Positions 1 to 64,000 of a stretch of DNA of 64,000 nt are shown here, one piece after another (the first letter of the stretch is position 1; each line of letters begins with the position of its first letter). Location: assembly GCA_033344915.1 (NCBI GenBank), contig JAWPML010000001.1, positions 3,676,263 through 3,740,262 on the forward strand, read 5' to 3'. The notes under the pieces are model-generated. The model did not search any database. It saw nothing but the letters and a program-made list of their open reading frames with translations, and had not been told where the DNA came from. The stretch is from Acidimicrobiales bacterium. GTDB taxonomy: Bacteria; Actinomycetota; Acidimicrobiia; Acidimicrobiales; Aldehydirespiratoraceae. The position numbers were made by a program, and so were the translations under genes.

Positions 1-1
1 C

Positions 2-1708
2 GCCGCCCTCGACCTGGCACTGACGGCGCTCGAAGGATCGCCGCAGGATCCCGAGCTGATCGCGGTCACCTGCGGTCTGCTCGACTCGTGGGAGCGATTC
101 GACGAATCGCTGGCCATCGTCGACGGGGCCACGGGTCTCGACCCGCGGCAGGCCGCGGTGCTGCGGGCCGCGACCTACGGCGCGATGAACAGCCTCGGCG
201 AAGCGCTCGCCCTGTCTCGCGAGATCCACCGGGCCGATCCGACCGATCGTCGGGCGCGGTTCGACTACGTCCGCATGCTCATCCGCACGGGCGAGTTCGA
301 CGAAGCCGACCGCGAGATCGCCGAGTTCGCGGCGATCCATCCGCGGGGCAATCACTGGAAGCTTCGCATCCACTGCCTCAACGCCCAGCAGCGCCGCTTC
401 GAGGGGCTGGAGGTCGCGGAGGAGGCGTGGTCGACCCGGCCCGGCAAGGTCGACTGCCTGCGCACGGTGCTGCGTCAGCTCCACAAGTGCATCCAGAAGG
501 ACCGCAGCGTCGCCGCCCGGCACCGCGCCAAGGAGCTGCTCGACGGGCTCGGGGCGGAACCGGTGGCGGACACCAACTCGTTGCGGCTGTTCATCCGCCT
601 CGCCGTCAGCCTCGGACGCGATGAGCAGGCGAAGCAGCTGCTCGCGTCGGACACCGCCCGCTCGCGGCCCGGCTACTTCCGCCGCGAACGGGCCTGGGTT
701 GCGGCCGAGGCCGGGCAGGTCGACGAGGCGCGACGGATCTGGGACGAGATCCGCACGACGGAGCCGGTGCCGACGATCCGCCCGTGCCGCCCGGACGAAC
801 TCGATCGGCTCGACCGCCATCCCATCCCGGAGCCCGCGGGTGAGATCCGGCTCTTCACCGTGATTCGCAACGAGCGCTGGCGGCTGCCGTGGTTCCTCGA
901 TCACTACCGGGCGCTCGGCGTCGACCGGTTCTTCTTCGTCGACAACGACTCGACCGACGGCTCCCGGGAGTGGCTCCTGACGCAGCCGGACGTCCACGTC
1001 TTCCACACGACGACGCCCTACGCGATCGGCCGTTCCGGCATGGTCTGGGTGAACCATCTGGTGGGCGCGTTCGCGACCGACGGATGGTTCATGTACGTCG
1101 ATGTCGACGAGGCGCTGGTGTTCGACGGTGTGGAGACGCGGGGGTTGCGCGACCTCACCGCGTACATGGAGCGTGAGGGCCACGACATGGCGACCGGGCA
1201 GATGATCGACATGTTCTCGGTCGAGGAGAACGGCATCCCGGCGGGTGGTTTCGAGCACGACTTCATCGCCCGCTATCCCCACTTCGATCTTTCCTACGAA
1301 CGCACGCCGACCGTGCAGTGCCCCTACTTCTTCACGTCCGGCGGCATCCGCCGGCTCGTCGGGACCGGGGAGAACCAGACCAAGACACCGCTCATCCGTG
1401 GCGGGCGCAACATCCAGTTCCTGTCGAGCAGCCACATCGTGACGCCGGGTGTGGTCTCCGATGCCGAGGTCGCGCTGTTGCACTTCAAGCTCGCTGGTGA
1501 CTATCGCGCCCAGTTCCGCGACGACGGCGAGGCCAACGACCGAGTGGGCGAGTGTCGGCTCCGCTATCAGGCCTACGCGGACTTCTTCGAGTCGTGGGCC
1601 GGTGGAGCGGACGCGGTCGCGTCGTCGTCGACCACCGTTCGCTACGCGTCGAGCCGCTCGCTGGTGGATGTCGGCCTGCTGGCGCCGTTGCCCGACGGGT
1701 CCACATGA
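2..1708 (+). CDS. TPR-containing family 2 glycosyltransferase, 5' end outside the window
   Basis: The frame is open from the first bases, so the gene is cut by the left edge; 568 codons remain. The first ~270 residues are Ala/Glu/Arg-rich helical repeats typical of TPRs. From about residue 280 a GT-A glycosyltransferase of the Glyco_tranf_2_4 type begins, with TVIRNER, the nucleotide-sugar region VDNDSTDGSREW near 313 and a DVDEA metal-binding DXD-like motif near 366. Sugar donor and acceptor cannot be read from sequence. Its stop overlaps the next start (ATGA), so it is translationally coupled to a sulfotransferase, suggesting joint synthesis and sulfation of a surface glycan or glycolipid. 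Confidence 0.85.
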   Translation, partial: AALDLALTALEGSPQDPELIAVTCGLLDSWERFDESLAIVDGATGLDPRQAAVLRAATYGAMNSLGEALALSREIHRADPTDRRARFDYVRMLIRTGEFDEADREIAEFAAIHPRGNHWKLRIHCLNAQQRRFEGLEVAEEAWSTRPGKVDCLRTVLRQLHKCIQKDRSVAARHRAKELLDGLGAEPVADTNSLRLFIRLAVSLGRDEQAKQLLASDTARSRPGYFRRERAWVAAEAGQVDEARRIWDEIRTTEPVPTIRPCRPDELDRLDRHPIPEPAGEIRLFTVIRNERWRLPWFLDHYRALGVDRFFFVDNDSTDGSREWLLTQPDVHVFHTTTPYAIGRSGMVWVNHLVGAFATDGWFMYVDVDEALVFDGVETRGLRDLTAYMEREGHDMATGQMIDMFSVEENGIPAGGFEHDFIARYPHFDLSYERTPTVQCPYFFTSGGIRRLVGTGENQTKTPLIRGGRNIQFLSSSHIVTPGVVSDAEVALLHFKLAGDYRAQFRDDGEANDRVGECRLRYQAYADFFESWAGGADAVASSSTTVRYASSRSLVDVGLLAPLPDGST

Positions 1709-2364
1709 CGACGCGGGGCCGGTTTCCGGGCCGCAACGCATCGTTCTCGACCGAGCGCGGCTTCGTCTGGCACCGGGTGGCGAAGACCGGCACCCGCAGT
1801 CTGCACGCCCTGCTCGAGGCGGAGGTCGCCGACTACGAGTACCTCATTCGCAAGCAGCCACCGCCTCCGGCGTTCGACGAACTCCTGGCGACGACGTGCT
1901 TCCGTTTCACCTTCGTGCGCAATCCGTGGGATCGGCTGGTCTCGGGGTGGCGGAACAAGTTCGTCACCGGTCGAAAGGCCGAGAGCTTCCTGGCCCAGCT
2001 CAGCGACACGGCGACTGCCGACGAACTCGCAGTGTGTCGGGAGGACTTCGGGGCGTTCCTCCGCCTGCTGCCCGATTCGCGACTCTTCGAGCGCAACGTG
2101 CACTTCCAGCCGCAGGCCACGATCCTGCGCGACGTCGAGCTCGACTTCGTGGGGCGCTTCGAGCGCTACGCCGATGATGTCGGGCACGTGCTGTCGACCA
2201 TCGGGATCGAGCACACGAGCGAGTCCATCCCGCATCGGAATCGCACGTCGCGGGATCAGCCGCACTACAGCTCGTACTACGACGACGCGGCCCGTGACCG
2301 GGTCGGTGAGCTGTACTGCGCCGATGTCGCCCGGTGGGGCTACTCGTTCGAGTCGACGCCGTAG
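1705..2364 (+). CDS. Sulfotransferase family protein (Sulfotransfer_2-like)
   Basis: This 219-aa protein has both PAPS-binding signatures: HRVAKTGTRSL (residues 23-33) is the 5'-phosphosulfate loop and RNPWDRLVSGW (72-82) the 3'-phosphate motif. It should transfer sulfate from PAPS to a carbohydrate or other hydroxyl acceptor. I chose the ATG at 1705 because it overlaps the upstream glycosyltransferase stop (ATGA) and puts the 5'-PSB loop near the N-terminus, as usual; longer in-frame starts would lie inside the upstream gene. There is no signal peptide, so it acts in the cytoplasm. Its 3' end overlaps the convergent TetR gene by 25 bp. Confidence 0.85.
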   Translation: MTTRGRFPGRNASFSTERGFVWHRVAKTGTRSLHALLEAEVADYEYLIRKQPPPPAFDELLATTCFRFTFVRNPWDRLVSGWRNKFVTGRKAESFLAQLSDTATADELAVCREDFGAFLRLLPDSRLFERNVHFQPQATILRDVELDFVGRFERYADDVGHVLSTIGIEHTSESIPHRNRTSRDQPHYSSYYDDAARDRVGELYCADVARWGYSFESTP

Positions 2365-2942
2365 CCCCGCAGCAGGCTCTCGGCCGCGCCGCGCCACCGT
2401 CGGTCGCAGTCCTCGCCGGTAGTGCCGAGGAAGCCGGCGGTCTCCTGGGTGGCGAGGCCGACGACGAGGCCGAGCACGGCGTGGGCGATGTCGACCGGGT
2501 CGCCCCGGAGCCGGCCCGCCTGCACCGCCGACTCCGCCCGATCCACGAAGGCCGAGCGGGTCGCGTCGCCGAGCGAACGCTCCTCGGGGGTCGGCGCGTA
2601 GATGTCGAACGGCTTCGTGTACATGACCTCGAAGAGCCGGGGGTGCTCGCGCGTGAAGTCACGGAACGCATCCACGACGGCAAGCAGGTCGGCGGGCGTC
2701 CCCTGCGGTGGGGGGAGCTCGTCGAACCGGTCACGCAGCCGGCGGAAGCCATCGAAGAACACGGCGCGCACGAGGCCGGACTTGTCGCCGAACAGTTCGT
2801 AGATCGCGGGAGCCGAGGTGCCGGCCGCGCTGGCGACGGCGCGGGTGGTCACCCCGGCCGGGCCGTCGACGGCCAGCAGGTCGAGGGCGACGTCGAGGAT
2901 CTTGTCCCGCAGCTCGGGGGTCCGTTGTCGGGGTCGGCCCAC
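2340..2942 (-). CDS. TetR family transcriptional regulator
   Basis: This 200-aa regulator starts with GTG. The N-terminal TetR helix-turn-helix is clear (residues ~30-55: TTRAVASAAGTSAPAIYELF followed by GDKSGLV). The C-terminal ligand domain resembles the WHG/TetR_C_13 type. It lies 7 nt downstream of a crotonase gene on the same strand, so the two are probably co-transcribed from the palindromic operator at 3696-3718, making autorepression and control of the crotonase by an acyl-CoA-type ligand a reasonable inference. No Shine-Dalgarno is visible before the start, which fits translation from the operon mRNA. Confidence 0.9.
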   Translation of the reverse strand: MGRPRQRTPELRDKILDVALDLLAVDGPAGVTTRAVASAAGTSAPAIYELFGDKSGLVRAVFFDGFRRLRDRFDELPPPQGTPADLLAVVDAFRDFTREHPRLFEVMYTKPFDIYAPTPEERSLGDATRSAFVDRAESAVQAGRLRGDPVDIAHAVLGLVVGLATQETAGFLGTTGEDCDRRWRGAAESLLRGYGVDSNE

Positions 2943-2949
2943 GGGCGGA

Positions 2950-3660
2950 TCAGCCGGCGGCGGCGAGCAGGAGATCCTGTTCGGCCTGGTCCTGGGCGAT
3001 GGCCGCCTCGATCACCTCGAGGAGGGGTTCGCGGACGCGCTGCTTCGTCGCCTTCTGCGCGTCGACGTCGAGCGCGAGCAGGCCGGTGGCGACCTCGTGG
3101 ACGCGTGCCTCGAACGCGTCGGCCGGCACGATCTCGTCGAGGATGCCGGCGGCGACCGCGGCCGGGGGATCGAACGTCTCGGAGAGCATGGCGGCCCGCG
3201 GGAACGCGGCCGGCGTCAGTCGTTGGCGCAGCATCTCGGTCGCCGTGCGGGGGAGGGTCAGCCCGATCGCGACCTCGTTCGCGGCGAGCTTGGCGGGCCG
3301 GTCGATGCCGATGCGGTGGTCACCGGCCAGGACGAGGAAAAGGCCCATCGCCATCGCGTGGCCGGTACAGGCGACCACGACGGGGCGGGGGTGCCCGAGG
3401 ATGCGGGCGGCGAGGCGGAAGCCGCCGAGGACCATGTCGATGCTCGCCTGGCCGCCGCCGGTCAGCACGCCCATGTCGAACCCGCCGGAGAACACGCCGT
3501 CGCGCCCGCGGATCACGACGGGCGCGTCGTCTTCCAACGCCCGATCGAGCGCCTCGTCGATGTCGGACTGCATCGCCGGCGACAGGGCATTGGCCTTGCC
3601 GTCGTCGAGATCGATCCAGCCGATCCCGTCGCGAAGGGCGTAGCGAACTCGCTCGGTCAT
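2950..3660 (-). CDS. Crotonase (enoyl-CoA hydratase/isomerase) family protein
   Basis: This 236-aa protein has the crotonase fold: the first CoA-binding strand turn (GKANALSPAM), the oxyanion-hole segment FSGGFDMGVL and a second oxyanion segment in TGHAMAMGLFLVLAGDH. It probably hydrates or isomerises an acyl-CoA in the cytoplasm, but the substrate is unknown, and the glutamates of classical hydratases are not obvious, so another crotonase activity is possible. The ATG at 3660 is chosen because GGAGG lies 5-9 nt upstream; a longer in-frame start at 3771 would run across the operator. It is the first gene of a crotonase-TetR operon. Confidence 0.85.
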   Translation of the reverse strand: MTERVRYALRDGIGWIDLDDGKANALSPAMQSDIDEALDRALEDDAPVVIRGRDGVFSGGFDMGVLTGGGQASIDMVLGGFRLAARILGHPRPVVVACTGHAMAMGLFLVLAGDHRIGIDRPAKLAANEVAIGLTLPRTATEMLRQRLTPAAFPRAAMLSETFDPPAAVAAGILDEIVPADAFEARVHEVATGLLALDVDAQKATKQRVREPLLEVIEAAIAQDQAEQDLLLAAAG

Positions 3661-3695
3661 GATGGTCCTCCCTGGCTCTGCCTCGACGTTAGCGG

Positions 3696-3718
3696 GTTTC
3701 GTATCAATGATACAAAAC
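3696..3718. promoter_or_regulatory. Probable TetR operator upstream of the crotonase-TetR operon
   Basis: GTATCA-A-TGATAC (3701-3713) is a perfect 6-bp inverted repeat around one base. It extends to 11-bp arms with one mismatch (GTTTC on the left, AAAAC on the right). It lies 36 bp before the crotonase ATG and 52 bp before the divergent gene at 3770, is AT-rich in a ~70% GC background, and has the size of a TetR-dimer site. Assignment to the TetR at 2340-2942 is inferred from position. Confidence 0.65.
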
Positions 3719-3769
3719 CGACCCATCGGGAACCCACCCTCGCCCGGGGCGGAGCGGCCACACTGGGGC

Positions 3770-4180
3770 ATGTCCTTCGGTCAGAGTGCGGGCCCACCGG
3801 CCACCGGTCGGCAGGTCGACGAGCTGCGCGAGCTCCTGCGCAACGCCGGCCACGCCGACTTCCGAGATGCCCGCGGGCCGATGGGGTTCAACCAGCGCCA
3901 GGCCGGTGGCCGCTTCACCGCCGACGAGGCTGCGGAGCTGATCGATCAGCTGCTGGCGGCCGAACACGAAGCGGCGCAGTCGGCCGAGTCGGCGCCGGAG
4001 CCGAAGCCGAAAAACAAGGCGAAGTCGGCGAAGGCCGCCGCGAAGGTCGACGAGAAGGAGGAGTCGTCCTCGACGGCGGACCTCACCGAGCACGAGATCG
4101 CGATTCGGACCGCCCCGACCAAGGCACTCGTGCTGGAAGTCCGCCGGCGAGGCTGGACCGTCACCCGCACGTCACTGTGA
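3770..4180 (+). CDS. Conserved hypothetical protein with Lys/Ala-rich linker
   Basis: This 136-aa protein of unknown function has two blocks: an N-terminal helical motif (residues ~15-60) containing AGHADFRDARGPMGFNQRQA and GGRFTADEAAELIDQLL, then a low-complexity Glu/Lys/Ala/Ser linker (~65-105), then a short C-terminal block ending in EVRRRGWTVTRTSL. I recall similar GPMGF-RQAGG-FT modules in uncharacterised actinobacterial proteins but cannot name a family. It has no signal peptide or membrane segment. It is divergent from the crotonase operon, sharing the operator region, and its last 20 bp overlap the convergent membrane protein. Confidence 0.65.
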   Translation: MSFGQSAGPPATGRQVDELRELLRNAGHADFRDARGPMGFNQRQAGGRFTADEAAELIDQLLAAEHEAAQSAESAPEPKPKNKAKSAKAAAKVDEKEESSSTADLTEHEIAIRTAPTKALVLEVRRRGWTVTRTSL

Positions 4181-5330
4181 AGGTCGCCTCGATCGGGTCC
4201 AGCGGGAAGTTGGCCGAGTTGAAGGCCCGGTCCTCGTTGATGAACGAGACGCTTCCCGACGCCGAGATCCCGTCGATGCTGAAGTCGAGCACCGCGCTGG
4301 TGCCCTCCTCGACCGCGGCCCACTGGCCCTCGGCGTCGGCCACGAGATCGAGATCGAGGTCTTGGAGGTTCATCGTCACCGTCGACACCCGGTTGTCGTC
4401 CGTCACGAGGTCGATGGTCACCGAGTTCGTGAAGCCCGGCGAATAGAGGACGGCGTGGAAGCCGCCGAAGAACTCGGGATCGCAGGTGCCGATCTCCTCG
4501 GCGAAGAACTCGTAGGAGTCGGTACCGATCGTGACGACGGCGACCGCCCCCTCGCCGGCCTCGTCGATCCCGACCTCGGCGAACGCGCCCGATGTCGGTG
4601 CGGGCTCGGCGCCGTGTTGGCGGGTGTCGTCGCCCACGGTGAGCGTGCCCCGGGCGGCGCGGCGCACACATTCGTCGTCGCCGTCGTAGGTGATCGACGC
4701 CTCGAAGTTTGTCGGCGAGTCGAAGTGCAGTTCCATCTCGATGAACGAGACACCTCCGGTGTAGGACGCGCTGGTCTCGGAGACCGCCGTTCGTTCGAAA
4801 GCGATCGCCGCGCCGTCGGGCCCCTTGAGCTCGAGCGCGGCTCCCGATGCCCAGACGTCGATCGTGCCGGTGTCCTCGGCGGTGTCGGGATCCGGGTCGT
4901 CCGGCCCGCAGTTCGGCACGAACATGCCGTTCTCGATCGCCCACGTGCCCGCGGCCGGGATCAACGCCGAGGGATTGGTCGCATCGACGAAGGAACCGGC
5001 GCCGCTCGCGTCGGCTTCCGGCCCGGTGTTTCCACCCGTGCCGCCGTCACCGTCGTCGGTCTGGTCGATCACCGGGTCCGAGTTCGAGCTGCTGGCCTCG
5101 TCGTTTCTGACGGCGTTGAGGAACAGCAGGACGACGGCCATCAGCACGAGGCCGACGGCGATGGCCGCCACCGCGGCGAACAGACAGCCGACCGCGGAAG
5201 GAGGCTCGGTCTCGTCCCCGTCCCACGCCGGCTGCGGGGCTCCGCTCTTCTCCAACCCCTTGAGCGAGCTGAGACCGCTGTTGACGAGGCGGCCGATGCG
5301 ACCGCCCCAGGTTTCCAGAAGCCCCGCCAC
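4161..5330 (-). CDS. Single-pass membrane protein with large extracytoplasmic domain, unknown function
   Basis: This 389-aa protein starts with GTG. Residues 1-45 are cytoplasmic; one strong membrane helix follows (~47-73, GCLFAAVAAIAVGLVLMAVV), then an Asn/Asp/Gly/Thr-rich spacer (~76-110) and an Asp/Glu-rich, beta-predicted exported domain with scattered Cys (CGPDDPD, GDDECVRR, IGTCDPEFF, final TCG). This resembles actinobacterial cell-envelope proteins exposed on a flexible stalk. No catalytic motif or named domain is recognised. It lies between a tRNA gene and a convergent hypothetical with which it shares 20 bp. Confidence 0.7.
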   Translation of the reverse strand: MAGLLETWGGRIGRLVNSGLSSLKGLEKSGAPQPAWDGDETEPPSAVGCLFAAVAAIAVGLVLMAVVLLFLNAVRNDEASSSNSDPVIDQTDDGDGGTGGNTGPEADASGAGSFVDATNPSALIPAAGTWAIENGMFVPNCGPDDPDPDTAEDTGTIDVWASGAALELKGPDGAAIAFERTAVSETSASYTGGVSFIEMELHFDSPTNFEASITYDGDDECVRRAARGTLTVGDDTRQHGAEPAPTSGAFAEVGIDEAGEGAVAVVTIGTDSYEFFAEEIGTCDPEFFGGFHAVLYSPGFTNSVTIDLVTDDNRVSTVTMNLQDLDLDLVADAEGQWAAVEEGTSAVLDFSIDGISASGSVSFINEDRAFNSANFPLDPIEATFTVTCG

Positions 5331-5420
5331 GTCTGATCCCCTCCGACCGATCCCGCGTCGGTCCTCCGGCCGCCGACACTAGTCACGCCGCCCACGACGG
5401 GTCTCTGGCGCCTGTTGCTG

Positions 5421-5494
5421 TGGAGCTGATGGGAATCGAACCCACGACCCCCTGCTTGCAAAGCAGGTGCTCTAGCCAACTGAGCTACAGCCCC
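5421..5494 (-). tRNA. tRNA-Ala (anticodon TGC)
   Basis: The 74-nt cloverleaf reads on the minus strand from GGGGCTG (acceptor) through GCTC-AGTTGGCTA-GAGC (D arm) and CCTGC-TTTGCAA-GCAGG (anticodon arm, anticodon TGC) to GTGGG-TTCGATT-CCCAT (T arm) and CAGCTCC-A. All stems pair, with one G-U in the acceptor. CCA is not encoded. The tRNA stands alone between two protein genes. Confidence 0.97.
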
Positions 5495-5651
5495 GGAGAC
5501 ACCGATCGTACCGGTCACGCAGCGTCACCCCGCGCCGGTATCCGTCAAGTCTCGGGTCGTTTGGCCGAACCTTGTTCGGAAGAGGGTGCGTCCGCAGTGG
5601 TGCGGCGTCGGCGGAAGAGTCAGCCCTCGAAACACAAGGAATCCCAAGACA

Positions 5652-6074
5652 ATGAAGTTCCTCCGGATCGTTCTCATGACCACCCTGGTGGCACTGTTCG
5701 CGGTGTCGTGCAGCGATGGCAACGTCTTCGAGCTGTCGGTCGGCGACTGCTTCCAGGAGATCGGCGCAACCGAGATCACCGACGTCGAGATGGTCGACTG
5801 CGGCGACCCGCACAACCACGAGGTCATCTCCGTGTGGAACGTGACCGACGCGTCGCTCCCGGCCGATTCCGCGTTCGAGGAGGGGTGTTACGACCGCTTC
5901 GAAGCGGCGATCGGCACGCCCTACGCCGAGTCGGCGATCTTCGTGACGCCGATCTATCCCTCGCCCCAGTCCTGGGACCAGGGCGACCGCGAGGTCATCT
6001 GCTACTCGTACGAGTTCGAGGAGAGTGGCGCGTTGGCGATGGTCACGGGCTCCGTCCTGAACTCGGGTCGCTGA
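5652..6074 (+). CDS. Septum-formation-domain lipoprotein
   Basis: This 140-aa protein has a lipoprotein signal (positively charged start, hydrophobic core, lipobox AVSC with Cys20). The mature part begins VGDCFQE and has paired cysteines in MVDCGDPHNHEV, the pattern of the actinobacterial Septum_form domain (PF13845), whose precise function is unclear. The ATG at 5652 is preceded by AAGGA about 11 nt upstream and places the signal at the N-terminus. It should be anchored to the outer face of the membrane. It is monocistronic and followed by a perfect hairpin at 6083-6107. Confidence 0.8.
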   Translation: MKFLRIVLMTTLVALFAVSCSDGNVFELSVGDCFQEIGATEITDVEMVDCGDPHNHEVISVWNVTDASLPADSAFEEGCYDRFEAAIGTPYAESAIFVTPIYPSPQSWDQGDREVICYSYEFEESGALAMVTGSVLNSGR

Positions 6075-6082
6075 TCGAGTTG

Positions 6083-6107
6083 AAGCGGGGGTCAGACCCC
6101 CGCTTCG
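6083..6107. repeat. GGGGTCAGACCCC repeat copy 1, perfect hairpin
   Basis: GAAGCGGGGGTC and its reverse complement flank a single A, giving 12-bp perfect arms. The 20 bases 6081-6100 recur identically at 9941-9960. It lies 9 nt after the lipoprotein stop, a position suited to an RNA 3'-end hairpin, but no U-run follows. Confidence 0.75.
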
Positions 6108-6174
6108 ACTGATCCCCCGGCGTCGGTTGGGGCCCGCTGGGCCGGGTCGGCGAGGAAGTGGCAGTATCGCTGCC

Positions 6175-7527
6175 ATGGACTCCCTTGAATCCCGCGCCCT
6201 CAAGACCGCCTCGATGGACGACTTCGATCTCCGTATGTCGGAGGAGAGCCGTCCCTTCTACAACCAGGTGGTCGAGTTCCTCGAGACGGTCGTCGCCCCG
6301 ATGCAGGCGGAGTTCGCGAAGGCCGGCGAGGGTCGGGCCGACCGCTGGTCCTACACCGATCGCCAGCTCGAGCTGCTCGAAGGCGCCAAGGACGAGGCGA
6401 AGGCGCGCGGCCTGTGGAACTTCTTCCTCCCCGAGTCCGGCCAGGGCCTGTCCAACCTCGACTACGCCTACCTCGCGGTCGAGCTCGGCAAGTACCCGCT
6501 CGGTTCGGAGTCGCTGAACTGCTCGGCGCCCGACACCGGCAACATGGAGGTCATCGAACGGGTCGGCACGCCCGAGCAGAAGGAGCAGTGGCTCGAGCCG
6601 CTGCTGAACGGTGAGATCCGCAGCTGCTTCGGCATGACCGAGCCGGGCGTCGCGTCGTCGGACGCGAAGAACGTGCGCTGCCAGGCGATCCGCGACGGTG
6701 ACGAATACGTCATCAACGGCGAGAAGTACTACATCTCCGGCGCCGGCGATCCCCGCTGCAAGATCATGATCCTGATGTGTCAGACGTCGCCGGACGGGCC
6801 GCCGCATCGCCGTCAGTCGCAGATCCTCGTCCCGATGGACACGCCCGGTCTCGAAGTGCTCGGGCCGATGCACGTCTTCGGTCAGGACGACGCCCCCCAC
6901 GGCCACATGCACATCCGCATGACCGACGTGCGGGTGCCGGCGAGCAACATCCTGTGGGACGAGGGCGAGGGCTTCGCGATCTCGCAGCTGCGGCTCGGCC
7001 CGGGTCGGATCCACCACTGCATGCGGGGGATCGGCGCGGCGGAGAAGGCGCTCGACCTGATGTGCCGCCGGGGCATGACCCGCGAGGCGTTCGGCAAGCC
7101 GATCGCCCGGCTCGGCGGCAACACCGAGTTGATCGGCAAGGCCCGCGCCGAGATCGAGGCGATGCGGATGATGGTGCTGCGTGCCGCGAAGGCGATGGAC
7201 ACGCTGGGCAACCAGGAAGCCCGCGTGTGGATCTCCGCGGTGAAGGCGATGGTGCCCGAGCGGGTGTGCACGATCATCGACCAGGCGATCCAGATGCACG
7301 GCGCGACGGGTGTCTCCCAGTGGACGCCGCTCGCCGGCATGTACGCGAGCCAGCGGACGCTCCGTCTCGCCGACGGACCGGACGAGGTGCACTGGATGGT
7401 CGTCGGCCGGTCCGAGCTCGCGTCCTACGACGGCCTCGAGATCCCGCTCAACCCGACGTCCGCCGCCGCCCCCGAACTCACCGCCGCCTGGGACGACGAC
7501 AACAGCTTCCACTTCACCGGCCCCTGA
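6175..7527 (+). CDS. Acyl-CoA dehydrogenase, ACAD10/11-like subgroup
   Basis: This 450-aa flavoenzyme should catalyse alpha,beta-dehydrogenation of an acyl-CoA with FAD, passing electrons to an ETF. The FAD/substrate region CFGMTEPGVASSDAKN (~151-166), the strand segment INGEKYYISGAG and the C-terminal LADGPDEVHW (~400) are typical of the ACAD10/11-like branch. The ATG at 6175 is supported by CAGTAT 7 nt upstream (leaderless spacing), although an internal Met at residue 21 would also fit the family start. Substrate chain length is not readable. It is monocistronic, between two copies of the GGGTCAGAC repeat. Confidence 0.9.
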   Translation: MDSLESRALKTASMDDFDLRMSEESRPFYNQVVEFLETVVAPMQAEFAKAGEGRADRWSYTDRQLELLEGAKDEAKARGLWNFFLPESGQGLSNLDYAYLAVELGKYPLGSESLNCSAPDTGNMEVIERVGTPEQKEQWLEPLLNGEIRSCFGMTEPGVASSDAKNVRCQAIRDGDEYVINGEKYYISGAGDPRCKIMILMCQTSPDGPPHRRQSQILVPMDTPGLEVLGPMHVFGQDDAPHGHMHIRMTDVRVPASNILWDEGEGFAISQLRLGPGRIHHCMRGIGAAEKALDLMCRRGMTREAFGKPIARLGGNTELIGKARAEIEAMRMMVLRAAKAMDTLGNQEARVWISAVKAMVPERVCTIIDQAIQMHGATGVSQWTPLAGMYASQRTLRLADGPDEVHWMVVGRSELASYDGLEIPLNPTSAAAPELTAAWDDDNSFHFTGP

Positions 7528-7534
7528 CCGAGAT

Positions 7535-7560
7535 TGGACAGGGGGTCAGACGCCTGTCCA
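7535..7560. repeat. GGGGTCAGACCCC repeat copy 2 (variant), hairpin
   Basis: TGGACAGG (7535-7542) and CCTGTCCA (7553-7560) form 8-bp perfect arms around GGGTCAGACG. The core matches the 6.1 kb copy but the flanking arms differ in a compensating way. It lies 7 nt after the acyl-CoA dehydrogenase stop. Confidence 0.6.
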
Positions 7561-7587
7561 TTCTGCGCCGGTCGACGGTCACTGGCT

Positions 7588-7593
7588 TATAGT
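7588..7593 (+). promoter_or_regulatory. -10 element (TATAGT), leaderless start
   Basis: TATAGT ends 7 nt before the ATG at 7601; no Shine-Dalgarno is present between. No good -35 hexamer is visible at 16-18 nt spacing. Confidence 0.5.
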
Positions 7594-7600
7594 CCGGCCC

Positions 7601-9007
7601 ATGTGGCGAACGATGACGGTTCTGGCTGTCGTGGCGGTCCTCGCGACCGGGTGCGGTGGTGACGACGGCGGTGGTGCAGGCGACGCGACCACGACCACCG
7701 AGTCGACCGGCTCGTCGACGACCGAGGCGCCACCGAGCGACGACACGACCACGACCGAACCGGCAACCACGACCACCGAGCCGGCCACGTCCACGACGAC
7801 GACCGAGGCGCCGAACGATGATCTGCCCGATGAGATCGAGCGGGTCGACTACCTCACGTTCGCCCAGGGCGCCATCCCGTTCGGGTTCTCGATCGAGGGC
7901 CCCGGTGAAGGGCTCAAGAACAGCGTCGTCATGCAGGCGATCGACGGGAGCACGACCCCGCGTGGGTACGTGACCGGAGCCACCGACGAGACGGCGATCA
8001 CCATGGTGTTCGAGCTCGCCGCGCCGACGACGTTCGACCGGTTCGCGGTGCCCGAGATCGGGGAGGTGCCGGGCCCGAGCACCACGTTCTTCCGCGAGAT
8101 CGAGGTCGCGGGCGCCGACGATGCCGGTGGCCCGTTCGAGACGCTCGCGTCGGCGACGCTGGCGACCCACGAGGGCCGCGGTGAAGTGACGGAGCTCGAT
8201 CTGGTCGCCGAGCGAGCCGTGCGCTACATCCAGATCCGGCTGTCGGCCGGGATCGAGATCCTGACGGAGGAGAGCGGCTTCGAGTTCAGCGAGCTGATCG
8301 CCAACGGCACGCAGGAGCCGCCGGAGTTCAGCGAGGGCTTCACCGGGATCTGGGACGCGAAGCTGCCGGACATCGACCGCTCCGTCGGGTTCATCGAACT
8401 CACCCAGTCCGGCGTCGTCGTCACCGGCTGTTTCGGCCTCGTGGATCTCACGGGCACCGTGACCGGCAACCTCGTCCGGCTCAGTGGTATCCATCGCGAC
8501 TCCCTCACGCCGAGCGCCTACATCTTCGGGCTCGACGCCGACGGTCAGCTCCAGGGTGTCGCCTCGAGCAACGGCAGTCCGTTCAGCTTCATGCCGTCGT
8601 CGATCGCGCCCGAGGGGACGACGACCGACTGCTCCGACATCCCCGAACCCGAGACGCCGCCGCTGGCCTGCGGGTCGGTGATCCACGGCATCAACTTCGA
8701 CGTGAACTCGGCGACCCTGCGGGCCGACTCCGACCCGGTCCTCGCCCAGCTCTACGAGGGTCTGGTGGCCGACGACGCGGCGTCCATCGTGGTCGAGGGC
8801 CACACCTCGACCGAGGGCAGCGACGCCTACAACTTCGACCTCTCCGATCGCCGGGCGCAGTCCGTGGTCGACGACCTCGTGGCCCGCGGCATCGATCCCG
8901 GCCGCATCTCGGCGATGGGCTTCGGCGAGACCGAACCGCTCATCTCACCGGACAACGACGAAGCGTCCCGATCGATCAACCGCCGGGTCGAGATCGACTG
9001 CGGTTGA
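7601..9007 (+). CDS. Lipoprotein with discoidin-like and C-terminal OmpA domains
   Basis: This 468-aa lipoprotein has a signal ending in LATGC (Cys18), then a Thr/Glu/Pro linker (~26-68) typical of wall-spanning stalks. The middle (~90-230: FELAAPTTFDRFAVPE, AVRYIQIRLSA) resembles F5/8 type C/discoidin folds. The last ~100 residues are an OmpA-family peptidoglycan-binding domain (NFDVNSATLR, VVEGHTSTEG, LSDRRAQSV, GFGETEP, NRRVEI). It would tether the outer membrane face to peptidoglycan while displaying a sugar-binding-like domain. It is monocistronic. Confidence 0.85.
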   Translation: MWRTMTVLAVVAVLATGCGGDDGGGAGDATTTTESTGSSTTEAPPSDDTTTTEPATTTTEPATSTTTTEAPNDDLPDEIERVDYLTFAQGAIPFGFSIEGPGEGLKNSVVMQAIDGSTTPRGYVTGATDETAITMVFELAAPTTFDRFAVPEIGEVPGPSTTFFREIEVAGADDAGGPFETLASATLATHEGRGEVTELDLVAERAVRYIQIRLSAGIEILTEESGFEFSELIANGTQEPPEFSEGFTGIWDAKLPDIDRSVGFIELTQSGVVVTGCFGLVDLTGTVTGNLVRLSGIHRDSLTPSAYIFGLDADGQLQGVASSNGSPFSFMPSSIAPEGTTTDCSDIPEPETPPLACGSVIHGINFDVNSATLRADSDPVLAQLYEGLVADDAASIVVEGHTSTEGSDAYNFDLSDRRAQSVVDDLVARGIDPGRISAMGFGETEPLISPDNDEASRSINRRVEIDCG

Positions 9008-9012
9008 GAGGT

Positions 9013-9042
9013 GGGACGGGACTCTGACCCCGGGGTCTCAAC
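9013..9042. repeat. GGGGTCAGACCCC repeat copy 3 (inverted orientation)
   Basis: GGGACTCTGACCCCGGGGTC lies 10 nt after the OmpA-lipoprotein stop, at the junction of convergent genes. GACCCCGGGGTC (9026-9037) is self-complementary, and GTTGAGA/TCTCAAC (9003-9009, 9036-9042) gives 7-bp outer arms. The TCTGACCCC core matches the other copies. Confidence 0.5.
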
Positions 9043-9855
9043 TCAGGCGGGCCAGAGGAGGGGGTTGGCGTCGCTGCGGGCGAGGGTGCCCGGTTCGGCG
9101 TCGCCGAGCCAGGCGTGCAGGTCGAAGCGCTGCTCCGGTGAGTTCGGTTCGGTCACCCGGGCGCCGTCGGCGAACCAGATGATCGTCATCACCGGGCGCA
9201 TGCGGTCGGTCGGGTTCGGCCCCGCCGAGTGGATCGTCCACCCCTTGTGGAACGTCGCGTCGCCGGCCCGGAGCACGCCGTGGGTCGTCGTGGAGCGCTC
9301 GCCGGCGTCGATCGAGCGCTGGATCGCGTCGTCGGACGCGTCGGAGATCTCCCCGGCGCCGACGTCGCCATCGAGATGACTCCCGTCGATGAACGTCATG
9401 GACCCGACCGCGGGATCGAGATCGGCGAGCGGCATCCACATCGTCACTACGTCATCCGTGTCGAGCGGCCAGTAGTTCTGGTCCTGATGCCACGGCGTGC
9501 GGCCGCCGCCAGGCTCCTTGAACAACGCCTGGTCGTGATAGAGCCGCACGCCGTCGACGCCCATCAGCTCGGCTGCGGCCCGGGCGAACCGCGGCGAATC
9601 CACGAACCCTCTCGTCGGCTCGTGGAGCGAGCGGAGCGCCATCGCCTGGAGAAACGCCTTGCCGTAAGTGTCCCGTTCGTCGAGCGGCGTCGGCTCGGGA
9701 TGCCAGCGGTCGACCCCGACCTGGATCTCGGGCAGGTATGCCGCGCATTCGTCGGCGGACGCGAGCCCGCGCACGACGCAGTGGCCGCGTGCCCGTAGCG
9801 AGGTGACGGCGTCGGATTCGAGCGCGTGGTGGCCGTCGAGAGTGGGGAGCGTCAC
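9043..9855 (-). CDS. Phytanoyl-CoA dioxygenase (PhyH) family protein
   Basis: This 270-aa protein is a cupin-fold Fe(II)/2-oxoglutarate oxygenase. The iron triad is visible as WHQDQNYW (HxD, about residue 120) and WTIHSAGP (distal His, about 205), followed by an Arg-containing RMRPVMTIIWF strand for 2-oxoglutarate. It probably hydroxylates a lipid- or CoA-linked substrate; the true substrate is unknown because PhyH-like proteins are diverse. I start at GTG 9855 because TACCAT lies 8 nt upstream (leaderless spacing); an ATG at 9912 would add 19 residues. It converges on the OmpA lipoprotein. Confidence 0.8.
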   Translation of the reverse strand: MTLPTLDGHHALESDAVTSLRARGHCVVRGLASADECAAYLPEIQVGVDRWHPEPTPLDERDTYGKAFLQAMALRSLHEPTRGFVDSPRFARAAAELMGVDGVRLYHDQALFKEPGGGRTPWHQDQNYWPLDTDDVVTMWMPLADLDPAVGSMTFIDGSHLDGDVGAGEISDASDDAIQRSIDAGERSTTTHGVLRAGDATFHKGWTIHSAGPNPTDRMRPVMTIIWFADGARVTEPNSPEQRFDLHAWLGDAEPGTLARSDANPLLWPA

Positions 9856-9940
9856 GGCGCGCCATGGTAGACGTGGGCGATGCAAGCGGTTGATCGGGGC
9901 AAGCGCTGGCACGCCCTCGTCGACTGAGTCACGCGAAAGG

Positions 9941-9972
9941 TGAAGCGGGGGTCAGACCCCAGTTGAAGCGGG
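9941..9972. repeat. GGGGTCAGACCCC repeat copy 4 plus half copy
   Basis: The 20 bases TGAAGCGGGGGTCAGACCCC are identical to 6081-6100, followed at once by a second partial unit (GTTGAAGCGGGTCAG) that runs into the stop codon of the solute-binding protein gene. Confidence 0.7.
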
Positions 9973-11388
9973 TCAGCCGAAGGCGCCGAGGAAGGGGTCG
10001 CCGGTGGTGACGTAGTGGCCGAGCTCGGTGTCGTAGACGTAGCGGATCAGCTCGGAGCCGGCGGAGTGCTTGTCGGGTCGGATCGAGCCGTTCGGCATCG
10101 CCGGGAGCACGATGTCGCCGAGGCTCTCACCGCCGGCGATGAAGGACTCCGGGTTCAGCTCGGGGCCGGCGGCTTCGAGGATTGCGGTCGTGAGCCGGAA
10201 GACGCGGCACCAGTTGACGATGCCGTTCACGAAGTCGTCGTTGTCCATCTCCAGCTCGTCCATGTCGCCGCCCCACGCCTCGTACTCGCCGAGACACTGC
10301 TGCACGCCTTCGTCGGCGAGGGCGACCTCGGCCCCCGGCTTGTAGGTGGTGACGGCGAAGCTGTTCTCCCGGACGTCGTCGGGTGCCGTACTCCGGCTGA
10401 CGACCGTTGTGCCGTCGGCCGCCTGCCCGTTGGTGAGAGCGATCTCGATGTCCGTGCCGGCGGCGCGCCCGACCGCATCGAGCGGCCCGACGATGCCGGA
10501 CAGATGGAGGATGACGTCGGCTCCGTCGGACTTGATGCGTTCGATCACGCGGTCCCACGCGTTCGCGTTCGCCACCGTGTCCTCGGTCGTGTCGCCGACC
10601 TCGATCTCGGCCACGACGTCCACGCCTGCGTCGGCCAGGATCGGTAGGACGCCGTCCGCGTAGACCTGATCCTCAGACGCTTGCCACGTCACGGCCACGG
10701 ACTTGCCCTCGAAGTCACCGTCCTCGATCATCCGGGTCACGCCGCCGATGCGCTGCGGGAGCTGCGAGATCTCGGTGGCGAAGAACCGTCCCTCGGAGCG
10801 TTCCTGGCGTCCGGGGGTCTCGCCGAAGTGGCCGACGTAGGGGTGGCCGTAGGTCTCGGTGATGCACAGCGGGTTGTCACCCAGCATCTGACCCATCACC
10901 ACGAACACCTCTTCGTCCTCCATCATGATCAGACAGGATTCGGCCTGTTCGGCATCGCCGATCGGCAGGAAGACGTCGTGGACGAACTGCACGTTGCGGC
11001 CGTGGATGCCGCCGTTCTCGTTGAGCGTGTCCGCCCAGGACTGGAGCAGCGGCTCGAGAGGAACGTTGCCGAAGTCGAACCCGAAGTCGAGCAGGGCCTC
11101 TGCGTCGATCGCCGCGACACCGATCGTGATCGTCTCCTCGGTGACGCCGCGGAACGAGGCCGTCAGGTCGACCGGCTCGCCGTCATCGCCGTCGTCCGTG
11201 CCGCCATCGTCATCGCCCGTATCGCCGTCATCGGTGCCGCCATCGTCACCGCCGCCGGCATCGTCGCCATCGCCATCGCCTTCGACGGTCGCGCCGTCGT
11301 CGCCACCCGACGCGTCGGATCCACCGTCGTCCCCGCACGCTGCCGCGAGCAGTGAGAGCGCCATCAACAGGGCCAGCAGCTTCTTCAT
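9973..11388 (-). CDS. ABC transporter substrate-binding lipoprotein (Peripla_BP_6 type)
   Basis: This 471-aa protein has a lipobox LAAAC (Cys18), an extreme Asp/Gly/Thr linker (~20-75), and a periplasmic binding protein type I body of the branched-chain amino-acid family: GVAAIDAEALLDFG, a NGGIHGRNVQFV motif and VAVTWQASEDQVYADGV at the inter-domain hinge. It should capture a small polar ligand outside the membrane. No permease or ATPase gene is near, so it is either an orphan component or a sensor. GGGGGGA precedes the ATG, and TAGGGT at 11416-11421 is a likely -10. Confidence 0.85.
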   Translation of the reverse strand: MKKLLALLMALSLLAAACGDDGGSDASGGDDGATVEGDGDGDDAGGGDDGGTDDGDTGDDDGGTDDGDDGEPVDLTASFRGVTEETITIGVAAIDAEALLDFGFDFGNVPLEPLLQSWADTLNENGGIHGRNVQFVHDVFLPIGDAEQAESCLIMMEDEEVFVVMGQMLGDNPLCITETYGHPYVGHFGETPGRQERSEGRFFATEISQLPQRIGGVTRMIEDGDFEGKSVAVTWQASEDQVYADGVLPILADAGVDVVAEIEVGDTTEDTVANANAWDRVIERIKSDGADVILHLSGIVGPLDAVGRAAGTDIEIALTNGQAADGTTVVSRSTAPDDVRENSFAVTTYKPGAEVALADEGVQQCLGEYEAWGGDMDELEMDNDDFVNGIVNWCRVFRLTTAILEAAGPELNPESFIAGGESLGDIVLPAMPNGSIRPDKHSAGSELIRYVYDTELGHYVTTGDPFLGAFG

Positions 11389-11434
11389 TCGTCCCCCCGA
11401 GGATCGACCTGCGCGACCCTACTGCGAACGATGT

Positions 11435-12472
11435 TCAGGGTGCGAGGGGTCGACCGAACGGCAGCGTCTCCTGCCAGCCGGAGAGGAACGACTCGGCTTC
11501 GAGGCAGGCGGCGAGGAAGGGCCCGTCGTCGTGCGCCTTGAACGCCGCGGTCATGTCGCCGATGTCCTCGTTGATGCCGGCCAGGATCTCGGCTTCGGTG
11601 CGGTTGGCGTCGCCCCACAACGCCAGCGTGGATCCGGCCAGCGAGACGAAGTCGGCCGGCGCGGCAACGTCGTTGCGGCGCAGCACGGCCAGCGCTCGGG
11701 CGGTCAGGGGAAGGCGACCGGAGGCGACGACGGCCGAGGCTTCCCCGATCTGGGCGGCGACCTCGTGGTTGACGACGCCCATCTTCGAACCGACGAACCA
11801 GACGTCGGCCCCCGATCCGAAGATCGCCATCGGATGTCCGGGATCGCCGAGCGCGTTCACCATGTCGTCGCCGTCGGCGGCCCACGCGTCGGCGAGGGTG
11901 TGCGGATCGAAGCCGGCGTCGTTCGTCACGCTTCCCGTCGCGGTCGCGACGGCGGCGATGGTGCCGCCCCGCTCGACGACCGCCTCCGCGAGGGCGGGGC
12001 CGGTCGCGCCGAACCCTTCGATGGCCACGGCCTTGCCGGCGAGCCCGGCCGCGGCGTGGTGCGCACAGACCGCCGCGCTCAGACCGTCACAGCGGTCGAT
12101 GAACGTCGGCGCATCGCCGCCGAGCCGGCCGGTGTCTCGTTCGTCCGCGGCACGGAGCGGCGCCAGGTCGGCCTCGCTCACGCCCTTGGCCGCGTCGGGG
12201 AGATACGTACCGTCGGCCACGAGGTCGGCGGCCTCCGCCACGAACGCCTCCACCGCTGCGTCCCGGTCCGGCGCCTCGGCGCTGATGCCGGCCGACGCGC
12301 CGCCCCGCTTCATGCCGAGCACCGCGTAGGTGTAGGTCTGCGAGCGGGCGAGATCCTTGGCGCCGCCCTGGAGCACCTTGCGGGCCCAGCGAACCGGACC
12401 GGATGAGGCCTCGGCTCCGTCGAGGTCGATCGCGACGAACGCCTCGGTGGTGGTGAACTTGTGGATGCGCAC
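11435..12472 (-). CDS. Divergent Glu/Leu/Phe/Val dehydrogenase-like protein
   Basis: This 345-aa protein has the two-domain plan of amino-acid dehydrogenases. The N-terminal part has TYTYAVLGMKRGGASAGI (~47-65), aligning with the family's TYK..G-P-GGGKGG region. The C-terminal Rossmann domain has VAIEGFGATGPALAEAVVER and SVTNDAGFD, and ends with PADFVSLAGS. The Lys of the GGGKGG substrate motif appears to be replaced (GGASAG), so it may not be a normal oxidative deaminase. It is transcribed with, but 46 bp before, the solute-binding lipoprotein. TACGAT about 10-15 bp upstream is a possible -10. Confidence 0.65.
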   Translation of the reverse strand: MRIHKFTTTEAFVAIDLDGAEASSGPVRWARKVLQGGAKDLARSQTYTYAVLGMKRGGASAGISAEAPDRDAAVEAFVAEAADLVADGTYLPDAAKGVSEADLAPLRAADERDTGRLGGDAPTFIDRCDGLSAAVCAHHAAAGLAGKAVAIEGFGATGPALAEAVVERGGTIAAVATATGSVTNDAGFDPHTLADAWAADGDDMVNALGDPGHPMAIFGSGADVWFVGSKMGVVNHEVAAQIGEASAVVASGRLPLTARALAVLRRNDVAAPADFVSLAGSTLALWGDANRTEAEILAGINEDIGDMTAAFKAHDDGPFLAACLEAESFLSGWQETLPFGRPLAP

Positions 12473-12531
12473 GGCCCGGATCGTATGGGACCGGCTCGGG
12501 TCATGGCGGATCCGGTCGGGAGGTCGTCATC

Positions 12532-12560
12532 TGGACCTCTCCCCGGCGACTACCTAGCGT
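12532..12560 (+). promoter_or_regulatory. Promoter (TGGACC-17-TAGCGT), leaderless start
   Basis: TGGACC (12532-12537) and TAGCGT (12555-12560) are separated by 17 bp and lie 6 nt before the ATG at 12567, so the transcript would begin at or next to the start codon. Confidence 0.6.
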
Positions 12561-12566
12561 GGTCAG

Positions 12567-15500
12567 ATGGCCAACCTCCGACGCGTCGCCATCTGCCTGG
12601 TCGCCATCGCGACACTGACGACGGGCCTGGCCGCGGCCTCCGGGGGCACGTCACCCACCGTGGCGGCAGTGGCGGGCGAGACCGGCGGGAGCGTCCCCGA
12701 GGGCGAGTTGTTGTTCTCGACCGAAGGCAACCGCCTCCACCGCATCGACACGGACACGATCGGCACCGGTGATCAGGAGCGCGAGGTGTTGGTCGAGCGG
12801 GCGGCGGACGATCCGGTCGACGGGCGTGACGTGAACGGCGAGATCTGCTTCTTCCCGGACGGGTCCGGCCGGTTCGTCCTCGGCGAGGACACGGGCCAGC
12901 CGACGCCGCCTGCCGGCTGGGGCATCTTCGACGCCGACGGCACCCAGCTCGCCAAGTTGACCGCGACCTACATCGAGACCGGCGCAGAGCCGCACGGCTG
13001 CGAGTTCGCCCCGGACGGCACGTTGTTCACCAGCGAGGTCGGGTTCCAGGGCTTCGGCTCGGGGACCGGTCAGCTCATCCAGTGGTTCGACATCGACGGG
13101 CCGGCGCCCACCTTCTGCAAGCTGGCCACGGACCTCGGCACGGCCGGTGGGGTCGCGATCGACGAGCTCGGTCGGGTCTACGTCACCCAGACCTCCGGCC
13201 TCTCGATCGAACGGTTCAGCCCGCCATTCCCGACATCGGCGACCGCCGAGGGTGGTTGTGGCGCAGTGGACCCGACCGGCGCGCCGGCGGCCGACGCGGT
13301 GGATCGGGAACAGTTCGCCTCGCCGAGTGACGGCATGCTCACGTTCTCGGGCGTGGCGTTTGCGCCGAACGGGAACCTCTACGCGTCCAGCGTCCTCACC
13401 GGGCGGATCGCCGAGTACGACCAGGACGGCACGCTGGTGCGGTTGCTGCTCGCCCCCGACGAATCGGTCCCGTCGATTCCGACCGGCCATCCCCAGGGGC
13501 TCGCGGTCGGTGCCGACGGCACCCTCTACTACGCCGATCTCGACCTGCAGGGCACGCTGCCGAACGTCGGACCGGGACCGGACGGCAAGGTCCGGCGCAT
13601 CCGCTTCGATGCGAACGGCGATCCGCTTCCCCCGGAGATCGTGATCGACGGGCTCGCGTTTCCCGACGGGCTGGGGATCGCCCCCGGCGACCTGGAGACG
13701 CCCGAACCGATCGTCGGACCCTGGCCGACCCATGCCGGGAGTGCCGCACGGACGTTCGTGAACCCGGACGAGGCGTGGCTGACGCCCGACAGTGTCGACC
13801 GGCTCGTCGAGAAGTGGCGATTCCCGGCCGGTGCCGTCGTCACCGGATCACCCTCGGTCGCCGACGTGTCGCTCGCCGCCGGAGGCGAGCGGCGCACGGT
13901 CTTCGTGTCGAGCTGGGACGGCTTCGTGTACGCGCTCGACTGGGCGGACGGTCGCGAGATCTGGCGCTTCGCATGGGAGGACCAGCCGGGCGCGTCGTTC
14001 CCCGCCGCGGGTTCGGTGACCGTCACCGAGCGAGCGGGCCGCCACGTCGCGCTCGTCGGGGCCGGTGAGATCCTCTATGCCATCGACGCCGAGACGGGCG
14101 CGGAGATCTGGCGCTTCACCGCGGGTACCGGCTGCCGCGACGCGGTCACCGGTTTGCCCCCGGGGCTCTGCGGGTTCAGCGGTGAACGCAACCAGGTCGA
14201 GTCCACCCCGATCGTCGCCCACGGCACGGTGTTCGTCGGCATGGACGTCAACGACGTGGCGACCGGCAAGGGCGGCTTCTTCGCCGTCGACCTCGACGAC
14301 GGTTCGCTCGTGTGGTGGTTCGACGTCGACACCGGAACGACGTGTCGCCCCGATCCGGGCGACGACATCCGCCGGTTCGACAGCTACCACTCCGAGTCGG
14401 AGCTCGGTCTGCCGGCCGGGTTCTTCGCCACCCGCGCGGGCTGCGACTTCGATCGGTCGCCGACCGGCTGCGGCAACGTCTGGTCCTCGGCCGCGTACGA
14501 CCCGGATCGTGAGGCGCTCTACTTCGCGACGAGCAACTGCGACACGGATCTCGATCCCGCGACGCCCGCGCCGACGCCGATCATGCCTTCGCACGACGAG
14601 GCCATCGTCGCCCTCGGTATCGACGGTGCCGCATTGTGGCGCTGGCGACCGCGCGAGGTCGACAACGACGATCTCGCGTTCGGCGCGGTGCCGAACCTCT
14701 TCTCGATCGATGTCGACGGCACGCCGACCGATGTCCTCGGCGTCGGCGGCAAGGACGGCACCTACTACGTGCTCGATCGCGACGGCGTGAACGAACGCAC
14801 GGGCGTGTCGTGGGACGACGCCGACCCGCGCAGCCTGCCGTACTGGGAGACCAACGTCGTGCCCGGTGGAGCCATCGGCGGCATCATCGCCACCGCCGCG
14901 GTGGACGAAGCGCGGCGTCGGGTGTTCTTCTCCACCGCGCCCGGCGAGAGCATCTCGGAGGTTCAGCGGCCGACCGTGCACGCGCTCGATCTCGACACCG
15001 GCGCGGTCGTCTGGCAGCACGACGACACCGGGTTCCCGAGCGGTGACGCGAGCTATGCGCCGACGAGTTCCGCGGGTGGCGTCGTGGTGGTCGGCAGCGT
15101 GATCTTCCCGCACCTGCGGCTCTTCGATGCGGCCGACGGCACCCTGCTGTACGACGAGGTCATCGGGAACGGCGGGACGTTGTCCGGGATCTCGTCCGGC
15201 GCCGCGATCGTCGACGGCACCATCGTCGTGGGCACGGGCATCGGGGCGCGCTCGAGCGGCGGCTCGAGTCCCGGCGATTTCGCGGCGAACACGCCGGCGG
15301 ACATCGTCGCCCTCTGCGTTGCCGGCACGATCGGTTGTCCGGGCCCGCTCCCGAAGGTCGTGCCGGGGTTCGTCGACGTGACCGAGGGCGACGTCGGCAC
15401 CACGCCGGTGCGGATACCGGTCCGGCTGTCGTTCCCGTCGCAGTCACCGGTGACGGTCGACTGGCGCGTCGTGCTCCCGCACGAGCTGCAGGTCGCCGAG

Positions 15501-16016
15501 CTGGCCGACGCCTCGGGCGCCGTGACGTTCGCGCCCGGCGAGACGGAGGCGTTCGTCGACGTGGAGGTCATCGGCGACGAGCTCCACGAGGGCGACGAAC
15601 TCGGCGTCGTCGTGTTCCGGGATCCGGTGAACGCGGCCATCGGCGGCTTCTACGGGCTCGGCATCGTCCGCGTCGCCGATGACGATCCGCCGCCGGGCGT
15701 GGCCGCGCTCGTCGGGATCGCGACCGAGGAGTCCGGATCGCTGCGGATCCCGATCGTGCTGGATCGCGTCAGCGGGCTCGCGGTGCAGGTCACCTACGAC
15801 CTCGTCGACGGATCCGCCGTCGCGGGTGCGGACTATCTGGCCGCGTCGGGGACCGTCACGATTCCGGCCGGGGACCGGGTCGCCCATGTGGAGGTCGCCC
15901 TGGTCGACGACTCGACGGCCGAACCACTCGAGTACGTCGTGGTGGAGCTACGCGACGTCGTGGGCGCCGATGTGCTCGGCTCGTGGGGTGTCGGTCTGAT
16001 CGTCGATCTCGACTGA
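12567..16016 (+). CDS. Secreted NHL/PQQ beta-propeller protein with Calx-beta repeats
   Basis: This 1149-aa protein has a signal peptide (~1-25). Residues ~35-380 carry SMP-30/NHL-like propeller blades (PHGCEFAPDGTLF, FAPNGNLYASSV, GLAVGADGTLYYADL). Residues ~410-890 carry PQQ/quinoprotein-type blades (EKWRFPAG, GREIWRFAWE, ALDLDTGAVVWQHDD). From ~930 two Calx-beta-like domains follow (VTEGDVGTTPVRIPVRLSF; DGSAVAGADYLAASGTVTIP). It is probably extracellular. Whether it binds PQQ or only has the fold is not known; no membrane anchor or sorting motif is seen at the C-terminus. It is monocistronic with its own promoter and converges on the ferredoxin gene 2 bp away. Confidence 0.8.
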   Translation: MANLRRVAICLVAIATLTTGLAAASGGTSPTVAAVAGETGGSVPEGELLFSTEGNRLHRIDTDTIGTGDQEREVLVERAADDPVDGRDVNGEICFFPDGSGRFVLGEDTGQPTPPAGWGIFDADGTQLAKLTATYIETGAEPHGCEFAPDGTLFTSEVGFQGFGSGTGQLIQWFDIDGPAPTFCKLATDLGTAGGVAIDELGRVYVTQTSGLSIERFSPPFPTSATAEGGCGAVDPTGAPAADAVDREQFASPSDGMLTFSGVAFAPNGNLYASSVLTGRIAEYDQDGTLVRLLLAPDESVPSIPTGHPQGLAVGADGTLYYADLDLQGTLPNVGPGPDGKVRRIRFDANGDPLPPEIVIDGLAFPDGLGIAPGDLETPEPIVGPWPTHAGSAARTFVNPDEAWLTPDSVDRLVEKWRFPAGAVVTGSPSVADVSLAAGGERRTVFVSSWDGFVYALDWADGREIWRFAWEDQPGASFPAAGSVTVTERAGRHVALVGAGEILYAIDAETGAEIWRFTAGTGCRDAVTGLPPGLCGFSGERNQVESTPIVAHGTVFVGMDVNDVATGKGGFFAVDLDDGSLVWWFDVDTGTTCRPDPGDDIRRFDSYHSESELGLPAGFFATRAGCDFDRSPTGCGNVWSSAAYDPDREALYFATSNCDTDLDPATPAPTPIMPSHDEAIVALGIDGAALWRWRPREVDNDDLAFGAVPNLFSIDVDGTPTDVLGVGGKDGTYYVLDRDGVNERTGVSWDDADPRSLPYWETNVVPGGAIGGIIATAAVDEARRRVFFSTAPGESISEVQRPTVHALDLDTGAVVWQHDDTGFPSGDASYAPTSSAGGVVVVGSVIFPHLRLFDAADGTLLYDEVIGNGGTLSGISSGAAIVDGTIVVGTGIGARSSGGSSPGDFAANTPADIVALCVAGTIGCPGPLPKVVPGFVDVTEGDVGTTPVRIPVRLSFPSQSPVTVDWRVVLPHELQVAELADASGAVTFAPGETEAFVDVEVIGDELHEGDELGVVVFRDPVNAAIGGFYGLGIVRVADDDPPPGVAALVGIATEESGSLRIPIVLDRVSGLAVQVTYDLVDGSAVAGADYLAASGTVTIPAGDRVAHVEVALVDDSTAEPLEYVVVELRDVVGADVLGSWGVGLIVDLD

Positions 16017-16018
16017 CG

Positions 16019-16216
16019 TCAGTCGTCGACGATCTCGATGGCGAACTCGGGACAGTTGTCCGCCGCGAGGCGGGCCTTCTCCTCGAGCTCGGCCGGCACG
16101 GTGCCGTCGACCAAGAGGATCGCGTAGCCCTCGTCGTCGGTGTCGAACAGCTCGGGGGCGAGCATGTAGCAGCGGTTGTGGCCCTGGCAGGCCTCGCGGT
16201 CGTACGTGATCTTCAT
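16019..16216 (-). CDS. P450-partner ferredoxin with CXXHXXC cluster motif
   Basis: This 65-aa ferredoxin has three cysteines in the [3Fe-4S]/[4Fe-4S] P450-redoxin pattern: C10-QGH-NR-C16 and C55-P. The position normally held by a fourth Cys (or other residue) is His13, the CXXHXXC type known from some mycobacterial ferredoxins. It should carry electrons to the cytochrome P450 encoded 11 nt upstream on the same strand. A TAGAGT 8 nt before its ATG (16225-16230) overlaps the P450 stop codon and may give it a second, leaderless transcript. Confidence 0.9.
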   Translation of the reverse strand: MKITYDREACQGHNRCYMLAPELFDTDDEGYAILLVDGTVPAELEEKARLAADNCPEFAIEIVDD

Positions 16217-16227
16217 CGTCGCCGACT

Positions 16228-17466
16228 CTATTCCGTCGCGCCGGACGAGGCAGCGGTCGCGGGCACCTTCACCCGGACCGGCATCGTGCGGGGACCGCGG
16301 ACCTGGCCGGTCGACCAGGTCACGGCGGCGGGATCGGCCAGCTCGAAGTCGGGGAACGCGTCCATCCACTCCTCGAGGCCGACGCTCATCTCCAACCGGG
16401 CGAGGTTCGACCCCACGCAGCGGTGGATGCCGAGCCCGAACGCGCTGTGGCGGTTGCGCTGGCGATCGATGACGAACTCGTCGGCCTGCTCGAACGCCTC
16501 GGGATCCCGGTTGGCCGACGGGAACGACAGCAGCGTCCAGTCGCCTTCCTTCATCGGGCAGCCGCCGACCTCGACGTCCTCTGCGACGAGCCGCGCCATC
16601 GTGACCGGTGCGTAGAAGCGGAGGAACTCCTCGATTGCGAACGGTCGCACCGAGGGGTCCTCGAGCCAGCGGCGACGGTCCTCGGGGTGCTGGGCCATGT
16701 GCCAGATGCTGGACCCGATCCCCGACCAGGTCGTGTCGATGCCGGCGATGATCAGTAGGGCGATCGTGCCGCGGACGTGCTCGTCCTGGAGCGGCATGCC
16801 TTCGATGTCGCCGGTGCAGAGGTAGCTGATGAGGTCGTCGCCCAGGTTCTCGCGCCGCTCCTTGACCTTGGTGTCGAGGTAGTAGTCGAGGGTGTCCTCC
16901 CACGACTCGACCGAATTCTGACCCGGCTCCTCGAGGATGCGATGGATGAAGACGCGGAAACGGTCGCCGTCCTCGCGGGGAAGGCCGAGCATGTCGGCGA
17001 TCACGCGGACGGGGATGTGCTGGGCGTAGTCGGTCGCGGCGTCGGTGACGTCCATGCCGCTCGCCTTGATCTCCGCGATCAGGTCACGGCAGGTCTGGCG
17101 GGCGGTGTCCTCCCAGGCGGCGATCGCCTTCGGCGAGAAGAACTCGAGGAGGAACTTCCGGGCGATCGCATGGAACGGCGGGTCGCTCGTGATCGGCGGG
17201 GCGTAGCCCATCGGACGGGGCACTTCCGGGCGCCAGTCGGTCACGATCACGCCCTGGGACGTGAAGTGGTCGGTGTCCTTCGCGATGCGGGCGACGTCCT
17301 CGTGGCGGGTCGGGAGCCAGGCCCCACCGAAGCGCTCGGTGTGCGCGACCGGGCACCGCTCGCGGAGGTCGTCCCAGATCTCCGGCGCGTTCGCCGCGTA
17401 GTCGGGATGGGTGTGGTCGAAATCGGTGGCCCAGTCCTCGACGGGTGGGCGGGGGATGTCTGGCAT
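16228..17466 (-). CDS. Cytochrome P450
   Basis: This 412-aa soluble bacterial P450 has the I-helix oxygen-activation motif AGIDTTWSGI (~242), the ExxR of the K helix (EEFLRF) and the heme loop FGLGIHRCVG with the Cys thiolate near 352. It is a monooxygenase of unknown substrate; the ERR/APVTMARLV pattern resembles lipid- or terpenoid-type bacterial CYPs. The ATG at 17466 is chosen because GGAGG lies just upstream; a longer frame would cross the operator. It heads an operon with its ferredoxin. A -10-like TAGACT (17511-17516) overlaps the tandem repeat at 17484-17513, implying repression by a TetR-like factor. Confidence 0.9.
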   Translation of the reverse strand: MPDIPRPPVEDWATDFDHTHPDYAANAPEIWDDLRERCPVAHTERFGGAWLPTRHEDVARIAKDTDHFTSQGVIVTDWRPEVPRPMGYAPPITSDPPFHAIARKFLLEFFSPKAIAAWEDTARQTCRDLIAEIKASGMDVTDAATDYAQHIPVRVIADMLGLPREDGDRFRVFIHRILEEPGQNSVESWEDTLDYYLDTKVKERRENLGDDLISYLCTGDIEGMPLQDEHVRGTIALLIIAGIDTTWSGIGSSIWHMAQHPEDRRRWLEDPSVRPFAIEEFLRFYAPVTMARLVAEDVEVGGCPMKEGDWTLLSFPSANRDPEAFEQADEFVIDRQRNRHSAFGLGIHRCVGSNLARLEMSVGLEEWMDAFPDFELADPAAVTWSTGQVRGPRTMPVRVKVPATAASSGATE

Positions 17467-17483
17467 CGGATCCTCCGGCGGCG

Positions 17484-17513
17484 ACGTACACCGTAAGTAC
17501 GTACGCCGTAAGT
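17484..17513. promoter_or_regulatory. Tandem 15-bp operator in the P450 promoter
   Basis: Two head-to-tail units, ACGTACACCGTAAGT (17484-17498) and ACGTACGCCGTAAGT (17499-17513), match at 14 of 15 positions. TACGCCGTA and the central GTACGTAC have dyad symmetry. The sites lie 18-47 bp upstream of the P450 ATG and overlap its likely -10. Confidence 0.6.
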
Positions 17514-17590
17514 CTATGTCCAGCTCATCGGCACAAGTCCAGCCTTTGTGACCCGTTTCACCCCCCTGCCCCCGGATCCCCCCGCTCAAG

Positions 17591-17783
17591 GGAATCTCTG
17601 GTCACGAAAGTGTCGCCGCGTCCCGGAATTCTCCCCCCCCCCCCACGAGCAATCTCTGGTCAGGAAAGTGTCGTGCCCGGCCCGGGAGATCGACCCTTTC
17701 GTGCCCAGAGATTCCTCGGTGTGGGTGTTCGCCTGGGCCGCACGACACTTTCGTGCCCAGAGATTCCGGGGTTCTGAGATTCC
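17591..17783. repeat. Nested inverted-repeat cluster (AATCTCTGG element, copies A-E)
   Basis: Copies A (17591-17615) and B (17651-17673) on the plus strand carry AATCTCTGGTCACGAAAG plus TGTCG (B has one change). Copies C (17691-17715) and D (17743-17767) carry the reverse complement, ending CCCAGAGATTCC. A pairs with D (one mismatch in 25) and B with C, so the whole stretch can fold as nested stems. A remnant E (TCTGAGATTCC) ends at 17783. This is the only content seen in the 335-bp gap 17467-17801 besides the operator and a run of 12 C at 17633-17644. Confidence 0.85.
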
Positions 17784-17801
17784 GCGGGCGGGGGCGCGGG
17801 G

Positions 17802-18416
17802 TCAGGTGGGGGTGGGCGTGCGGGTCTTGCGGTTGAGCCAGGCGATCATGCCGAGGACGAAGGCGAGCACGCCCACGAAGATGAAGGCCTCGGGGAACAG
17901 CGACGGGCGGACGCTGCCGAGGTGACGCTGGATCGCACCGTCGGACACCGGGCCGGTCGCCAGGGGCGGCGCCGGATCGGCGTCGATGTCGACCTCCGCG
18001 GCGGCGAGGGCGCGAGTGCCGGAACACAGGCCGACGTCGAACCATCCGTCCTCGAGGGTGTGGAACCCGGTCTCGCTGCGTCCGAAGACGAGGTACTCCG
18101 TGGCGAGCTCGAAGTCGAAGCCGCACGCCGCGCTGCTCTCGTTGGTGACGACGCCGACCTGCTCGCCGATCTCTCCGCTGTACACGGCGTCGACATCGAG
18201 AACGACGACCGCGGGATGGGTCTCGACGAACATCCCCTCTCGGGGCGCGTGCACGCTGGCGACCGTGCCGATGAACGCGGCGTCGGCCGACGCCAACGCC
18301 TCCGCATCGGTGAGCGGTCCGGCACAGGAGCACGCCATCGCCGGGCCGGCCGAGGCGAGAACCAGCGTCGTGGCCAACGCCAGAACGGCGACCAAGAGCC
18401 GCGCGAGCCTCACCAC
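17802..18416 (-). CDS. TIMP/NTR-like exported protein with C-terminal membrane anchor
   Basis: This 204-aa protein has a signal peptide ending GPAMA, after which the mature chain starts CSCAGPLTDAEALASADAAF. An N-terminal Cys-x-Cys directly after cleavage is the hallmark of the TIMP/NTR-like fold, in which it blocks metalloproteases in animals; bacterial function is unknown. Further Cys (SSAACGF, VGLCSG) may complete disulfides. A membrane helix near 176-194 (AFIFVGVLAFVLGMIAWL) with a basic tail anchors it. Its start overlaps the small membrane protein by 7 bp, as third gene of the RF3 operon. Confidence 0.8.
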   Translation of the reverse strand: MVRLARLLVAVLALATTLVLASAGPAMACSCAGPLTDAEALASADAAFIGTVASVHAPREGMFVETHPAVVVLDVDAVYSGEIGEQVGVVTNESSAACGFDFELATEYLVFGRSETGFHTLEDGWFDVGLCSGTRALAAAEVDIDADPAPPLATGPVSDGAIQRHLGSVRPSLFPEAFIFVGVLAFVLGMIAWLNRKTRTPTPT

Positions 18417-18574
18417 TCCTGCTCTTCCCGCCGCTTCTTCGCGAGCCGTGCCGCGATGATCACGCCGATGATGCCCACGATCACGAACCCGACGGCGAGG
18501 ACGGTACCTCCGCTGGCCTGGTCGACCGGATCGACCTCCTCGGTTGCGAGCACGAGCGCGACCAGCAGGCTCAT
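18410..18574 (-). CDS. Small single-pass membrane protein (54 aa)
   Basis: The protein is MSLLVALVLATEEVD..., with one strong membrane helix (about 24-43) followed by a basic/acidic tail AKKRREEQEW. The first ~11 residues are also hydrophobic and may be a cleaved signal. It begins at ATG 18574, overlapping the end of prfC by 4 bp (ATGA), and its end overlaps the next gene by 7 bp. This tight packing is the main reason to call it real. Function is unknown. Confidence 0.7.
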   Translation of the reverse strand: MSLLVALVLATEEVDPVDQASGGTVLAVGFVIVGIIGVIIAARLAKKRREEQEW

Positions 18575-20151
18575 GTGCCTTCGGCGATGAGCTTGTCGAG
18601 CCGGAGTTCGGGCTGATCGCCCTCGAGCCGTTGGAGCCAGTAGGGGCTCTCGAACAGGGCGAGCAGCTCGCCGTCGGAGCGGTGGGTGACGGTCACGCCG
18701 CTCATCCCCCGGAGCTTCTCGGCGGACTCGGCGTCGGTGACGCGGGCGACCGTCCACGAGCACGGGACCATCTCGACCGGTGCGCCGAACTCGTTCTCCA
18801 GCCGATGCTGGGCGACCTCGAACTGGAGCGGACCGACGGCGGCGAGGATCGGGGCCTGGTCGCCGACGTCCGGCTCGCGGAGCACCTGCACCACACCCTC
18901 TTCGTCGAGCTGGTTGATCCCGCTGCGGAACTGCTTCACCTTCGACGTGTCGATGGTGCGCACGACGCGGAAGTGGGCCGGCGCGAACGCGGGCATCTCC
19001 GGCCACAGCACCTCCTCGTCGACCCAGACGGCATCGCCGACGCGGAAGTCGTTGGCGTTGACGAGGCCGACCACGTCGCCGGGCCACGCCTCCTCGACGG
19101 TCTCGCGGTCCTGGCCGGTGACCGATTGGGCGTACTTCGTGGCGAACGGCTTGCCGGTCGGCCCGTGGGTCACGACCATGCCCCGCTCGAACCGCCCGGA
19201 GCAGACGCGCATGAAAGCGACGCGATCACGATGGTTCTTGTCGGTGTTGGCCTGCACCTTGAAGACGAGGCCGGAGAACGGCGACTCGAGCGGACGCGGG
19301 TTGCCGTCGCGGTCCTTCTGCGGGCTCGGCGACGGCACGAGGTCCACCATCGCGTCGAGGATGAGGCGCACGCCGAAGTTGGTCAGCGCCGACCCGAAGA
19401 AGACGGGGGACAGCTCGCCGGCCTCGAACCGCTTCTGATCGAACTCGCGCCCGATCGTGTCGAGCAGCTCGATGCCTTCCTCGGCTTCCTTCCAGAGATC
19501 GCCCTCCTCCTCGGCCGCCCGGTCGCGGTCGACGACCTCCTCGGGTGCCTCGGTCGCGCCGCGGGCCGTGCGGGTGTAGCGGACGAACTCGTTCTCGTGA
19601 CGGTCGATCACGCCCCGGAAGCGCTCGCCGTCGCCGACGGGCCACGAGATCGGCACCGGCTCGAGCACGAGCTGTTCCTCGATCTCGTCGAGGAGCTCGA
19701 GCGGATCGAGCGAGGGACGGTCCCACTTGTTGATGAAGGTGACGATCGGGATCTCGCGGTCGCGGCAGACCTCGAAGAGCTTGCGGGTCTGCGCCTCGAT
19801 GCCCTTCGAGCCGTCGAGCACCATGATCGCCGCGTCGGTCGCAGCGAGCACCCGGTACGTGTCCTCGGAGAAGTCGCGGTGGCCGGGCGTGTCGAGCAGG
19901 TTCAGGACGTGGTCGCGGTAGGGAAACTGCAGCACCGTCGACGTGATCGAGATCCCGCGCTGCTGCTCGAGCTCCATCCAGTCGGACGTGGCCGAACGGC
20001 GATCGCCCTTCGCCTTGACCGATCCCGCCCCGGTCGTGAGCGCGCCGCCGTAGAGGAGGAACTTCTCCGTGAGGGTCGTCTTGCCCGCGTCGGGGTGCGA
20101 GATGATCGCGAACGTGCGGCGTCGCTCGGCCTCGAGCCGGGGATCGGACAT
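18571..20151 (-). CDS. prfC: Peptide chain release factor 3
   Basis: RF3 is the translational GTPase that recycles RF1/RF2 from the ribosome. At 526 aa it has the usual length. The G domain is complete: ISHPDAGKTT (P loop, ~17-26), LLDTPGHRDF (G3, ~81) and INKWD (G4). RF3-specific domains follow (PLQFEVAQHRLENEF). I use ATG 20151 because TAGCCT lies exactly 6 nt upstream; an adjacent GTG at 20154 would add one residue. It is the first gene of an operon with two small envelope proteins. Confidence 0.95.
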   Translation of the reverse strand: MSDPRLEAERRRTFAIISHPDAGKTTLTEKFLLYGGALTTGAGSVKAKGDRRSATSDWMELEQQRGISITSTVLQFPYRDHVLNLLDTPGHRDFSEDTYRVLAATDAAIMVLDGSKGIEAQTRKLFEVCRDREIPIVTFINKWDRPSLDPLELLDEIEEQLVLEPVPISWPVGDGERFRGVIDRHENEFVRYTRTARGATEAPEEVVDRDRAAEEEGDLWKEAEEGIELLDTIGREFDQKRFEAGELSPVFFGSALTNFGVRLILDAMVDLVPSPSPQKDRDGNPRPLESPFSGLVFKVQANTDKNHRDRVAFMRVCSGRFERGMVVTHGPTGKPFATKYAQSVTGQDRETVEEAWPGDVVGLVNANDFRVGDAVWVDEEVLWPEMPAFAPAHFRVVRTIDTSKVKQFRSGINQLDEEGVVQVLREPDVGDQAPILAAVGPLQFEVAQHRLENEFGAPVEMVPCSWTVARVTDAESAEKLRGMSGVTVTHRSDGELLALFESPYWLQRLEGDQPELRLDKLIAEGT

Positions 20152-20157
20152 CACGTC

Positions 20158-20163
20158 AGGCTA
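20158..20163 (-). promoter_or_regulatory. -10 element (TAGCCT) of prfC
   Basis: TAGCCT ends 6 nt before the ATG at 20151, favouring that start over the GTG next to it. Confidence 0.5.
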
Positions 20164-20232
20164 CGGCCGACTGCGGCTGTTCGCCGCGGCCCAGCTGACG
20201 CATCGCTGACGGGCACCTGCGATCATGTGCAC

Positions 20233-21762
20233 ATGCGCCGTTCCCTGCTCGTGATGACGATCGCCCTCCTGCTCTCGCCCCTCCTCGCCGCGCCCGCAGC
20301 CGCGCAGGATGAGCCGAGCGTGATGGATGTGCTGCTCGACCTGGGTGTCGTGGAGATCGTGGATGTCGATTCCGATCCCGTGCAGAGCGTCGACGGAAGT
20401 GACCCTCCCGAGCCGCTCATCACGATCCTCGGCGAGGGCAGCGCGGTGTTCCCGCTGGACCAACTGGACCGCGACGGTGACGGTGTGATCACGCCGGCTG
20501 ACCTGCTCGGCGCCGACCCTTCGGTGCCCGCGGGCGAGCCGATCCCCTTCGGTTCCCCCGATCGTCCCGACCTCCCCCACGGCGAGGTGATCCTGCCCCC
20601 GAGCTTCGACTTCTGGGAGTTCAGCGGCACCTTCCGTTGGAACGTCGTCCAGCTGAGCGCACCGCTCGACAGTCTCGAGGGGGTGACCGAGGTCGGCTTC
20701 TACGAGGTGCGTACCGGGTTGCCGCTGATCGAGCCGGTCCCCAACTTCAACTTCCCGGGAACGGGCTTCACCACCGGCACCGGTCTCGTCGACACGGCGG
20801 ACGGGCTGTTCGAGGCGGGCCAGATCCAGACCACCGACAGCGGTGTACCCACCGGCTACGCCAGCCCGTACGTCGAGGCGAGGTGGACGACGAACGGCGA
20901 GTTCTTCGCCGGCCTCGGCACGGAGAATCCGCAATCCGATTTCACCGCCATCGTGTCGAACGGCACCGACCCCGACGACCCGTCGACGTTCTGGTGGCAG
21001 CCGACCGAGTTGGCGTCCGTCCCGATCGAGGTCACCGTCGAGGACTTCGAGGCTGCCTTCGCCACGGTGGCCACCAAGCAGGCGGCGTCGCCCGAGTCGG
21101 ACGACAACGACGACGACAACGACACCGAGGTCGCCGCCGAGCCGGAGGATGCGGTGGACGATCCGGCGGAGATCGTCATCGAGGCCGACCCCCCGACCGA
21201 GAGCGCCGGTGACGGCTTCGCGTGGGAGTACGTCCTGCTCGGTGCGGTCGTCGTCGCCGGCGTCACCTTCTACTTCTTCGGGTGGAAGCGGAGGAAGGTG
21301 GAGCCGCGGCTGCACCGGGAGCGGACCCGGCTCGTGTTCGACCCGGCCGATGCGGCGGACCCCGAGGTCGCCAAGGCGTACGTCCTCGACGTCGAGGCCC
21401 GCGCGACGGCGGGAGGGGCCGGTGTGAACGAAGGTCGCACCATCGTCCGACCGGTCGACTTCCTCGAGGACGATCCCCATGGCTCGCACGTCCCCGACGA
21501 ACTCCGACCGTTCGTGATCCGGGTGCGCGACCTGTTCGACGACGACGAGGACGGCGGCATCGATTCGGCGAGCATCGTCTCCATTTTCGCCGGTCAGCTC
21601 ATGGGCACGCTCTCCTTGCCCGAAGCGAGGAACGTGGACGACTTCAGCGGCCTCGAGATCGACCGCGAGACGGGCCAGGTGTTCGAGCGCCAGTACGACC
21701 AGACGAAGCCCGAGGACGACAGCGACCCGATCTCGATGGACACCGGCGGACCGGTCCCGTGA
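20233..21762 (+). CDS. Secreted, membrane-anchored protein of unknown function
   Basis: This 509-aa protein has a clear signal peptide (LLVMTIALLLSPLLAAPAAA, ~4-23). The extracytoplasmic part (~25-300) has an EF-hand-like DRDGDGVITPADLL loop near 80 and beta-rich sequence, then an Asp/Glu/Asn-rich stretch. A membrane helix (~330-350, EYVLLGAVVVAGVTFYFFGW) precedes a basic stop-transfer (KRRK) and a ~150-aa cytoplasmic tail. No family recognised. The Ca2+-like loop and the topology suggest an envelope structural or signalling protein. It is divergent from prfC and convergent with the prenyl synthase gene. Confidence 0.75.
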   Translation: MRRSLLVMTIALLLSPLLAAPAAAQDEPSVMDVLLDLGVVEIVDVDSDPVQSVDGSDPPEPLITILGEGSAVFPLDQLDRDGDGVITPADLLGADPSVPAGEPIPFGSPDRPDLPHGEVILPPSFDFWEFSGTFRWNVVQLSAPLDSLEGVTEVGFYEVRTGLPLIEPVPNFNFPGTGFTTGTGLVDTADGLFEAGQIQTTDSGVPTGYASPYVEARWTTNGEFFAGLGTENPQSDFTAIVSNGTDPDDPSTFWWQPTELASVPIEVTVEDFEAAFATVATKQAASPESDDNDDDNDTEVAAEPEDAVDDPAEIVIEADPPTESAGDGFAWEYVLLGAVVVAGVTFYFFGWKRRKVEPRLHRERTRLVFDPADAADPEVAKAYVLDVEARATAGGAGVNEGRTIVRPVDFLEDDPHGSHVPDELRPFVIRVRDLFDDDEDGGIDSASIVSIFAGQLMGTLSLPEARNVDDFSGLEIDRETGQVFERQYDQTKPEDDSDPISMDTGGPVP

Positions 21763-21775
21763 CGACCGGGTTCGG

Positions 21776-22822
21776 TCAGACGTCGCGCTCGACCACATAG
21801 TCGGCGAGCGCGCGCAGCGCGTCGCGACTGTCGTGGTGGTCGGGTAGCGCGTCGATCGCGGCGACGGCCTCGGCGAGCAGGCGCTCGGTCTCGGCCTCGG
21901 ACGCTGCGACCGCGCCGGTGTCGACCATCACCTGCTGGATCGCCGCGATGTCGTCGGCGCGGGTGGTGGAGCCGACCTTGTCGAGTACGGCGAGCTGGGT
22001 GGCGTCGGCCCGCTCACGGGCGAGCGCGAGGAGCAGGGTGGGCTTGCCCTCGATGAGGTCGTCGCCGACCGGTTTGCCGGTGCGCTCACTGTCTCCGAAG
22101 GCGCCGAGCACGTCGTCGCGGAGCTGGAAGGCGATGCCGAGCGGCATGCCATGAGCCGCGAGATCGTCGGCGAGATCGGGGCGGCCGGCCAGCGCGGCAC
22201 CGAGCTGGAGCGGCCGCACGATCGTGTAGCCGGCGGTCTTGTTGCGCATGATCGTGCGGGCGCCGTCGGCGGTGATCGCGCCGGTGACGGTGCCGAGTAC
22301 GTCGAGATACTGGCCCATGTTGAGCTCGGTGCGCAGGGCGTCCCAGACGGCGCGCACCGCGGGCGGGGCGTCGCCGATGCAGCGGTCGGCCATCACCATC
22401 GCGATGTCGCCGACCAGGATCGCGGCGGCCTCACCGAAGCGGCGGTCCTCACCGTTCCAATCGCCCGCTTCGTGGCGGCGGATGAACCGGGCCCAGACCG
22501 TGGGAGCGCCGCGCCGGGTCGGCGAGCCGTCCATCACGTCGTCGTGGACGAGGGCGAACGCGTGGAGCAGCTCGAGTGCGCAGCCGCCCCTCACGGCGCC
22601 CTCGCCGTCCGGCTCTCCGCCGGCGATGACCCAACCCCAGTGGCAGTAGGCGGGACGGATGCGCTTGCCGCCGCCGGCAACGAAGTCCTCGAGGTCCCCG
22701 AGGGGGGTGTCGAGCGCAGGGTCGAGCTCCTGCCAGGTGGCTCGTTCCCGGGCGAACACCTCGGCGAGAGCGCGATCGACCTGCGTGGCGACGCGGGTGA
22801 GCTGCGCCGGCGCGTCGGTCAC
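21776..22822 (-). CDS. Polyprenyl (geranylgeranyl-type) diphosphate synthase
   Basis: This 348-aa trans-prenyltransferase elongates allylic diphosphates with IPP. The first Asp-rich motif is LVHDDVMDGS (~93-102) with Arg in PTRRG after it; the second is LRDDVLGAFGD (~233). GGGKRIRP at ~56 is the IPP-binding block. Product length cannot be fixed from sequence alone; a C20 or longer chain is likely for isoprenoid lipids. The start is GTG 22822, overlapping the end of xseB by 4 bp (GTGA), so it is third in the xseA-xseB-prenyl synthase operon. Confidence 0.9.
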   Translation of the reverse strand: MTDAPAQLTRVATQVDRALAEVFARERATWQELDPALDTPLGDLEDFVAGGGKRIRPAYCHWGWVIAGGEPDGEGAVRGGCALELLHAFALVHDDVMDGSPTRRGAPTVWARFIRRHEAGDWNGEDRRFGEAAAILVGDIAMVMADRCIGDAPPAVRAVWDALRTELNMGQYLDVLGTVTGAITADGARTIMRNKTAGYTIVRPLQLGAALAGRPDLADDLAAHGMPLGIAFQLRDDVLGAFGDSERTGKPVGDDLIEGKPTLLLALARERADATQLAVLDKVGSTTRADDIAAIQQVMVDTGAVAASEAETERLLAEAVAAIDALPDHHDSRDALRALADYVVERDV

Positions 22823-23106
22823 TCGGGATCCAGGTCGAGCGTGCCGTCGTTGGTTCCGTCGTCGCCCTCGTCCTCGTCGTCGTCGCTCGCCGGAGCGTCG
22901 AGCGACGCCACGATCTTCTCGACCTGCACGCGGGCGGCACCGATGCGGTCGCGACACAGGGTGATCAGCGTGGATGCCCGCTCGACGCGCGAGGCGAGGA
23001 CGTCGACGTCGAGATCGTCGTCCTCGAGATCGTCCAGGATCGACTCGAGTTCGGCCATCGCATCGGCGTAGCCGACCTCGGAATCGCTGGGTGCGGTGTC
23101 GCTCAC
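22819..23106 (-). CDS. xseB: Exodeoxyribonuclease VII small subunit
   Basis: The 95-aa protein is the XseB helical hairpin: ADAMAELESILDDLE and LASRVERASTLITLCRDRI are the two family helices. An unusually acidic tail (ASDDDEDEGDD) follows. Several copies bind one XseA to form the ssDNA-specific exonuclease VII. It overlaps xseA by 4 bp and the prenyl synthase by 4 bp, so all three are translationally coupled. Confidence 0.95.
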   Translation of the reverse strand: MSDTAPSDSEVGYADAMAELESILDDLEDDDLDVDVLASRVERASTLITLCRDRIGAARVQVEKIVASLDAPASDDDEDEGDDGTNDGTLDLDPE

Positions 23107-24458
23107 GATGTCTCCTCGGTGGGTGCGGGCTCGCCGGCGGACGGATCGGTGTCGGTGCCGACGATCGTACTGGTGGCCGTGCCGTCGGCGACCCGGGTGG
23201 TGATGGTCGAGCCCGGGGCGAGATCGGCCACGGACCGGACCACCGCGCCCTGCTCGTCACGGGTGATCGACCAACCCCGGGCGAGGGCGATGGCCGGGTC
23301 GAGGGCGCGGACCTTCGCGGTGACGAGGTCCAGTCGGTCCTCGGCTCGCCGCAGGGCGTGACGGCGGGCGACGTCGATCCGGGCCACGGCGAGGTCGAGC
23401 TGGACGCGCGCTCGCGTGTCGGCCTGTCGCGCCGATCGCTCGAGACGATGTGACTGGGCGGCGAGGCGTTGGTCCGCGTTCGTCAGGGCACCGCGGCTGG
23501 CCGCGACCACGCCCCGCTCGGCGTGGACCACCCGGTGCTCGGCCCGCTCCGTTGCCCGCCGTCCGCCCGCCACGACGGCCCGCTCGATCTCGCCGAGCCG
23601 TCCGAGCCACTCGGCCACCCGAGCGACGACGAGCTGCGCGGCCGCCGTGGGGGTGGTGGTCGCGGTGTGGGCGACCTCGTCGGCGACGCTGCGATCGATG
23701 TCGTGACCCACACCCGTGATGACGGCGACCGGCGACGCGGCGATGGCCCGGGCCACGAGCTCGTGGTCGAACGTGGCCAGGTCGGTCTTCGATCCGCCGC
23801 CCCGGGCCACGATCATCAGGTCGACGCCTGCCTCGCCGGCGGCCCGGATCGCGGCGGCCACCCCGTGTTCGGCGCCGAGCCCCTGCACCGCCGTGTCGAC
23901 CTCCACGAGGGTGAACGCCAGTTCGCTGCGTTCGAACACCGTCGTGATGTCGGCGTGGGCCGCGCTGCCGATCGAGGTGACGATGCCGATCCGCAACGGC
24001 ACCGGCGGGATCGGGCAGCGGGCGTTGGCCCGCAGCAGACCGTCCGCCGAGAGGGCGGCCATCAGGGCGTCTCGTTCGGCGGCGAGCCGGCCGAGCGTGT
24101 AGGTCGGGTCGATCGCCGACATTCGCAGCTGGATCCGACCCTGCGGCGGGTAGTAGTCGACCATCCCCTGGATACGGATCTGGACCCCGTCGCTCATGCG
24201 GATCGGATCGCCGTGCCGCTTCAGCAGCCGGTTGACCCGATCCCGGTTCTCCCGGAAGAGCACGACGGGGACGGTGGCCACCGGTGCGGCGCCCGGCGTG
24301 TCGGAAGGCTCGACCAGATCGAAGTAGACGTGGCCGTTGCGCGACCGGGTGATCCCGCTGATCTCACCCTCGACCCAGACCCCGTAGGGCATCGCCTGCT
24401 CGAGCGCGGCGCGCACGACCGTGCCGAGCTCGCTGACGGTGAGGGTCTGGTCGTCCAC
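23103..24458 (-). CDS. xseA: Exodeoxyribonuclease VII large subunit
   Basis: The 451-aa catalytic subunit has the N-terminal OB fold (VWVEGEISGITRSRNGHVYF) and the ExoVII_large core (GIVTSIGSAAHADI, IVARGGGSKTDL, ITGVGHDIDRSVAD EVAHTATTTPTAAA region), followed by the long coiled-coil that binds XseB. It degrades single-stranded DNA to oligonucleotides in repair. The GTG at 24458 is supported by TACGGT 8 nt upstream (24467-24472). First gene of the operon. Confidence 0.95.
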   Translation of the reverse strand: MDDQTLTVSELGTVVRAALEQAMPYGVWVEGEISGITRSRNGHVYFDLVEPSDTPGAAPVATVPVVLFRENRDRVNRLLKRHGDPIRMSDGVQIRIQGMVDYYPPQGRIQLRMSAIDPTYTLGRLAAERDALMAALSADGLLRANARCPIPPVPLRIGIVTSIGSAAHADITTVFERSELAFTLVEVDTAVQGLGAEHGVAAAIRAAGEAGVDLMIVARGGGSKTDLATFDHELVARAIAASPVAVITGVGHDIDRSVADEVAHTATTTPTAAAQLVVARVAEWLGRLGEIERAVVAGGRRATERAEHRVVHAERGVVAASRGALTNADQRLAAQSHRLERSARQADTRARVQLDLAVARIDVARRHALRRAEDRLDLVTAKVRALDPAIALARGWSITRDEQGAVVRSVADLAPGSTITTRVADGTATSTIVGTDTDPSAGEPAPTEETS

Positions 24459-24466
24459 GACGTCGA

Positions 24467-24472
24467 ACCGTA
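24467..24472 (-). promoter_or_regulatory. -10 element (TACGGT) of the xseA operon
   Basis: TACGGT ends 8 nt before the GTG start at 24458, consistent with a leaderless or nearly leaderless mRNA. Confidence 0.45.
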
Positions 24473-24513
24473 GTGCCCCGCGCTGACAGCCCGATCAGGC
24501 GGCCGCCCGGGTG

Positions 24514-25716
24514 TCAGTCGATCCCGTCGAGTTCGTCCGCGGCTTCGACGTCCTCACGGCGGATGCCGAGCACGAAGAGGATCGCGTCGAGGTAGGGGAC
24601 GCTCAGCGAGGTGTCCGCCGCGTCCTCGACGATCGGCTTCGCGTTGAAGGCGATGCCGAGTCCGGCGACGTTCAGCATGTCGAGGTCGTTGGCCCCGTCG
24701 CCCACCGCCACCGTCTGGGAGAGGGGGACGTGCTTCTCCGCGGCGATCTCGGTCAGGATCGTTGCCTTGCGGCGCCGGTCGACGATCTCGCCGACGAGCT
24801 CGCCGGTCAATGCGCCGTCCACGATCTCGAGCTCGTTGGCGTGCGCATGGGGAATGCCCAGGTCCGCCGCGATCCGGTCGGTGAACGCGGTGAACCCGCC
24901 ACTGACGATCGCGATCTCGAAGCCGAGCCGGCGCAGCGTGCGCACGAACGTGCGGGCCCCCGGGGTGAAGCGGAGGTTCGCCCACGCCCGATCGATCGCG
25001 CCCTCGTCGAGCCCACCGAGGAGGCGGACCCGCATGCGCAGCGACGACTCGAAGTCGATCCCGCCCTCCATCGCGTCCTGGGTGATCTTGCGCACCTCAT
25101 CGAGGCACCCGGCCTCGGCCGCGAGCAGCTCGATCACCTCGTCCTGGATGAGCGTGGAGTCCACATCGAGCACCACGAGACGCTTGGCCCGCCGGCCGAG
25201 TCCTTCGCGCTGGATCGCGATGTCGACGCCGGGGTTGACCGCGGCCGTGTGGAGCAGATTCGCGCGCAGCTTGGTGTCGTCGCCGTCGCGGACCAGCAGC
25301 TCGTAGCTCATGACCGGGTAGCGCGACAGGCGGATGATGCGTTGGATGTTGGCCCCGGCGTCGGCGATCGCGGTGGTGGCCGCCCCGAGCTCGCCGGGGG
25401 TCAGCTCCGGGCCGAGAAGGGTGACGACGTGGCCCCGGCTCGTGGGGGTCGGGATGGACGAGACGACGTCGAAGTCCACCTCCATGCCCTGGTCCCAGCC
25501 GAACAGGAGGACGTCGCGCAGGAGGTCCCGGCCCTCGGGGACGGCGACGGCGACACCGAGCGTCAGCTGGCCCCGGATCACGATCTGCTCGATGTCCTGC
25601 ACCTGAGCGCCGGCGTCGGCGAGCACGGACATCAATCCAGCGGTCACGCCGGGATGGTCCGGGCCGGTGACACGGATCAGGACGGACTGGTGATCCGCCG
25701 GGGGTTCGAGGGCCAC
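24514..25716 (-). CDS. serB: Phosphoserine phosphatase with ACT domains
   Basis: This 400-aa enzyme makes L-serine from O-phosphoserine. Two ACT-type regulatory modules occupy ~1-165 (SVLIRVTGPDHPGVTAGLMS; VVTLLGPELTPGELGA). The HAD phosphatase follows, with nucleophile motif VLDVDSTLIQDEV (~182), motif II IVSGGFTAF and motif IV VGDGANDLDML (~340). The GTG at 25716 is preferred because TACCCT lies 6 nt upstream and the length then matches actinobacterial SerB; an ATG at 25845 would add 43 residues lacking family similarity. It is monocistronic. Confidence 0.92.
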   Translation of the reverse strand: MALEPPADHQSVLIRVTGPDHPGVTAGLMSVLADAGAQVQDIEQIVIRGQLTLGVAVAVPEGRDLLRDVLLFGWDQGMEVDFDVVSSIPTPTSRGHVVTLLGPELTPGELGAATTAIADAGANIQRIIRLSRYPVMSYELLVRDGDDTKLRANLLHTAAVNPGVDIAIQREGLGRRAKRLVVLDVDSTLIQDEVIELLAAEAGCLDEVRKITQDAMEGGIDFESSLRMRVRLLGGLDEGAIDRAWANLRFTPGARTFVRTLRRLGFEIAIVSGGFTAFTDRIAADLGIPHAHANELEIVDGALTGELVGEIVDRRRKATILTEIAAEKHVPLSQTVAVGDGANDLDMLNVAGLGIAFNAKPIVEDAADTSLSVPYLDAILFVLGIRREDVEAADELDGID

Positions 25717-25722
25717 GCCACC

Positions 25723-25728
25723 AGGGTA
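25723..25728 (-). promoter_or_regulatory. -10 element (TACCCT) of serB
   Basis: TACCCT ends 6 nt before the GTG at 25716. Confidence 0.5.
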
Positions 25729-25792
25729 GGCCGTCGACCCGCGACTGATTCGCACATTCCGGCCCTCGATGCGGCGCATCTTGCGGGTCGAC

Positions 25793-25834
25793 GTGGCATA
25801 CGCCACAGTTCGTGCCCCGCTGGCATGTGTCAGC
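25793..25834. promoter_or_regulatory. Paired dyad motifs upstream of the conflict cassette
   Basis: GTGGC-ATAC-GCCAC (25793-25806) is a 5-bp inverted repeat. A second, weaker dyad CTGGCATGTGTCAG (25820-25833) shares TGGCAT with it, 27 bp downstream. Both lie 35-76 bp before the protease start, where a regulator would act. Weak evidence. Confidence 0.3.
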
Positions 25835-25868
25835 ATGGAGCACAACGACGTTCGTGGGGGGCGGGTTC

Positions 25869-27431
25869 GTGGTCTCGAAGCTGGCCGAACATCTGATGGG
25901 CGAGGTGCGCCAGGCCGCCGCCGACGGCGCGGACGACCTCGCCGAGACCATCACGATGCTCGCGACCTCGGTTGGCCCACTTGTCGACATCGCCGATGTC
26001 GAAGCCCTGGCCGAGGAGTTCTACGCGGCGAAGGACTGGACGACGTTGGTGCGGCTCACCGATGCCGTGAGCGCCTCGCCGGTGTCGACCCTGCGCATCC
26101 AACGCCTGCTCCTCCAGGGCCTCATGGAGAGCGGGGCCAAGCACGCGGCCGCTCGGGTCGCGGCCGACCTCGTGCTCGACGAGTCGATCGAGCTCGAGGA
26201 ACGCAGCGAACTGCTCGGGCTCATCGGCCGGGTGAAGAAGGACGCCTACCTCGAGACCGGGAGCACCGACGCCCTCGACGCCTCGTTCGCCGCCTACCAG
26301 AGCGGCTACGACCTGGGATTCGACCCGTTGTGGCACGGCGTGAACATCGTCGCCCTCCGCCACCACGCCGAGCGTCCGGCCGACAGCCCGCCCAGCGCCG
26401 ACGAACTGCTGACCCTCGCCCGCGGCCAGGAGGAACGCGACGTCTGGAGCTGGGCCACCGAAGTCGAGTTGATTGCGGGTGCGGGAGCCGCCGACGGTGA
26501 CGCGTCCGACGCGATCGACACGCTCATGGCGCACGACGGCTTCTCGCCCCAGGTCTCGGGCAGTCTCCAGCGCCAGCTCCGTGATCTCTACGGCCTGGCC
26601 GCGGACGACCCGGCGATGCTCCGCATGGCCGAGGGGACGCTCGCGAAGCTCGGCTCGGGCGAGATCGATCCGGGTGAGGGTGTGTCGATCGTGCTCCCGG
26701 CCTCGACCGGTGAGTACGAGAAGATCTTCGGCGACGAACATCCGGTACCCCTGAAGATCTATGCCGCCGGCGCAGACCGGGCCCGGTCCGTCGCGAAGGT
26801 CAGCTACGGCGGGGGCGGGATCGGCACCGCGTTCGTGATCGACGGCGCCGAGCTCCACCCGGATCTCGCGGGCCGGTTGGCGCTCGTCACCAACGAACAC
26901 GTCGTCGCGAAGCCGGGCGTCGACGGCCCCGGCAAGCACGTCTCGCAGGTCACGCTGGAGTTCGAGCTCGGTCCGGACGGCGAGCCGATCACGGTCGGCG
27001 GTCTCCGTGCGGTCTGGTTCTCCGTGAAGGAGGAGCTCGACGTGTGCGTGATGCTCTCCGACGATCCGGCGTTGGCGACAATGAAGCCCCTCGCCGTCGC
27101 GCCGAGGGTGCCGCTCGCCCTTCCCGGCGCCTACGTCTACGTCATCGGCCATCCCGGCGGTGCCGAGCTGAAGTTCTCGATCCGGGGCAACGACTATGTG
27201 GACACCGATTTCGTGCGTCTGCACTACACGGCCCCGACCGAGAAGGGCAGCTCCGGCAGCCCGGTGTTCGACCTCGAGTGGCAGCTCGTCGGTGTGCACC
27301 ACAAGGGCCTGTCGGAGATGCAGAAGATCGACGGCAGCGGCACCTACGAGGCCAACGAGGGCATGACCATCGAGGCGATCCGCAAACGCATGGCCGAGGA
27401 GCCGCCGACCCCGAGCGGCATCGACGGATGA
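25869..27431 (+). CDS. TPR-S domain / trypsin-like serine protease (conflict-system effector)
   Basis: This 520-aa protein has an N-terminal helical TPR-S (TRAFs-binding-like) domain (~20-270): LLGLIGRVKKDAYLETG, AYQSGYDLGFDPLWHGVNIV and WSWATEVELIAG match the family's LLGRIYKD, Y-KGFE, YPGIN and W-TA-ELAL blocks. A trypsin-like domain follows (~310-490): GIGTAFVIDG, LVTNEHVVAK (His ~343), EELDVCVML (Asp ~389) and KGSSGSPVFD (Ser ~464), a complete triad. There is no signal peptide, so it is an intracellular protease. The GTG at 25869 follows a GGGGGGCGGG stretch; a longer frame from 25812 is possible. First gene of a four-gene coupled operon. Confidence 0.85.
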   Translation: MVSKLAEHLMGEVRQAAADGADDLAETITMLATSVGPLVDIADVEALAEEFYAAKDWTTLVRLTDAVSASPVSTLRIQRLLLQGLMESGAKHAAARVAADLVLDESIELEERSELLGLIGRVKKDAYLETGSTDALDASFAAYQSGYDLGFDPLWHGVNIVALRHHAERPADSPPSADELLTLARGQEERDVWSWATEVELIAGAGAADGDASDAIDTLMAHDGFSPQVSGSLQRQLRDLYGLAADDPAMLRMAEGTLAKLGSGEIDPGEGVSIVLPASTGEYEKIFGDEHPVPLKIYAAGADRARSVAKVSYGGGGIGTAFVIDGAELHPDLAGRLALVTNEHVVAKPGVDGPGKHVSQVTLEFELGPDGEPITVGGLRAVWFSVKEELDVCVMLSDDPALATMKPLAVAPRVPLALPGAYVYVIGHPGGAELKFSIRGNDYVDTDFVRLHYTAPTEKGSSGSPVFDLEWQLVGVHHKGLSEMQKIDGSGTYEANEGMTIEAIRKRMAEEPPTPSGIDG

Positions 27432-28384
27432 GCAGCTCTCCCCTCGGCTCGGCGGACCACGTGGCGGCGATCCGCACCGATCATCCGGATCTGGCCGCCC
27501 TGATCGACGATCTCGAAGCGGTCGTGGCGCCGGCCTACGAGGACGCCGACGCGAAGGCGGTCGCCGCCCAGTCGAAGCTGGACCGCAGCCGGCGGCTCGC
27601 CCTCATCGGCACCGCGGTCGCCGCCCTGGCCTCGGTGCTCCAGGTCGTGCCCAACCACGGATTCCGGATCGGCGCCCAGATCGCGGTGATCCTCGCCGGT
27701 GCGGTGTCCGCCGCGGCGATCAACGCCCGGCGCGAGCGCGTGTTCCGACGGTGGACCGAGCAGCGCCGCATCGCCGAGGAGCTGCGGTCCCTCTACTTCC
27801 GCGAGCTCGCGGCCGCGGACGTCGACGCGCCGTCGGGTGAGCGGCGCCTGTCGCTGACCGCTCGCATCGACGTCGTCTCGGCCGGAGGCACGACCGATGT
27901 CGCCCGCCCCGTGAACGTCGCGCCCGGCACCGAGCTCGGGGAGGACCGGGCCGCGCTGTACGGCCGCCTCCGCCTCAGTGGCCAGATCGACTGGATGCGC
28001 GACAAGGCCGAGGGGTTGCGCACATGGGCCGATCGTCTCGACGGGGTCCAGACCGGCCTGACGGTGGCGATCCCGCTGCTCGGCGGCATCGGCCTGCTCG
28101 CCGAGTTCAACGAAGGCGCCGCGGTGGACGTGCCCCAGGCGGCGATCGCGAGCGCCGTCGTGGCCGGTGCGGCCACCGCCATCGGCGCGGCCAGCGCGTC
28201 GCTCGGCCACGAACGACTCGCCGCCCACTACGAACGCACCGTCGCCGACCTCGAGCGCTACCGCCGCGTGTGGGCGTCGGGAATGTCGACGGACGGCCTC
28301 GTCGAGGCCGTCGAACAGAGCCTGATGCGCGAGCACCGCTCGTGGCACCAACTGACCGAGGACATCGAGCGGGCGGGCTCGTGA
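27428..28384 (+). CDS. SLATT-type membrane protein with two 2-TM modules
   Basis: This 318-aa protein has an N-terminal amphipathic helix, TM1 (~57-74), TM2 (~82-99) and then the diagnostic RRWTEQRRIAEELRSLYF (~107-124), the R-AE-LRSLYF signature of SLATT/DUF4231 effectors. A second hydrophobic pair (~207-227 and ~239-260) is followed by a similar helix (HERLAAHYERTVADLERY), so the module looks duplicated. SLATT proteins are predicted pore-forming effectors of SMODS/SLOG-type immune systems. Its ATG overlaps the protease stop (ATGA), so the two should be made together. The SLATT call is from motif memory, not a profile search. Confidence 0.75.
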   Translation: MSSSPLGSADHVAAIRTDHPDLAALIDDLEAVVAPAYEDADAKAVAAQSKLDRSRRLALIGTAVAALASVLQVVPNHGFRIGAQIAVILAGAVSAAAINARRERVFRRWTEQRRIAEELRSLYFRELAAADVDAPSGERRLSLTARIDVVSAGGTTDVARPVNVAPGTELGEDRAALYGRLRLSGQIDWMRDKAEGLRTWADRLDGVQTGLTVAIPLLGGIGLLAEFNEGAAVDVPQAAIASAVVAGAATAIGAASASLGHERLAAHYERTVADLERYRRVWASGMSTDGLVEAVEQSLMREHRSWHQLTEDIERAGS

Positions 28385-28408
28385 CATCCCCATGAGAGGG
28401 AGCAAGCC

Positions 28409-30775
28409 ATGACGCAACTCAGCAGTCGCGAGATCACGACCGAGCGGATCAACAACATCGTGTGGGAACCGATGTCGGATGCCTTGCGGAACTATCTGGT
28501 GACGATCTGCTACGTCGATCTGTCCAACCGGATGGCCGAGTTGCTCGGCGACGAGGACGCCAACTGGTGCTGCCTCGCGGTGTGGCCGTCGTTCACCGTG
28601 GGCGAGACGATCCGCGACACGAACGACAGCCTGGGCCTCACGAAGCTGACGGCCAAGATCCCGTTCCGCAACTATCGCCAGAAGACCACGGCGAAGATCC
28701 TCGGCGGGTCCTACGGCAAGCAGCGGGTGGTCAACCGGAGCATCGCCGCGGGCAACCGTGGCGTGTTCTTCGAGATCGCGATGGTGTGGGCCGACTTCAT
28801 GGACACCTTCGCCGACCTGGCCGCGATGTCCTCCGAGCAGGAGAAGGAGGCGTGGACCGGGTTCACCCAGCGGGTCCGTGATCTCCCGAAGCCGCCCGGG
28901 AAGCTGTGGCCGGTGGAGCACCGCGAGGGGCTCATCGAGGGGTGCGAGAAGTACCTCGAGGCGATGCACACCGATGACGACAAGCGCAAGGCCGAGCTGA
29001 TCCTGCACGGCAACCTGCTCATGGGGTACCACGAGCAGAGCCAGCTCCAGGGATGGCTCGACCTGTCGCTCGGCGACAACCCCCGCCGCTTCATCAAATG
29101 GTCCCCGCTGCGGTTCGTCCCCTTCGTCCGCGGGCCCATGGAGCGGGGCATGATCCGGATGATCACGGAGTACGTGTTCGTCGTGCACATGGACGACGAG
29201 GTGGTGCGCGTCGGTCGCGACCTTCCCCCGAAGAAGGGCATGAGCGCGCTCTACGAGGGCCCGCTCGCGGAGCTCACCGATCCGGAGCTGGTCGCCCTCG
29301 TCGAGCAGCTCGACGACGCCGATCGCGACGACGATGCCGAGGGCGCCCGTCGCTGGAACGACTTCAACGACCGGATGCGGTTCATCTCGTCGCTCTTCCG
29401 GTCGCGTCAGCGCCAGGGGCTCGTCGGGATCATGCCGTACACCGATGGCCAGTACGAGACGATCATGGCCGAGGCCGCCGAGATCGACCGGGCCAACGCG
29501 TTGCGCGACGGCGACGGCGGGTACGAGGCGAACGAGTACTTCCCGGTGGATGCCGGCGCCCCGTGGTCCGAGGAACAGGTGCGCGAGCTGGAGCGCTCCC
29601 TCACGGACATGCGCCAGGAGTGCGACCCGGCGGTCGACGAGGTCGTCTACCGGTTCTTCCTCGAAGAGGGGACGCCGCGCGAGGATCGCCACTTCACCCA
29701 CGTGATGAAGGCGCTCCCTCGGGCCAACGACTACGAGTCCCTGCGTGAATACCTCGCCCGCCCGCCGGAGCCGCCGTCCTGGACGGACCCGGAGAAGCTG
29801 AAGAAGGCGCGCGAGTTCTACGACAACTGGCGACCGGCGATCCAGAGCTCGCTGGCCTTCGGCTCCCTGCCGGCGAGCTACAGCGCGGCCGACGGCGCCC
29901 AGGTGCTCGGCCTCGTGTCCGGTCTCACCAACAATGTGGAGCGGCGCATCTGGGAGACCGCCCGCTATCTCGAGGACGTCATGACGACGGACTTCCTCGA
30001 TCCCGACAGTGACGGCTGGCGCTCGATCTCGGGGGTGCGGCTGCTCCACGCCTCCGTTCGACACATGATCGAGAACGGCAGTCAGCGGATCCGCCACGAT
30101 CCCGAGCACCCGGCCGACCGCGCCTGGAACACGTCGTGGGGCCGTCCGATCAACCAGGAGGACGTGCTCGGCACGGCGCTCACGTTCAACGCGATCACGA
30201 TCGACGTGATGGACCGGGTCGGCATCGGCTTCGACCCCGAGAACGCCGACGCGTTCATGCATGCATGGAACGTCATCGGCGTGCTCATGGGCGTGCCCGA
30301 GGAGCACCTCACGAGCCGGATCGACCCGAGCCGCGACCTCACATTCGAAGAGGGCCGCTACGTGCTCGGCGTGATCAACCACCGTCATCGCAAGCCGAGC
30401 ATCCCGGGGCAGAAGCTGACCGCGGAGCTGCTCGCGATGTTCGACGGCTGGTTCATCGGTCCGATGGAGAAGCTGCCCCGTGCGTTCATGCGGGTCGGTC
30501 TCGGTGACGAGGTCTGCGACGTGGTCGGGGTGCCACCGCGGGGATTCCTCGAGCGCATGATCGAAGGCAGTGCCGAGGTCAGCAAGCGGATGCGGATGAA
30601 CGGGATGTACCGCTGGATGATGCGCCGCTCGCTGGAGAGCTTCGGCGACGCCTTCCTCCAGTACTACGCGGTCGTCTACAAGGACGAGCCGCCCTATCGC
30701 CAGCGCCCGTTGCCGGAGGCGATGTCGACCAGGCGGCGGCCGGCCCGCCGATTCCGCAAGGAGAGGAGCGCCTGA
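28409..30775 (+). CDS. Large protein with C-terminal mpaB/Lcp-like (DUF2236) oxygenase domain
   Basis: This 788-aa protein has two regions. Residues ~1-400 are a helical domain I do not recognise (MSDALRNYLVTICYVDLSNR; HGNLLMGYHEQSQLQGWLDL). Residues ~465-720 match the ER-bound oxygenase mpaB/latex-clearing-protein family: LPASYSAADG, RLLHASVRHM near 545-555 (likely heme-ligand His and conserved Arg), WGRPINQEDVLGTAL near 575 and HAWNVIGVLMGVPEEHL near 620. Members use b-type heme to cleave isoprenoid double bonds. No signal peptide or clear TM is seen. A good ribosome site (GAGAGGGAG) lies before ATG 28409, 24 nt after the SLATT gene. Third gene of the cassette. Confidence 0.75.
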   Translation: MTQLSSREITTERINNIVWEPMSDALRNYLVTICYVDLSNRMAELLGDEDANWCCLAVWPSFTVGETIRDTNDSLGLTKLTAKIPFRNYRQKTTAKILGGSYGKQRVVNRSIAAGNRGVFFEIAMVWADFMDTFADLAAMSSEQEKEAWTGFTQRVRDLPKPPGKLWPVEHREGLIEGCEKYLEAMHTDDDKRKAELILHGNLLMGYHEQSQLQGWLDLSLGDNPRRFIKWSPLRFVPFVRGPMERGMIRMITEYVFVVHMDDEVVRVGRDLPPKKGMSALYEGPLAELTDPELVALVEQLDDADRDDDAEGARRWNDFNDRMRFISSLFRSRQRQGLVGIMPYTDGQYETIMAEAAEIDRANALRDGDGGYEANEYFPVDAGAPWSEEQVRELERSLTDMRQECDPAVDEVVYRFFLEEGTPREDRHFTHVMKALPRANDYESLREYLARPPEPPSWTDPEKLKKAREFYDNWRPAIQSSLAFGSLPASYSAADGAQVLGLVSGLTNNVERRIWETARYLEDVMTTDFLDPDSDGWRSISGVRLLHASVRHMIENGSQRIRHDPEHPADRAWNTSWGRPINQEDVLGTALTFNAITIDVMDRVGIGFDPENADAFMHAWNVIGVLMGVPEEHLTSRIDPSRDLTFEEGRYVLGVINHRHRKPSIPGQKLTAELLAMFDGWFIGPMEKLPRAFMRVGLGDEVCDVVGVPPRGFLERMIEGSAEVSKRMRMNGMYRWMMRRSLESFGDAFLQYYAVVYKDEPPYRQRPLPEAMSTRRRPARRFRKERSA

Positions 30776-31086
30776 TGGCCGCACCGGAGATCACCATCAA
30801 CCTGTCGGCGGCGGACGGATCGTCGCTCGAAGACGCGCTCGCCGGTTTCGACCTCGGCGAGCTCACCTTCGCCGACATGCCCGACGACGGCTACGAGAGC
30901 GCGTTCACCGACACGGTCGCGTCGTTCGCCGGCACCACCGCGGCGGCGATGAAGAACGTGATCGCCAAGCTCCGCGACTTCGCCGACACGAGCGAGGCCC
31001 GGCAGATCTCGGTGACCATCAACGGTGTGCGCCGACCGCTCGGTGAGCTGACCGACGCCGAGGTCGAGTCGCTCTTCCCCGCCTGA
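30775..31086 (+). CDS. Small EACC1-like adaptor protein
   Basis: This 103-aa protein has an N-terminal strand (EITINLSA), an acidic loop, one long helix (FTDTVASFAGTTAAAMKNVI...) and a C-terminal strand plus helix (ISVTINGVRRPLGELTDAEV). This order resembles effector-associated constant component 1 (EACC1), a small partner that accompanies diverse effectors, including trypsin-like proteases, in actinobacterial conflict systems. Similarity is by layout, not strong residue identity. Its start overlaps the upstream stop by one base (TGATG) and an AGGAG lies in the upstream gene end, so it is coupled to the oxygenase-like gene. Last gene of the operon. Confidence 0.6.
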   Translation: MAAPEITINLSAADGSSLEDALAGFDLGELTFADMPDDGYESAFTDTVASFAGTTAAAMKNVIAKLRDFADTSEARQISVTINGVRRPLGELTDAEVESLFPA

Positions 31087-31107
31087 CCGGCTCGGACGCG
31101 GGCCCGT

Positions 31108-33792
31108 TCAGACGAGGGTCTCGAGCCGGCGGGCGGCGAAGGCCACGGCGTCGGGGAGATCCATCAGCAGGGCGCGGAGCTCGAGCCGTTCGGCCTCCTC
31201 CGGGCCGGCGGCATCGAGGGCGGCGGCGATGCGATCGGCGAGTTCGTGGCGCTCGTCGTTCAGCAGCGGCATCACGAAATCGGCCGCGGCGGCGGCCCGG
31301 TCGAGCAGGAGCATCGCATCCGTGTCGCCGGCTTCACCGAGGACGAGGGCGCCGAGTCGGATCGCGTGCCAGGCGTGGGACTTGTGTCCGACCCGCATCC
31401 ACAGGTCGAGCAGTTCGCACAGCTGGGTCGCGGCATCGGCGGTGTCACCCGCGCGTCGACGGGTCGAGGCGAGACTCGACTGCGACATCGCCATCACCCA
31501 GCGGTTGTCGACGGCCCGCGCGACGGTGATCGCCTCGGTCAGACAGGACGCCGCGTACTCGTGGTCGAGCTGCTCCGCCGCCGTGCCGAGCGCGAAGAGC
31601 GACCAGGCGATCGACGAGGCGTTGTCGGCCTTGCGGGCCAGCTTGAGCGCGCCGGCCGCACTGCTGCGGGCCTCGTCGGTGACCCCGGCCATGCTCTGCG
31701 CGAGCGACGAGAGCACCATCGTGTTCGCGACCCAGTAGGGCTCGCCGGTGGCCTTCGACGCCTCGACGAGTTCGTCGAACACGCGATCGATCGGATGGCG
31801 GGTCTCGGCGTAGACCGCGGAGTTCAGGATCGCGAGGCGGACCGGGAGGGTGTGGCCGACGCCCGAGCGGGTCTCCGCGGCGAGGGCCATTTCCGCGAAT
31901 TCGGCGCCTTTCGCGCCGTCGTCACGCGCCCACGCACCGAGGGACACGATGCCGGCCACGGACGCGAGGAGGGGGTGGTCCGGTGGCGCCATCCGCGACG
32001 CGGCCTCGGCCCAGTCGAAGACCTCGTAGTTGAGACCCATGAACCCGAAGTCCCACAGGGCCTCGGCGATCGCGAGGGTCGCGTCGTGGTCGCCGTTGGC
32101 CTCCGCTCGGGAGAACGCGGCGCGCAGGTTGTCGAGGTCGGCATCGAGCCGGCGGGCCCAGAGCTTCTCCTCCTTGCCCCGCTTCGCCTTGCCGCCCGTG
32201 AGGGCGAGTCGTGTCATCAGCGCGGCATGGGCGTCGAGCAGCTGATCGGCCTGGTCCCCATCGAGCCGGGACCGCAGGTGGAGACGGATCGGCTCCAGGA
32301 TCTGGAAGCGCGTGGTGTTGGCCGTGTGCTCGGTGCGGATCAACGACTGGTCGCAGAGCCGCACGAGGATCGGCTGCACCGTGGCCCGGCCGTCGGCGCC
32401 GGTCAGCTCGGCGATCGCGTCGGCGGTGAACCCGCCCACGAACACGGACGCGGCGAAGAGCATGCGCCGATGGTCCGCGGGGAGCGCGTCGATGCTCCAC
32501 GACACCGTCTCGTCGAGTGAGACCACGGGAAGGTCACCGGCATCGACGGCGCGCATCGACCCCAGGACCTCGCTCGGCGTCTGGGTGACGGACGCGGCGG
32601 CGGCCAACTCGATCGCCATCGGCAGGCCGTCCAACTTCTCGCAGAGCTCCGTGATGGCCGGGTCGCGAAGGGTCTCCTCGCTCGCCCCGGCGGCGACCGC
32701 GAAGTGGTGGAAGAGCTGGTCGGCGTGGGAGTCCGGGCCCGTCCCGAGCGGTTCGAGGCGGAAGACCGTCTCGCCGGCGGTGCCGACCGGGGAGTTCCGG
32801 GTGGCCAGGATCGTGATGCGTCGGCACCGGGCGACGACCTCGTCGAGGAGCGGGGCGACCACGCCGGCGTCCTGTTCGCAGTTGTCGACGACGAGCAGCA
32901 CCTCGAGATTGTTCGTCGCCTCCACGATGGCGGTCACGATGTCGACATCGGCGCGGGGTTCGACGTCGAGCGCGGCCGCGATGGCGACGCTGATGTCGTC
33001 GGCGCCGACGCCGGCGAGCCGGCACAGGCGAGCGCCGTTCGCGTAGCCGTCGCGCCGGAGATTCGCGACGTCGATGGCGAGGCGGGACTTCCCCACACCC
33101 GGCGAGCCGATCACCGTGACCATGGGGTGCTCACCGATGAGGCGACCGAGCTGCACGATCTCGTCGTCGCGGCCGATCGGCCGGGAGGGCGGCGCGGGCA
33201 GGGGGGCGGGACCCATCTCCTTCGAGCGCAGGCGGGGAAACTCGGCGGGGAGCCCGGGACCGCCGACCTGGTGGATGCGGATCGGCTCGGCGAAGTCCCG
33301 CAGGCGATGCATGCCGAGATCGGTCAGGGCGAGCGGCGCCGGCACCTGACCGGCGAGGAGCCCGGCGGCCACATCGGACACGAGGATCTGACCGCCATGG
33401 CCGGCCGCGTGCAACCGGGACGCGAGGTTGACGCCGCGACCGTGGTACTCGTCGCCCCGCTTGAACACGGGGCCCGAATGGATGCCCATGCGCACGGGTA
33501 GCTCCGCGATGGAACCCCAGGGCTCGGTGAGCAGCGCCCGTTGCGACTCGACGGCGGCGGCCAGCGCGTCGTGGGCCGAGGCGAACCCGCCGACGACGCC
33601 GTCGCCGGTCTTGCCGATGAGCACGCCCTTGTGATCGGCGATCGCCGTCTCGAGGATGGCGTCGTGGCGGCCGATGACGGCCACCATCTCGGCCGGATGC
33701 CGTTCCCACAGGCCCGTGCTGCCCTCGATGTCCGTGAACAGGAAGGTCAGATCGACGGGTTCTCCCTCGATGACCGGCCCGGCTGCGTTCAC
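31108..33792 (-). CDS. Adenylate/guanylate cyclase - NB-ARC ATPase - TPR regulator
   Basis: This 894-aa protein has a class III nucleotide cyclase domain (~12-185; FLFTDIEGSTGLWE and GKTGDGVVGGF carry the two metal Asp residues), then a STAND/NB-ARC ATPase (Walker A VIGSPGVGKSRLAI ~227; Walker B LLVVDNCEQ ~300; GLPMAIELAAAAS), then TPR-like repeats to the end. It should sense a signal and make a cyclic nucleotide. No C-terminal DNA-binding domain is seen. The GTG at 33792 is supported by TAGGGT 7 nt upstream; the ATG at 33984 would cross that promoter. It converges on the conflict cassette with a 21-bp gap. Confidence 0.85.
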   Translation of the reverse strand: MNAAGPVIEGEPVDLTFLFTDIEGSTGLWERHPAEMVAVIGRHDAILETAIADHKGVLIGKTGDGVVGGFASAHDALAAAVESQRALLTEPWGSIAELPVRMGIHSGPVFKRGDEYHGRGVNLASRLHAAGHGGQILVSDVAAGLLAGQVPAPLALTDLGMHRLRDFAEPIRIHQVGGPGLPAEFPRLRSKEMGPAPLPAPPSRPIGRDDEIVQLGRLIGEHPMVTVIGSPGVGKSRLAIDVANLRRDGYANGARLCRLAGVGADDISVAIAAALDVEPRADVDIVTAIVEATNNLEVLLVVDNCEQDAGVVAPLLDEVVARCRRITILATRNSPVGTAGETVFRLEPLGTGPDSHADQLFHHFAVAAGASEETLRDPAITELCEKLDGLPMAIELAAAASVTQTPSEVLGSMRAVDAGDLPVVSLDETVSWSIDALPADHRRMLFAASVFVGGFTADAIAELTGADGRATVQPILVRLCDQSLIRTEHTANTTRFQILEPIRLHLRSRLDGDQADQLLDAHAALMTRLALTGGKAKRGKEEKLWARRLDADLDNLRAAFSRAEANGDHDATLAIAEALWDFGFMGLNYEVFDWAEAASRMAPPDHPLLASVAGIVSLGAWARDDGAKGAEFAEMALAAETRSGVGHTLPVRLAILNSAVYAETRHPIDRVFDELVEASKATGEPYWVANTMVLSSLAQSMAGVTDEARSSAAGALKLARKADNASSIAWSLFALGTAAEQLDHEYAASCLTEAITVARAVDNRWVMAMSQSSLASTRRRAGDTADAATQLCELLDLWMRVGHKSHAWHAIRLGALVLGEAGDTDAMLLLDRAAAAADFVMPLLNDERHELADRIAAALDAAGPEEAERLELRALLMDLPDAVAFAARRLETLV

Positions 33793-33799
33793 GGGCCGA

Positions 33800-33805
33800 A
33801 CCCTA
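33800..33805 (-). promoter_or_regulatory. -10 element (TAGGGT) of the cyclase/NB-ARC gene
   Basis: TAGGGT ends 7 nt before the GTG at 33792. Confidence 0.5.
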
Positions 33806-33926
33806 CTTCCTGCGCGAAAAGTGGTCCCAATGTGACGGTGGGGCGGCCAGGCTGACGAGATCCGAGAATCCTGCATCACGTGTAGCGCGTTCCACCGGGT
33901 CGCCGGTCTGCAAGGTTGAGAGGCAG

Positions 33927-34367
33927 ATGTCAGGCGATTTCGACGAGTTCGTGAGGGAGGTCGAGCCGGTGTTGCGACGCGCACTGAGTGGGTGCATGCC
34001 CCGTGATCAGGTCCATGACGGGCTCGCCGAGGCCTTCGCCTACGCGTGGGAGCACTGGGACGAGATGGACGACGTCGAGCGGCCGGTCGGGTACCTCTAC
34101 CGCGTGGCGCAGTCGAAGACCCGCCGCCGCAAGCAGGGGTTCCTGCCGTGGAACGGCGACAACGCGATCCCGGACGTCGAGCCCGAGCTCGTTCCCGCGC
34201 TCGCCTCGCTTCCGGCGAGCCAGAGGACCGCCGTCTGGCTCGTCACCGCCTGTGGTTGGTCACAGGTCGACGCCGCGGACGCGATGGGCATCACCCCGTC
34301 CACGGTCAGCACGCATGTCGCTCGTGGCCTCGACAGCATTCGTGCCTCGCTGGGGGCCAACGCATGA
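33927..34367 (+). CDS. ECF-type RNA polymerase sigma factor
   Basis: This 146-aa protein fits a short ECF sigma factor. Region 2 is degenerate (VHDGLAEAFAYAWEHWDEM; RPVGYLYRVAQSKTRRRKQ). Region 4 is good: LPASQRTAVWLVTACGWSQV then ADAMGITPSTVSTHVARGL. It should direct polymerase to an unknown stimulon. GAGAGG precedes the ATG. It overlaps the next gene by 4 bp (ATGA), the usual arrangement for a sigma factor and its membrane regulator. It is divergent from the cyclase gene across 134 bp. Confidence 0.85.
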   Translation: MSGDFDEFVREVEPVLRRALSGCMPRDQVHDGLAEAFAYAWEHWDEMDDVERPVGYLYRVAQSKTRRRKQGFLPWNGDNAIPDVEPELVPALASLPASQRTAVWLVTACGWSQVDAADAMGITPSTVSTHVARGLDSIRASLGANA

Positions 34368-36307
34368 TCGACCCGACCGAACAGCTGCGCCGGCTCGCCG
34401 AGGCCCGAGCCGAGCAGGTCGACCCCTTCACCGTCGACGAGCTCGAGCGGCCCGATCCCGAACGGCAGGGCGCGGTCGTCCTCCCGTTCATCGCCCGGCG
34501 TTGGCCGGCCGCGGTGGCCGCCGGGCTGCTCGCGATCGTCGCCCTCGGCGCCGGTCTGTTCGCGACGTTCGGCGGCTCGTCCCCACCCGCCGATGACGTG
34601 TTCGCGGCGGGTCCCGATGTCGATCTCGACACGCCGTCCACCGTGCTCGACGAGGTGGTCCTGCCCGACGTCGTCGACCTCCCGGCGGACGAGGCGGCCG
34701 CCGAGCTGTCCGAACTCGGCCTCGACCCGACCTTCGACGTGCTCTTCGTGGCTCCCGGCGACGACCGGCTCGGTCGGGTCGTGGCCATGAGCCTTCCCGA
34801 AGGCATGACCGTGCCGGCCGGCGAGACCATCGAGCTCCAGGTCGCCCGGCTCGCGCCGACGTCGCTGTCCGCCGATGCCTGTCAACGGCCCGCCCACCTG
34901 CTCGGCACCTTCGATGACGACCGGCTGCTCGACGCCGTCCACCCCCGTTTCCTGGGCGACACCATCACCGAGGTGGAGGTGTGCACCGCGGCGGGATCGC
35001 GCCCGGTCGTCTACGACCTCGGGTTCCGCCGGCTGGCGGGCGTGCACGATCTCGACGGCAACGGCACGGACGAGATCGTCGGTCCGCTCGATGACGCCGA
35101 GACGATCTGGCAGGTGCTGGCGATGGACGGCGGCGAGGTCGTGCGGATCGACACCGTGCTCCCCTTCGGGCCCCAGGCCGGCGGCCCCGTCCACGACTGG
35201 TGGGGTTGCCAAGCGTTCGCCGACTCCGGTCTGGAGCGGCTCGCGATCGGCACCTGGGAGGACCAGGGCGACACGATCTCGTGGGAGCTCACGGAGTTCA
35301 ACATCGTCGGAGCGGCGCTCGTCGCGGGGGCGACGGAGCGCAGCTCGGGTCCGGCGAGCGACGGCCTCCCCGGACGGGATCGCTGTGAACCCCGTCCCGC
35401 GGACGTGGCGCCGGCCTGCCCGATCGTCGAGCTGAACGTCGCAGTGGTCGGCGACCTCGACGGCGACGGACGTGACGACATCGTCTCGCCCCGTGACGAT
35501 CTCGTCTGCTGGGGCGACGGCCTGGTGCGGGCGATCGGGCCGGCCGCGGCGACGGCGGAGATCTGGTTCCTCGACGACATCGAGGACGACGGGCGGCTCG
35601 AGCTGTTCCTCGGTTCGACCACCTACGAGTCCACCTCCGCCCGGCCGTACGCGGTCAACGAGAATCGTGGGTTCGTGCCTGCCGCCGATGCCGACTGCTG
35701 CACGCAGAACCTTCCCCGCCAGATCCTCCCGGAGGACACCGAGTTCGTCGGCCGATGGTTCTCCTGTGTCGCGGCCTCGGCGCTCGGCCCGGCCGAACTG
35801 ATCGGCGGCACGTTCCGCCACCCGGGCGACGGCTCGGTGGAATGGACGATCGACGTCGGCTCGCGGGCCGATCCCGAGCTCGTCCACCGGTCACAGGTCG
35901 GCGACCCCCGCAGCATCGACGCCTGGCGTCCGGGCAACGGCTGCCGGGGTTCGTCGCCGGTGTGGCGTGCGCCGGCGGCGATCGAGTTCGCCGACGACGG
36001 CTCGGTGCGCCCCGACACCGTGGCGGCGTTCAACGCATGGACGGCCGGCGACGATCTGGACCGGCGCTTCGTCCGGCTGCGCGAGGCGCTGCGGGTGAGC
36101 GAGAGCATCCGGCAGGGCGAGACCTACCGCGAGGACCTCACCGCCGGCACCATCGAGATCACGGATCTGCGGGACGACTCGGTCGGCACGGTGCGCTACA
36201 CGTTCGCGTTCGACGAGGCCGGCCGCGATCTGCTGTCGGTCGACCAGCAGTGGGCCTGTCAGCCCGGTCGGGGCCACGAGGACTACGGCACGGAGCCGTG
36301 CGTATGA
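34364..36307 (+). CDS. Membrane protein with PASTA and FG-GAP-like domains, likely anti-sigma/sensor
   Basis: This 647-aa protein has a cytoplasmic N-terminus (~1-45), one TM (~47-70, AAVAAGLLAIVALGAGLFAT), a PASTA-type module (~97-165; LPDVVDLPADEAAAELSEL, LPEGMTVPAGETIELQV), and a long exported region with at least two FG-GAP-like calcium loops (HDLDGNGTDEIVG, VGDLDGDGRDDIVS). PASTA domains bind muropeptides or beta-lactams, so a cell-wall stress sensor is plausible. Coupling to the sigma factor makes it the likely anti-sigma partner, though the cytoplasmic part lacks a recognisable ZAS motif. It overlaps the next gene by 4 bp. Confidence 0.75.
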   Translation: MIDPTEQLRRLAEARAEQVDPFTVDELERPDPERQGAVVLPFIARRWPAAVAAGLLAIVALGAGLFATFGGSSPPADDVFAAGPDVDLDTPSTVLDEVVLPDVVDLPADEAAAELSELGLDPTFDVLFVAPGDDRLGRVVAMSLPEGMTVPAGETIELQVARLAPTSLSADACQRPAHLLGTFDDDRLLDAVHPRFLGDTITEVEVCTAAGSRPVVYDLGFRRLAGVHDLDGNGTDEIVGPLDDAETIWQVLAMDGGEVVRIDTVLPFGPQAGGPVHDWWGCQAFADSGLERLAIGTWEDQGDTISWELTEFNIVGAALVAGATERSSGPASDGLPGRDRCEPRPADVAPACPIVELNVAVVGDLDGDGRDDIVSPRDDLVCWGDGLVRAIGPAAATAEIWFLDDIEDDGRLELFLGSTTYESTSARPYAVNENRGFVPAADADCCTQNLPRQILPEDTEFVGRWFSCVAASALGPAELIGGTFRHPGDGSVEWTIDVGSRADPELVHRSQVGDPRSIDAWRPGNGCRGSSPVWRAPAAIEFADDGSVRPDTVAAFNAWTAGDDLDRRFVRLREALRVSESIRQGETYREDLTAGTIEITDLRDDSVGTVRYTFAFDEAGRDLLSVDQQWACQPGRGHEDYGTEPCV

Positions 36308-36576
36308 GTTGGGCCCGCCGCCTCCGCTACGAGTTGTCGGCGATGGCGTTCGTCGTGCTGCTCGCCGCCGTGTCCGTCGTCGCCACGTTCGGCTCGGCCC
36401 GCGATGGCGACCTCGTGTTCTGCCGCCTCGTGGACGGATCGGTCGTCGTCGGTGTCACCACCGACTGTGCGGCCGCGGTCGCCGACGGGACGATCACCGG
36501 CATGTCGCAATTCCCCTCCAGGGTGTCGGTGATCGGCCCGTCGTCATTCGACGAGCCGGTCGAGGTCCGGGGCTGA
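36304..36576 (+). CDS. Small exported or membrane protein in the sigma operon
   Basis: This 90-aa protein has an N-terminal hydrophobic segment (~13-32, AMAFVVLLAAVSVVATFG) after basic residues, then a short extracytoplasmic part with Cys residues (VFCRLVDGS, VTTDCAAAV). It overlaps the sensor stop by 4 bp (ATGA), so it is third in the sigma operon. Family unknown; a signal-anchor or secreted peptide partner of the sensor is possible. Confidence 0.7.
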   Translation: MSWARRLRYELSAMAFVVLLAAVSVVATFGSARDGDLVFCRLVDGSVVVGVTTDCAAAVADGTITGMSQFPSRVSVIGPSSFDEPVEVRG

Positions 36577-36581
36577 GCGGG

Positions 36582-38447
36582 TCAGCCCCGCTCGGCCCGG
36601 ACCAGCGTCTCGTAGAGCTCCTCGTAGAGTCCGCCGCCGTGGCGGAGTTCGTCGTGGGTGCCCTTCTCGACGATGCGCCCGTCGTCGAGCACGACGATCA
36701 CGTCCGCATCGGTGATGGTCGAGAGCCGATGGGCGATCACGAGGGACGTCCGCCCCTGCAACGCATGGGCGAGCGCCTCCTGCACGTGTGATTCGTTCTC
36801 GGTGTCGAGATGGCTTGTCGCTTCGTCGAGCACGACCACGGCCGGGTCCTTGAGCAGCATGCGGGCGATGGCGAGCCGCTGCTTCTCGCCGCCCGACAGG
36901 CGGTACCCACGCTCGCCGACGATGGTGTCGTAGCCCTCCGGGAGCGCGTCGATCACCTCGTGGATCCGGGCGGCCGTGCACGCGGCGCGGATCTCGTCGT
37001 CCGTCGCGCCGGGGCGGGCGTAGCGGAGGTTGGCCAGCACCGTGTCGTGGAAGAGGTGCGGGTCCTGGCTGACCACGCCGATGGCGCGTCGCAACGAGTC
37101 CTGGGTGACCGAGCGGACGTCACGACCGTCGACGAGGATCGCGCCCTCGGTGACGTCGTAGAGGCGGGGGACGAGCGAGGTGAGGGTGGTCTTGCCCGCA
37201 CCGGACGGTCCGACGATGGCGACCATCTGGCCGGGCTCGATGGTGAGGTCGATGTTGCGCAGCACGTCGTCGACCGAGGCGGTGGACTCGTTGCCGCCGA
37301 GCGACTCCGGCGTGCCCTCTGCCGGATCGGGGTAGCGGAACGTGACGCCGTCGAAGCGGACCGCGCCGCGGGGGTTCTCCAGCGGTTCGGCATCGGGCGC
37401 GTCGGTGACCGCGTTCGGTGCGTCGAGCACCTCGAACACGCGCTCGAAGGAGACGAACGCCGTCATGATGTCGACCCGCGCGTTCGAGAGGCTCGTGAGC
37501 GGCATGTAGATCCGCACGGTGTAGAGGCCGAGGGCGACGAGGGTGCCCGCCGTGATGTCCCGGTCGATCACCAGGTGGCCGCCCAGCCAGTAGACGATCG
37601 CGGTGCCGATCGCGCCGACGAGGGTGAGCGCGACCACGAACACGCGGCTGTACATGGCGCTGCGCACGCCGATGTCGCGGACCCGCCCGGCCCGCTCGGC
37701 GAAGTCGTCCGCCTCGGCGTCGTGGCGACCGAAGAGCTTCACGAGGAGGGCGCCGGCGACGTTGAACCGTTCGGTCATCGTGTTGTTCATCGAGGCATTG
37801 ACGTTCATGCCTTCGCGGGTGATCTCCTGGAGGTTCGAGCCGACCCGGCGCGCCGGGAGGACGAACACCGGCAGGATCACGATGGCGATGAGGGTGAGCC
37901 GCCACTCGAGGATCAGCATCGCGATGAGCGTGCCGCCGAGTGTGATGACGTTGCCGACGACCGTGCCCAGCGTGCCGGTGAAGGCCCGTTGCGCCCCGAT
38001 CACGTCGTTGTTGAGCCGGCTGATCAGCGTTCCCGTCTGGGTGCGGGTGAAGAACGCGAGCGGCATCCGTTGCACATGGTCGAAGAGACGCACCCGGAGA
38101 TCGAAGATCAGCCCTTCACCGATGCGCGACGAGAGCCAGCGCTCGACGAGGGACAGCGCCGCCTCGCCGACCGCGGCGATCACCATGATGATGAACAAGG
38201 TGTTGAGGTAGGACCCGTTGTCGTCGACGATCGCGACGTCGAAGACCTTGCGGATCAGCAGGGGCGGGAGCAGGCCCAGGAACGTGGCCACGACGATCGT
38301 GCCGACGAAGAGCACGATGTGGCGGCGATAGGGCTGCGCGAAGCCGTAGACCCGGCGCCGGGTCTCCCGGTTGATCGAGGCGTCGGCGACACCCGAGCGG
38401 TCGGCGGACATCGAGTGCATGATCTGAAACGGGCTCGGTCCGGTCAT
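36582..38447 (-). CDS. ABC exporter, fused permease and ATPase (half-transporter)
   Basis: This 621-aa half-transporter has an N-terminal six-helix exporter domain (~35-330; PYRRHIVLFVGTIVVATFLG, TQTGTLISRLNNDVIGAQ) and a C-terminal ATPase with Walker A GPSGAGKTT (~412), signature LSGGEKQRL (~517), Walker B VVVLDEATS (~534) and the H loop. It should work as a homodimer, probably exporting lipids or drugs (MsbA/lipid exporter type); substrate unknown. The ATG at 38447 is supported by TAGGCT 6 nt upstream. No partner half-transporter is adjacent. It converges on the sigma operon with a 5-bp gap. Confidence 0.9.
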   Translation of the reverse strand: MTGPSPFQIMHSMSADRSGVADASINRETRRRVYGFAQPYRRHIVLFVGTIVVATFLGLLPPLLIRKVFDVAIVDDNGSYLNTLFIIMVIAAVGEAALSLVERWLSSRIGEGLIFDLRVRLFDHVQRMPLAFFTRTQTGTLISRLNNDVIGAQRAFTGTLGTVVGNVITLGGTLIAMLILEWRLTLIAIVILPVFVLPARRVGSNLQEITREGMNVNASMNNTMTERFNVAGALLVKLFGRHDAEADDFAERAGRVRDIGVRSAMYSRVFVVALTLVGAIGTAIVYWLGGHLVIDRDITAGTLVALGLYTVRIYMPLTSLSNARVDIMTAFVSFERVFEVLDAPNAVTDAPDAEPLENPRGAVRFDGVTFRYPDPAEGTPESLGGNESTASVDDVLRNIDLTIEPGQMVAIVGPSGAGKTTLTSLVPRLYDVTEGAILVDGRDVRSVTQDSLRRAIGVVSQDPHLFHDTVLANLRYARPGATDDEIRAACTAARIHEVIDALPEGYDTIVGERGYRLSGGEKQRLAIARMLLKDPAVVVLDEATSHLDTENESHVQEALAHALQGRTSLVIAHRLSTITDADVIVVLDDGRIVEKGTHDELRHGGGLYEELYETLVRAERG

Positions 38448-38453
38448 CGGGCG

Positions 38454-38459
38454 AGCCTA
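38454..38459 (-). promoter_or_regulatory. -10 element (TAGGCT) of the ABC exporter
   Basis: TAGGCT ends 6 nt before the ATG at 38447. Confidence 0.5.
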
Positions 38460-38524
38460 CGAGCCGGGTCGGACACCGCGTTTCGTCTCGACGGGCGACG
38501 GTGGTCACTGATAGTGGTATCGGG

Positions 38525-41500
38525 ATGCGTGGACGGTGGTTTCTCGGGGTGTTCCTTGTCGCGGCGATGCTCGCGGCCCTACCGGTCGTGGAGAACGACG
38601 ATGCGGCGGCCGGAGCCCCGGATCCCTGGCTTCAGGCACCGAACTTCGACGTACGGGGCGGTCTCGAGCAGATCTTCATCACCGACGCGACGGCGGGTGA
38701 CCCGGTCGCGCTCGCGCGCTGGGTGATCGACGGTGGCACGATCGCCGGCATCGAGCTCGCCGGATCCTCGGTGATCGACGATCAGGGCAGCGCCATGTTC
38801 CGTGAGCTCACGCCCGGCATCTACCTCGTAGCCACGGGGGGCACGGTCGCCTGGAGTGTGGAGGTCGGCGCGACGGCCGGATCGACGCCCGATCAGGCGT
38901 TCTACGACGGTCAGTCGATCGACGAGGGCTTCACCTACATCGAGACCCGCGACGGCACGACGCTGTCGGCCTATGTCGTGCTTCCGGGGCCGGTGGAGGA
39001 CGGTCCGTACCCGACCGTCATCGAGTACTCCGGCTACAACCCGTCCGACCCGTACTCCGGGATCGGTGGGCTCGACGCGTCCGCGTTGTGCGGCACCTTC
39101 CCGACCCTGTGCAAGGCCCCGGCCCAGCCGGGGTCCCAGCTCGCCGGGCTGTTCGGCTACGCCACGGTCGGTGTCAACGTGCGGGGCACCGGGTGTTCGG
39201 GCGGCGCCTACGACTTCTTCGAGACGATGCAGGTCCTCGACGGCTACGACGTGATCGAGGCGGTCGCCGCCCAGCCGTGGGTCAAGGACAACGAGGTCGG
39301 CATGGTGGGCCTGTCGTACCCGGGCATCTCGCAGTTGTTCGTCGCCCAGTCCAACCCGCCCAGCCTCGCCGCCATCACCCCGCTGAGCGTCTACGGCGAC
39401 ACCGGCACGGGCATCCTCTCGCCCGGCGGGATGCTCAACACCGGCTTCGCCACGTCGTGGGCCGACCAGGTGCTCCGCAACGCCGAGCCCTACGGCACCG
39501 GTTGGGTGCGGCGGGCCATCGACGAGGGCGACACGGAGTGCGACGACAACCAGCAGCTCCGCCTGCAGAACGTCGACGCCACCGCCAAAGCGCGGGCCAA
39601 CCCCTACTACACCGACGAAGTCGCAGGGCCGCTGGACATCCGTCGCTTGGCCCCTGACATCGAGGCTGCGGTGCTGATGGCCTCCGCGTTCCAGGACGAG
39701 CAGACCGGGCCGAGCTTCGGCGACCTGCTGGGCAACTTCGACTCGGCCGAGTCGATCAAGCAGATCATCTACAACGGCCTGCACGCCGACGGGTTCAGCC
39801 CGCAGATCCTGGCCGAGTGGGCCGCGTTCCTCGACATCTACATCTCGAAGGAGGTGCCGGCCAACGATCCGGCGCTGAGCCTCGTGGTCCCGGTGTACAC
39901 CGCGGGCGTTTTCGGGAGTGGCATCCCGTTGCCCGAGAACCGCTTCGCCGGCGTGGCGACTCATGCCGAGGCGAAGGCGATCTGGGAGGGCGAGCCGGAG
40001 ATCCGGATCCTCATGGAGAACGGTGCCGGTGGTGACCCGTACCTCCCGATCGCCGCGTGGGAGCACGAGACGACGCAGTGGCCGCCGACCGGCACCGAGG
40101 CGTACCGACTCGACTTCCTCGCCGAGGGCGCGCTCGTCGACAAGGGTGCCGATGCCCCCGGCACGGGGGTCGCGATCCATCCGAACCCGGCCGTCAGCCA
40201 GACCCGTTGGTGGGTGGGTGGCGACATCTGGAAGAACCCGGTGGTCGAGTGGACACCGCAGGAGACCGGCGAGAACGCCCGGTTCCAGACCGCGCCGCTC
40301 GAGCAGGACCTCGTGATGGCGGGCACGGCCTCGGTCGATCTCTGGATCTGGTCCGACAGTGACAACGCGGAGCTCGAAGTACTGCTCACGGAGATCCGCC
40401 CCGACGGGCAGGAGGTCCGCGTGCAGACCGGGCTGCTCGAGTGGCAGTACCGCCGCGAGGATCCCAGCTCGACCGAACTCCATCCGATCCAGTACGGCCG
40501 CGAGGAGAACATCGTCCCGCTCACCCCGGGGGTGTGGTCCTACGGACGCATCCAGATCCCGGCGTTCGCCCACGCGTTCCGGGCCGGCTCGTCGATCCGG
40601 CTCACGGTCAACACGCCGGGTGGCGACACCGCCCGCTGGGAGTTCGAGCTCGACGGTCCGGGCGCGGAGGCGACCCATGTCATCGGCACGGGTGAGGGCC
40701 ATCAGTCCTCCGTCGCGTTCCCGGTGGTCAAGGGTCTCGTGCCGCCGACCCCGCTGCCCGCGTGCGACTCGCTGCGGGGTCAGCCGTGCCGTACCGCGCC
40801 GCCGATCGAGAACGTGGTCGTCGACGGCGACTTCTGCCCGCTGTCGTTGTGCCCGCTCCCCGAGACGCTCCACAGCGAACGTCCCTCGGAGTTCGTCGTG
40901 CCGACCGACTACGACCCCACGCGGGAGTATCCGCTGGTGGTCGTGCTCCACGGTTTCGGGGCCTTCGGCGCGATCCAGTCCTTCTATCTCGGCATCACCC
41001 AGCAGGTGGATGAGCGCGACTTCATCCTCGTGCATCCCGACGGCACCGTGAACGCCAACGGCGACCGTTTCTGGGCCTCGGGGGCGTCCTGCTGCGGCGG
41101 TGGCGTGGACGATGTCGGCTACCTCACCGAGCTGATCGACGAGGCGAAGGCGACGTTCAACGTCGACGACGAGCGCGTCTATCTCGTGGGTCACTCGAAC
41201 GGCGGGTTCATGAGCTACACGATGGCGTGTGAGCGCTCGGAGATCGTCACCGCCATCGCGTCGCTGGCCGGGTCGAGCTTCCTCGACGCCGCCGACTGTG
41301 CGCCCCGGACGGACCCGGTGAGCGTCTTGCAGATCCACGGCGACGCGGACACGACCATCGAGTACGACGGCAACGTCTTCTTCCCCAGTGCACCGGACAT
41401 GTTCGCCCGCCACGGTGAGTTCCTCGGTTGCGACCTGGCTGTGACCGGCACCCGGGCGGATCTCGACCTCATGAATGCGGTGCCGGACGCGGAGACGACC

Positions 41501-41638
41501 GTCCAGTTCCACGAGGAGGGATGTGCGCCCGGCACATCGGTCGAACTCTGGACGATTGGGGGCGGCGGCCACATCCCGTTGTTCCGGCCCGAGTTCGCCG
41601 ACCTGGCGCTCGACTGGCTCTTCGCGAAGACCGGTTGA
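38525..41638 (+). CDS. Secreted CocE/S15-type hydrolase fused to a PHB-depolymerase-like esterase
   Basis: This 1037-aa protein has a signal peptide (~5-28). Residues ~130-500 are a CocE/NonD, X-Pro dipeptidyl-peptidase S15-like alpha/beta hydrolase (VIEYSGYNPSDPY, VNVRGTGCSGG, nucleophile GLSYPG ~261-266); ~520-720 is its jelly-roll C-terminal domain. Residues ~760-1037 form a second alpha/beta hydrolase of the LpqC/PHB depolymerase-feruloyl esterase type (VVVLHGFGAFG, nucleophile GHSNGG ~888, IHGDADTTIEYDG, GGGHIPL). Two independent esterase sites in one exported chain suggest a polymer- or ester-degrading exoenzyme. It is monocistronic. Confidence 0.85.
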   Translation: MRGRWFLGVFLVAAMLAALPVVENDDAAAGAPDPWLQAPNFDVRGGLEQIFITDATAGDPVALARWVIDGGTIAGIELAGSSVIDDQGSAMFRELTPGIYLVATGGTVAWSVEVGATAGSTPDQAFYDGQSIDEGFTYIETRDGTTLSAYVVLPGPVEDGPYPTVIEYSGYNPSDPYSGIGGLDASALCGTFPTLCKAPAQPGSQLAGLFGYATVGVNVRGTGCSGGAYDFFETMQVLDGYDVIEAVAAQPWVKDNEVGMVGLSYPGISQLFVAQSNPPSLAAITPLSVYGDTGTGILSPGGMLNTGFATSWADQVLRNAEPYGTGWVRRAIDEGDTECDDNQQLRLQNVDATAKARANPYYTDEVAGPLDIRRLAPDIEAAVLMASAFQDEQTGPSFGDLLGNFDSAESIKQIIYNGLHADGFSPQILAEWAAFLDIYISKEVPANDPALSLVVPVYTAGVFGSGIPLPENRFAGVATHAEAKAIWEGEPEIRILMENGAGGDPYLPIAAWEHETTQWPPTGTEAYRLDFLAEGALVDKGADAPGTGVAIHPNPAVSQTRWWVGGDIWKNPVVEWTPQETGENARFQTAPLEQDLVMAGTASVDLWIWSDSDNAELEVLLTEIRPDGQEVRVQTGLLEWQYRREDPSSTELHPIQYGREENIVPLTPGVWSYGRIQIPAFAHAFRAGSSIRLTVNTPGGDTARWEFELDGPGAEATHVIGTGEGHQSSVAFPVVKGLVPPTPLPACDSLRGQPCRTAPPIENVVVDGDFCPLSLCPLPETLHSERPSEFVVPTDYDPTREYPLVVVLHGFGAFGAIQSFYLGITQQVDERDFILVHPDGTVNANGDRFWASGASCCGGGVDDVGYLTELIDEAKATFNVDDERVYLVGHSNGGFMSYTMACERSEIVTAIASLAGSSFLDAADCAPRTDPVSVLQIHGDADTTIEYDGNVFFPSAPDMFARHGEFLGCDLAVTGTRADLDLMNAVPDAETTVQFHEEGCAPGTSVELWTIGGGGHIPLFRPEFADLALDWLFAKTG

Positions 41639-41654
41639 CGCCCGGCGACCGCCT

Positions 41655-41683
41655 CGTGACCGGCGGGCCCGTCCCGCTAGCGT
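41655..41683 (+). promoter_or_regulatory. Promoter (CGTGAC-17-TAGCGT) of pncB
   Basis: CGTGAC (41655-41660) and TAGCGT (41678-41683) are separated by 17 bp; TAGCGT is 9 nt before the ATG at 41693. Confidence 0.55.
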
Positions 41684-41692
41684 GATCCCTGC

Positions 41693-43060
41693 ATGGACCG
41701 GCCCACGAGCGCGCTGCTCACCGACCACTACGAGCTGACGATGGTCGCCTCGGCGCTGCGCAGCGGCGTCGCGGAGCGGCGGTCCGTGTTCGAGGTGTTC
41801 GCTCGACGTCTGCCGGCCGGCCGCGCCTACGGCGTCGTCGGTGGCATCGATCGTCTGCTCGACGCCGTCGGCCGGTTCCGGTTCGACGACGACACGATCG
41901 CCCATCTCGTGACGGCCGGGGTCGTGGACGAGGGGCCGATGACCGACTGGCTCCGGGCCTACCGATTCCGCGGTGACATCGTCGGCTACGCCGAGGGCGA
42001 ACTCTTCTTCCCCTACAGCCCGGTGCTGACGGTTGCGGGCACGTTCGCCGAGTGTGTCGTACTCGAGACAGTGATGCTGTCGGTGCTCAACCACGACTGC
42101 GCGGTCGCCTCCGCCGCCGCCCGGATGGCCGACGCGGCCGGCGGACGGTTGCTGATCGAGGGTGGCTCGCGACGCACGGACCCGGAGTCCGCCGTCGCCG
42201 CGGCGCGGGCGTCGCACGTCGGCGGGTTCGACACCACGTCGAACCTCGAGGCCGGTCGCCGTCACGGGATCCCCACCGGCGGCACCACGGCGCACGCGTT
42301 CGTCCTCGCCCATCCCACCGAAGAGGCCGCCTTCGCCGCCCAGCGTGACGCGCTCGGCGTGGCCAGCACCTACCTGGTCGACACCTTCGACGTGATGGAG
42401 GGCATCCGCCGCGCCGTCGCCACCGTCGGCCCGGACATCGGCGGCGTGCGGATCGACTCCGGCGAGCTTCTCGCGGATTCGCGGGCCGCGCGCGCCCTGC
42501 TCGACGAGCTCGGCGCCACCGACTGTCGCATCGTTGTGTCGAGTGACCTCGACGAGTTCAAGGTCGCCGAGCTCGAATCCGCATCGGCGCCGATCGACGC
42601 CTACCTGGTCGGCACGAGTCTCGTGACCGGCTCCGGTCACCCGACCGCCCAGATGGTGTACAAGCTCGTCTCGATCGCGGACGACGACGATCCGGCGTCG
42701 CCGTTGCGCGCGGTCGGCAAGCTGTCACCGGGCAAGCGCACGCTGGGCGGACGCAAGGACGTGCACCGCACGATCGACTTCGACGGGCGCTACAGCAGCG
42801 AGGTGCTGTCGGTGCTCCCCGTCGAGTTGCCCGACGACTCGATGTCGCCCCAGGTGCCGCTCGTGCGCGACGGCGAAGTGGTCGCGGACCTGACCGACCC
42901 GCGCGAGGCGCGGGCCCGGTGCTTCGAGCGACGCGGTCACCTGCGCCCCGAGGACCGCACGCCCTGGCCCTCTACGACGCCGGCGATCCCGACGGTGTGG
43001 CAGGGGGTCGAGGAGCCGTTGTCCGCCGCTGTGACCCGAGAGGAAGGTACGCCCGCATGA
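41693..43060 (+). CDS. pncB: Nicotinate phosphoribosyltransferase
   Basis: This 455-aa enzyme converts nicotinate and PRPP to nicotinate mononucleotide in the Preiss-Handler NAD salvage route. N-terminal TDHYELTMV and FEVFARRLPAGR, the middle RLLIEGGSRRTDPES, a GTTAHAFVLAHP region (catalytic His) and the C-terminal KLSPGKRTLGG are characteristic of NAPRTase. It overlaps the nicotinamidase gene by 4 bp, joining the two consecutive salvage steps in one operon. Confidence 0.93.
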   Translation: MDRPTSALLTDHYELTMVASALRSGVAERRSVFEVFARRLPAGRAYGVVGGIDRLLDAVGRFRFDDDTIAHLVTAGVVDEGPMTDWLRAYRFRGDIVGYAEGELFFPYSPVLTVAGTFAECVVLETVMLSVLNHDCAVASAAARMADAAGGRLLIEGGSRRTDPESAVAAARASHVGGFDTTSNLEAGRRHGIPTGGTTAHAFVLAHPTEEAAFAAQRDALGVASTYLVDTFDVMEGIRRAVATVGPDIGGVRIDSGELLADSRAARALLDELGATDCRIVVSSDLDEFKVAELESASAPIDAYLVGTSLVTGSGHPTAQMVYKLVSIADDDDPASPLRAVGKLSPGKRTLGGRKDVHRTIDFDGRYSSEVLSVLPVELPDDSMSPQVPLVRDGEVVADLTDPREARARCFERRGHLRPEDRTPWPSTTPAIPTVWQGVEEPLSAAVTREEGTPA

Positions 43061-43632
43061 GTCGAGCGCTGATCGTCGTGGACGTGCAGAACGATTTCTG
43101 CGAGGGCGGCTCCCTGGCCGTCGAGGGCGGGGGCGACGTCGCCCGGTCCATCACGGAGTTCGTCGGCACCGACCGCGGCCGCGGCCGCTACGACGCCGTG
43201 GTCGCCACGAAGGACTGGCACGTCGATCCGGGCGCCCACTTCGCCGCCGAGGACGTCGGCCCGAACTTCGTCGACACCTGGCCGGTCCACTGTGTCGCGG
43301 AGACGGACGGCGCGGCCTTCCATCCCGATCTGGCGATCGCGGTCGACGAAGTGTTCCTGAAGGGACGGCGCACGGCGAGCTACACGGGCTTCGACGGTGG
43401 CGCGTCCGGCGACGAGTCGGTGTCACTCGGTGACTGGCTGCGGGCCCGCGACATCGATGCGGTCGACGTGGTCGGGCTCGCCACCGACCACTGCGTGCGG
43501 GCGACGGCGCTCGATGCCGTCGAGGCCGGATTCGAGACGGCGGTGCTGCTCGACCACTGTGCCGGCGTGGCCCCGGAGACCACGGAGGCCGCGCTCGAGG
43601 AGATGACGGCGGCCGGAATCACTCTGCAGTGA
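43057..43632 (+). CDS. pncA: Nicotinamidase (isochorismatase family)
   Basis: This 191-aa hydrolase makes nicotinate from nicotinamide, feeding PncB. The catalytic Asp is in VVDVQNDFCEGG (~8), metal ligands in KDWHVDPGAHF, and the Cys nucleophile in ATDHCVRATALD (~145). The ATG at 43057 overlaps the pncB stop. AGGAAGG-type sequence lies ~10 nt upstream. Confidence 0.93.
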   Translation: MSRALIVVDVQNDFCEGGSLAVEGGGDVARSITEFVGTDRGRGRYDAVVATKDWHVDPGAHFAAEDVGPNFVDTWPVHCVAETDGAAFHPDLAIAVDEVFLKGRRTASYTGFDGGASGDESVSLGDWLRARDIDAVDVVGLATDHCVRATALDAVEAGFETAVLLDHCAGVAPETTEAALEEMTAAGITLQ

Positions 43633-44189
43633 CCGACGCTCGCGACCCGGGCTGGCGACCGGCGATCGTCGGCGGGATCCTCGGCCTCGTCCCCCTGGTC
43701 GGCTCCGGGCTCGTTCGCCGCTCGAAGAACTCGCTGCTCCTGCTGCGCCAACTCTGGGTGACGTTCACCACCGCGCTCGTGCTCGTCGGTGTCGTCGTGT
43801 TCGTCCTGCGGTCAGCGCTCGACGGCGGCGGGATCGACGGCCGGATCGTCGCAGCCGTCGTGATCGTCGTGGGCGTGGCCACCCAGGTGGTGGCACCGCG
43901 GTTCCTGCCAACGGTTGCCGGAAACACCGATGCGGAGGTTCGACGAGCTGCGGCTCGCGGGGTCTTCCTGCGCATCGCGCTGGCCGAGTCGGTCGCCCTC
44001 ATGGCGTTCGTCGGCGTGATCGTGTCCGGCAACGCCGGCATCTACGTCCTCGGATTCGTCATCGGGATCACCGGCATGATGGACGCCGCGCCCACGGCGG
44101 CCTGGCTCGACCGGGCCCAACAGCAGCTCCGGGAGTCGGGTTCGTCGGTCGACGTGCTGTCCGCCATGACCGGTGGCGGGCCGGACTGA
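43629..44189 (+). CDS. Four-helix integral membrane protein, unknown
   Basis: This 186-aa protein starts with GTG overlapping the pncA stop (GTGA). It has about four membrane helices (~10-25, ~38-60, ~72-92, ~115-150) and a charged C-terminal tail with a DRAQQQLRESG helix. No family recognised. Coupling to pncB-pncA could mean transport of a pyridine precursor or simply shared transcription; I cannot decide. Confidence 0.7.
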   Translation: MTDARDPGWRPAIVGGILGLVPLVGSGLVRRSKNSLLLLRQLWVTFTTALVLVGVVVFVLRSALDGGGIDGRIVAAVVIVVGVATQVVAPRFLPTVAGNTDAEVRRAAARGVFLRIALAESVALMAFVGVIVSGNAGIYVLGFVIGITGMMDAAPTAAWLDRAQQQLRESGSSVDVLSAMTGGGPD

Positions 44190-44195
44190 CGTCGA

Positions 44196-44894
44196 TCAGC
44201 ACCAGTGGAAGTCGTGGATGCCGATCCACTGGAAGCCACTGAGCGATGAATCGTCGCGGTGGCGGATGACCAACCGGGTGATCGGTTCGTCGAACGTGAC
44301 GAGAACGTTGCCGGTCGCCGAGCCGCTCGGCGAGGTGCCACGTACGGTGCGACTGTTGAGCTGGGTCTGGGCCCCACCGAGTCCGAAGGACGCGGGGTCG
44401 ATGCGCACGCCGCCGTTGCGTCCGAAGACGGTGACCGTGTCCTCGAAGTCGTTGGACGTGCCCTGGGTTCGGTCCACGTCGACGATGTAGAAGCTCGGGC
44501 AGACCGGGACGGAGAAGTCGAACCGGAACCGGACGAAGTCGCCGCCGGTTGCGCCGGACATGCCGTTGACGACCGGATTGTCGAGCCCGTTCATCAGCCC
44601 GGCGTAGATGACCCCGTCCCAGGCCGACGACTGCACGTTGAAGGGGTCGTACTGGGTGAACGTGATCGACACGGACCCGTCGTCGGACAGGAAGTTGGTC
44701 GGCAGGTTGCCGCTGAACCGGGAGAAGTCGACCTGACGGGGCGCGGTGCCACAGCTGCCGACCGCGGCGGCGGCGCGGTCGAGGGACAGGATCGACGGCG
44801 CAGCCCAGATTCCGGCGGACGCGGCGGCGCCCGTCTTCAGCATGGACCGTCGGCTCAGCGGCCGCGGGTCAGGAGCATGGTCCGATCCCATCAT
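44196..44894 (-). CDS. Tat-exported protein of unknown function
   Basis: The protein starts MMGSDHAPDP and has a twin-arginine signal SRRSMLKTGAAASAGIWAAP with a final AAAAVGS cleavage region. The mature part (~195 aa) is beta-rich with few Cys (SCGTA, PVCPSF, final HWC) and ends with a FDEPITRLVIRHRDD strand, suggesting a folded, exported adhesion or binding domain; no family recognised. I start at 44894 because GAAGG lies upstream and the Tat motif is then near the N-terminus; an ATG at 44951 would add 19 residues. It is convergent with the membrane protein at 43629 and divergent from MarR. Confidence 0.65.
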   Translation of the reverse strand: MMGSDHAPDPRPLSRRSMLKTGAAASAGIWAAPSILSLDRAAAAVGSCGTAPRQVDFSRFSGNLPTNFLSDDGSVSITFTQYDPFNVQSSAWDGVIYAGLMNGLDNPVVNGMSGATGGDFVRFRFDFSVPVCPSFYIVDVDRTQGTSNDFEDTVTVFGRNGGVRIDPASFGLGGAQTQLNSRTVRGTSPSGSATGNVLVTFDEPITRLVIRHRDDSSLSGFQWIGIHDFHWC

Positions 44895-45047
44895 CGGGCC
44901 TTCGGCGCGTGGTCGCCCGATCTGAGCCGCCGGCGCGAAGTGGGTGCGCATGACCTATGGCCCTCGACGCTGGGTCGTTCGGCCCACTTTGCCTGTGTGA
45001 TCCGTGAATAATCACTGAATACTCCGTGAGATCGCAAGCAATGCGGC

Positions 45048-45053
45048 TAGCAT
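45048..45053 (+). promoter_or_regulatory. -10 element (TAGCAT) of the MarR gene
   Basis: TAGCAT ends 7 nt before the ATG at 45061. TCCGTGA repeats at 45001-45007 and 45023-45029 lie just upstream, 22 bp apart, and could be autoregulatory sites. Confidence 0.45.
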
Positions 45054-45060
45054 CTCCTGC

Positions 45061-45501
45061 ATGCAACTCGACACGACCCCCGATCAAGCTCTCGTGCTCG
45101 CCATCGCGGACAGCTGGGATCGCCTCCTCGCCCGCCTCGAGGGGGGCCTGAGCCACATCGCCGGAATCAGCTTCGCGGAGTACCGACTGCTGCGGGCGAT
45201 CGCCCTCACTCCTGGCGGTCGGGCCAGCCGCGTGGATCTCGCCGATGTCACCGCGCTGTCGCCGTCCGGCGTCACGCGGGCATTGCGACCACTCGAGAAG
45301 CTCGGCTTCGTGGAGACCCAGCGGGGCGAGCGCGACGCGCGGCTCGCGCTCGCGTCGTTGACGCCGGCGGGGGAGGAGTTGGTGCGCAACGCCTGCGGCG
45401 TGGTCGACGACATCGCTGCCGCGTTGGTGGAGCAGGCGCCCCACGGACCGGCCGAACGAGATCGACTGGTCACGCTGCTGCGCGAGCTGCTCAGCGGATG
45501 A
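45061..45501 (+). CDS. MarR family transcriptional regulator
   Basis: This 146-aa winged-helix regulator has the recognition helix region LADVTALSPSGVTRAL (~61-76) and the wing LGFVETQRGERDARLALASL (~83-102) containing the family's DxR signature. It probably represses itself and the divergent Tat-exported gene, or responds to a phenolic or redox ligand. It overlaps the convergent TetR by 11 bp. Confidence 0.9.
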   Translation: MQLDTTPDQALVLAIADSWDRLLARLEGGLSHIAGISFAEYRLLRAIALTPGGRASRVDLADVTALSPSGVTRALRPLEKLGFVETQRGERDARLALASLTPAGEELVRNACGVVDDIAAALVEQAPHGPAERDRLVTLLRELLSG

Positions 45502-46114
45502 ACAGACCCACCATCGCGTCGGCGTGCGCCTCGACGGTCGCCGGGTCGCTCGCCTGCACCCCGATCAGCGCTTCCGCCTCCGGCGCGTTGGCGTGGAGCA
45601 ACGAGGCCGCGCCGACGATCAGGTGATAGGCGAGCTCCGGGGGGACCGGGCCTGCGTGACCGGACTCGACGAGCGCGTCCCAGCCGGCGCGGAACGCGTC
45701 GTAGCGGGGCCGCACGTGGGTGTCGACCAACCAGGTGAGCCGCTCGCCGGGGCTGGACGCCTCCTTGATCATGATGCGGTGCATCTCCGGGCGGGCGGCC
45801 GCGAAGTGCACCAAGCCCCGGATCAGGGTCTCCATCGCGGACCGGATGTCGGTGGCGTCGTCCGGACGGGTGATGAACGCGTCGACCTCCTCCAGGAGCA
45901 TGTCCATGGCGGCTCGCCACAGGGCGTCCTTGGACTCGAAGTGATAGTTGATCTGGGGCTGGTGCGCGCCGGCGCGTTTGGCGATCGCCCGGGTGCTCGC
46001 CCCTTCGAACCCGTGATCCGCGAACTCGATGATCGCGGCTTCGAGGAGGCGCCGGCGGACCTGCTCCGAGGATTTGTAGGAGCCCCGCTTCCGGGCGGAT
46101 CCGTCGACGGCCAT
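45491..46114 (-). CDS. TetR family transcriptional regulator
   Basis: This 207-aa TetR has its HTH at ~38-65 (ASTRAIAKRAGAHQPQINYH, then FESKDALWRAAMD). The C-terminal ligand domain is of the TetR_C_11-like type with no specific ligand known. It is divergent from an SRPBCC gene across 62 bp containing TATC-AGCC-GATA (46125-46136), which overlaps its own -10. Autoregulation and control of the SRPBCC gene are inferred. Confidence 0.9.
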   Translation of the reverse strand: MAVDGSARKRGSYKSSEQVRRRLLEAAIIEFADHGFEGASTRAIAKRAGAHQPQINYHFESKDALWRAAMDMLLEEVDAFITRPDDATDIRSAMETLIRGLVHFAAARPEMHRIMIKEASSPGERLTWLVDTHVRPRYDAFRAGWDALVESGHAGPVPPELAYHLIVGAASLLHANAPEAEALIGVQASDPATVEAHADAMVGLFIR

Positions 46115-46120
46115 GTCGGA

Positions 46121-46136
46121 ATCGTATCAGCCGATA
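46121..46136. promoter_or_regulatory. TetR -10 (TACGAT, minus) overlapped by a TATC-N4-GATA dyad
   Basis: On the minus strand TACGAT (46121-46126) ends 6 nt before the TetR ATG at 46114. TATCAGCCGATA (46125-46136) is a 4-bp-arm dyad that overlaps it, as expected for an autorepressor site. Confidence 0.45.
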
Positions 46137-46163
46137 GAACTTCGGATCCGGCGATCGGGCGTC

Positions 46164-46169
46164 TAGGGT
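46164..46169 (+). promoter_or_regulatory. -10 element (TAGGGT) of the SRPBCC gene
   Basis: TAGGGT ends 7 nt before the ATG at 46177; TTCGGA (46141-46146) is a possible -35 at 17-bp spacing. Confidence 0.5.
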
Positions 46170-46176
46170 GCGCGCC

Positions 46177-46635
46177 ATGACTCCCGACATCGAAGTGTCC
46201 CGCGACATCGCCGCGTCTCCGGCCGACGTGTTCGCCGCCCTGACCGACATCACCCGTATGGGCGAATGGTCCATCGAGACGATCGCCGCCGAGTGGAACG
46301 AAGGATTCGACGCGCCCGCCGTCGGCGCGACGTTCACCGGTCACAACAAGGCGGGCGACGCCGAGTGGAGCACCAACGCGACGATCGTCGAGTTGGTCGA
46401 GAACGAGCGATTCTTCTTCGACTGTGACCTCAACGGCTTCCACTTCTCGAGTTGGGGCTATGTGATCGAGCCGACCGACGCCGGGTGCCGCGTCACCGAG
46501 CAGAGCCAGAACCTCATCCCCGAAGAGCTGCGAGCGGGGAGCGCGGGGATCTCGGGCATCGAGGACCGTGATGCCCGCAACCGCGAGACCATGACGGCAA
46601 CGTTGGAGCGGCTCGCCGCCGCCCTGGAGGGTTGA
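46177..46635 (+). CDS. SRPBCC family protein (START-like fold)
   Basis: This 152-aa protein has the SRPBCC/polyketide-cyclase-type opening: EVSRDIAASPADVFAALTDI, then RMGEWSIETIAAEW, with a C-terminal helix (DARNRETMTATLERLAAALE). Such proteins hold hydrophobic ligands in a helix-grip pocket. No catalytic residue is predicted. Located beside TetR and a crotonase, so it may serve lipid or aromatic metabolism. ATG 46177 is favoured by TAGGGT 7 nt upstream. Confidence 0.85.
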   Translation: MTPDIEVSRDIAASPADVFAALTDITRMGEWSIETIAAEWNEGFDAPAVGATFTGHNKAGDAEWSTNATIVELVENERFFFDCDLNGFHFSSWGYVIEPTDAGCRVTEQSQNLIPEELRAGSAGISGIEDRDARNRETMTATLERLAAALEG

Positions 46636-46650
46636 CCGGGGCGTCGCCGG

Positions 46651-47448
46651 TCAGTCCGGTCCGGGGTTCCCCACCGGTGGGGCGAAGTCGGGACGACGCT
46701 TCTCGACGAAGCTGGCGATGCCCTCCTGGCCGTCCGGGCTGACGGCGCCGGCGGCCATCACGCCAGACGCGAAGTCGTACGCCTCCCCCTGGTCCATGTC
46801 GACCTGGGCGTAGTACGCCTCCTTGCCCGCCGCCTTGGATGCCGCGCTGCCCCGGGTGGCGCGGGCCACGAGGTCGGCGGTCGCCGCGTCGAGCTCGTCG
46901 TCGGGCACGACCCGGTTGACGAGCCCCCAGTCGCACGCCGTCCGGGCATCGATGGGGTCGCCCGTCAACGCCATCTCGAGCCCCTTCTTGCGGCCCACGG
47001 CGCGCGCGATCGCGACCATCGGCGTGTGGCAGAACAGGCCCCCCTTGCCGCCGGGAGCCTGGAAGCTCGCAGACTCGGCCGCCACCGCCAGATCACAGCT
47101 CGCCACGAGTTGGCAGCCGGCCGCGGTGGCGAGCGCGTGGACCTTCGCCACGACGACCTGGGGGAGGCGCTGGACGAGCGTCATCATGTTCGTGCAGACG
47201 TCGAACAGCTCCCGGGCCTCGTCTTCCGACGAGCCGAGCATGTCGCCGAAGTTGTGACCGGCGGAGAAGACGGGGCCCTCCGCGGCGATCACGACCGCGA
47301 GCGCGTCGGACGCACCGGCTGCCTCGAGTGCGGCGGTGATCTCCCGCATCGTCGGGAGCGCCAGAACGTTGCGCTTCGCCGCGTTGGCGAGCGTGATGGT
47401 GATGACCGATCCGTCGCGATCGACGGTGATGAACTCGAGATCCGACAT
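46651..47448 (-). CDS. Enoyl-CoA hydratase, ECHDC3-like
   Basis: This 265-aa crotonase has the CoA/oxyanion segments (FSAGHNFGDMLG; ATAAGCQLVASCDLAVAA) and the GGLFCHTPMVAIARAVG stretch typical of the ECHDC3-like branch, which lacks the usual first catalytic Glu loop, so ordinary hydratase activity is uncertain. It lies 3 nt downstream of an SRPBCC gene on the same strand (47452-47949) and is probably co-expressed with it. Confidence 0.85.
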   Translation of the reverse strand: MSDLEFITVDRDGSVITITLANAAKRNVLALPTMREITAALEAAGASDALAVVIAAEGPVFSAGHNFGDMLGSSEDEARELFDVCTNMMTLVQRLPQVVVAKVHALATAAGCQLVASCDLAVAAESASFQAPGGKGGLFCHTPMVAIARAVGRKKGLEMALTGDPIDARTACDWGLVNRVVPDDELDAATADLVARATRGSAASKAAGKEAYYAQVDMDQGEAYDFASGVMAAGAVSPDGQEGIASFVEKRRPDFAPPVGNPGPD

Positions 47449-47451
47449 GTG

Positions 47452-47949
47452 TCAGCTGCCTTCCACGAGGGCCTTGATGCCCTCGATGGTGGCGGTCATG
47501 TTCGCCTCCCATTCGCCGAGGCGGTTGGCGACGATGTCCTCTTCACGGTCCGGCATCGCCTCGATCGCCGGGGTCAGCCCGGACGGGCCGAGGCCCATCT
47601 GTGCCCAGAACGTCAATCTCGTGGAATCACCGTTCGGCTCGGTGCGCAGCCGCCACCGGGTCCACGGCGCGTCGGGCCCGCCCGGGTCCCACCCGAACTC
47701 GCGCTCCGGTTCGCACACGGCGACATGGTTCTCGACCTTCCATTCGCCGATGGCGGGGTGGCGGTTCGTGCCCTCGAACATGGCGCCCGGTTCGGGACCG
47801 GTGAACGGATCCATCCAGACCGCGCCGACCAACTCCGACGAGAACGCCGCCGGCGTGTTCGGGTCGCTGATGATCGGCCAGAGCTCGGCCGGCGAGGCGT
47901 GCACCTCGATCGAGACTTCGACGGTCGGCAGGTCGGCGTATTTGGCCAT
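47452..47949 (-). CDS. SRPBCC family protein
   Basis: This 165-aa protein has the START-like opening VEVSIEVHASPAELWPIISD and a C-terminal helix (NMTATIEGIKALVE). It shares its fold but not close sequence with the SRPBCC protein at 46177. It is first in a two-gene unit with the ECHDC3-like crotonase; the pair suggests a ligand carrier with an acyl-CoA enzyme. No nucleophile or metal site is seen. Confidence 0.85.
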   Translation of the reverse strand: MAKYADLPTVEVSIEVHASPAELWPIISDPNTPAAFSSELVGAVWMDPFTGPEPGAMFEGTNRHPAIGEWKVENHVAVCEPEREFGWDPGGPDAPWTRWRLRTEPNGDSTRLTFWAQMGLGPSGLTPAIEAMPDREEDIVANRLGEWEANMTATIEGIKALVEGS

Positions 47950-47958
47950 CCCGACGTG

Positions 47959-48804
47959 TTACTCCAGGATCGCGTCCGTGGGAAGGGCCACGATGCCGGT
48001 GGCCCCGAGCTCTCGCAGGTCGGCGAGGTTCGCCCAGAGCCGTTCGCGCTTCACGACGAGGTGAACGGCGACGAGGTCGTCGCGCCCGGCGAGCGGCAGC
48101 AACGTCGGCGCGGCGAGGCCCGGGAAGACCCGTTCGAGCTCGCCGACCCGATCCGGCGGGATGTGCATCATCAGATACTGGCGCGTTGTGGCGGTGCGGG
48201 CCGCGTCCATGCGCAACAGCAGACCCTCGACCTCGGCGGGCGTCGTGCCCGGCGGATGCACGAACACGGCCTGACAGGCCGGTCCCTCCGCGATCACGTG
48301 CAGCGAGTTGCGCCGCAGACTGTTGCCCGTCTCGCGGAGGTCGACGATGGCGTCGGCGAGGCCACGGGCACAGATTCCCTCGAGCGAACCACCCATCGCG
48401 ACCACGTCGATCTCGATGCCCTGGTCGTCGAACCAGCGCCGGGTCCAGTTCGGCAGGTGGGTGGCGACGGTCTTGCCGGCGAGATCGGCCGCACTGGCGT
48501 ACGGCGCATCGGTGCGACAGGCGAGGACGAGGTCCGAGCGGGAGAAGCCGAGGTCGATCGCGGGCCAGTCCTCGATCTCGTTCTCCAACGCGGTGTCGGT
48601 GGAGATGAACGCGGCGTCGAGCCTGCCGGCCCGCAGCCAGGCGGCGGCGTCGCGGGGCCGCATTTCGATGAACTCGATGTCCTCCACCAGCAGGGCGGCG
48701 TTCTCGGTGCCGAGCTGGCGCAGGTTGTATCCCGCGTGGCGCAGAAGATCGAAGACGCGGTCGCGGAGGCGACCCTTCGACGGCACGGCGACGCGGGCGG
48801 TCAC
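47959..48804 (-). CDS. hisG: ATP phosphoribosyltransferase (long form)
   Basis: This 281-aa enzyme joins ATP and PRPP, the first step of histidine synthesis. It starts VTARVAVPSKGRLRDRV; the PRPP loop is near ADAIVDLRETGNSLRR, and the C-terminal ~75 residues (LLPLAGRDDLVAVHLVVKRE) form the ACT-like histidine feedback domain, so it is the self-regulated long form with no HisZ needed. The GTG at 48804 overlaps hisE by 4 bp. It is second in a hisE-hisG operon; the remaining his genes are not in the window. Confidence 0.94.
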   Translation of the reverse strand: MTARVAVPSKGRLRDRVFDLLRHAGYNLRQLGTENAALLVEDIEFIEMRPRDAAAWLRAGRLDAAFISTDTALENEIEDWPAIDLGFSRSDLVLACRTDAPYASAADLAGKTVATHLPNWTRRWFDDQGIEIDVVAMGGSLEGICARGLADAIVDLRETGNSLRRNSLHVIAEGPACQAVFVHPPGTTPAEVEGLLLRMDAARTATTRQYLMMHIPPDRVGELERVFPGLAAPTLLPLAGRDDLVAVHLVVKRERLWANLADLRELGATGIVALPTDAILE

Positions 48805-49079
48805 GACCGGCGGCTTTCCAGCACGGCCAGCACGTCGGCCAGCGCCACGTCGGCCCCGACCAGACCCACGAGCAGGTGGTAGACGAGGTCCGCAGCTTCC
48901 TGGGCCGTGAGGGTGGGGTCGAGGTCGCGGCGACCGAGTTCGAGACACACCTCGAACGCCTCCTCCATGATCTTGCGCTGGATCAGCTCGGGATCGGCGA
49001 GGAGTGAGGCGGTGTAGGACTCGGTGGGATCGGCGGTGCGCCGGTCGCGCAACACGGCTTCGAGTTCTTCGAGAATCAC
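48801..49079 (-). CDS. hisE: Phosphoribosyl-ATP pyrophosphatase
   Basis: This 92-aa enzyme performs the second histidine step, hydrolysing PR-ATP to PR-AMP. Its MazG-like helices carry KIMEEAFEVCLELGR (catalytic acidic side chains) and EAADLVYHLLVGL. The GTG at 49079 is supported by TAGCGT 6 nt upstream with GGAGGG between. It overlaps hisG by 4 bp. Stand-alone HisE, as in actinobacteria. Confidence 0.93.
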   Translation of the reverse strand: MILEELEAVLRDRRTADPTESYTASLLADPELIQRKIMEEAFEVCLELGRRDLDPTLTAQEAADLVYHLLVGLVGADVALADVLAVLESRRS

Positions 49080-49085
49080 CCCTCC

Positions 49086-49112
49086 ACGCTAGGGGCGCGG
49101 GTCTCCTAGGGT
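49086..49112. promoter_or_regulatory. Back-to-back -10 elements of hisE and the SMP-30 gene
   Basis: On the minus strand TAGCGT (49086-49091) ends 6 nt before the hisE GTG. On the plus strand TAGGGT (49107-49112) ends 6 nt before the ATG at 49119. Only 39 bp separate the two genes. Confidence 0.55.
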
Positions 49113-49118
49113 GCGCCT

Positions 49119-50039
49119 ATGACCGAGATACGCACGATCGCCGACGGCCTCCAGTTCCCCGAGGGGCCCATCGCCATGGCCGACGGAAGTGTCGTGCTCG
49201 TCGAGATCCAGCGGGGCACGCTCAGCCGGGTGACACCGGACGGTGAGGTGACGGTGATCGCGGATCTCGGGGGCGGCCCGAACGGTGCCGCGATCGGCCC
49301 GGACGGCGCGTGCTACATCACGAACAACGGTGGTTGCTTCACGTTCGACGACTCGATGGGGATCAACATCCCGGGACACGTGCCCGACACCTGGACGGGC
49401 GGTTCGATCCAGCGGGTCGACCTGACGACGGGTTCCTTCGAGACGCTCTACGCCGAGAGCTCCGGTCGTCCGCTGCGGGCGCCCAACGATCTCGTGTTCG
49501 ACGAGCACGGCGGGTTCTGGTTCACGGACCATGGCGTGCGGTTGGAGCGCACGAGTGACCGGACCGGCCTCCACTACGCCAAGGCGGACGGCTCGTCGTG
49601 CGTCGAGGTGGTCCACCCGTTGGACGCGCCCAACGGGATCGGACTGTCACCCGACGGCACCGTGCTCTACGCCGCGGAGACCCACACCGGGCGCCTGTAC
49701 GCGTGGGCGATCAAGGGACCGGGCGAGGTCAACGCCACCAATCCGATCAACGCCGGAGGCGGCGAGCTGCTCCACGGCGCGGCCGGGGCCGTGCTGTTCG
49801 ACTCGCTCGCCGTGGACGGCGACGGGTGGGTGTGTGTCGGCACGCTCGGCGAGGGCGGGATCACCGCGATCTCGCCCGACGGCAGCGTGGTCGAGCACAC
49901 ACCGCTGCCCGACCTGCTGGTCACCAACATCTGTTTCGCCGGCACGGACGGGCCCGCCTACTGCACCTTGTCGGGCACCGGACAGCTGGTCGCCATCGAC
50001 TGGCCCCGGCCCGGACTCGAGCTCGCCTACTCGGCCTGA
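49119..50039 (+). CDS. SMP-30/gluconolactonase-like six-bladed propeller
   Basis: This 306-aa cytoplasmic protein has SMP-30/lactonase blades: GLQFPEGPIAMADGSVVLV at the start (metal-binding Glu), APNDLVFDEHGGFWFTDHG and DAPNGIGLSPDGTVLYAAE (metal Asn/Asp residues). It probably hydrolyses a sugar lactone or related ester. Divergent from hisE with a 39-bp shared promoter region. Confidence 0.88.
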   Translation: MTEIRTIADGLQFPEGPIAMADGSVVLVEIQRGTLSRVTPDGEVTVIADLGGGPNGAAIGPDGACYITNNGGCFTFDDSMGINIPGHVPDTWTGGSIQRVDLTTGSFETLYAESSGRPLRAPNDLVFDEHGGFWFTDHGVRLERTSDRTGLHYAKADGSSCVEVVHPLDAPNGIGLSPDGTVLYAAETHTGRLYAWAIKGPGEVNATNPINAGGGELLHGAAGAVLFDSLAVDGDGWVCVGTLGEGGITAISPDGSVVEHTPLPDLLVTNICFAGTDGPAYCTLSGTGQLVAIDWPRPGLELAYSA

Positions 50040-50049
50040 GCCGGATCGG

Positions 50050-50685
50050 CTAGGACGACCGGCCCGCGAGCGCCGTCGTGACGCCGAGTCCGAGGTAGAT
50101 CACCCCGGCGGTCCGCTCGCTGCGGCGAGCCGCGGTCGACGAGCGCCGCAGTCGCCGGCCGATCCCCCCTGCCGCGAGTGCGTAGAGCCCGTCGGTCACG
50201 AGCCCGATGAGAACGAAGAGTGCGCCGAGCACGACGACCTGGGCCGTGGGGTTGCCCGCGTCGACGTCGACGAACTGCGGGACGAACGCCAGGAAGAACA
50301 CTGCGGTCTTCGGGTTCAGGATGTTGAGCACGACGCCGTCGCGGAAGATCGTGCGATGCGACCGCGTCGGGGCATCGGGGGACGATCCGAGTGACGAGCC
50401 TCCACCCCGCAGCGCAGTGAGGCCCAGATAGACGAGATAGGCGGCGCCGGCCACCTTCACGGCGGTGAACGCGGTCGCCGATGCGACGATCACCGCGCTG
50501 AGTCCGAGGACCGCGGCCGCGATGTGGACGAGCGTCCCGACATGGATGCCCGCGACCGAGACGAGCCCGGCCCGCACTCCCTGGCTCGCCGACCGGGCGA
50601 CGATGTACAGCACGGCCGGCCCGGGCACGAGCAGCAGAGCGAGTGCCGCGCCGGAGAAGAGGAGAAGGGCGGATCCGTCGGGCAT
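50050..50685 (-). CDS. LysE/RhtB family translocator
   Basis: This 211-aa exporter has about six membrane helices. The first block (LALLLVPGPAVLYIVARSAS) and second (VSVAGIHVGTLVHIAAAVLG) are the LysE signature. It exports an amino acid or derivative; which one is unknown. TAGATT lies 6 nt before the ATG. Convergent with the SMP-30 gene. Confidence 0.9.
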   Translation of the reverse strand: MPDGSALLLFSGAALALLLVPGPAVLYIVARSASQGVRAGLVSVAGIHVGTLVHIAAAVLGLSAVIVASATAFTAVKVAGAAYLVYLGLTALRGGGSSLGSSPDAPTRSHRTIFRDGVVLNILNPKTAVFFLAFVPQFVDVDAGNPTAQVVVLGALFVLIGLVTDGLYALAAGGIGRRLRRSSTAARRSERTAGVIYLGLGVTTALAGRSS

Positions 50686-50691
50686 TCGCCG

Positions 50692-50697
50692 AATCTA
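50692..50697 (-). promoter_or_regulatory. -10 element (TAGATT) of the LysE gene
   Basis: TAGATT ends 6 nt before the ATG at 50685; it overlaps the end of the SDR gene. Confidence 0.5.
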
Positions 50698-51540
50698 GGA
50701 GTCCAGCGGGCCGACCGGGGCCGGGTTTCGGTTCTCCATGATGCTGTCGTGCTTCTCCTGGAGCATCTTCACCATCTCGAGGTCGGTGAAGATCCAGAAA
50801 CGGTCGTCGACGACGGCGTCGTGGACGAGGTCCGCCACCTCGCTCGGCGGCCGACCGCCCTTCACCAGCTCCTGCACGAACAGCGTGGCCATCTCCTCCT
50901 CCGGCGTCGGCTCGTAGAGCGCCGGCGGCGCGGCCGACTCGGGGCGGTTGCGATCCGAGTTGGCGATCTCCGTGCGGACGAAGCCGGGGCACAGACAGGA
51001 GATGCCGACGCCGGTCTCCTCCCGCTGCATCTGGTGGTAGAGCCCCTGCGAGATGCCGACGACGGCCCACTTGCTGGCCGTGTACGGCGAGTGCCCGGGG
51101 AGATGGCCGGCCATCGACGCGGTGTTCACCACATGACCGATGCCCTGCTCGATCATGCGGGGCAGAAAGGCCCGATGGCCGTGGATGACCCCCCAGAGGT
51201 TGACGTCCAGCACCCAGCGCCAGTTCGCCTCGTTGATGAAGTCGGGTGACGGTCCGCCGGCGACGCCCGCGTTGTTGCAGACGAGGTGCACGGTGTCGAA
51301 CTCGGTGAAGGCGCGCGCCGCGAGCTCGTCGACGCTCGCGCCGTCGGCGACGTCGGTGATCTGGCCGATCACGCGAGTGCCGTGGGCGGCGACTTCCGCG
51401 ACCGCCTCGTCGAGCCTCGGCTCCTCGATGTCGGACATGACGACGTTCATGCCGGCCTGGGCGAAGCGATTGGCGAAGGCACGTCCCATGCCGCTCGCCG
51501 CGCCGGTGATGACGGCAGTCCTGCCGGAGAGTTGCTGCAT
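50695..51540 (-). CDS. Short-chain dehydrogenase/reductase (SDR)
   Basis: This 281-aa classical SDR has the cofactor motif TGAASGMGRAFANRF (~11-25), VCNNAGVAGG, and the catalytic YTASKWAVVG (Tyr/Lys) with a Ser in NTASMAGH. It reduces or oxidises a carbonyl/alcohol with NAD(P)H; the C-terminal extension (VHDAVVDDRFWIFTDLE) is common in actinobacterial lipid-associated SDRs. TAGGGT at 51547-51552 lies 6 nt upstream. Divergent from the sulfotransferase-TesB gene. Confidence 0.9.
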   Translation of the reverse strand: MQQLSGRTAVITGAASGMGRAFANRFAQAGMNVVMSDIEEPRLDEAVAEVAAHGTRVIGQITDVADGASVDELAARAFTEFDTVHLVCNNAGVAGGPSPDFINEANWRWVLDVNLWGVIHGHRAFLPRMIEQGIGHVVNTASMAGHLPGHSPYTASKWAVVGISQGLYHQMQREETGVGISCLCPGFVRTEIANSDRNRPESAAPPALYEPTPEEEMATLFVQELVKGGRPPSEVADLVHDAVVDDRFWIFTDLEMVKMLQEKHDSIMENRNPAPVGPLDS

Positions 51541-51546
51541 GGCGCG

Positions 51547-51580
51547 ACCCTAGGACCGTCCCGTCGACGACCGGTAGTCT
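51547..51580. promoter_or_regulatory. Divergent promoters of the SDR and sulfotransferase-TesB genes
   Basis: Minus strand: TAGGGT (51547-51552), 6 nt before the SDR ATG. Plus strand: AGGACC (51552-51557), 17-bp spacer, TAGTCT (51575-51580), 6 nt before ATG 51587. Confidence 0.55.
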
Positions 51581-51586
51581 GCGGCC

Positions 51587-53143
51587 ATGTCACTGCAGGT
51601 CGTCGGCGCCGGCCTTCCCCGCACCGGAACGACCAGCCTCAAAGCCGCGTTGGAACAGCTGCTCGGCGGGCCCTGCTACCACATGCTCGAGGTCTTCTCC
51701 CGGCTCGACTCCCACGGCCCGGCGTGGATCTCGGCGAGCGGCGGCGATCACTCGCAGCTCGGGGTGACCCTGGACGGCTTCGTCGCGGCGGTCGACTGGC
51801 CGGCGTCGGCCTTCTGGCCGGAGCTGAGCGAACGCCATCCCGAGGCCCGGGTCCTGCTGTCGCGGCGAAGCGACCCGGAGACGTGGTGGCGCAGTATCGA
51901 CCGGACGGTCGGGCAGGCGACCCGTGACCTTCCGCCGGGCGAGCTCTACACGGACTTCATCGCCGGTCTGCTCGCCCGCCTCGGGATCGATGGATTCGAC
52001 GACCCGGACGAGGCGATGCGGGCGTACGAGGCCCACAACGAGCGGGTGCGCGACTCGGTTCCCGCCGATCGGCTCATCGAATGGCAACCGACGGACGGTT
52101 GGGGCCCACTGTGCGCGGGTCTCGGCGTGGACGAGCCGACCGATCCCTTCCCCCACAACAACACGACGTCGGACTTCCGGGCGATGGCCGGCTGGGACCG
52201 AGCGGGCGCCCGCCCATCGTGGGGCGCCGGTGCGCCGCCGCTACCGTGCCTCGCCATGGGCCGTGCACTCGATCAGCTTCTCGACGTCCTCGATCTCGAG
52301 CGGATCGACCGCGACATCTTCCGGGGGCAGAACGAACCGAGCGACTGGTTCCGGCTCTTCGGCGGCCAGGTCGCGGCGCAGGCCCTCGCGGCCGCGCAGC
52401 GCACCGTGGACGAACACCGGGCCCACAGCCTGCACGGCTACTTCCTGCGGGGCGGTGATCCGAAGACCCCGGTGACCTACACGGTCGACCGCATCCGCGA
52501 CGGACGGTCGTTCTCCACACGACGGGTGGTCGCGCTCCAGGACGGCCGCGCCATCTTCAACACCTCCATCTCGTTCCACACTCACGAGGACGGCTACGAG
52601 CACCAGGACCCGATGCCGGACGTGCCCGATCCCGAGACGCTGCCGACGTGGGCCGAGCGGGCCGCGAAGCTCGAGGGCAAGATCCCGGCCGAGCGACTCG
52701 AGTGGATGAAGCGGGAGCGGGCGATCGACACCCGCTCGGCGTTGCCCCACAGCATGTTCTCCGGCGAGCCGAGCACCGAACCGAACCCGGTGTGGATCCG
52801 GGCGAACGGTGACGTACCCGACGACCCGGACATCCACGCCCAGCTCCTCACGTACGCGTCCGACATCGCGTTCGTGGACAACATGTACCGCCCGCACCGG
52901 CGGCCCGGCGGACCCGGCATCATGCTGGCCAGCCTCGACCATGCCCTCTGGTTCCACCGCCCCCTGCGCATGGACGACTGGCTGCTCTTCATCCAGGACA
53001 GCCCCAGCGCGGCCGGTGCCCGCGGGTTCGCCCGGGGCGCGATCTACGACCGCGGTGGCGTCCACCTCGCGTCGGTCGCCCAGGAGGGCGTCATGCGGGA
53101 GCTCGATCCCGAGCGGGCGGACCCCGCGACCGCCCACAACTGA
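51587..53143 (+). CDS. Sulfotransferase-like protein fused to acyl-CoA thioesterase II (TesB)
   Basis: One uninterrupted 518-aa frame. Residues 1-204 are a Sulfotransfer_4-type domain with P loop GLPRTGTTSLK (~8-18), PEARVLLSRRSDPETWW (~85-101) and an end PFPHNNTTSDFRAMAGW. Residues 224-518 are a TesB double hot-dog thioesterase (LFGGQVAAQALAAAQ; GIMLASLDHALWFH; LLFIQDSPSA), which hydrolyses acyl-CoA. The junction (205-223) is Gly/Pro/Ala-rich and unlike either domain. Codon 205 is CGA, one transition from TGA, and TACCGT lies 8 nt before an internal ATG (52256) where TesB proteins normally start. So this is probably two genes joined by loss of a stop codon. Confidence 0.85.
   Translation: MSLQVVGAGLPRTGTTSLKAALEQLLGGPCYHMLEVFSRLDSHGPAWISASGGDHSQLGVTLDGFVAAVDWPASAFWPELSERHPEARVLLSRRSDPETWWRSIDRTVGQATRDLPPGELYTDFIAGLLARLGIDGFDDPDEAMRAYEAHNERVRDSVPADRLIEWQPTDGWGPLCAGLGVDEPTDPFPHNNTTSDFRAMAGWDRAGARPSWGAGAPPLPCLAMGRALDQLLDVLDLERIDRDIFRGQNEPSDWFRLFGGQVAAQALAAAQRTVDEHRAHSLHGYFLRGGDPKTPVTYTVDRIRDGRSFSTRRVVALQDGRAIFNTSISFHTHEDGYEHQDPMPDVPDPETLPTWAERAAKLEGKIPAERLEWMKRERAIDTRSALPHSMFSGEPSTEPNPVWIRANGDVPDDPDIHAQLLTYASDIAFVDNMYRPHRRPGGPGIMLASLDHALWFHRPLRMDDWLLFIQDSPSAAGARGFARGAIYDRGGVHLASVAQEGVMRELDPERADPATAHN
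52242..52247 (+). promoter_or_regulatory. Internal -10 element (TACCGT) before the TesB part
   Basis: TACCGT ends 8 nt before ATG 52256 (residue 224), inside the sulfotransferase-TesB frame, suggesting that TesB can still be made separately. Confidence 0.45.
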
Positions 53144-53159
53144 GCCTGGGGTCCCGGGT

Positions 53160-54365
53160 TCAGATCGAGCCCTGATCGCGCAGGGCGGTGATGTCGTCCC
53201 AGGTGCGACCGAGCTCCAGGAGGATCTCCTCGGTGTGTTGGCCGAGCTCCGGGGCGAGCCCACCGGGCCGGGCCGGGGTGTCGCTGAAGCGGATCGGATG
53301 GCCGACCATCGTGATCTCGCCCCACTCCGGATGGTCCTCGGTGTAGAAGTAGCCGCTGGCGTGGAGGTCGGGGTCGGCGGCGACGGCGAGTCGTCGCTGC
53401 ACCGGTGACCAGCGGATGTCCGGGTTGGTGAACGCCGCCCCCCACTCGGCGGTCGTGCGGGACCGCATCGCCTCCCCGATCGCGGCGAAGAGGTCGTCGC
53501 GGGTCCCGTCACGGATCGCCGTCGTCATGAACCGGTCTTCGTCGGCCAGCTCGGGTCGCCCGATGATCGCGAAGAACTCGGCGCGTACCTGGGGCGCGAT
53601 TCCGACGAGGGCCATCGCCCCGTCGGCCGTCGGCACGACGCCGTAGAGGCCCTGGATGACGGGGTGGCCGCCGTGGGTGGGCGCGTCGAGGTCCTCACCC
53701 GTCAGGAAGACGGCGGTGTACTCCGACGCCTGAGCGTAGATCTGGCCGCCGAGCAGGGACGTCTCGATCTTCTGCCCGCGTCCGGTGCGGTCCCGGGCCA
53801 GGAGCGCGGCGAGCACCCCGTTGACCATGTTCTGGGACGCGATGTGGTCCGCGATCGTGATGCCGACCGGGCCGGGCCGCGTGTCACCGGCCTCGGTGGC
53901 GCGCATGAGTCCGCCCGCGGCCTGCGCGCCGAGGTCGGCGCCCTTGCGGCGGGACGCGTCGCCCTCCAATCCGTAGGCGGTGCCGGCCGCGTAGACGATG
54001 CGCGGGTTGACCGCGGCGAGGTCCTCGTAGCCGATGCCGGCGCGCTCCATCGCGCCGGCGCTGAAGTTCGAGATCACCACATCCGCGCGGGCGACGAGGT
54101 CGAGGAAGACCTGGAGTCCGTCCGGGTCGCGGAGGTTCGCCGTGATGCTGCGCTTGCCGCGATTGCTCCCGATGAAGAACGGGGGACGCGGGTCCGTCTC
54201 GGAGACGGGGATCCAGCGACCGTGGTCGCCGATGCCGGGCAGCTCGACCTTGACGACGTCGGCGCCCATCTCGAAGAGCATCTGCGCGGCCTGCGGGCCC
54301 TGGACCAGCACGCCGATGTCGATGACCCGGATGCCGGCGAGGGGACCATCGTTCTCGTCGCTCAT
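53160..54365 (-). CDS. CaiB/BaiF family (class III) CoA-transferase
   Basis: This 401-aa enzyme swaps CoA between acyl acids. Landmarks are the N-terminal PLAGIRVIDIGVLVQGPQAA (~8-27), ADVVKVELPG, and the NRGKRSITANLRDPDG and DVVISNFSAGAMERAGIGY blocks; the catalytic Asp region is around GADLGAQAAGG. Acyl specificity is unknown. TAGCCT (54372-54377) is 6 nt before the ATG. It converges on the sulfotransferase-TesB gene. Confidence 0.9.
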   Translation of the reverse strand: MSDENDGPLAGIRVIDIGVLVQGPQAAQMLFEMGADVVKVELPGIGDHGRWIPVSETDPRPPFFIGSNRGKRSITANLRDPDGLQVFLDLVARADVVISNFSAGAMERAGIGYEDLAAVNPRIVYAAGTAYGLEGDASRRKGADLGAQAAGGLMRATEAGDTRPGPVGITIADHIASQNMVNGVLAALLARDRTGRGQKIETSLLGGQIYAQASEYTAVFLTGEDLDAPTHGGHPVIQGLYGVVPTADGAMALVGIAPQVRAEFFAIIGRPELADEDRFMTTAIRDGTRDDLFAAIGEAMRSRTTAEWGAAFTNPDIRWSPVQRRLAVAADPDLHASGYFYTEDHPEWGEITMVGHPIRFSDTPARPGGLAPELGQHTEEILLELGRTWDDITALRDQGSI

Positions 54366-54371
54366 GGCGAG

Positions 54372-54377
54372 AGGCTA
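54372..54377 (-). promoter_or_regulatory. -10 element (TAGCCT) of the CaiB gene
   Basis: TAGCCT ends 6 nt before the ATG at 54365. Confidence 0.5.
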
Positions 54378-54398
54378 GATCAGCCGATCGAGCCCGGC

Positions 54399-54911
54399 TC
54401 AGGAGTCGAACGGGGGTGAGGCCGTCGTCTCCGCGGTGAGCCCGGGCTGGTCGGCCCCGGCTCCGGCGAAGTCCGCCTGGCGCCATGCTTCGTAGACGAC
54501 GACCGACACCGCGTTCGCGAGGTTCATGCTCCGGTTGCCCGCGAGCATCGGGATCGTGAGGAGCCGGTCCTGCTCGAACCGCTGCTTGTCGTCGGGGGAG
54601 AGCCCGCTTCGCTCGGTGCCGAACACGAGCACGTCGTCGTCGCGATAGTCGACGTCGGTGTAGCGCCGCGTCGAACGGGCGGAGAAGCCGAACCACCGGC
54701 CCGGGAGGGCGGCGGCGACCGCGTCGAGATTCGGGTGGACCGTCATCTCGGCGTACTCGTGGTAGTCGAGCCCGCCGCGGCGCAGGAGTCGATCGTCGAG
54801 CTGGAAGCCGAGCGGCTCGACGAGATGCAGCGTCGCGCCGGTGTTGGCGCAGAGGCGCACGATGGCACCGGTGTTCGGCGCGATCTCCGGTTGGACGAGA
54901 ACGACGTGCAT
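54399..54911 (-). CDS. trmL: tRNA (cytidine(34)-2'-O)-methyltransferase, SPOUT family
   Basis: This 170-aa SPOUT enzyme methylates the wobble-base ribose. It opens MHVVLVQPEIAPNTGAIVRL, has the knot motifs VLVFGTERSGLS (~98) and IPMLAGNRSMNLANAVSVVV (~124-143, AdoMet-binding loop). An alternative start upstream would only add an unrelated Pro/Arg-rich stretch. Divergent from the methyltransferase at 54954, 42 bp apart. Its C-terminal tail (GAGADQPGLTAETT) is disordered. Confidence 0.92.
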   Translation of the reverse strand: MHVVLVQPEIAPNTGAIVRLCANTGATLHLVEPLGFQLDDRLLRRGGLDYHEYAEMTVHPNLDAVAAALPGRWFGFSARSTRRYTDVDYRDDDVLVFGTERSGLSPDDKQRFEQDRLLTIPMLAGNRSMNLANAVSVVVYEAWRQADFAGAGADQPGLTAETTASPPFDS

Positions 54912-54953
54912 CGGCGCCAGCGTAGGCAGCCGTACTGCGGGAGACTGGTGGGC

Positions 54954-55571
54954 ATGGGTGATCTCCCCCCGAACCATCACGCCGACTATCCGCAGTTCAC
55001 GGGCATCTTCGGCTTCGTCGCCGGACTCACGATGATCGTCGGCCGCGGGCGCGACGCTCGTCTCGTGGCTCAGCTCGCGGCGGTCACCGCGGATCAACAC
55101 GTCGTCGACATCGGCTGCGGTCCGGGCACCGCGGCGCGCCTGACCGCGGCCGGCGGCGCGAGCGTCACCGGCGTGGATCCCTCGGCGCCGATGCTCCGGC
55201 TCGCCCGGCTCCTGACCGCGATCCGCCGGCCCCGCGGTGCCCTCGACTGGGTGCAGGCGGGCGCGGAGGACATGCCGCTCCCGGACGCTTCGGCCGACGT
55301 CGTCTGGTCGCTCGCGTCGGTCCACCACTGGCCCGAACTCGAGGCCGGGATCGCCGAGGTCAGCCGAGTGCTCCGCCCCGGCGGCATGTTCCTCGCCGTC
55401 GAGAAGCGCACCGAACCGGGAGCGACCGGCAACAAGAGCCACGGTTGGACGCCACAGCAGGCCGATCTCTTCGCCGCGATGCTCGCCGACCGCGGCTACC
55501 GCGACACGAGCACCGCCGACCACGACATCGGCAAACGCCGCCTCGTCGTCGCCTCCGGCACCCACCCCTGA
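54954..55571 (+). CDS. Class I SAM-dependent methyltransferase
   Basis: This 205-aa protein has the AdoMet motif I VVDIGCGPGTAARL (~49-62), motif II acid in VTGVDPSAPML, and motif IV DASADVVWSLASVHHW. It is of the Methyltransf_11 type; substrate unknown. Start ATG 54954 is chosen for size and the absence of similarity upstream. It precedes the hairpin repeat at 55595. Confidence 0.88.
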   Translation: MGDLPPNHHADYPQFTGIFGFVAGLTMIVGRGRDARLVAQLAAVTADQHVVDIGCGPGTAARLTAAGGASVTGVDPSAPMLRLARLLTAIRRPRGALDWVQAGAEDMPLPDASADVVWSLASVHHWPELEAGIAEVSRVLRPGGMFLAVEKRTEPGATGNKSHGWTPQQADLFAAMLADRGYRDTSTADHDIGKRRLVVASGTHP

Positions 55572-55594
55572 GCCCCACTGTTCGTCTCCCAACA

Positions 55595-55657
55595 GCAATC
55601 TCTGGTCACGAAAGGGTCGCCAGGGCCCCGATGTTTCGACCCTTTCGTGACCAGAGA
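55595..55657. repeat. Perfect 23-bp inverted repeat (AATCTCTGG element, second locus)
   Basis: The plus-strand arm 55595-55617 (AATCTCTGGTCACGAAAG plus GGTCG) and its exact reverse complement 55635-55657 enclose 17 nt. The same sequence occurs as copies A-D at 17.6-17.8 kb. It lies 23 nt after the methyltransferase stop and before a leftward pyrimidine-rich stretch. Confidence 0.9.
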
Positions 55658-55705
55658 TTCCTTTCGCTCTCTCCCTCTCTCCCCCCTTGGGGGCGAGTGG
55701 TCACC

Positions 55706-55734
55706 TTGCCGGTGCGGCGCCGTCCCACTAGGAC
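55706..55734 (+). promoter_or_regulatory. Promoter (TTGCCG-17-TAGGAC) of the DUF1214 operon
   Basis: TTGCCG (55706-55711) and TAGGAC (55729-55734) are 17 bp apart; TAGGAC is 6 nt before ATG 55741. Confidence 0.5.
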
Positions 55735-55740
55735 AGCGCG

Positions 55741-56862
55741 ATGACAGATGCCACCGATCCGGCGGTGACCGGCGAGTCCTGGGCCGCGTTCTGTGACGCG
55801 CTGAAGCGGGCGGGCGACACGGTGATCGAGAACAGCACCGACGAACTGGACCGGATCGAGGGCTTCCGCTACCTGAGCCGGCTGACGCGGGGTGGCCTGC
55901 TGTCGTTCCTGGAGAACGGCGCGCCGCCCTTCGCCCAGATCCTGCCGATCCCGCACAACCTGAAGATCGGGTGCGACAACCCGGACGCGTTCTACCAGAA
56001 CGTCCCGATCGACCCGCAGTACGAGTACCGGATCCACGGACCACGCGGGACCATCAACTACCTCAGCATCGGGGCGTATTCGGGGGGCTACCTGGCGGGG
56101 GCGGCCCAGCCCGGGATCCAGGGGCATCTGGAGGACAACGACCCGGACCCGGAGGGCTACGTCGACATCATCGCGAGCGTCGCGGAGCCGGCGTCGCTCG
56201 CGCCGGGTCAGCGGTGGCTGAAGATGGAGTCGTTCACGTCCACGCTGATCATTCGCAACTTCTACCTCGACCGGTCGACCGAACGGCCCTCGGATCTCAC
56301 GCTCGAGTGCCTGAACCCGCCGGCCCCCGGCCCCGGCCCACTCACCGCGGAGAAGCTGAACCACGGACTGGCGATGGCCGGGCTCTTCGTGCAGGGCGTG
56401 ACCGATACGTTCCTGACGTGGCTCAACGACCTGTTCGCGGACCGGCCCAACACGCTCGAGTTCCTCCCCGAGGAGGACACCGGCGGCGGTTGGGGTGATC
56501 CGAACCAGTTGTTCCGGCACGGTTCGTGGACCCTCGAACCCGGTCAGGCGCTGATCGTCGACGTGCCCGCCATCGAGGCGTACTACTGGAACTTCCAGCT
56601 CAACAACATGTGGGAGGAGTCGCTCGACTACGAGCACTGTCAGGTGACGGTGAACCAGCACACGGCCCACTACGAGCCGGATGGATCGGCCCGGCTCATC
56701 GTGGCGGATGAGGATCCGGGCTTCGGGAACTGGATCGACACGGCGCACCATCGCCATGGCACGTGGGGCCTGCGCTACAACCAGGTCGTCGAGGACATCG
56801 CCCCGACGGTGACGTTGATCGAGGTCACGAACCTGCCCGAGTGGGCGCCGGCGACGCCCTGA
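55741..56862 (+). CDS. DUF1214 domain protein
   Basis: This 373-aa protein has the DUF1214-type C-terminal half: HGSWTLEPGQALIVDVP, IEAYYWNFQLNNMWEESLDY (~275-295) and GNWIDTAHHRHGTWGLRY. The N-terminal half is a helical DUF1254-like region. Function is unknown; the family is common in mycobacteria and other actinomycetes and is often next to lipid genes. It is first in a row with a membrane protein and an HTTM protein. Confidence 0.8.
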   Translation: MTDATDPAVTGESWAAFCDALKRAGDTVIENSTDELDRIEGFRYLSRLTRGGLLSFLENGAPPFAQILPIPHNLKIGCDNPDAFYQNVPIDPQYEYRIHGPRGTINYLSIGAYSGGYLAGAAQPGIQGHLEDNDPDPEGYVDIIASVAEPASLAPGQRWLKMESFTSTLIIRNFYLDRSTERPSDLTLECLNPPAPGPGPLTAEKLNHGLAMAGLFVQGVTDTFLTWLNDLFADRPNTLEFLPEEDTGGGWGDPNQLFRHGSWTLEPGQALIVDVPAIEAYYWNFQLNNMWEESLDYEHCQVTVNQHTAHYEPDGSARLIVADEDPGFGNWIDTAHHRHGTWGLRYNQVVEDIAPTVTLIEVTNLPEWAPATP

Positions 56863-56887
56863 CCCGTTCCGGACCGAGCGCTGTCGC

Positions 56888-56893
56888 TACGGT
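56888..56893 (+). promoter_or_regulatory. -10 element (TACGGT) before the membrane protein at 56901
   Basis: TACGGT ends 7 nt before GTG 56901. A second GTG at 56934 has a Shine-Dalgarno (GAGGAG, 56922-56927), so two starts are possible. Confidence 0.4.
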
Positions 56894-56900
56894 TGGCCCC

Positions 56901-57473
56901 GTGCTGGGGACGGACGAGGGCGAGGAGACACCCGTGGACGACGGGACCGGCTACGGCTGGTTCCACGACAGCCGCGTCGGTCGGCTGACGCTGACCGGCG
57001 TGATCGCGTTCCTCGTCTACGCCCTCGTCGTGTGGAACCTCCCGGCGTCGAGCGTCCGGAGCGACCTCCGCCCCGGCGTCGATCGGGTCGTCCAGACGAT
57101 GGCGATCTACCAGCAGTGGTCGGTGTTCGCGCCGAATCCCACCACGGTGTCCATCGCCGTCGAAGCGGACATCCACATGGCCTCCGGTGAGGTGATCCGC
57201 CACACCTTCCCCGACGGCGACCCCCTCTTCGGCGCCTACCGCGAGTATCGCTGGCGGAAGTGGGAGCGACGGATCCGGCTGGACCGCTACGACCATCTGT
57301 GGCGCCACACCGCCCAGTGGCTCGCCGACCGGTACGCCGACGAGGGCACCGTGGAAACGGTGGTCCTGATCCGCCACTTCAGCGACACGCCCGAACCGGG
57401 TCGCGACGATGAGCGCGTGTGGAACACATTCGAGTTCTACGAATACGACGTGCCACCGGAGGAGGCGGGATGA
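56901..57473 (+). CDS. Membrane protein paired with HTTM protein
   Basis: This ~190-aa protein (179 aa if it starts at GTG 56934) has one membrane helix (about residues 33-52 of the longer form, LTGVIAFLVYALVVWNL) and a C-terminal domain with IYQQWSVFAPNPTTVSIAVE and YREYRWRKWERRIRL, a pattern seen in proteins encoded next to HTTM genes. Its stop overlaps the HTTM start by 4 bp (ATGA). Role unknown; it could be a subunit of the HTTM complex. Confidence 0.75.
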   Translation: MLGTDEGEETPVDDGTGYGWFHDSRVGRLTLTGVIAFLVYALVVWNLPASSVRSDLRPGVDRVVQTMAIYQQWSVFAPNPTTVSIAVEADIHMASGEVIRHTFPDGDPLFGAYREYRWRKWERRIRLDRYDHLWRHTAQWLADRYADEGTVETVVLIRHFSDTPEPGRDDERVWNTFEFYEYDVPPEEAG

Positions 57474-58447
57474 TCCTCGCCTGGCTCCATCGACGCGCCG
57501 AGGGGTGGCAGCGGTTCTGGTTCACCCCCACGTCGTCGAGCACGTTCGCGCTCATGCGCACGCTGCTCGGCGTGTCGTGCTTCGGCTGGGCGCTCTCGAT
57601 CCTCCCCGACCTGCGCACCTTCTACTTCGACGACGGCCTGCTGCCGGAGCCGTTCTACCGGGACAACCGCTACGGGCTGTTCCAGTGGTTCACCGGCGAC
57701 ACCGCGGTGGTGGTCGTCTGGTGCCTGCTGGTGGTCGCCTCGCTCTCGCTCGCAGCCGGTCGGCTCACGCGGCTCGGTGCGCCGGTGCTCTGGTTGATGC
57801 TGATGACGATGCAGCAGGGCGCCGGGACCGTCCTCAACGCGGGTGACGGTCTGCTGCGGATCTGGACGGCCTACTTCGCCCTCTTCGCCCTCTTCACCCC
57901 GAACCGCTTTCTCGACGCGCCCCTGCTCGGCGAACGCACACCCGCCGGCCGGCGGTGGCCTCTCGCGCCGACCTGGTTGGTGCGCCTCGCCCAGATCCAG
58001 CTCACGATCATCTACCCGGCGACGATCATCGCGAAGCTGGAAGGTGACACCTGGCGGGAGGGCACAGCATCGCTCTACGCGCTCGGCCTCGTCGACTTCG
58101 AGCGCTTCTGGGTGCCGGCCTTCGTGCGCGAGAACCTCGCGGTCGGCAACGTCATGACCTACTTCACGGTCGCCGTCGAGCTCTCGATCCCGTTCCTGTT
58201 GTGGACCCGCCGCACGCGCTGGCTGGGTCTCGCCGCGGGCCTGGCCATGCACATCGGGTTCGACTACACGATGCGGCTCGGCTTCTTCTTCCCGGCGATG
58301 CTCGTCGGCTACGTCGCGTTCGTCCGGCCCGAGGAGATCGAGCGGTTCGTGCGTCGCGCCGGCCGCTGGGTCCGCCGCAGCCGCGGGGGTTCACGTCCAG
58401 AGACGGTCGAGCACGTCGCGCCAGAGCTGAGTGGTCAGCGCCAGTGA
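57470..58447 (+). CDS. HTTM (VKGC-like) domain integral membrane protein
   Basis: This 325-aa protein has about eight membrane segments. The family start FTPTSSSTFALMRTLLGVSC and middle WTAYFALFALFTPNR resemble the HTTM domain shared with vitamin K-dependent gamma-carboxylase, whose bacterial role is mostly unknown. AMHIGFDYTMRLGFFFPAM lies near the C-terminus. It is coupled to the upstream membrane protein. Its 3' end overlaps the convergent M20 peptidase gene by 57 bp, more than is normal here. Confidence 0.85.
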   Translation: MILAWLHRRAEGWQRFWFTPTSSSTFALMRTLLGVSCFGWALSILPDLRTFYFDDGLLPEPFYRDNRYGLFQWFTGDTAVVVVWCLLVVASLSLAAGRLTRLGAPVLWLMLMTMQQGAGTVLNAGDGLLRIWTAYFALFALFTPNRFLDAPLLGERTPAGRRWPLAPTWLVRLAQIQLTIIYPATIIAKLEGDTWREGTASLYALGLVDFERFWVPAFVRENLAVGNVMTYFTVAVELSIPFLLWTRRTRWLGLAAGLAMHIGFDYTMRLGFFFPAMLVGYVAFVRPEEIERFVRRAGRWVRRSRGGSRPETVEHVAPELSGQRQ

Positions 58448-59767
58448 CTCCACGTCGATGCGTTCGTTGTGGCCGTGGAAGCGGTTGAGGAACTCCTCGA
58501 GCGGAATGCCACTGCTGAGGAGTCCGGCGCCGTAGGCCACGGTGCCCTTGCGCCGGAAGTAGCGGGCGTCGGTCGCGCCGGTCACGAGGCTCGGCACGAC
58601 CCGGGCATCGGGGTAGGCCATGCGGATCGCGTCGCTCAGCGCGTCCCACAGCGGCGTGTCGGTGGGTGACCCGGGGTCCGCATCGTGCATCGTGGGGTAG
58701 ACGTTCTCGATCTCGACGGACGGCAGGAGGTCCGGGCCGATGATCTCCCGCAGGGCGCGGTCGACGTCGTCCTGGGTCTCGCCCGGGAGCAGGCGGACGT
58801 CGACATAGAGCTCGGCGCGGTCGGCGACGATGTTCGTCTTGGAGCCGGCGTCGAGCAGATTCGGGCTGAACGTCATGTGGCAGCACGAGTGGGTGTTGCG
58901 AGCCAGGTCAGGCGGTAGCGCCGCGAGCGCGTCGGTCACCCGGCCGGGGTCCAGCAGGGCGGCTTCGGTCTCGGCGGGCAGGTCGAGGGCGCGGACCCGG
59001 TCGGTGAACATCTCGTCGATGCGGGGCGTGATGTGGGCGTCGGCCACCCGGCTCACGATCGCCGCGGCCTTCACGAGGGCGTTGTCGGTCGCGTACGGCA
59101 TCGACCCGTGGCCCGGCGTGCCGTGCACGGTGATGCGGCGCCCGCCGAGCCCCTTCTCGCTGTTCGTCACGAGCACCGTCGTGCCGTCGCGGCCGTGGGT
59201 CGGCGTGCCGCCGTACTCGCTGAGCAGATAGTCGCACTGCACGAGGTCCCAGTTGCGGTGCACGATCGGCCCGGCCCCGAGCAGCCCGCCGGCCTCCTCG
59301 TCCGCGACGGCGAAGTACACGATGTCGCCGGGATAGCGGATGCCCGAGCGCACGACGTCGCGGAACGCGACCAGCATCGAGGATGTGAGGTTGAGCATGT
59401 CGACTGCGCCGCGTCCCCAGACCTCCTGCACGCCATCGGCGTCGGCGATCAGCTCGCCGCCGAAGGGATCGTTGCGCCACCCCTCGGGGGTCACCGGGAC
59501 CACGTCGGTGTGTCCCATGAGACAGAGCGCCGGTGCGTCGGGATCGGTGCCCTCGTAGCGGGCGACGAGTGAGCTGCGGCCGGGCGCACCCTCGATCATC
59601 TCGATGTCGAGTCCGAGACCGTCCAGCTCGTCGCGCAGGAGTCGCGCGCTGATCTCCTCCTGGCCGCTCTCGGGCGTGCCGTCGTTCACGCACTGGTTGC
59701 GGATCAGCTGTTGGAGCAGCTCGACGGTTTCACCGGTGAGCGAGTCGGGCGCGGCCATGGCCGCCAT
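58391..59767 (-). CDS. M20/M25/M40 family metallopeptidase
   Basis: This 458-aa zinc hydrolase has the metal-binding motif LCLMGHTDVVPVTP (~82-95), WGRGAVDMLN (~118; bridging Asp), VADEEAGG (catalytic Glu pair) and GTPGHGSMPYATDN in the dimerisation domain. It should hydrolyse a dipeptide, acylated amino acid or related amide. It starts at ATG 59767; a second ATG three codons later is equally possible. It is convergent with the HTTM gene. Confidence 0.9.
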   Translation of the reverse strand: MAAMAAPDSLTGETVELLQQLIRNQCVNDGTPESGQEEISARLLRDELDGLGLDIEMIEGAPGRSSLVARYEGTDPDAPALCLMGHTDVVPVTPEGWRNDPFGGELIADADGVQEVWGRGAVDMLNLTSSMLVAFRDVVRSGIRYPGDIVYFAVADEEAGGLLGAGPIVHRNWDLVQCDYLLSEYGGTPTHGRDGTTVLVTNSEKGLGGRRITVHGTPGHGSMPYATDNALVKAAAIVSRVADAHITPRIDEMFTDRVRALDLPAETEAALLDPGRVTDALAALPPDLARNTHSCCHMTFSPNLLDAGSKTNIVADRAELYVDVRLLPGETQDDVDRALREIIGPDLLPSVEIENVYPTMHDADPGSPTDTPLWDALSDAIRMAYPDARVVPSLVTGATDARYFRRKGTVAYGAGLLSSGIPLEEFLNRFHGHNERIDVESLALTTQLWRDVLDRLWT

Positions 59768-59797
59768 CTTCGCCCAGCGCCGGTCGGCGTGCCCGGT

Positions 59798-60304
59798 CTA
59801 CGCGAGCGCGGCAACCACGGCGTCGCCGTGCTTGCGGTGCACCTTGGCGACGCCGAAGCCCACCTCCGCGCCGGTGTCGAGCGTCAGCACGATCTCCGCC
59901 ATCGTCTGGCCGAAGACCTTCGTCTCGCCCATCGAGACGGCGCCGATGCGATCACGGCCGATCGCCGCGGTCAGCTCCTTCGGCTTCCCGAACGCGTTGA
60001 CGGCGAACAGGGCGACCCGCTGATCGGTGACCGCGAGCAGCACCTGGCTGGCGTTGCCGACGTCCAGACCCGCTTCGGCCCGCTCGTCCCGCCCGGCGTC
60101 GCCGACGCCCTCACCGGCCCGGCTGCCGAGGACCGCGCCGACTCCGGCCGCGGCCGGCGCGACGGTTCCGCCGACGACGGCACCGGCCGCGCCGAGGATC
60201 ACCTCGTTGACGGCACCACGGGGCATGGCCTTCGTCGCTGCGAGGATCGTCTCGCCCGTGTCGAGCATGGCGGCGCACTGCTTGGTCATCTTCGCGGTGT
60301 TCAT
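59798..60304 (-). CDS. Hypothetical protein with PH-like C-terminal part
   Basis: This 168-aa protein has an N-terminal helical piece (MTKQCAAMLDTGETILAATK), a Gly/Ala-rich hydrophobic stretch (GAAGAVVGGTVAPAAAGVGA, ~35-54) and then beta strands resembling bacterial PH/YokE-type domains (VLLAVTDQRVALFAVN; IGRDRIGAVSMGETK). No catalytic motif. The ATG at 60304 is chosen because GGGAGGG lies upstream. It lies between the M20 and epimerase genes on the same strand. Confidence 0.65.
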   Translation of the reverse strand: MNTAKMTKQCAAMLDTGETILAATKAMPRGAVNEVILGAAGAVVGGTVAPAAAGVGAVLGSRAGEGVGDAGRDERAEAGLDVGNASQVLLAVTDQRVALFAVNAFGKPKELTAAIGRDRIGAVSMGETKVFGQTMAEIVLTLDTGAEVGFGVAKVHRKHGDAVVAALA

Positions 60305-60352
60305 GGCCCTCCCATCGGCAGGCGCACCCACGACATGAAACCCTGAGCAGCG

Positions 60353-61279
60353 TCAGGTGTCATCGCGGATTGCGTCGGGATACCGGGTCTCCAGCGCGGC
60401 CCGCACGCCGTCGCGCCAGGTGACCGCGCACGGCCCGGCGAGCTCGCGGCGCTTGGTGGTGTCGGCCGCGTGCGTGTGGAAGAGCAGATGGTCGGACTCG
60501 GTGAACGTCATCGAGAGGCCGGTCAAGTCTTCGAGATGGGCGATGATCTCCTCGAGGGTGACCACCTCGTCGCCGGCGAGATTGACTGCGGGCGCGCCGA
60601 CGGCCGCGTGGGCGAGGAGCCCCTGCACCTGGGCGACGATGTCGTCCTCGTGGATCGGCGACGCGTAGGCGTCCTGCCCCGCGATCTTCTGGTACGGCAT
60701 CCCGGCCTTCATGAACTCGTGGAACACCATCGGCAGGCCGCCGTGGCCCGACGTGCCGTAGGCGACGTTGAGTCGAGCCATGATCGTCGGCAGCCCGAGT
60801 TCGCGGGACTGGAACCGCACGACGGCCTCACTCGCGAGCTTGCTCATGCCGTAGTGCGGCGCGTAGGGCGTGGTGCCGCCGAGGTCGTCGTCCTCCGCAT
60901 AGAGGGCAGCGGGGTCGTCCTTGTCGCGATAGACGCTCGAGCTGGACATGTGGAAGAACGCCGTCGCATCGCGGTAGCGCCGCATGAGGAAGCCGGCGCC
61001 GTCGGCGTTGATCCGCAGCGCGTCGTCGGGGGTCTTGGGGTCGTTGTTGACGGCGCAATGGATGACGTAGTCCACGGCGGGGAGGTGGTCGAGATCCGGA
61101 TCGCCGAGGGTGAACACGGCCGTGCGGATGCCCTGGGCCTCGAGTTCGGCCTTCGCGGTGGGGTCGGTGAAGCGGGCGCCGGCCCACACCTCGTTGCCGG
61201 CGCGCTGCAGCGCCTCGGCGATCGGCCGCGCGACCTGACCCGTCGCCCCGGTGACCAGAATCCGTTCGCCTTCGAGCAT
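60353..61279 (-). CDS. NAD(P)-dependent epimerase/dehydratase (extended SDR)
   Basis: This 308-aa protein has the Rossmann motif VTGATGQVARPIAEAL (~8-23), catalytic Ser/Tyr/Lys as MSSSSVY and HYGMSKLASE, and a C-terminal substrate-binding part. It likely acts on a sugar nucleotide or a CoA/lipid alcohol; specificity unknown. A strong ribosome site (GAGGAGG) lies before ATG 61279 and TAGGGT at 61302-61307 is a possible -10. Divergent from the dienelactone hydrolase, 70 bp apart. Confidence 0.88.
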   Translation of the reverse strand: MLEGERILVTGATGQVARPIAEALQRAGNEVWAGARFTDPTAKAELEAQGIRTAVFTLGDPDLDHLPAVDYVIHCAVNNDPKTPDDALRINADGAGFLMRRYRDATAFFHMSSSSVYRDKDDPAALYAEDDDLGGTTPYAPHYGMSKLASEAVVRFQSRELGLPTIMARLNVAYGTSGHGGLPMVFHEFMKAGMPYQKIAGQDAYASPIHEDDIVAQVQGLLAHAAVGAPAVNLAGDEVVTLEEIIAHLEDLTGLSMTFTESDHLLFHTHAADTTKRRELAGPCAVTWRDGVRAALETRYPDAIRDDT

Positions 61280-61349
61280 GTGTCCTCCTCGTTGCGGCCG
61301 GACCCTACTCCGGCTGCGGGCGCGCGATCTTCGTGGCAGGATCGCGTCC

Positions 61350-62036
61350 ATGAGCGACGTTTCGTTTCCCGTCAACGGCACCACGGCCGCCGGCCACCTG
61401 GCGATTCCCGAGAGCGGCTCCGGCCCCGGGGTGATCGTGATCCAGGAGTGGTGGGGCCTCAACGACCAGATCCGGAGAGTGGCCGATCGCCTCGCCGCGG
61501 CCGGCCTCGTCGCCCTCGCGCCCGACCTGTACCACGGCGAGTTGGCCGGCCACGACGAGATGGACAAGGCGGGTGAGCTGATGACCACGCTCCCGCCGGA
61601 GCGCGCCGCCCGCGACATGAGCGGTGCCGTCGACTACCTGCTCGAGCACGACGCCGTGTCCTCCTCGGGCGTCGGGGTCGTCGGGTTCTGCATGGGCGGG
61701 ATGCTGACGATGATGTTGGCCGCCCAGCGCGGCGACGCGGTGCAGGCCGCCGTGCCCTTCTACGGATTCCCGTCGGGTGACGGCGAACCGGACTGGTCGG
61801 GCCTCACCGCGGTGGTGCGGGGCCACATGTCGGCCGACGACGCGTTCTTCCCCGCCGATGCGGCCCGGGACCTTGCCGCGCGCCTCCGGGCGGATGGCAA
61901 GGACGTGGAGTTCGCCATCCACGACGCGGGCCACGCGTTCATGAACGAGGAGAACGCCCTCGGCTCCCACGACGCGGCGCTGGCGGCCGAGCTCTGGCCC
62001 CAGGTGATCGATTTCCTGCGCGACAACGTCAGCTGA
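61350..62036 (+). CDS. Dienelactone hydrolase family protein
   Basis: This 228-aa alpha/beta hydrolase carries IVIQEWWGLNDQIRRVADRL, the nucleophile motif VGFCMGGML (Cys ~111) and HDAGHAFMNE (catalytic His), the Cys-His-Asp set of dienelactone hydrolases. It may open lactones from aromatic degradation, but the family is broader. CAGGAT 7 nt before ATG 61350 is a possible -10. Its end overlaps the convergent P450 by 8 bp. Confidence 0.9.
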   Translation: MSDVSFPVNGTTAAGHLAIPESGSGPGVIVIQEWWGLNDQIRRVADRLAAAGLVALAPDLYHGELAGHDEMDKAGELMTTLPPERAARDMSGAVDYLLEHDAVSSSGVGVVGFCMGGMLTMMLAAQRGDAVQAAVPFYGFPSGDGEPDWSGLTAVVRGHMSADDAFFPADAARDLAARLRADGKDVEFAIHDAGHAFMNEENALGSHDAALAAELWPQVIDFLRDNVS

Positions 62037-63246
62037 CGTCGTAGCGGATCCGCATCTCCTTGATCCCGTTGATCAGGTTGGAGTGCAGACGGCGAGGCGG
62101 CGCTTCGAGTTCGACGTTCTCGATCGTCCCCAGCAGTTCGGTGAAGAGCAGCCGGAGCGAGAGCCGGGCCAGGTTCGCGCCGAGGCAGAAGTGCTCGCCG
62201 ATGCCGAACGACTGCTGCGGGTTCGGCGAGCGGTCGATGCGGAACGTGTGGGGGTCGTCGAACACGGCCGGGTCACGGTTCGACCCGGCGTACCACATCA
62301 GCACCTTGTCGCCCTCGGCGATCGCCTGATCCCCGATCGTGGTGTCGGCCGTCGCGGTGCGGCGGAAATGGTGGATCGGTGGCTCCCAGCGGAGGATCTC
62401 CTCGACGGCGCCCGGCATCAGTCCGGGGTCGGCGACCAGACGGTTCCACGCGTCCGGGTGTTGGAGCAGCGTGTGGAGCCCGTGGGAGCTCGCCGTGCGG
62501 GTCGTCTCGTTGCCGGCGACGATGAGGAACATGAAGAACAGCGTGTACTCCATGTCGGTGAGCTTCTGCCCGTCGACCTCGGCTTCGAGCAGCATGCTGG
62601 TGAGACTGCCCGTCGGGTTGGCCCGCTCCCGCGCCGCCATCTCGTTCGCGTAGCCGAAGATCTCGACCGAGGCGTTCATCGATGTCTCCGCGGTCGGGGC
62701 GACCTCGGGATCCTGGTCGTCGATCAGGGCGTGGCTGAGCTCGTAGAGCCGGAAACGGTCGGACTCGGGCACGCCCATGAGCTCGCTGATCGACCACATC
62801 GGGATGAGCGCGGCGACATCGGTCACGAAGTCGCAGCTGTTGCGGTCGCGGAGCTCGCCGACCACTCGGGCGGTCTCGGCCCGCAGTGACTCCTCGAGCT
62901 GGCCGATCATCTTGGGCGTGAAGGCCTTGGCCACGATGTTGCGGAACGCCCGATGCTCCGGCGGATCCATCCCGATGATGATCATCCGCACCTGATCCAT
63001 GCTCTCCGGCTCGAGCCGTGTCGGCCCGCCGACCCAGTTCGAGAACTCGAGCGGCGACGTGGAAACACGGCGGACGTCCTCGTGGCGGACGATCGTCCAG
63101 AAGCCCGGTCCGTCGGACTCCTCGTGCCAGTGCACGGGCGAGTGGGTCCGCAGCCGATCGAGCCATTCGTGGGGTGCGGCCTGCTCCCACACGGAGGCAT
63201 CGGTGAGGTCGATGTCGCTGAGGTCCCGGATGTCGGTGGTGGTCAT
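62029..63246 (-). CDS. Cytochrome P450
   Basis: This 405-aa P450 has the I-helix AGNETTRTASSHG (~240-252), the ExxR EEILRW and the heme loop FGIGEHFCLGANLARL (Cys ~353). The LIPMWSISELMGVPESDR and C-terminal features resemble sterol/lipid-side-chain CYPs of actinomycetes, though substrate is not proven. A ferredoxin gene is not adjacent. It lies 4 nt downstream of a TetR gene on the same strand, so the two likely form an operon. Confidence 0.92.
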   Translation of the reverse strand: MTTTDIRDLSDIDLTDASVWEQAAPHEWLDRLRTHSPVHWHEESDGPGFWTIVRHEDVRRVSTSPLEFSNWVGGPTRLEPESMDQVRMIIIGMDPPEHRAFRNIVAKAFTPKMIGQLEESLRAETARVVGELRDRNSCDFVTDVAALIPMWSISELMGVPESDRFRLYELSHALIDDQDPEVAPTAETSMNASVEIFGYANEMAARERANPTGSLTSMLLEAEVDGQKLTDMEYTLFFMFLIVAGNETTRTASSHGLHTLLQHPDAWNRLVADPGLMPGAVEEILRWEPPIHHFRRTATADTTIGDQAIAEGDKVLMWYAGSNRDPAVFDDPHTFRIDRSPNPQQSFGIGEHFCLGANLARLSLRLLFTELLGTIENVELEAPPRRLHSNLINGIKEMRIRYDVS

Positions 63247-63250
63247 GGGG

Positions 63251-63850
63251 TCACGCTTTCGAGTGTGAGTCGGCGAGAAGGACAGGGACGAGGAACGACT
63301 CGACCATCGCCCGTTCCGACGCGGCGTCGCGTCCGGGCATGGCGAGCAGGGAGATGATCGATCGCAGGAGCCATTCGGCTCGGCGCTCGAGCTCCTCCTG
63401 GTCGAGGTGGGTCGGGCCGAGCTCGGTGAGCAGGCCGGCGGACATCGTCCGCAGCAGCTCGGAGTTCTGGCTGACCTTGATCGGGACGGCCATGTTCTCC
63501 GGCTCGAACCACTCCGACATGGCCGGGTCGTCTCGGACCGACGCGACACCGGCGATCACCCGGTCGGCGAGAGAGTTCGGCGCGCCGGCGCGGCGCTCCC
63601 CGGCGAGGTAGGCGGCGGTGCGTAGCGTCGCCCGGTGGACGAACGCGAGGTGCAGCGCTTCCTGGTTGGGGAAGTAGCGGTAGAGCGTGGCCCGCGAGCA
63701 ACCGGCCGCGGCGGCGACGTCCACCATGGTGGCCTTGGCCACGCCGAGTTCGGCGAAGGCACGCCCGGCGGCGTCGAGCAGGCGGTCGACGGCGACGTCC
63801 TCGTCCGCATGGCGAGGCCAGTGGCTGTCGGTGGTGCGCTTGTTGGACAC
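63251..63850 (-). CDS. TetR family transcriptional regulator
   Basis: This 199-aa regulator starts with GTG. HTH: VAKATMVDVAAAAGCSRATL then YRYFPNQEALHLAF (~37-70). It is upstream of and probably co-transcribed with the P450, and divergent from a crotonase gene only 22 bp away, so it may control both by one site. Ligand unknown. Confidence 0.92.
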   Translation of the reverse strand: MSNKRTTDSHWPRHADEDVAVDRLLDAAGRAFAELGVAKATMVDVAAAAGCSRATLYRYFPNQEALHLAFVHRATLRTAAYLAGERRAGAPNSLADRVIAGVASVRDDPAMSEWFEPENMAVPIKVSQNSELLRTMSAGLLTELGPTHLDQEELERRAEWLLRSIISLLAMPGRDAASERAMVESFLVPVLLADSHSKA

Positions 63851-63872
63851 TTCGCCTATTGTGCCTCACAAC

Positions 63873-64000
63873 ATGACTGACGCAAGAACCGACCTCATCC
63901 TGATCGACAAACCGCGGCCCCACACCACGGTCATCACCATGAATCGGCCCGAGCGGATGAACTCGATGGCGTTCGAGTTGATGGTGCCCCTGCACGAGGC
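63873..64000 (+). CDS. Enoyl-CoA hydratase/isomerase family protein, truncated by the window edge
   Basis: The first 42 codons are present: MTDARTDLILIDKPRPHTTV followed by ITMNRPERMNSMAFELMVPL, the crotonase N-terminal strand and CoA-binding Asn-Arg-Pro-Glu motif. The rest lies outside. It is divergent from TetR; the 22-bp gap means their promoters overlap. Confidence 0.8.
   Translation, partial: MTDARTDLILIDKPRPHTTVITMNRPERMNSMAFELMVPLHE

Follow-up and report, generated by a model that had tools for sequence, protein, structure and literature searches.

In REP sequences and their RAYT partners, each repeat unit is defined as a short palindrome tagged with GTAG or CGTC (PMC3733652). REPINs consist of two inverted copies, which are intergenic, are held at a fixed distance, and show compensatory changes between the arms (PMC3116915). 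AbiEi binds two 23-bp inverted repeats that are 3 bp apart and bends its operator, and the corresponding pairs of Rv2827c are 13 bp apart, the additional 10 bp being noted by the authors (PMC7319586).

In the present study, we analyzed a window of 64,000 nucleotides from an Acidimicrobiales bacterium, in which the initial annotation had recorded a hairpin-forming repeat at two loci, and followed the repeat through the source genome (G000; 4.48 Mb, single contig), of which the window occupies 3,676,263-3,740,262, and through the genomes of relatives. We found that the repeat unit is a 25-bp asymmetric site, GGAATCTCTGGTCACGAAAGGGTCG, about 90 of which are present at 41 intergenic loci. In the best reading, these loci are REPIN-like elements with an AbiEi-nuclease, in place of a RAYT, as the cognate protein.

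The 25-bp site and its distribution

The 18-mer core of the site, with up to two mismatches, gave 89 matches in G000, and the reversed pattern, used as a control, gave none; the possibility that the sequence occurs only at the two places in the window can thus be discarded. Six copies lie in the window, four in 17593-17765 and two in 55597-55659, against 0.01 expected from shuffles. Inward-facing pairs are the basic arrangement; in some elements, such as the one at 17.6 kb, the pair is bracketed by one more site on either side (++--). As annotated initially, the four sites of locus 1 form nested inverted pairs, and both loci lie between genes. The second locus is a single inverted pair, and each locus lies just past a stop codon (Table 1). 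The annotation had also described a variable position (AGTGTCG or AGGGTCG) as changing together in paired arms; at locus 1 this holds for the outer pair, but the inner pair is mismatched, with AGTGTCG in site B and AGGGTCG in site C.

Table 1. Sites, spacers, and neighboring genes of the two elements in the window
Feature	Position	Strand	Remarks
Site A, outer left	17591..17615	+	Exact 18-mer; 25 bp
Site B, inner left	17649..17673	+	One core difference, CAGG; A-B offset 58 bp
Central spacer, locus 1	17674..17690		17 bp, TGCCCGGCCCGGGAGAT
Site C, inner right	17691..17715	-	18-mer match
Site D, outer right	17743..17767	-	C-D offset 52 bp
Simple element, left arm	55595..55619	+	18-mer match
Simple-element spacer	55620..55636		17 bp; in the sister species, length unchanged and identity only 59%
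Simple element, right arm	55637..55661	-	18-mer match
Cytochrome P450 gene, neighbor of locus 1	16228..17466	-	Context
Gene of unknown family, neighbor of locus 1	17802..18416	-	Stop 34 bp from element 1; context
Methyltransferase gene, neighbor of locus 2	54948..55571	+	Stop 23 bp from element 2; context
Downstream neighbor gene, locus 2	55741..56862	+	Context

The family is also present in one sister species (G319), whose genome is 81% complete and has some contigs that stop at elements. The other five members of the genus contain no match to the 18-mer with up to two mismatches, and the relatives sampled from the rest of the family and order gave only single two-mismatch matches, in three genomes. 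Among public contigs, which were sampled and not exhaustively searched, the exact 18-mer was found only in those of the MAG DHS20C19 (Acidimicrobiales). The viral contigs searched with the repeat gave no match, and an Rfam search of the window returned nothing above the gathering score except one tRNA.

Outside the sites, at a distance of about 5-12 bp, the left flank is C-rich and the right flank is G-rich (C up to 0.78). An extended stem through these flanks was ruled out, as pairing within elements was no better than between elements. A partial extra copy of the site often occurs about 20 bp further out. In G323 (C12 99387-99440), two parS-like TGTTTCACGTGAAACA sites were observed at a distance of 22 bp.

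Spacing of the sites and divergence between two species

Of 72 start offsets between neighboring sites, 71 fall at 31-33, 42-44, or 52-54 bp, irrespective of whether the pair is +-, -+, ++, or --; the sole exception is the offset between sites A and B of locus 1. The spacers are correspondingly 7, 17, or 27 bp long, in steps of 10 bp, and are mostly unrelated in sequence between loci. Their AT content nevertheless follows the distance from the site, being high at positions 1-4, low at 6-11, and high again at 12-16. In the 27-bp spacers, the AT content was 0.58 at in-phase and 0.15 at out-of-phase positions (p=3e-31); the corresponding values were 0.56 and 0.10 in the 17-bp spacers and 0.41 and 0.09 in the spacers of direct repeats. 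Because the offsets are quantized and the AT/GC content oscillates in phase in unrelated spacers, the elements consist of sites arrayed along one face of the DNA double helix and are not just RNA hairpins. Direct repeats, which are unable to pair together, show the phasing as well. Such a pattern is typical of phased sites on bent, double-stranded DNA, and a hairpin of RNA or single-stranded DNA alone does not predict it. An inner hairpin within the spacers was also considered and ruled out, as their complementarity was lower than between elements. At 1247020-1247204 of G000, six sites of alternating orientation follow one another in tandem, spaced by exactly 32 bp, and the 7-bp spacer CAAATGT is repeated there three times.

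In the sister species, at least 16 of 20 loci are at orthologous places. In nine aligned orthologous elements, the arms are 93.3% identical, the spacers 46.4%, and the flanks 41.5%, and the spacer length is equal in all nine; the arms and their spacing have thus been kept, and the letters of the spacers have not. Flanking DNA is about 83-93% identical between the species when only alignable stretches are counted. No copies newer than the species split were found among the sister loci, and present activity of the family is therefore unsupported. The conservation of the arms long after the spread suggests either a continuing importance of binding for the cell or a cost of losing a site. In the sister species, about 1 kb of extra DNA, missing in G000, lies directly beside two elements (L154 1521-2481; L077/L157 1818-2990), and the elements may thus be hotspots of insertion or deletion.

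The arms also change together. Eight positions in the nine orthologous elements changed on both arms, seven of them to the same base, versus 14 on one arm only; the sister orthologue of the simple element at 55.6 kb, for example, has a matched T-to-A change on both arms. Calculated on 27 elements, the covariation score was 0.126, against 0.053 for shuffled and at most 0.047 for slid controls, with both sides changed in 8 of 25 pairs. The paired changes, which the initial annotation had taken as expected for selection on a stem or for duplication as units, are therefore real, but they do not by themselves establish selection, as template switching yields an equal signal. Two of the nine spacers match better between the species when inverted (63% versus 26%, and 56% versus 33%), which is a mark of template switching between arms (PMC8604942). 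The covariation thus has a mutational as well as a selective explanation.

The AbiEi-nuclease gene and its homologues

Outside the window, the gene at 4413846-4414766 of G000 is framed by two + and two - sites, which enclose no other gene; the sister species shows the same framing. It encodes a protein of 307 amino acid residues, with an AbiEi-like DNA-binding N-terminal part (residues 5-180; 4.8e-25 against the AbiEi profile) and an MTES_1575/DUF559 nuclease-like C-terminal part, for which matches to 3hrl (1.7e-7) and to 3r3p, a mobile-intron protein (0.0015), were obtained. In 36 proteins, D239 and E250 are invariant and D252 and D266 nearly so, a conservation that would be expected of an active nuclease. 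A single-sequence structure prediction of the sister protein had a pLDDT of 39 and was unusable.

Homologues of the gene occur in 119 of 298 genomes of the order. Inverted repeats that differ in sequence from the 25-bp site frame most of the paralogues and homologues found elsewhere in the genus. We scored the framing repeats of 37 homologues across the order, which were the best matches and not a random sample. A score of at least 14 was reached by 28 of the 37 and by 30 of 1500 random windows (2%); a score of at least 16 by 24, versus 4 of 386 ordinary genes, two of these four being family members met blindly; and a score of at least 18 by 22, versus no random window. Nine of the 37 have no framing repeat.

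In every family examined, solo hairpins of the framing repeat are found elsewhere in the same genome; these families number three in G000, one in G323, and two in G140. The repeat that frames the gene at 697245 of G000, which has 23-bp arms and a 3-bp loop, has four solo hairpins, and that of the gene at 2295916 has two in 329 kb; the G323 gene has one in 414 kb. For the two G140 genes, which belong to a distant nuclease family, there are five in 400 kb for one and two for the other. These two genes (L256 15638-16762; L269 9164-10235) each have their own long hairpin repeat. A core, [AT]T[TC]T[CGT]TG, is present in 10 of 24 repeat families against 0.4 by shuffling; this core was chosen after seeing the data and is only a lead. 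In the open-access literature, we found no report of AbiEi/DUF559 proteins with framing or dispersed repeats.

A second framed gene in G000, which encodes a PQQ-domain lipoprotein (1881788-1883224), lies between the halves of a ++-- element; the six remaining genomes of the genus gave no good match to it. The ends of its frame carry the variants seen in the nuclease unit, and the gene thus looks like cargo.

The AbiEi and Rv2827c operators are those of antitoxins, in the autoregulation of type IV toxin-antitoxin systems; the AbiE system of this type is defined by an AbiEii nucleotidyltransferase toxin next to the antitoxin. The 25-bp sites share with these operators the inverted arrangement of asymmetric sites of about 23 bp, spacings that differ by 10 bp (3 versus 13), and a protein with a homologous N-terminal part. 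Unlike those operators, the sites are dispersed over 41 loci and stand at both ends of the gene, the protein has an additional nuclease domain, and no second gene is in the frame. The steps of about 10 bp are likewise in a different register, 7/17/27 bp instead of 3/13 bp, which is a point against our explanation. EDxHD/Vsr-like homing endonucleases (3r3p) resemble the present protein in the weak similarity of the nuclease domain, but here there is no intron, the domain is fused to AbiEi, and the frame consists of hairpin repeats.

Explanations for the dispersed sites

Among the alternatives, it is improbable that the elements act as RNA hairpins, either as bidirectional transcription terminators or as stabilizers of mRNA 3' ends. 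Their position fits such a role: in neighborhoods obtained with our own gene caller, in which the gene calls are approximate, 18 of the 41 loci lie between convergent genes (42 of 258 boundaries in the background) and 4 between divergent genes, and the median distance from an element to a stop codon is 23 bp. The strong folding of the elements (z of -7.3 and -8.5) and the covariation of the arms fit as well. However, a scan of locus 1 for intrinsic terminators, which are short GC hairpins followed by a T-run, gave no match, and the flanks of the elements contain no T-run; there are only 41 loci in the genome, and the repeat is absent in the other congeners. The 10-bp steps and phased spacers, found also between direct repeats, count against RNA hairpins too.

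It is also unlikely that the sites serve the host at the ends of genes by binding a chromosome-organizing protein, for example gyrase or a nucleoid protein, with the nuclease gene as merely one more neighbor. The phasing of the GC content is similar to the 10.75-bp motif of gyrase and to the binding of BIME-2 (PMC6379681), and the convergent-gene bias and the strong conservation of the arms would agree. Like the BIMEs of Escherichia coli with their gyrase sites, the elements are intergenic, lie 3' of genes, alternate in orientation, and show GC periodicity; unlike them, they are made of sequence-specific 25-bp sites, belong to another organism, and come with no evidence for gyrase. This explanation does not account for the homologues of this one gene throughout the order, each with a frame of its own repeat, or for the solo families matched to each paralogue.

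Spread by the RAYT (Y1 HUH) transposases of the genome, acting on single-stranded hairpins, is quite unlikely. In favor of it, the elements resemble REPINs, being dispersed intergenic doublets of inverted copies with fixed spacing, variable spacers, and compensatory arm changes, with one gene framed by the repeat; moreover, G000 has two RAYT-like Y1_Tnp (PF01797) genes, at 2049674 and 2868710. However, both of these adjoin a different palindrome, GGKGTCWGACMCC, and neither adjoins the 25-bp repeat, so that the RAYTs were ruled out as its partner. The palindrome GGKGTCWGACMCC, with 98 copies in G000, is also found in relatives with Y1 genes in which the 25-bp repeat is missing, and it is absent from G320, which has no Y1_Tnp gene. 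In addition, a single 25-bp site has no internal palindrome and no GTAG or CGTC tag, the linked gene is AbiEi with DUF559/MTES_1575 and not HUH Y1, and single-stranded hairpins would not be expected to show quantized offsets of direct (++/--) sites or a phased AT content. The REP- or MITE-like reading of the initial annotation is thus retained for the dispersed, intergenic position and the paired arm changes, but not for the unit, the spacing, or the enzyme. The palindrome family that adjoins the RAYT-like genes of the genus, GGGGTCAGACCCC / GGTGTCTGACACC, is unrelated to the 25-bp repeat and has 98 copies in G000, 153 in G323, and none in G320, which lacks Y1_Tnp.

Ordinary MITEs of a now-lost DDE insertion sequence, which terminal inverted repeats and a cargo copy sharing end variants with the nuclease unit would fit, are very improbable, as none of the loci examined has a transposase between copies of the repeat, no target-site duplications are present, and the spacers are unrelated between elements.

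We consider it fairly probable, instead, that the elements are arrays of binding sites for the AbiEi-type winged-helix protein with its DUF559/MTES_1575 (Vsr/EDxHD-like) nuclease domain, the framed gene being autonomous and the approximately 41 elements its derivatives. That the protein binds the 25-bp sites is suggested by its homology to AbiEi together with the geometry of the sites. Two protein units would bind an inward-facing pair cooperatively on one face of the helix, which would fix the distance between sites at 3, 4, or 5 helical turns and favor bendable, AT/GC-phased spacers. Through the pair of sites upstream of its gene, the protein would regulate its own expression, and the framing could be partly that of autoregulatory operators, a point against our explanation; autoregulation does not explain the elements near stop codons. 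The lack of target-site duplications, of copies newer than the species split, and of a framing repeat in nine of the 37 homologues likewise counts against our explanation. The nuclease gene framed by its sites would form the autonomous unit, and the short elements, together with the one cargo copy (++ PQQ-lipoprotein gene --), would be non-autonomous derivatives, which may have spread in the common ancestor of the two species. The agent of this spread was probably the nuclease, in the way proposed for RAYTs and REPINs. By analogy with RAYTs and homing nucleases, we guess that nicking or cutting at the sites by the protein seeded the copies. The sites have presumably been kept by selection for binding.

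It is also possible, at a little less than an even chance, that the AbiEi-DUF559/MTES_1575 proteins of Acidimicrobiia are repeat-spreading enzymes of a new class. They would combine a DNA-binding domain of the toxin-antitoxin type with a nuclease of the homing type and form a counterpart to RAYT-REP of independent origin, in which each gene is framed by, and seeds the genome with, its own family of hairpin sites. The usual interpretation of AbiEi proteins is that they are antitoxins of phage defence. If AbiEi-nucleases are the partners of dispersed repeats, the puzzle of who spreads palindromes that do not belong to RAYTs, and why these are conserved, would become testable, with predicted sites, spacing rules, and one named protein for each family.

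Follow-up and report, generated by a model that had tools for sequence, protein, structure and literature searches.

The described systems closest to the gene considered here are the standalone bacterial PF17784 sulfotransferases, the TesB-type acyl-CoA thioesterases II (1c8u, 4qfw, and 4r4u) and the C-terminal extensions that arise when a stop codon is lost. As far as the consulted part of the structural work indicates, TesB of Yersinia pestis is a tetramer of protomers, an arrangement that crystals of the E. coli and M. marinum enzymes share (PMC4388271). In stop-loss extensions, sequence that did not code before becomes translated once the stop is gone, and the single putative fusion of that study is given in the accessible portion of the paper as an assembly error (Andreatta et al., 2015, PMC4494051). 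Neighboring genes are known to fuse, and the novelty of the present case is modest; no published fusion of a sulfotransferase (ST) with TesB appeared by title or abstract start in literature searches, and the pair goes unmentioned in the accessible portions of two papers on stop loss and fusion (PMC3711429 and PMC4494051).

The window, i.e., the whole stretch of 64,000 nucleotides that was analyzed, contains a frame in which an ST and a TesB-type thioesterase are read as one protein. Its ST part is like the standalone PF17784 enzymes in having a complete domain, a similar length and a similar C-terminus, but the relatives read here stop where this frame continues. The thioesterase part aligns over its whole length with the acyl-CoA thioesterases II (E 2e-81 to 1.6e-75), compared with which the fused form has a 223-residue N-terminal extension. 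The stop-loss extensions of Andreatta et al. (PMC4494051) share the lost stop; here, however, the extension takes in an entire downstream gene, in a bacterium, and is seen in one assembly set against a sister species.

The two enzyme parts of the fused frame

The frame runs uninterrupted from an ATG to a TGA, and its features are collected in Table 1. PF17784 (Sulfotransfer_4) matches residues 4-197 over the full profile (1-215 of 215, E 1.4e-52); the preliminary description had placed the end of the ST domain near residue 204. With 179.1 bits against a gathering cut-off of 22.8, the part belongs to the Pfam family. By sequence, the nearest solved chain is 9kf1_A, followed by SgdX2 (8y9p_A). 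The thioesterase part (residues ~224-505), for which 4r4u, 4qfw, and 1c8u are the closest solved structures, carries PF13622 at 252-331 and PF02551 at 378-502, both above the Pfam cut-offs (81.2 versus 24.3 bits and 120.7 versus 21 bits, respectively). It falls below the NCBI equivalog cut-offs (278.5 versus 292.85 bits for TIGR00189 and 293.9 versus 481 for NF007817) and is therefore named TesB-type here and not a certified TesB equivalog.

Both enzyme parts keep conserved residues. The ST has the motif GLPRTGTTSL at residue 9, which we take to bind PAPS, and the thioesterase retains Asp426, Ser449, and Gln499, which align with what we assume to be the functional residues Asp204, Thr228 (Ser here), and Gln278 of E. 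coli TesB; a PAPS-dependent sulfotransferase activity is only predicted. Between the window genome and its sister (see below), dN/dS is 0.16 for ST, 0.033 for TesB, 0.08 for the adjacent SDR gene and 0.12 for CaiB, values behind which much, perhaps most, of the divergence may predate the fusion. A fold model built on a shallow alignment of 11 sequences shows two folded parts (mean pLDDT 73.8, pTM 0.52) separated by a stretch, residues 204-257, with pLDDT below 50. This fits a flexible joint, although the evidence is weak since the low stretch includes the N-terminal helix of TesB.

Table 1. Features of the fused gene and its surroundings (positions in the window).
Feature	Position	Strand	Basis
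Fused ST-TesB frame, 518 aa	51587..53143	+	Frame reading and domain profiles
Former ST gene, codons 1-204, PF17784	51587..52198	+	Profile match, C-termini of relatives, solved structures
Codon 205, CGA, aligned with the TGA stop of the sister's ST	52199..52201	+	DNA alignment to the sister genome
Spacer, once intergenic, that now supplies 18 codons of linker; extra base at ~52209	52202..52255	+	Alignment to the sister genome
TACCGT, -10-like box of the putative leaderless TesB promoter	52242..52247	+	Genus loci, spacing count
TesB-type acyl-CoA thioesterase, original ATG kept	52256..53143	+	Domain profiles, structure matches, genus loci
TAGTCT, -10-like box of a putative leaderless ST promoter, 6 nt from the ATG	51575..51580	+	Same sequence in the sister genome

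Stop codon and spacer compared with the sister genome

The sister genome (G005) is a metagenome-assembled genome of the same genus, Acidimicrobiales bacterium DHS20C19 (590 contigs, 81% complete), in which contig BQJV01000015.1 carries ST and TesB as adjacent but separate genes in full synteny with the window (LysE-, SDR-, ST+, TesB+, CaiB-). Its ST is 85% identical to that of the window, and around codon 205 the aligned DNA is GGCTGGGACTGACC in the sister and GGCTGGGACCGAGC in the window, with TGA and CGA, respectively, at the identical codon. The preliminary description, made from the window alone, had noted that CGA lies one transition from TGA, had proposed that two formerly separate genes are now read as one and had looked for confirmation to an orthologue with a stop here; the sister genome has that stop, which supports the stop-loss reading. 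An open frame alone proves little because, under a simple base-composition model, ~23% of stop losses ahead of a spacer of this size at 70% GC would yield an open in-frame fusion by chance. The sister's TGA at exactly codon 205, in the DNA alignment, is real evidence for stop loss.

Loss of the stop had been thought sufficient to join the genes; that part of the proposal does not hold. Between codon 205 and the ATG of TesB there are 54 nt in the window and 53 nt in the sister genome, and reading past codon 205 in the sister's register enters a frame other than that of TesB, so that the 1-nt difference, aligned as one extra base at ~52209 in the window, was also required. The spacer thus amounts to 18 codons, and the 19 counted earlier are obtained only by including codon 205. 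No special cause is needed for such a difference, since 18 of the 63 indels between the window and the sister genome lie outside open reading frames. The two spacers agree at 48 of 54 positions and, from 52210 to 52255, at 43 of 46, versus an overall identity of 88.6%. It is probably the promoter, and not a role as protein linker, that keeps the spacer conserved.

A palindrome, GGGGTCWGACCCC, occurs twice elsewhere in the window, at 6088-6100 and 9948-9960 (0 expected from 100 shuffles). It is present in 79 copies in the window genome, 57 in the sister genome (some paired 22-23 nt apart), 64 in G002 and 92 in G004, and is nearly absent from the rest of the genus (G006, 0; G003, 1; G001, 2). 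It resembles a dispersed repeat of the REP type with a patchy distribution within one genus.

The TesB start and the putative promoter box in the linker

The TACCGT box ends 8 nt before the TesB ATG (52256-52258), as the preliminary description had it, and begins 14 nt upstream of it. Each of the six TesB loci compared has TAC(C/G)GT at a distance of 7-8 nt from the start codon, despite their differing further upstream; when the window junction is aligned with G004, G001, and G003, the matching block starts only at ~52236-52238. A TANNNT motif whose first T lies ~12 bp ahead of the start codon marks leaderless genes, a class frequent in Actinobacteria, according to the part of the source consulted (PMC3160421), and the tesB box conforms to this published description. 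In the window, 15 TANNNT-ATG pairs have a spacing of 6-8 nt, and the remaining spacings between 0 and 20 nt together account for 3; the 386 kb of the sister genome that were counted give 31, 18, and 10 pairs at 6, 7, and 8 nt versus 0-6 at each other spacing. For GTG starts the window gives 4, 3, and 3 at 6, 7, and 8 nt versus 0-1 elsewhere, and the excess is weak in the sister genome (13, 12, and 9 versus 1-11). A Shine-Dalgarno reading of TACCGT was set aside, the TANNNT-ATG spacing peaking at 6-8 nt as -10 boxes do. Because leaderless promoters in this DNA follow that pattern, with TANNNT 6-8 nt from an ATG, TesB is probably also made alone, besides a predicted fused ST-TesB protein; the earlier suggestion to this effect is supported by the conservation of the box in six genomes.

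The 46-nt gap between the divergent SDR and ST genes (51541-51586) contains two TANNNT boxes, each 6 nt from the start that it faces: TAGTCT ahead of ST and, by eye, TAGGGT on the minus strand ahead of SDR. They would form back-to-back promoters of the leaderless type.

The TesB locus was read in four other genomes of the genus. In G003 and G001 the order is SDR-, TesB+, without an intervening ST; LysE- precedes TesB+ in G004 and G006, likewise without ST (LysE being only a partial match in G006). G002, whose TesB-like match consists of two segments of 61% and 41%, was left out. The neighbors of tesB thus vary within the genus (L031-L035), being SDR and LysE, LysE alone, or SDR and ST, and the spot seems to be one that gains and loses genes.

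Relatives of the sulfotransferase and origin of the fusion

The C-termini of ST proteins were read at 48 loci, the window's included; from the order-wide search the 30 best places were read as loci, and the loci from the genus and family ST searches stand outside the 48. Among the 47 others, which are partly non-independent given two probable pairs of duplicate genomes with the same tails and identities (L042/L082 and L044/L088), ST ends at the equivalent of codons 204-209 in 38, the sister included, and at 212-233 in eight; nine, the sister again among these, end at 205 exactly. All but one (46 of 47) terminate on their own within 29 codons of window codon 204, the exception (L058) being a broken match whose stop at 128 is meaningless. 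TesB adjoins ST only in the window genome and its sister (2 of 48 loci), as judged from flanks that were mostly 1.5-3 kb and sometimes ended by contig ends. The gene itself is patchy, with any match in 71 of 397 genomes of the order and 13 of 51 of the family. Within the genus (seven genomes), the 85% orthologue occurs in the sister genome only; four other genomes have merely a 38-41% relative on a different contig, no ST relative was found in G001 (66% complete), and the window genome has a second relative at 31% identity. Across the order (397 genomes), the nearest ST found beyond the pair has 56% identity and comes from another family (G054).

Searching 61 genomes with the whole protein, for which any match over the full length would rank topmost, revealed no second full-length fusion among the matches listed, residues 1-518 being matched only in the window's own genome, and no other ST-TesB fusion stands among the 48 ST loci read. 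Orthologous fusions conserved across the family with an ordered linker, which the preliminary description had named as evidence that would count against stop loss, were thus not seen in these genomes and loci, and the linker region of the model has low confidence throughout. A conserved ancestral ST-TesB fusion was rejected accordingly.

One doubt concerns the sequence itself, the fusion being known from one assembly in which a single consensus error at base 52199 would undo it: the true genome might have TGA there, or be without the extra base, and the genes would be separate. There is a precedent in a putative stop-loss gene fusion of yeast that was a replicated assembly error, as stated in the accessible part of that paper (PMC4494051). 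Over the ~30.6 kb of the window that could be aligned to the sister genome at 88.6% identity, however, no clear frame-breaking indel was found in a gene body among those checked, several others lying near the ends of frames; those at 5614 and 61289 sit upstream of the likely true starts, and a pair lies at 2943/2947. The stop codons of mechanically kept frames are retained in 26 of 28 assessable cases, the two others lying in a gapped stretch and in a frame that overlaps frames of the opposite strand. In-frame stops of the sister inside window frames are confined to codon 205 and two places in the frame 2708-3643. An error would have to strike precisely base 52199 amid ~11% natural divergence, and a 1-nt indel in a spacer is ordinary between species; an artefact is thus very improbable. 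With regard to the frame 2708-3643, the codon-position pattern of its substitutions relative to the sister shifts at ~2943, two stops of the sister fall at aligned codons, and the frame as called probably does not match the true gene over its first part.

That an ancestral, functional fusion was split in the sister could be argued from the clean open frame and from two intact domains under purifying selection, yet it is hardly credible: nearly all other STs end alone close to codon 204, nine of them at 205, the spacer holds a promoter-like box kept in the genus genomes read, TesB occurs without ST in four of them, and no further fusion was listed in 61 genomes. Since 46 of the 47 other STs end alone and TesB lacks ST in four genus genomes, separate genes are, by these comparisons, the ancestral state. 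A less distant possibility, although still an unlikely one, is that ST is decaying in the window lineage, so that the stop loss is a by-product and only TesB from its own promoter matters. The higher dN/dS of ST compared with TesB and its patchy, accessory distribution agree with decay, whereas the otherwise intact ST frame, the preserved GLPRTGTTSL motif and a promoter box identical in the sister speak against it.

The preferred reading, stop loss and a 1-nt length difference joining two separate genes, begins in the ancestor shared by the window genome and its sister, where a PF17784 ST gene came to sit immediately before an older gene of the tesB type; this is the most likely course because other loci of the genus have no ST between the neighbors and tesB. 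The ST gene would most likely have entered as an insertion that separated tesB from the divergent SDR gene; the synteny is observed, and a gain is preferred to repeated loss. In the window lineage, the comparison indicates that the TGA of ST became CGA and that the 1-nt difference in spacer length brought tesB into frame, so that a ribosome on the ST message would read on through TesB, the product being an ST-linker-TesB protein of 518 aa. The old leaderless promoter of tesB would survive inside the linker, making dual products, fused ST-TesB and TesB alone, plausible. With conserved residues kept in both enzymes and a linker of formerly intergenic sequence, the fusion is probably recent and near-neutral. 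This history as a whole is considered very probable, and the sequence comparison gives good support both to the fusion and to its derivation from a lost stop together with a 1-nt length difference. As the TesB enzymes named at the outset form tetramers, the two forms could mix, with ST domains displayed on a thioesterase core; the result would be a newly arisen bifunctional complex in which two promoters determine how much ST is carried, but this is unlikely.

The locus appears to be a genuine young gene fusion of an ordinary sort, known from one assembly. It offers a clean natural case in which the pre-fusion state is still visible in a sister species, together with both of the required changes, a substitution and a single-base length difference, and with a downstream promoter that would be trapped within the new linker. 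For annotators, it is a warning that the 518-aa product is not a domain architecture of the family as a whole.
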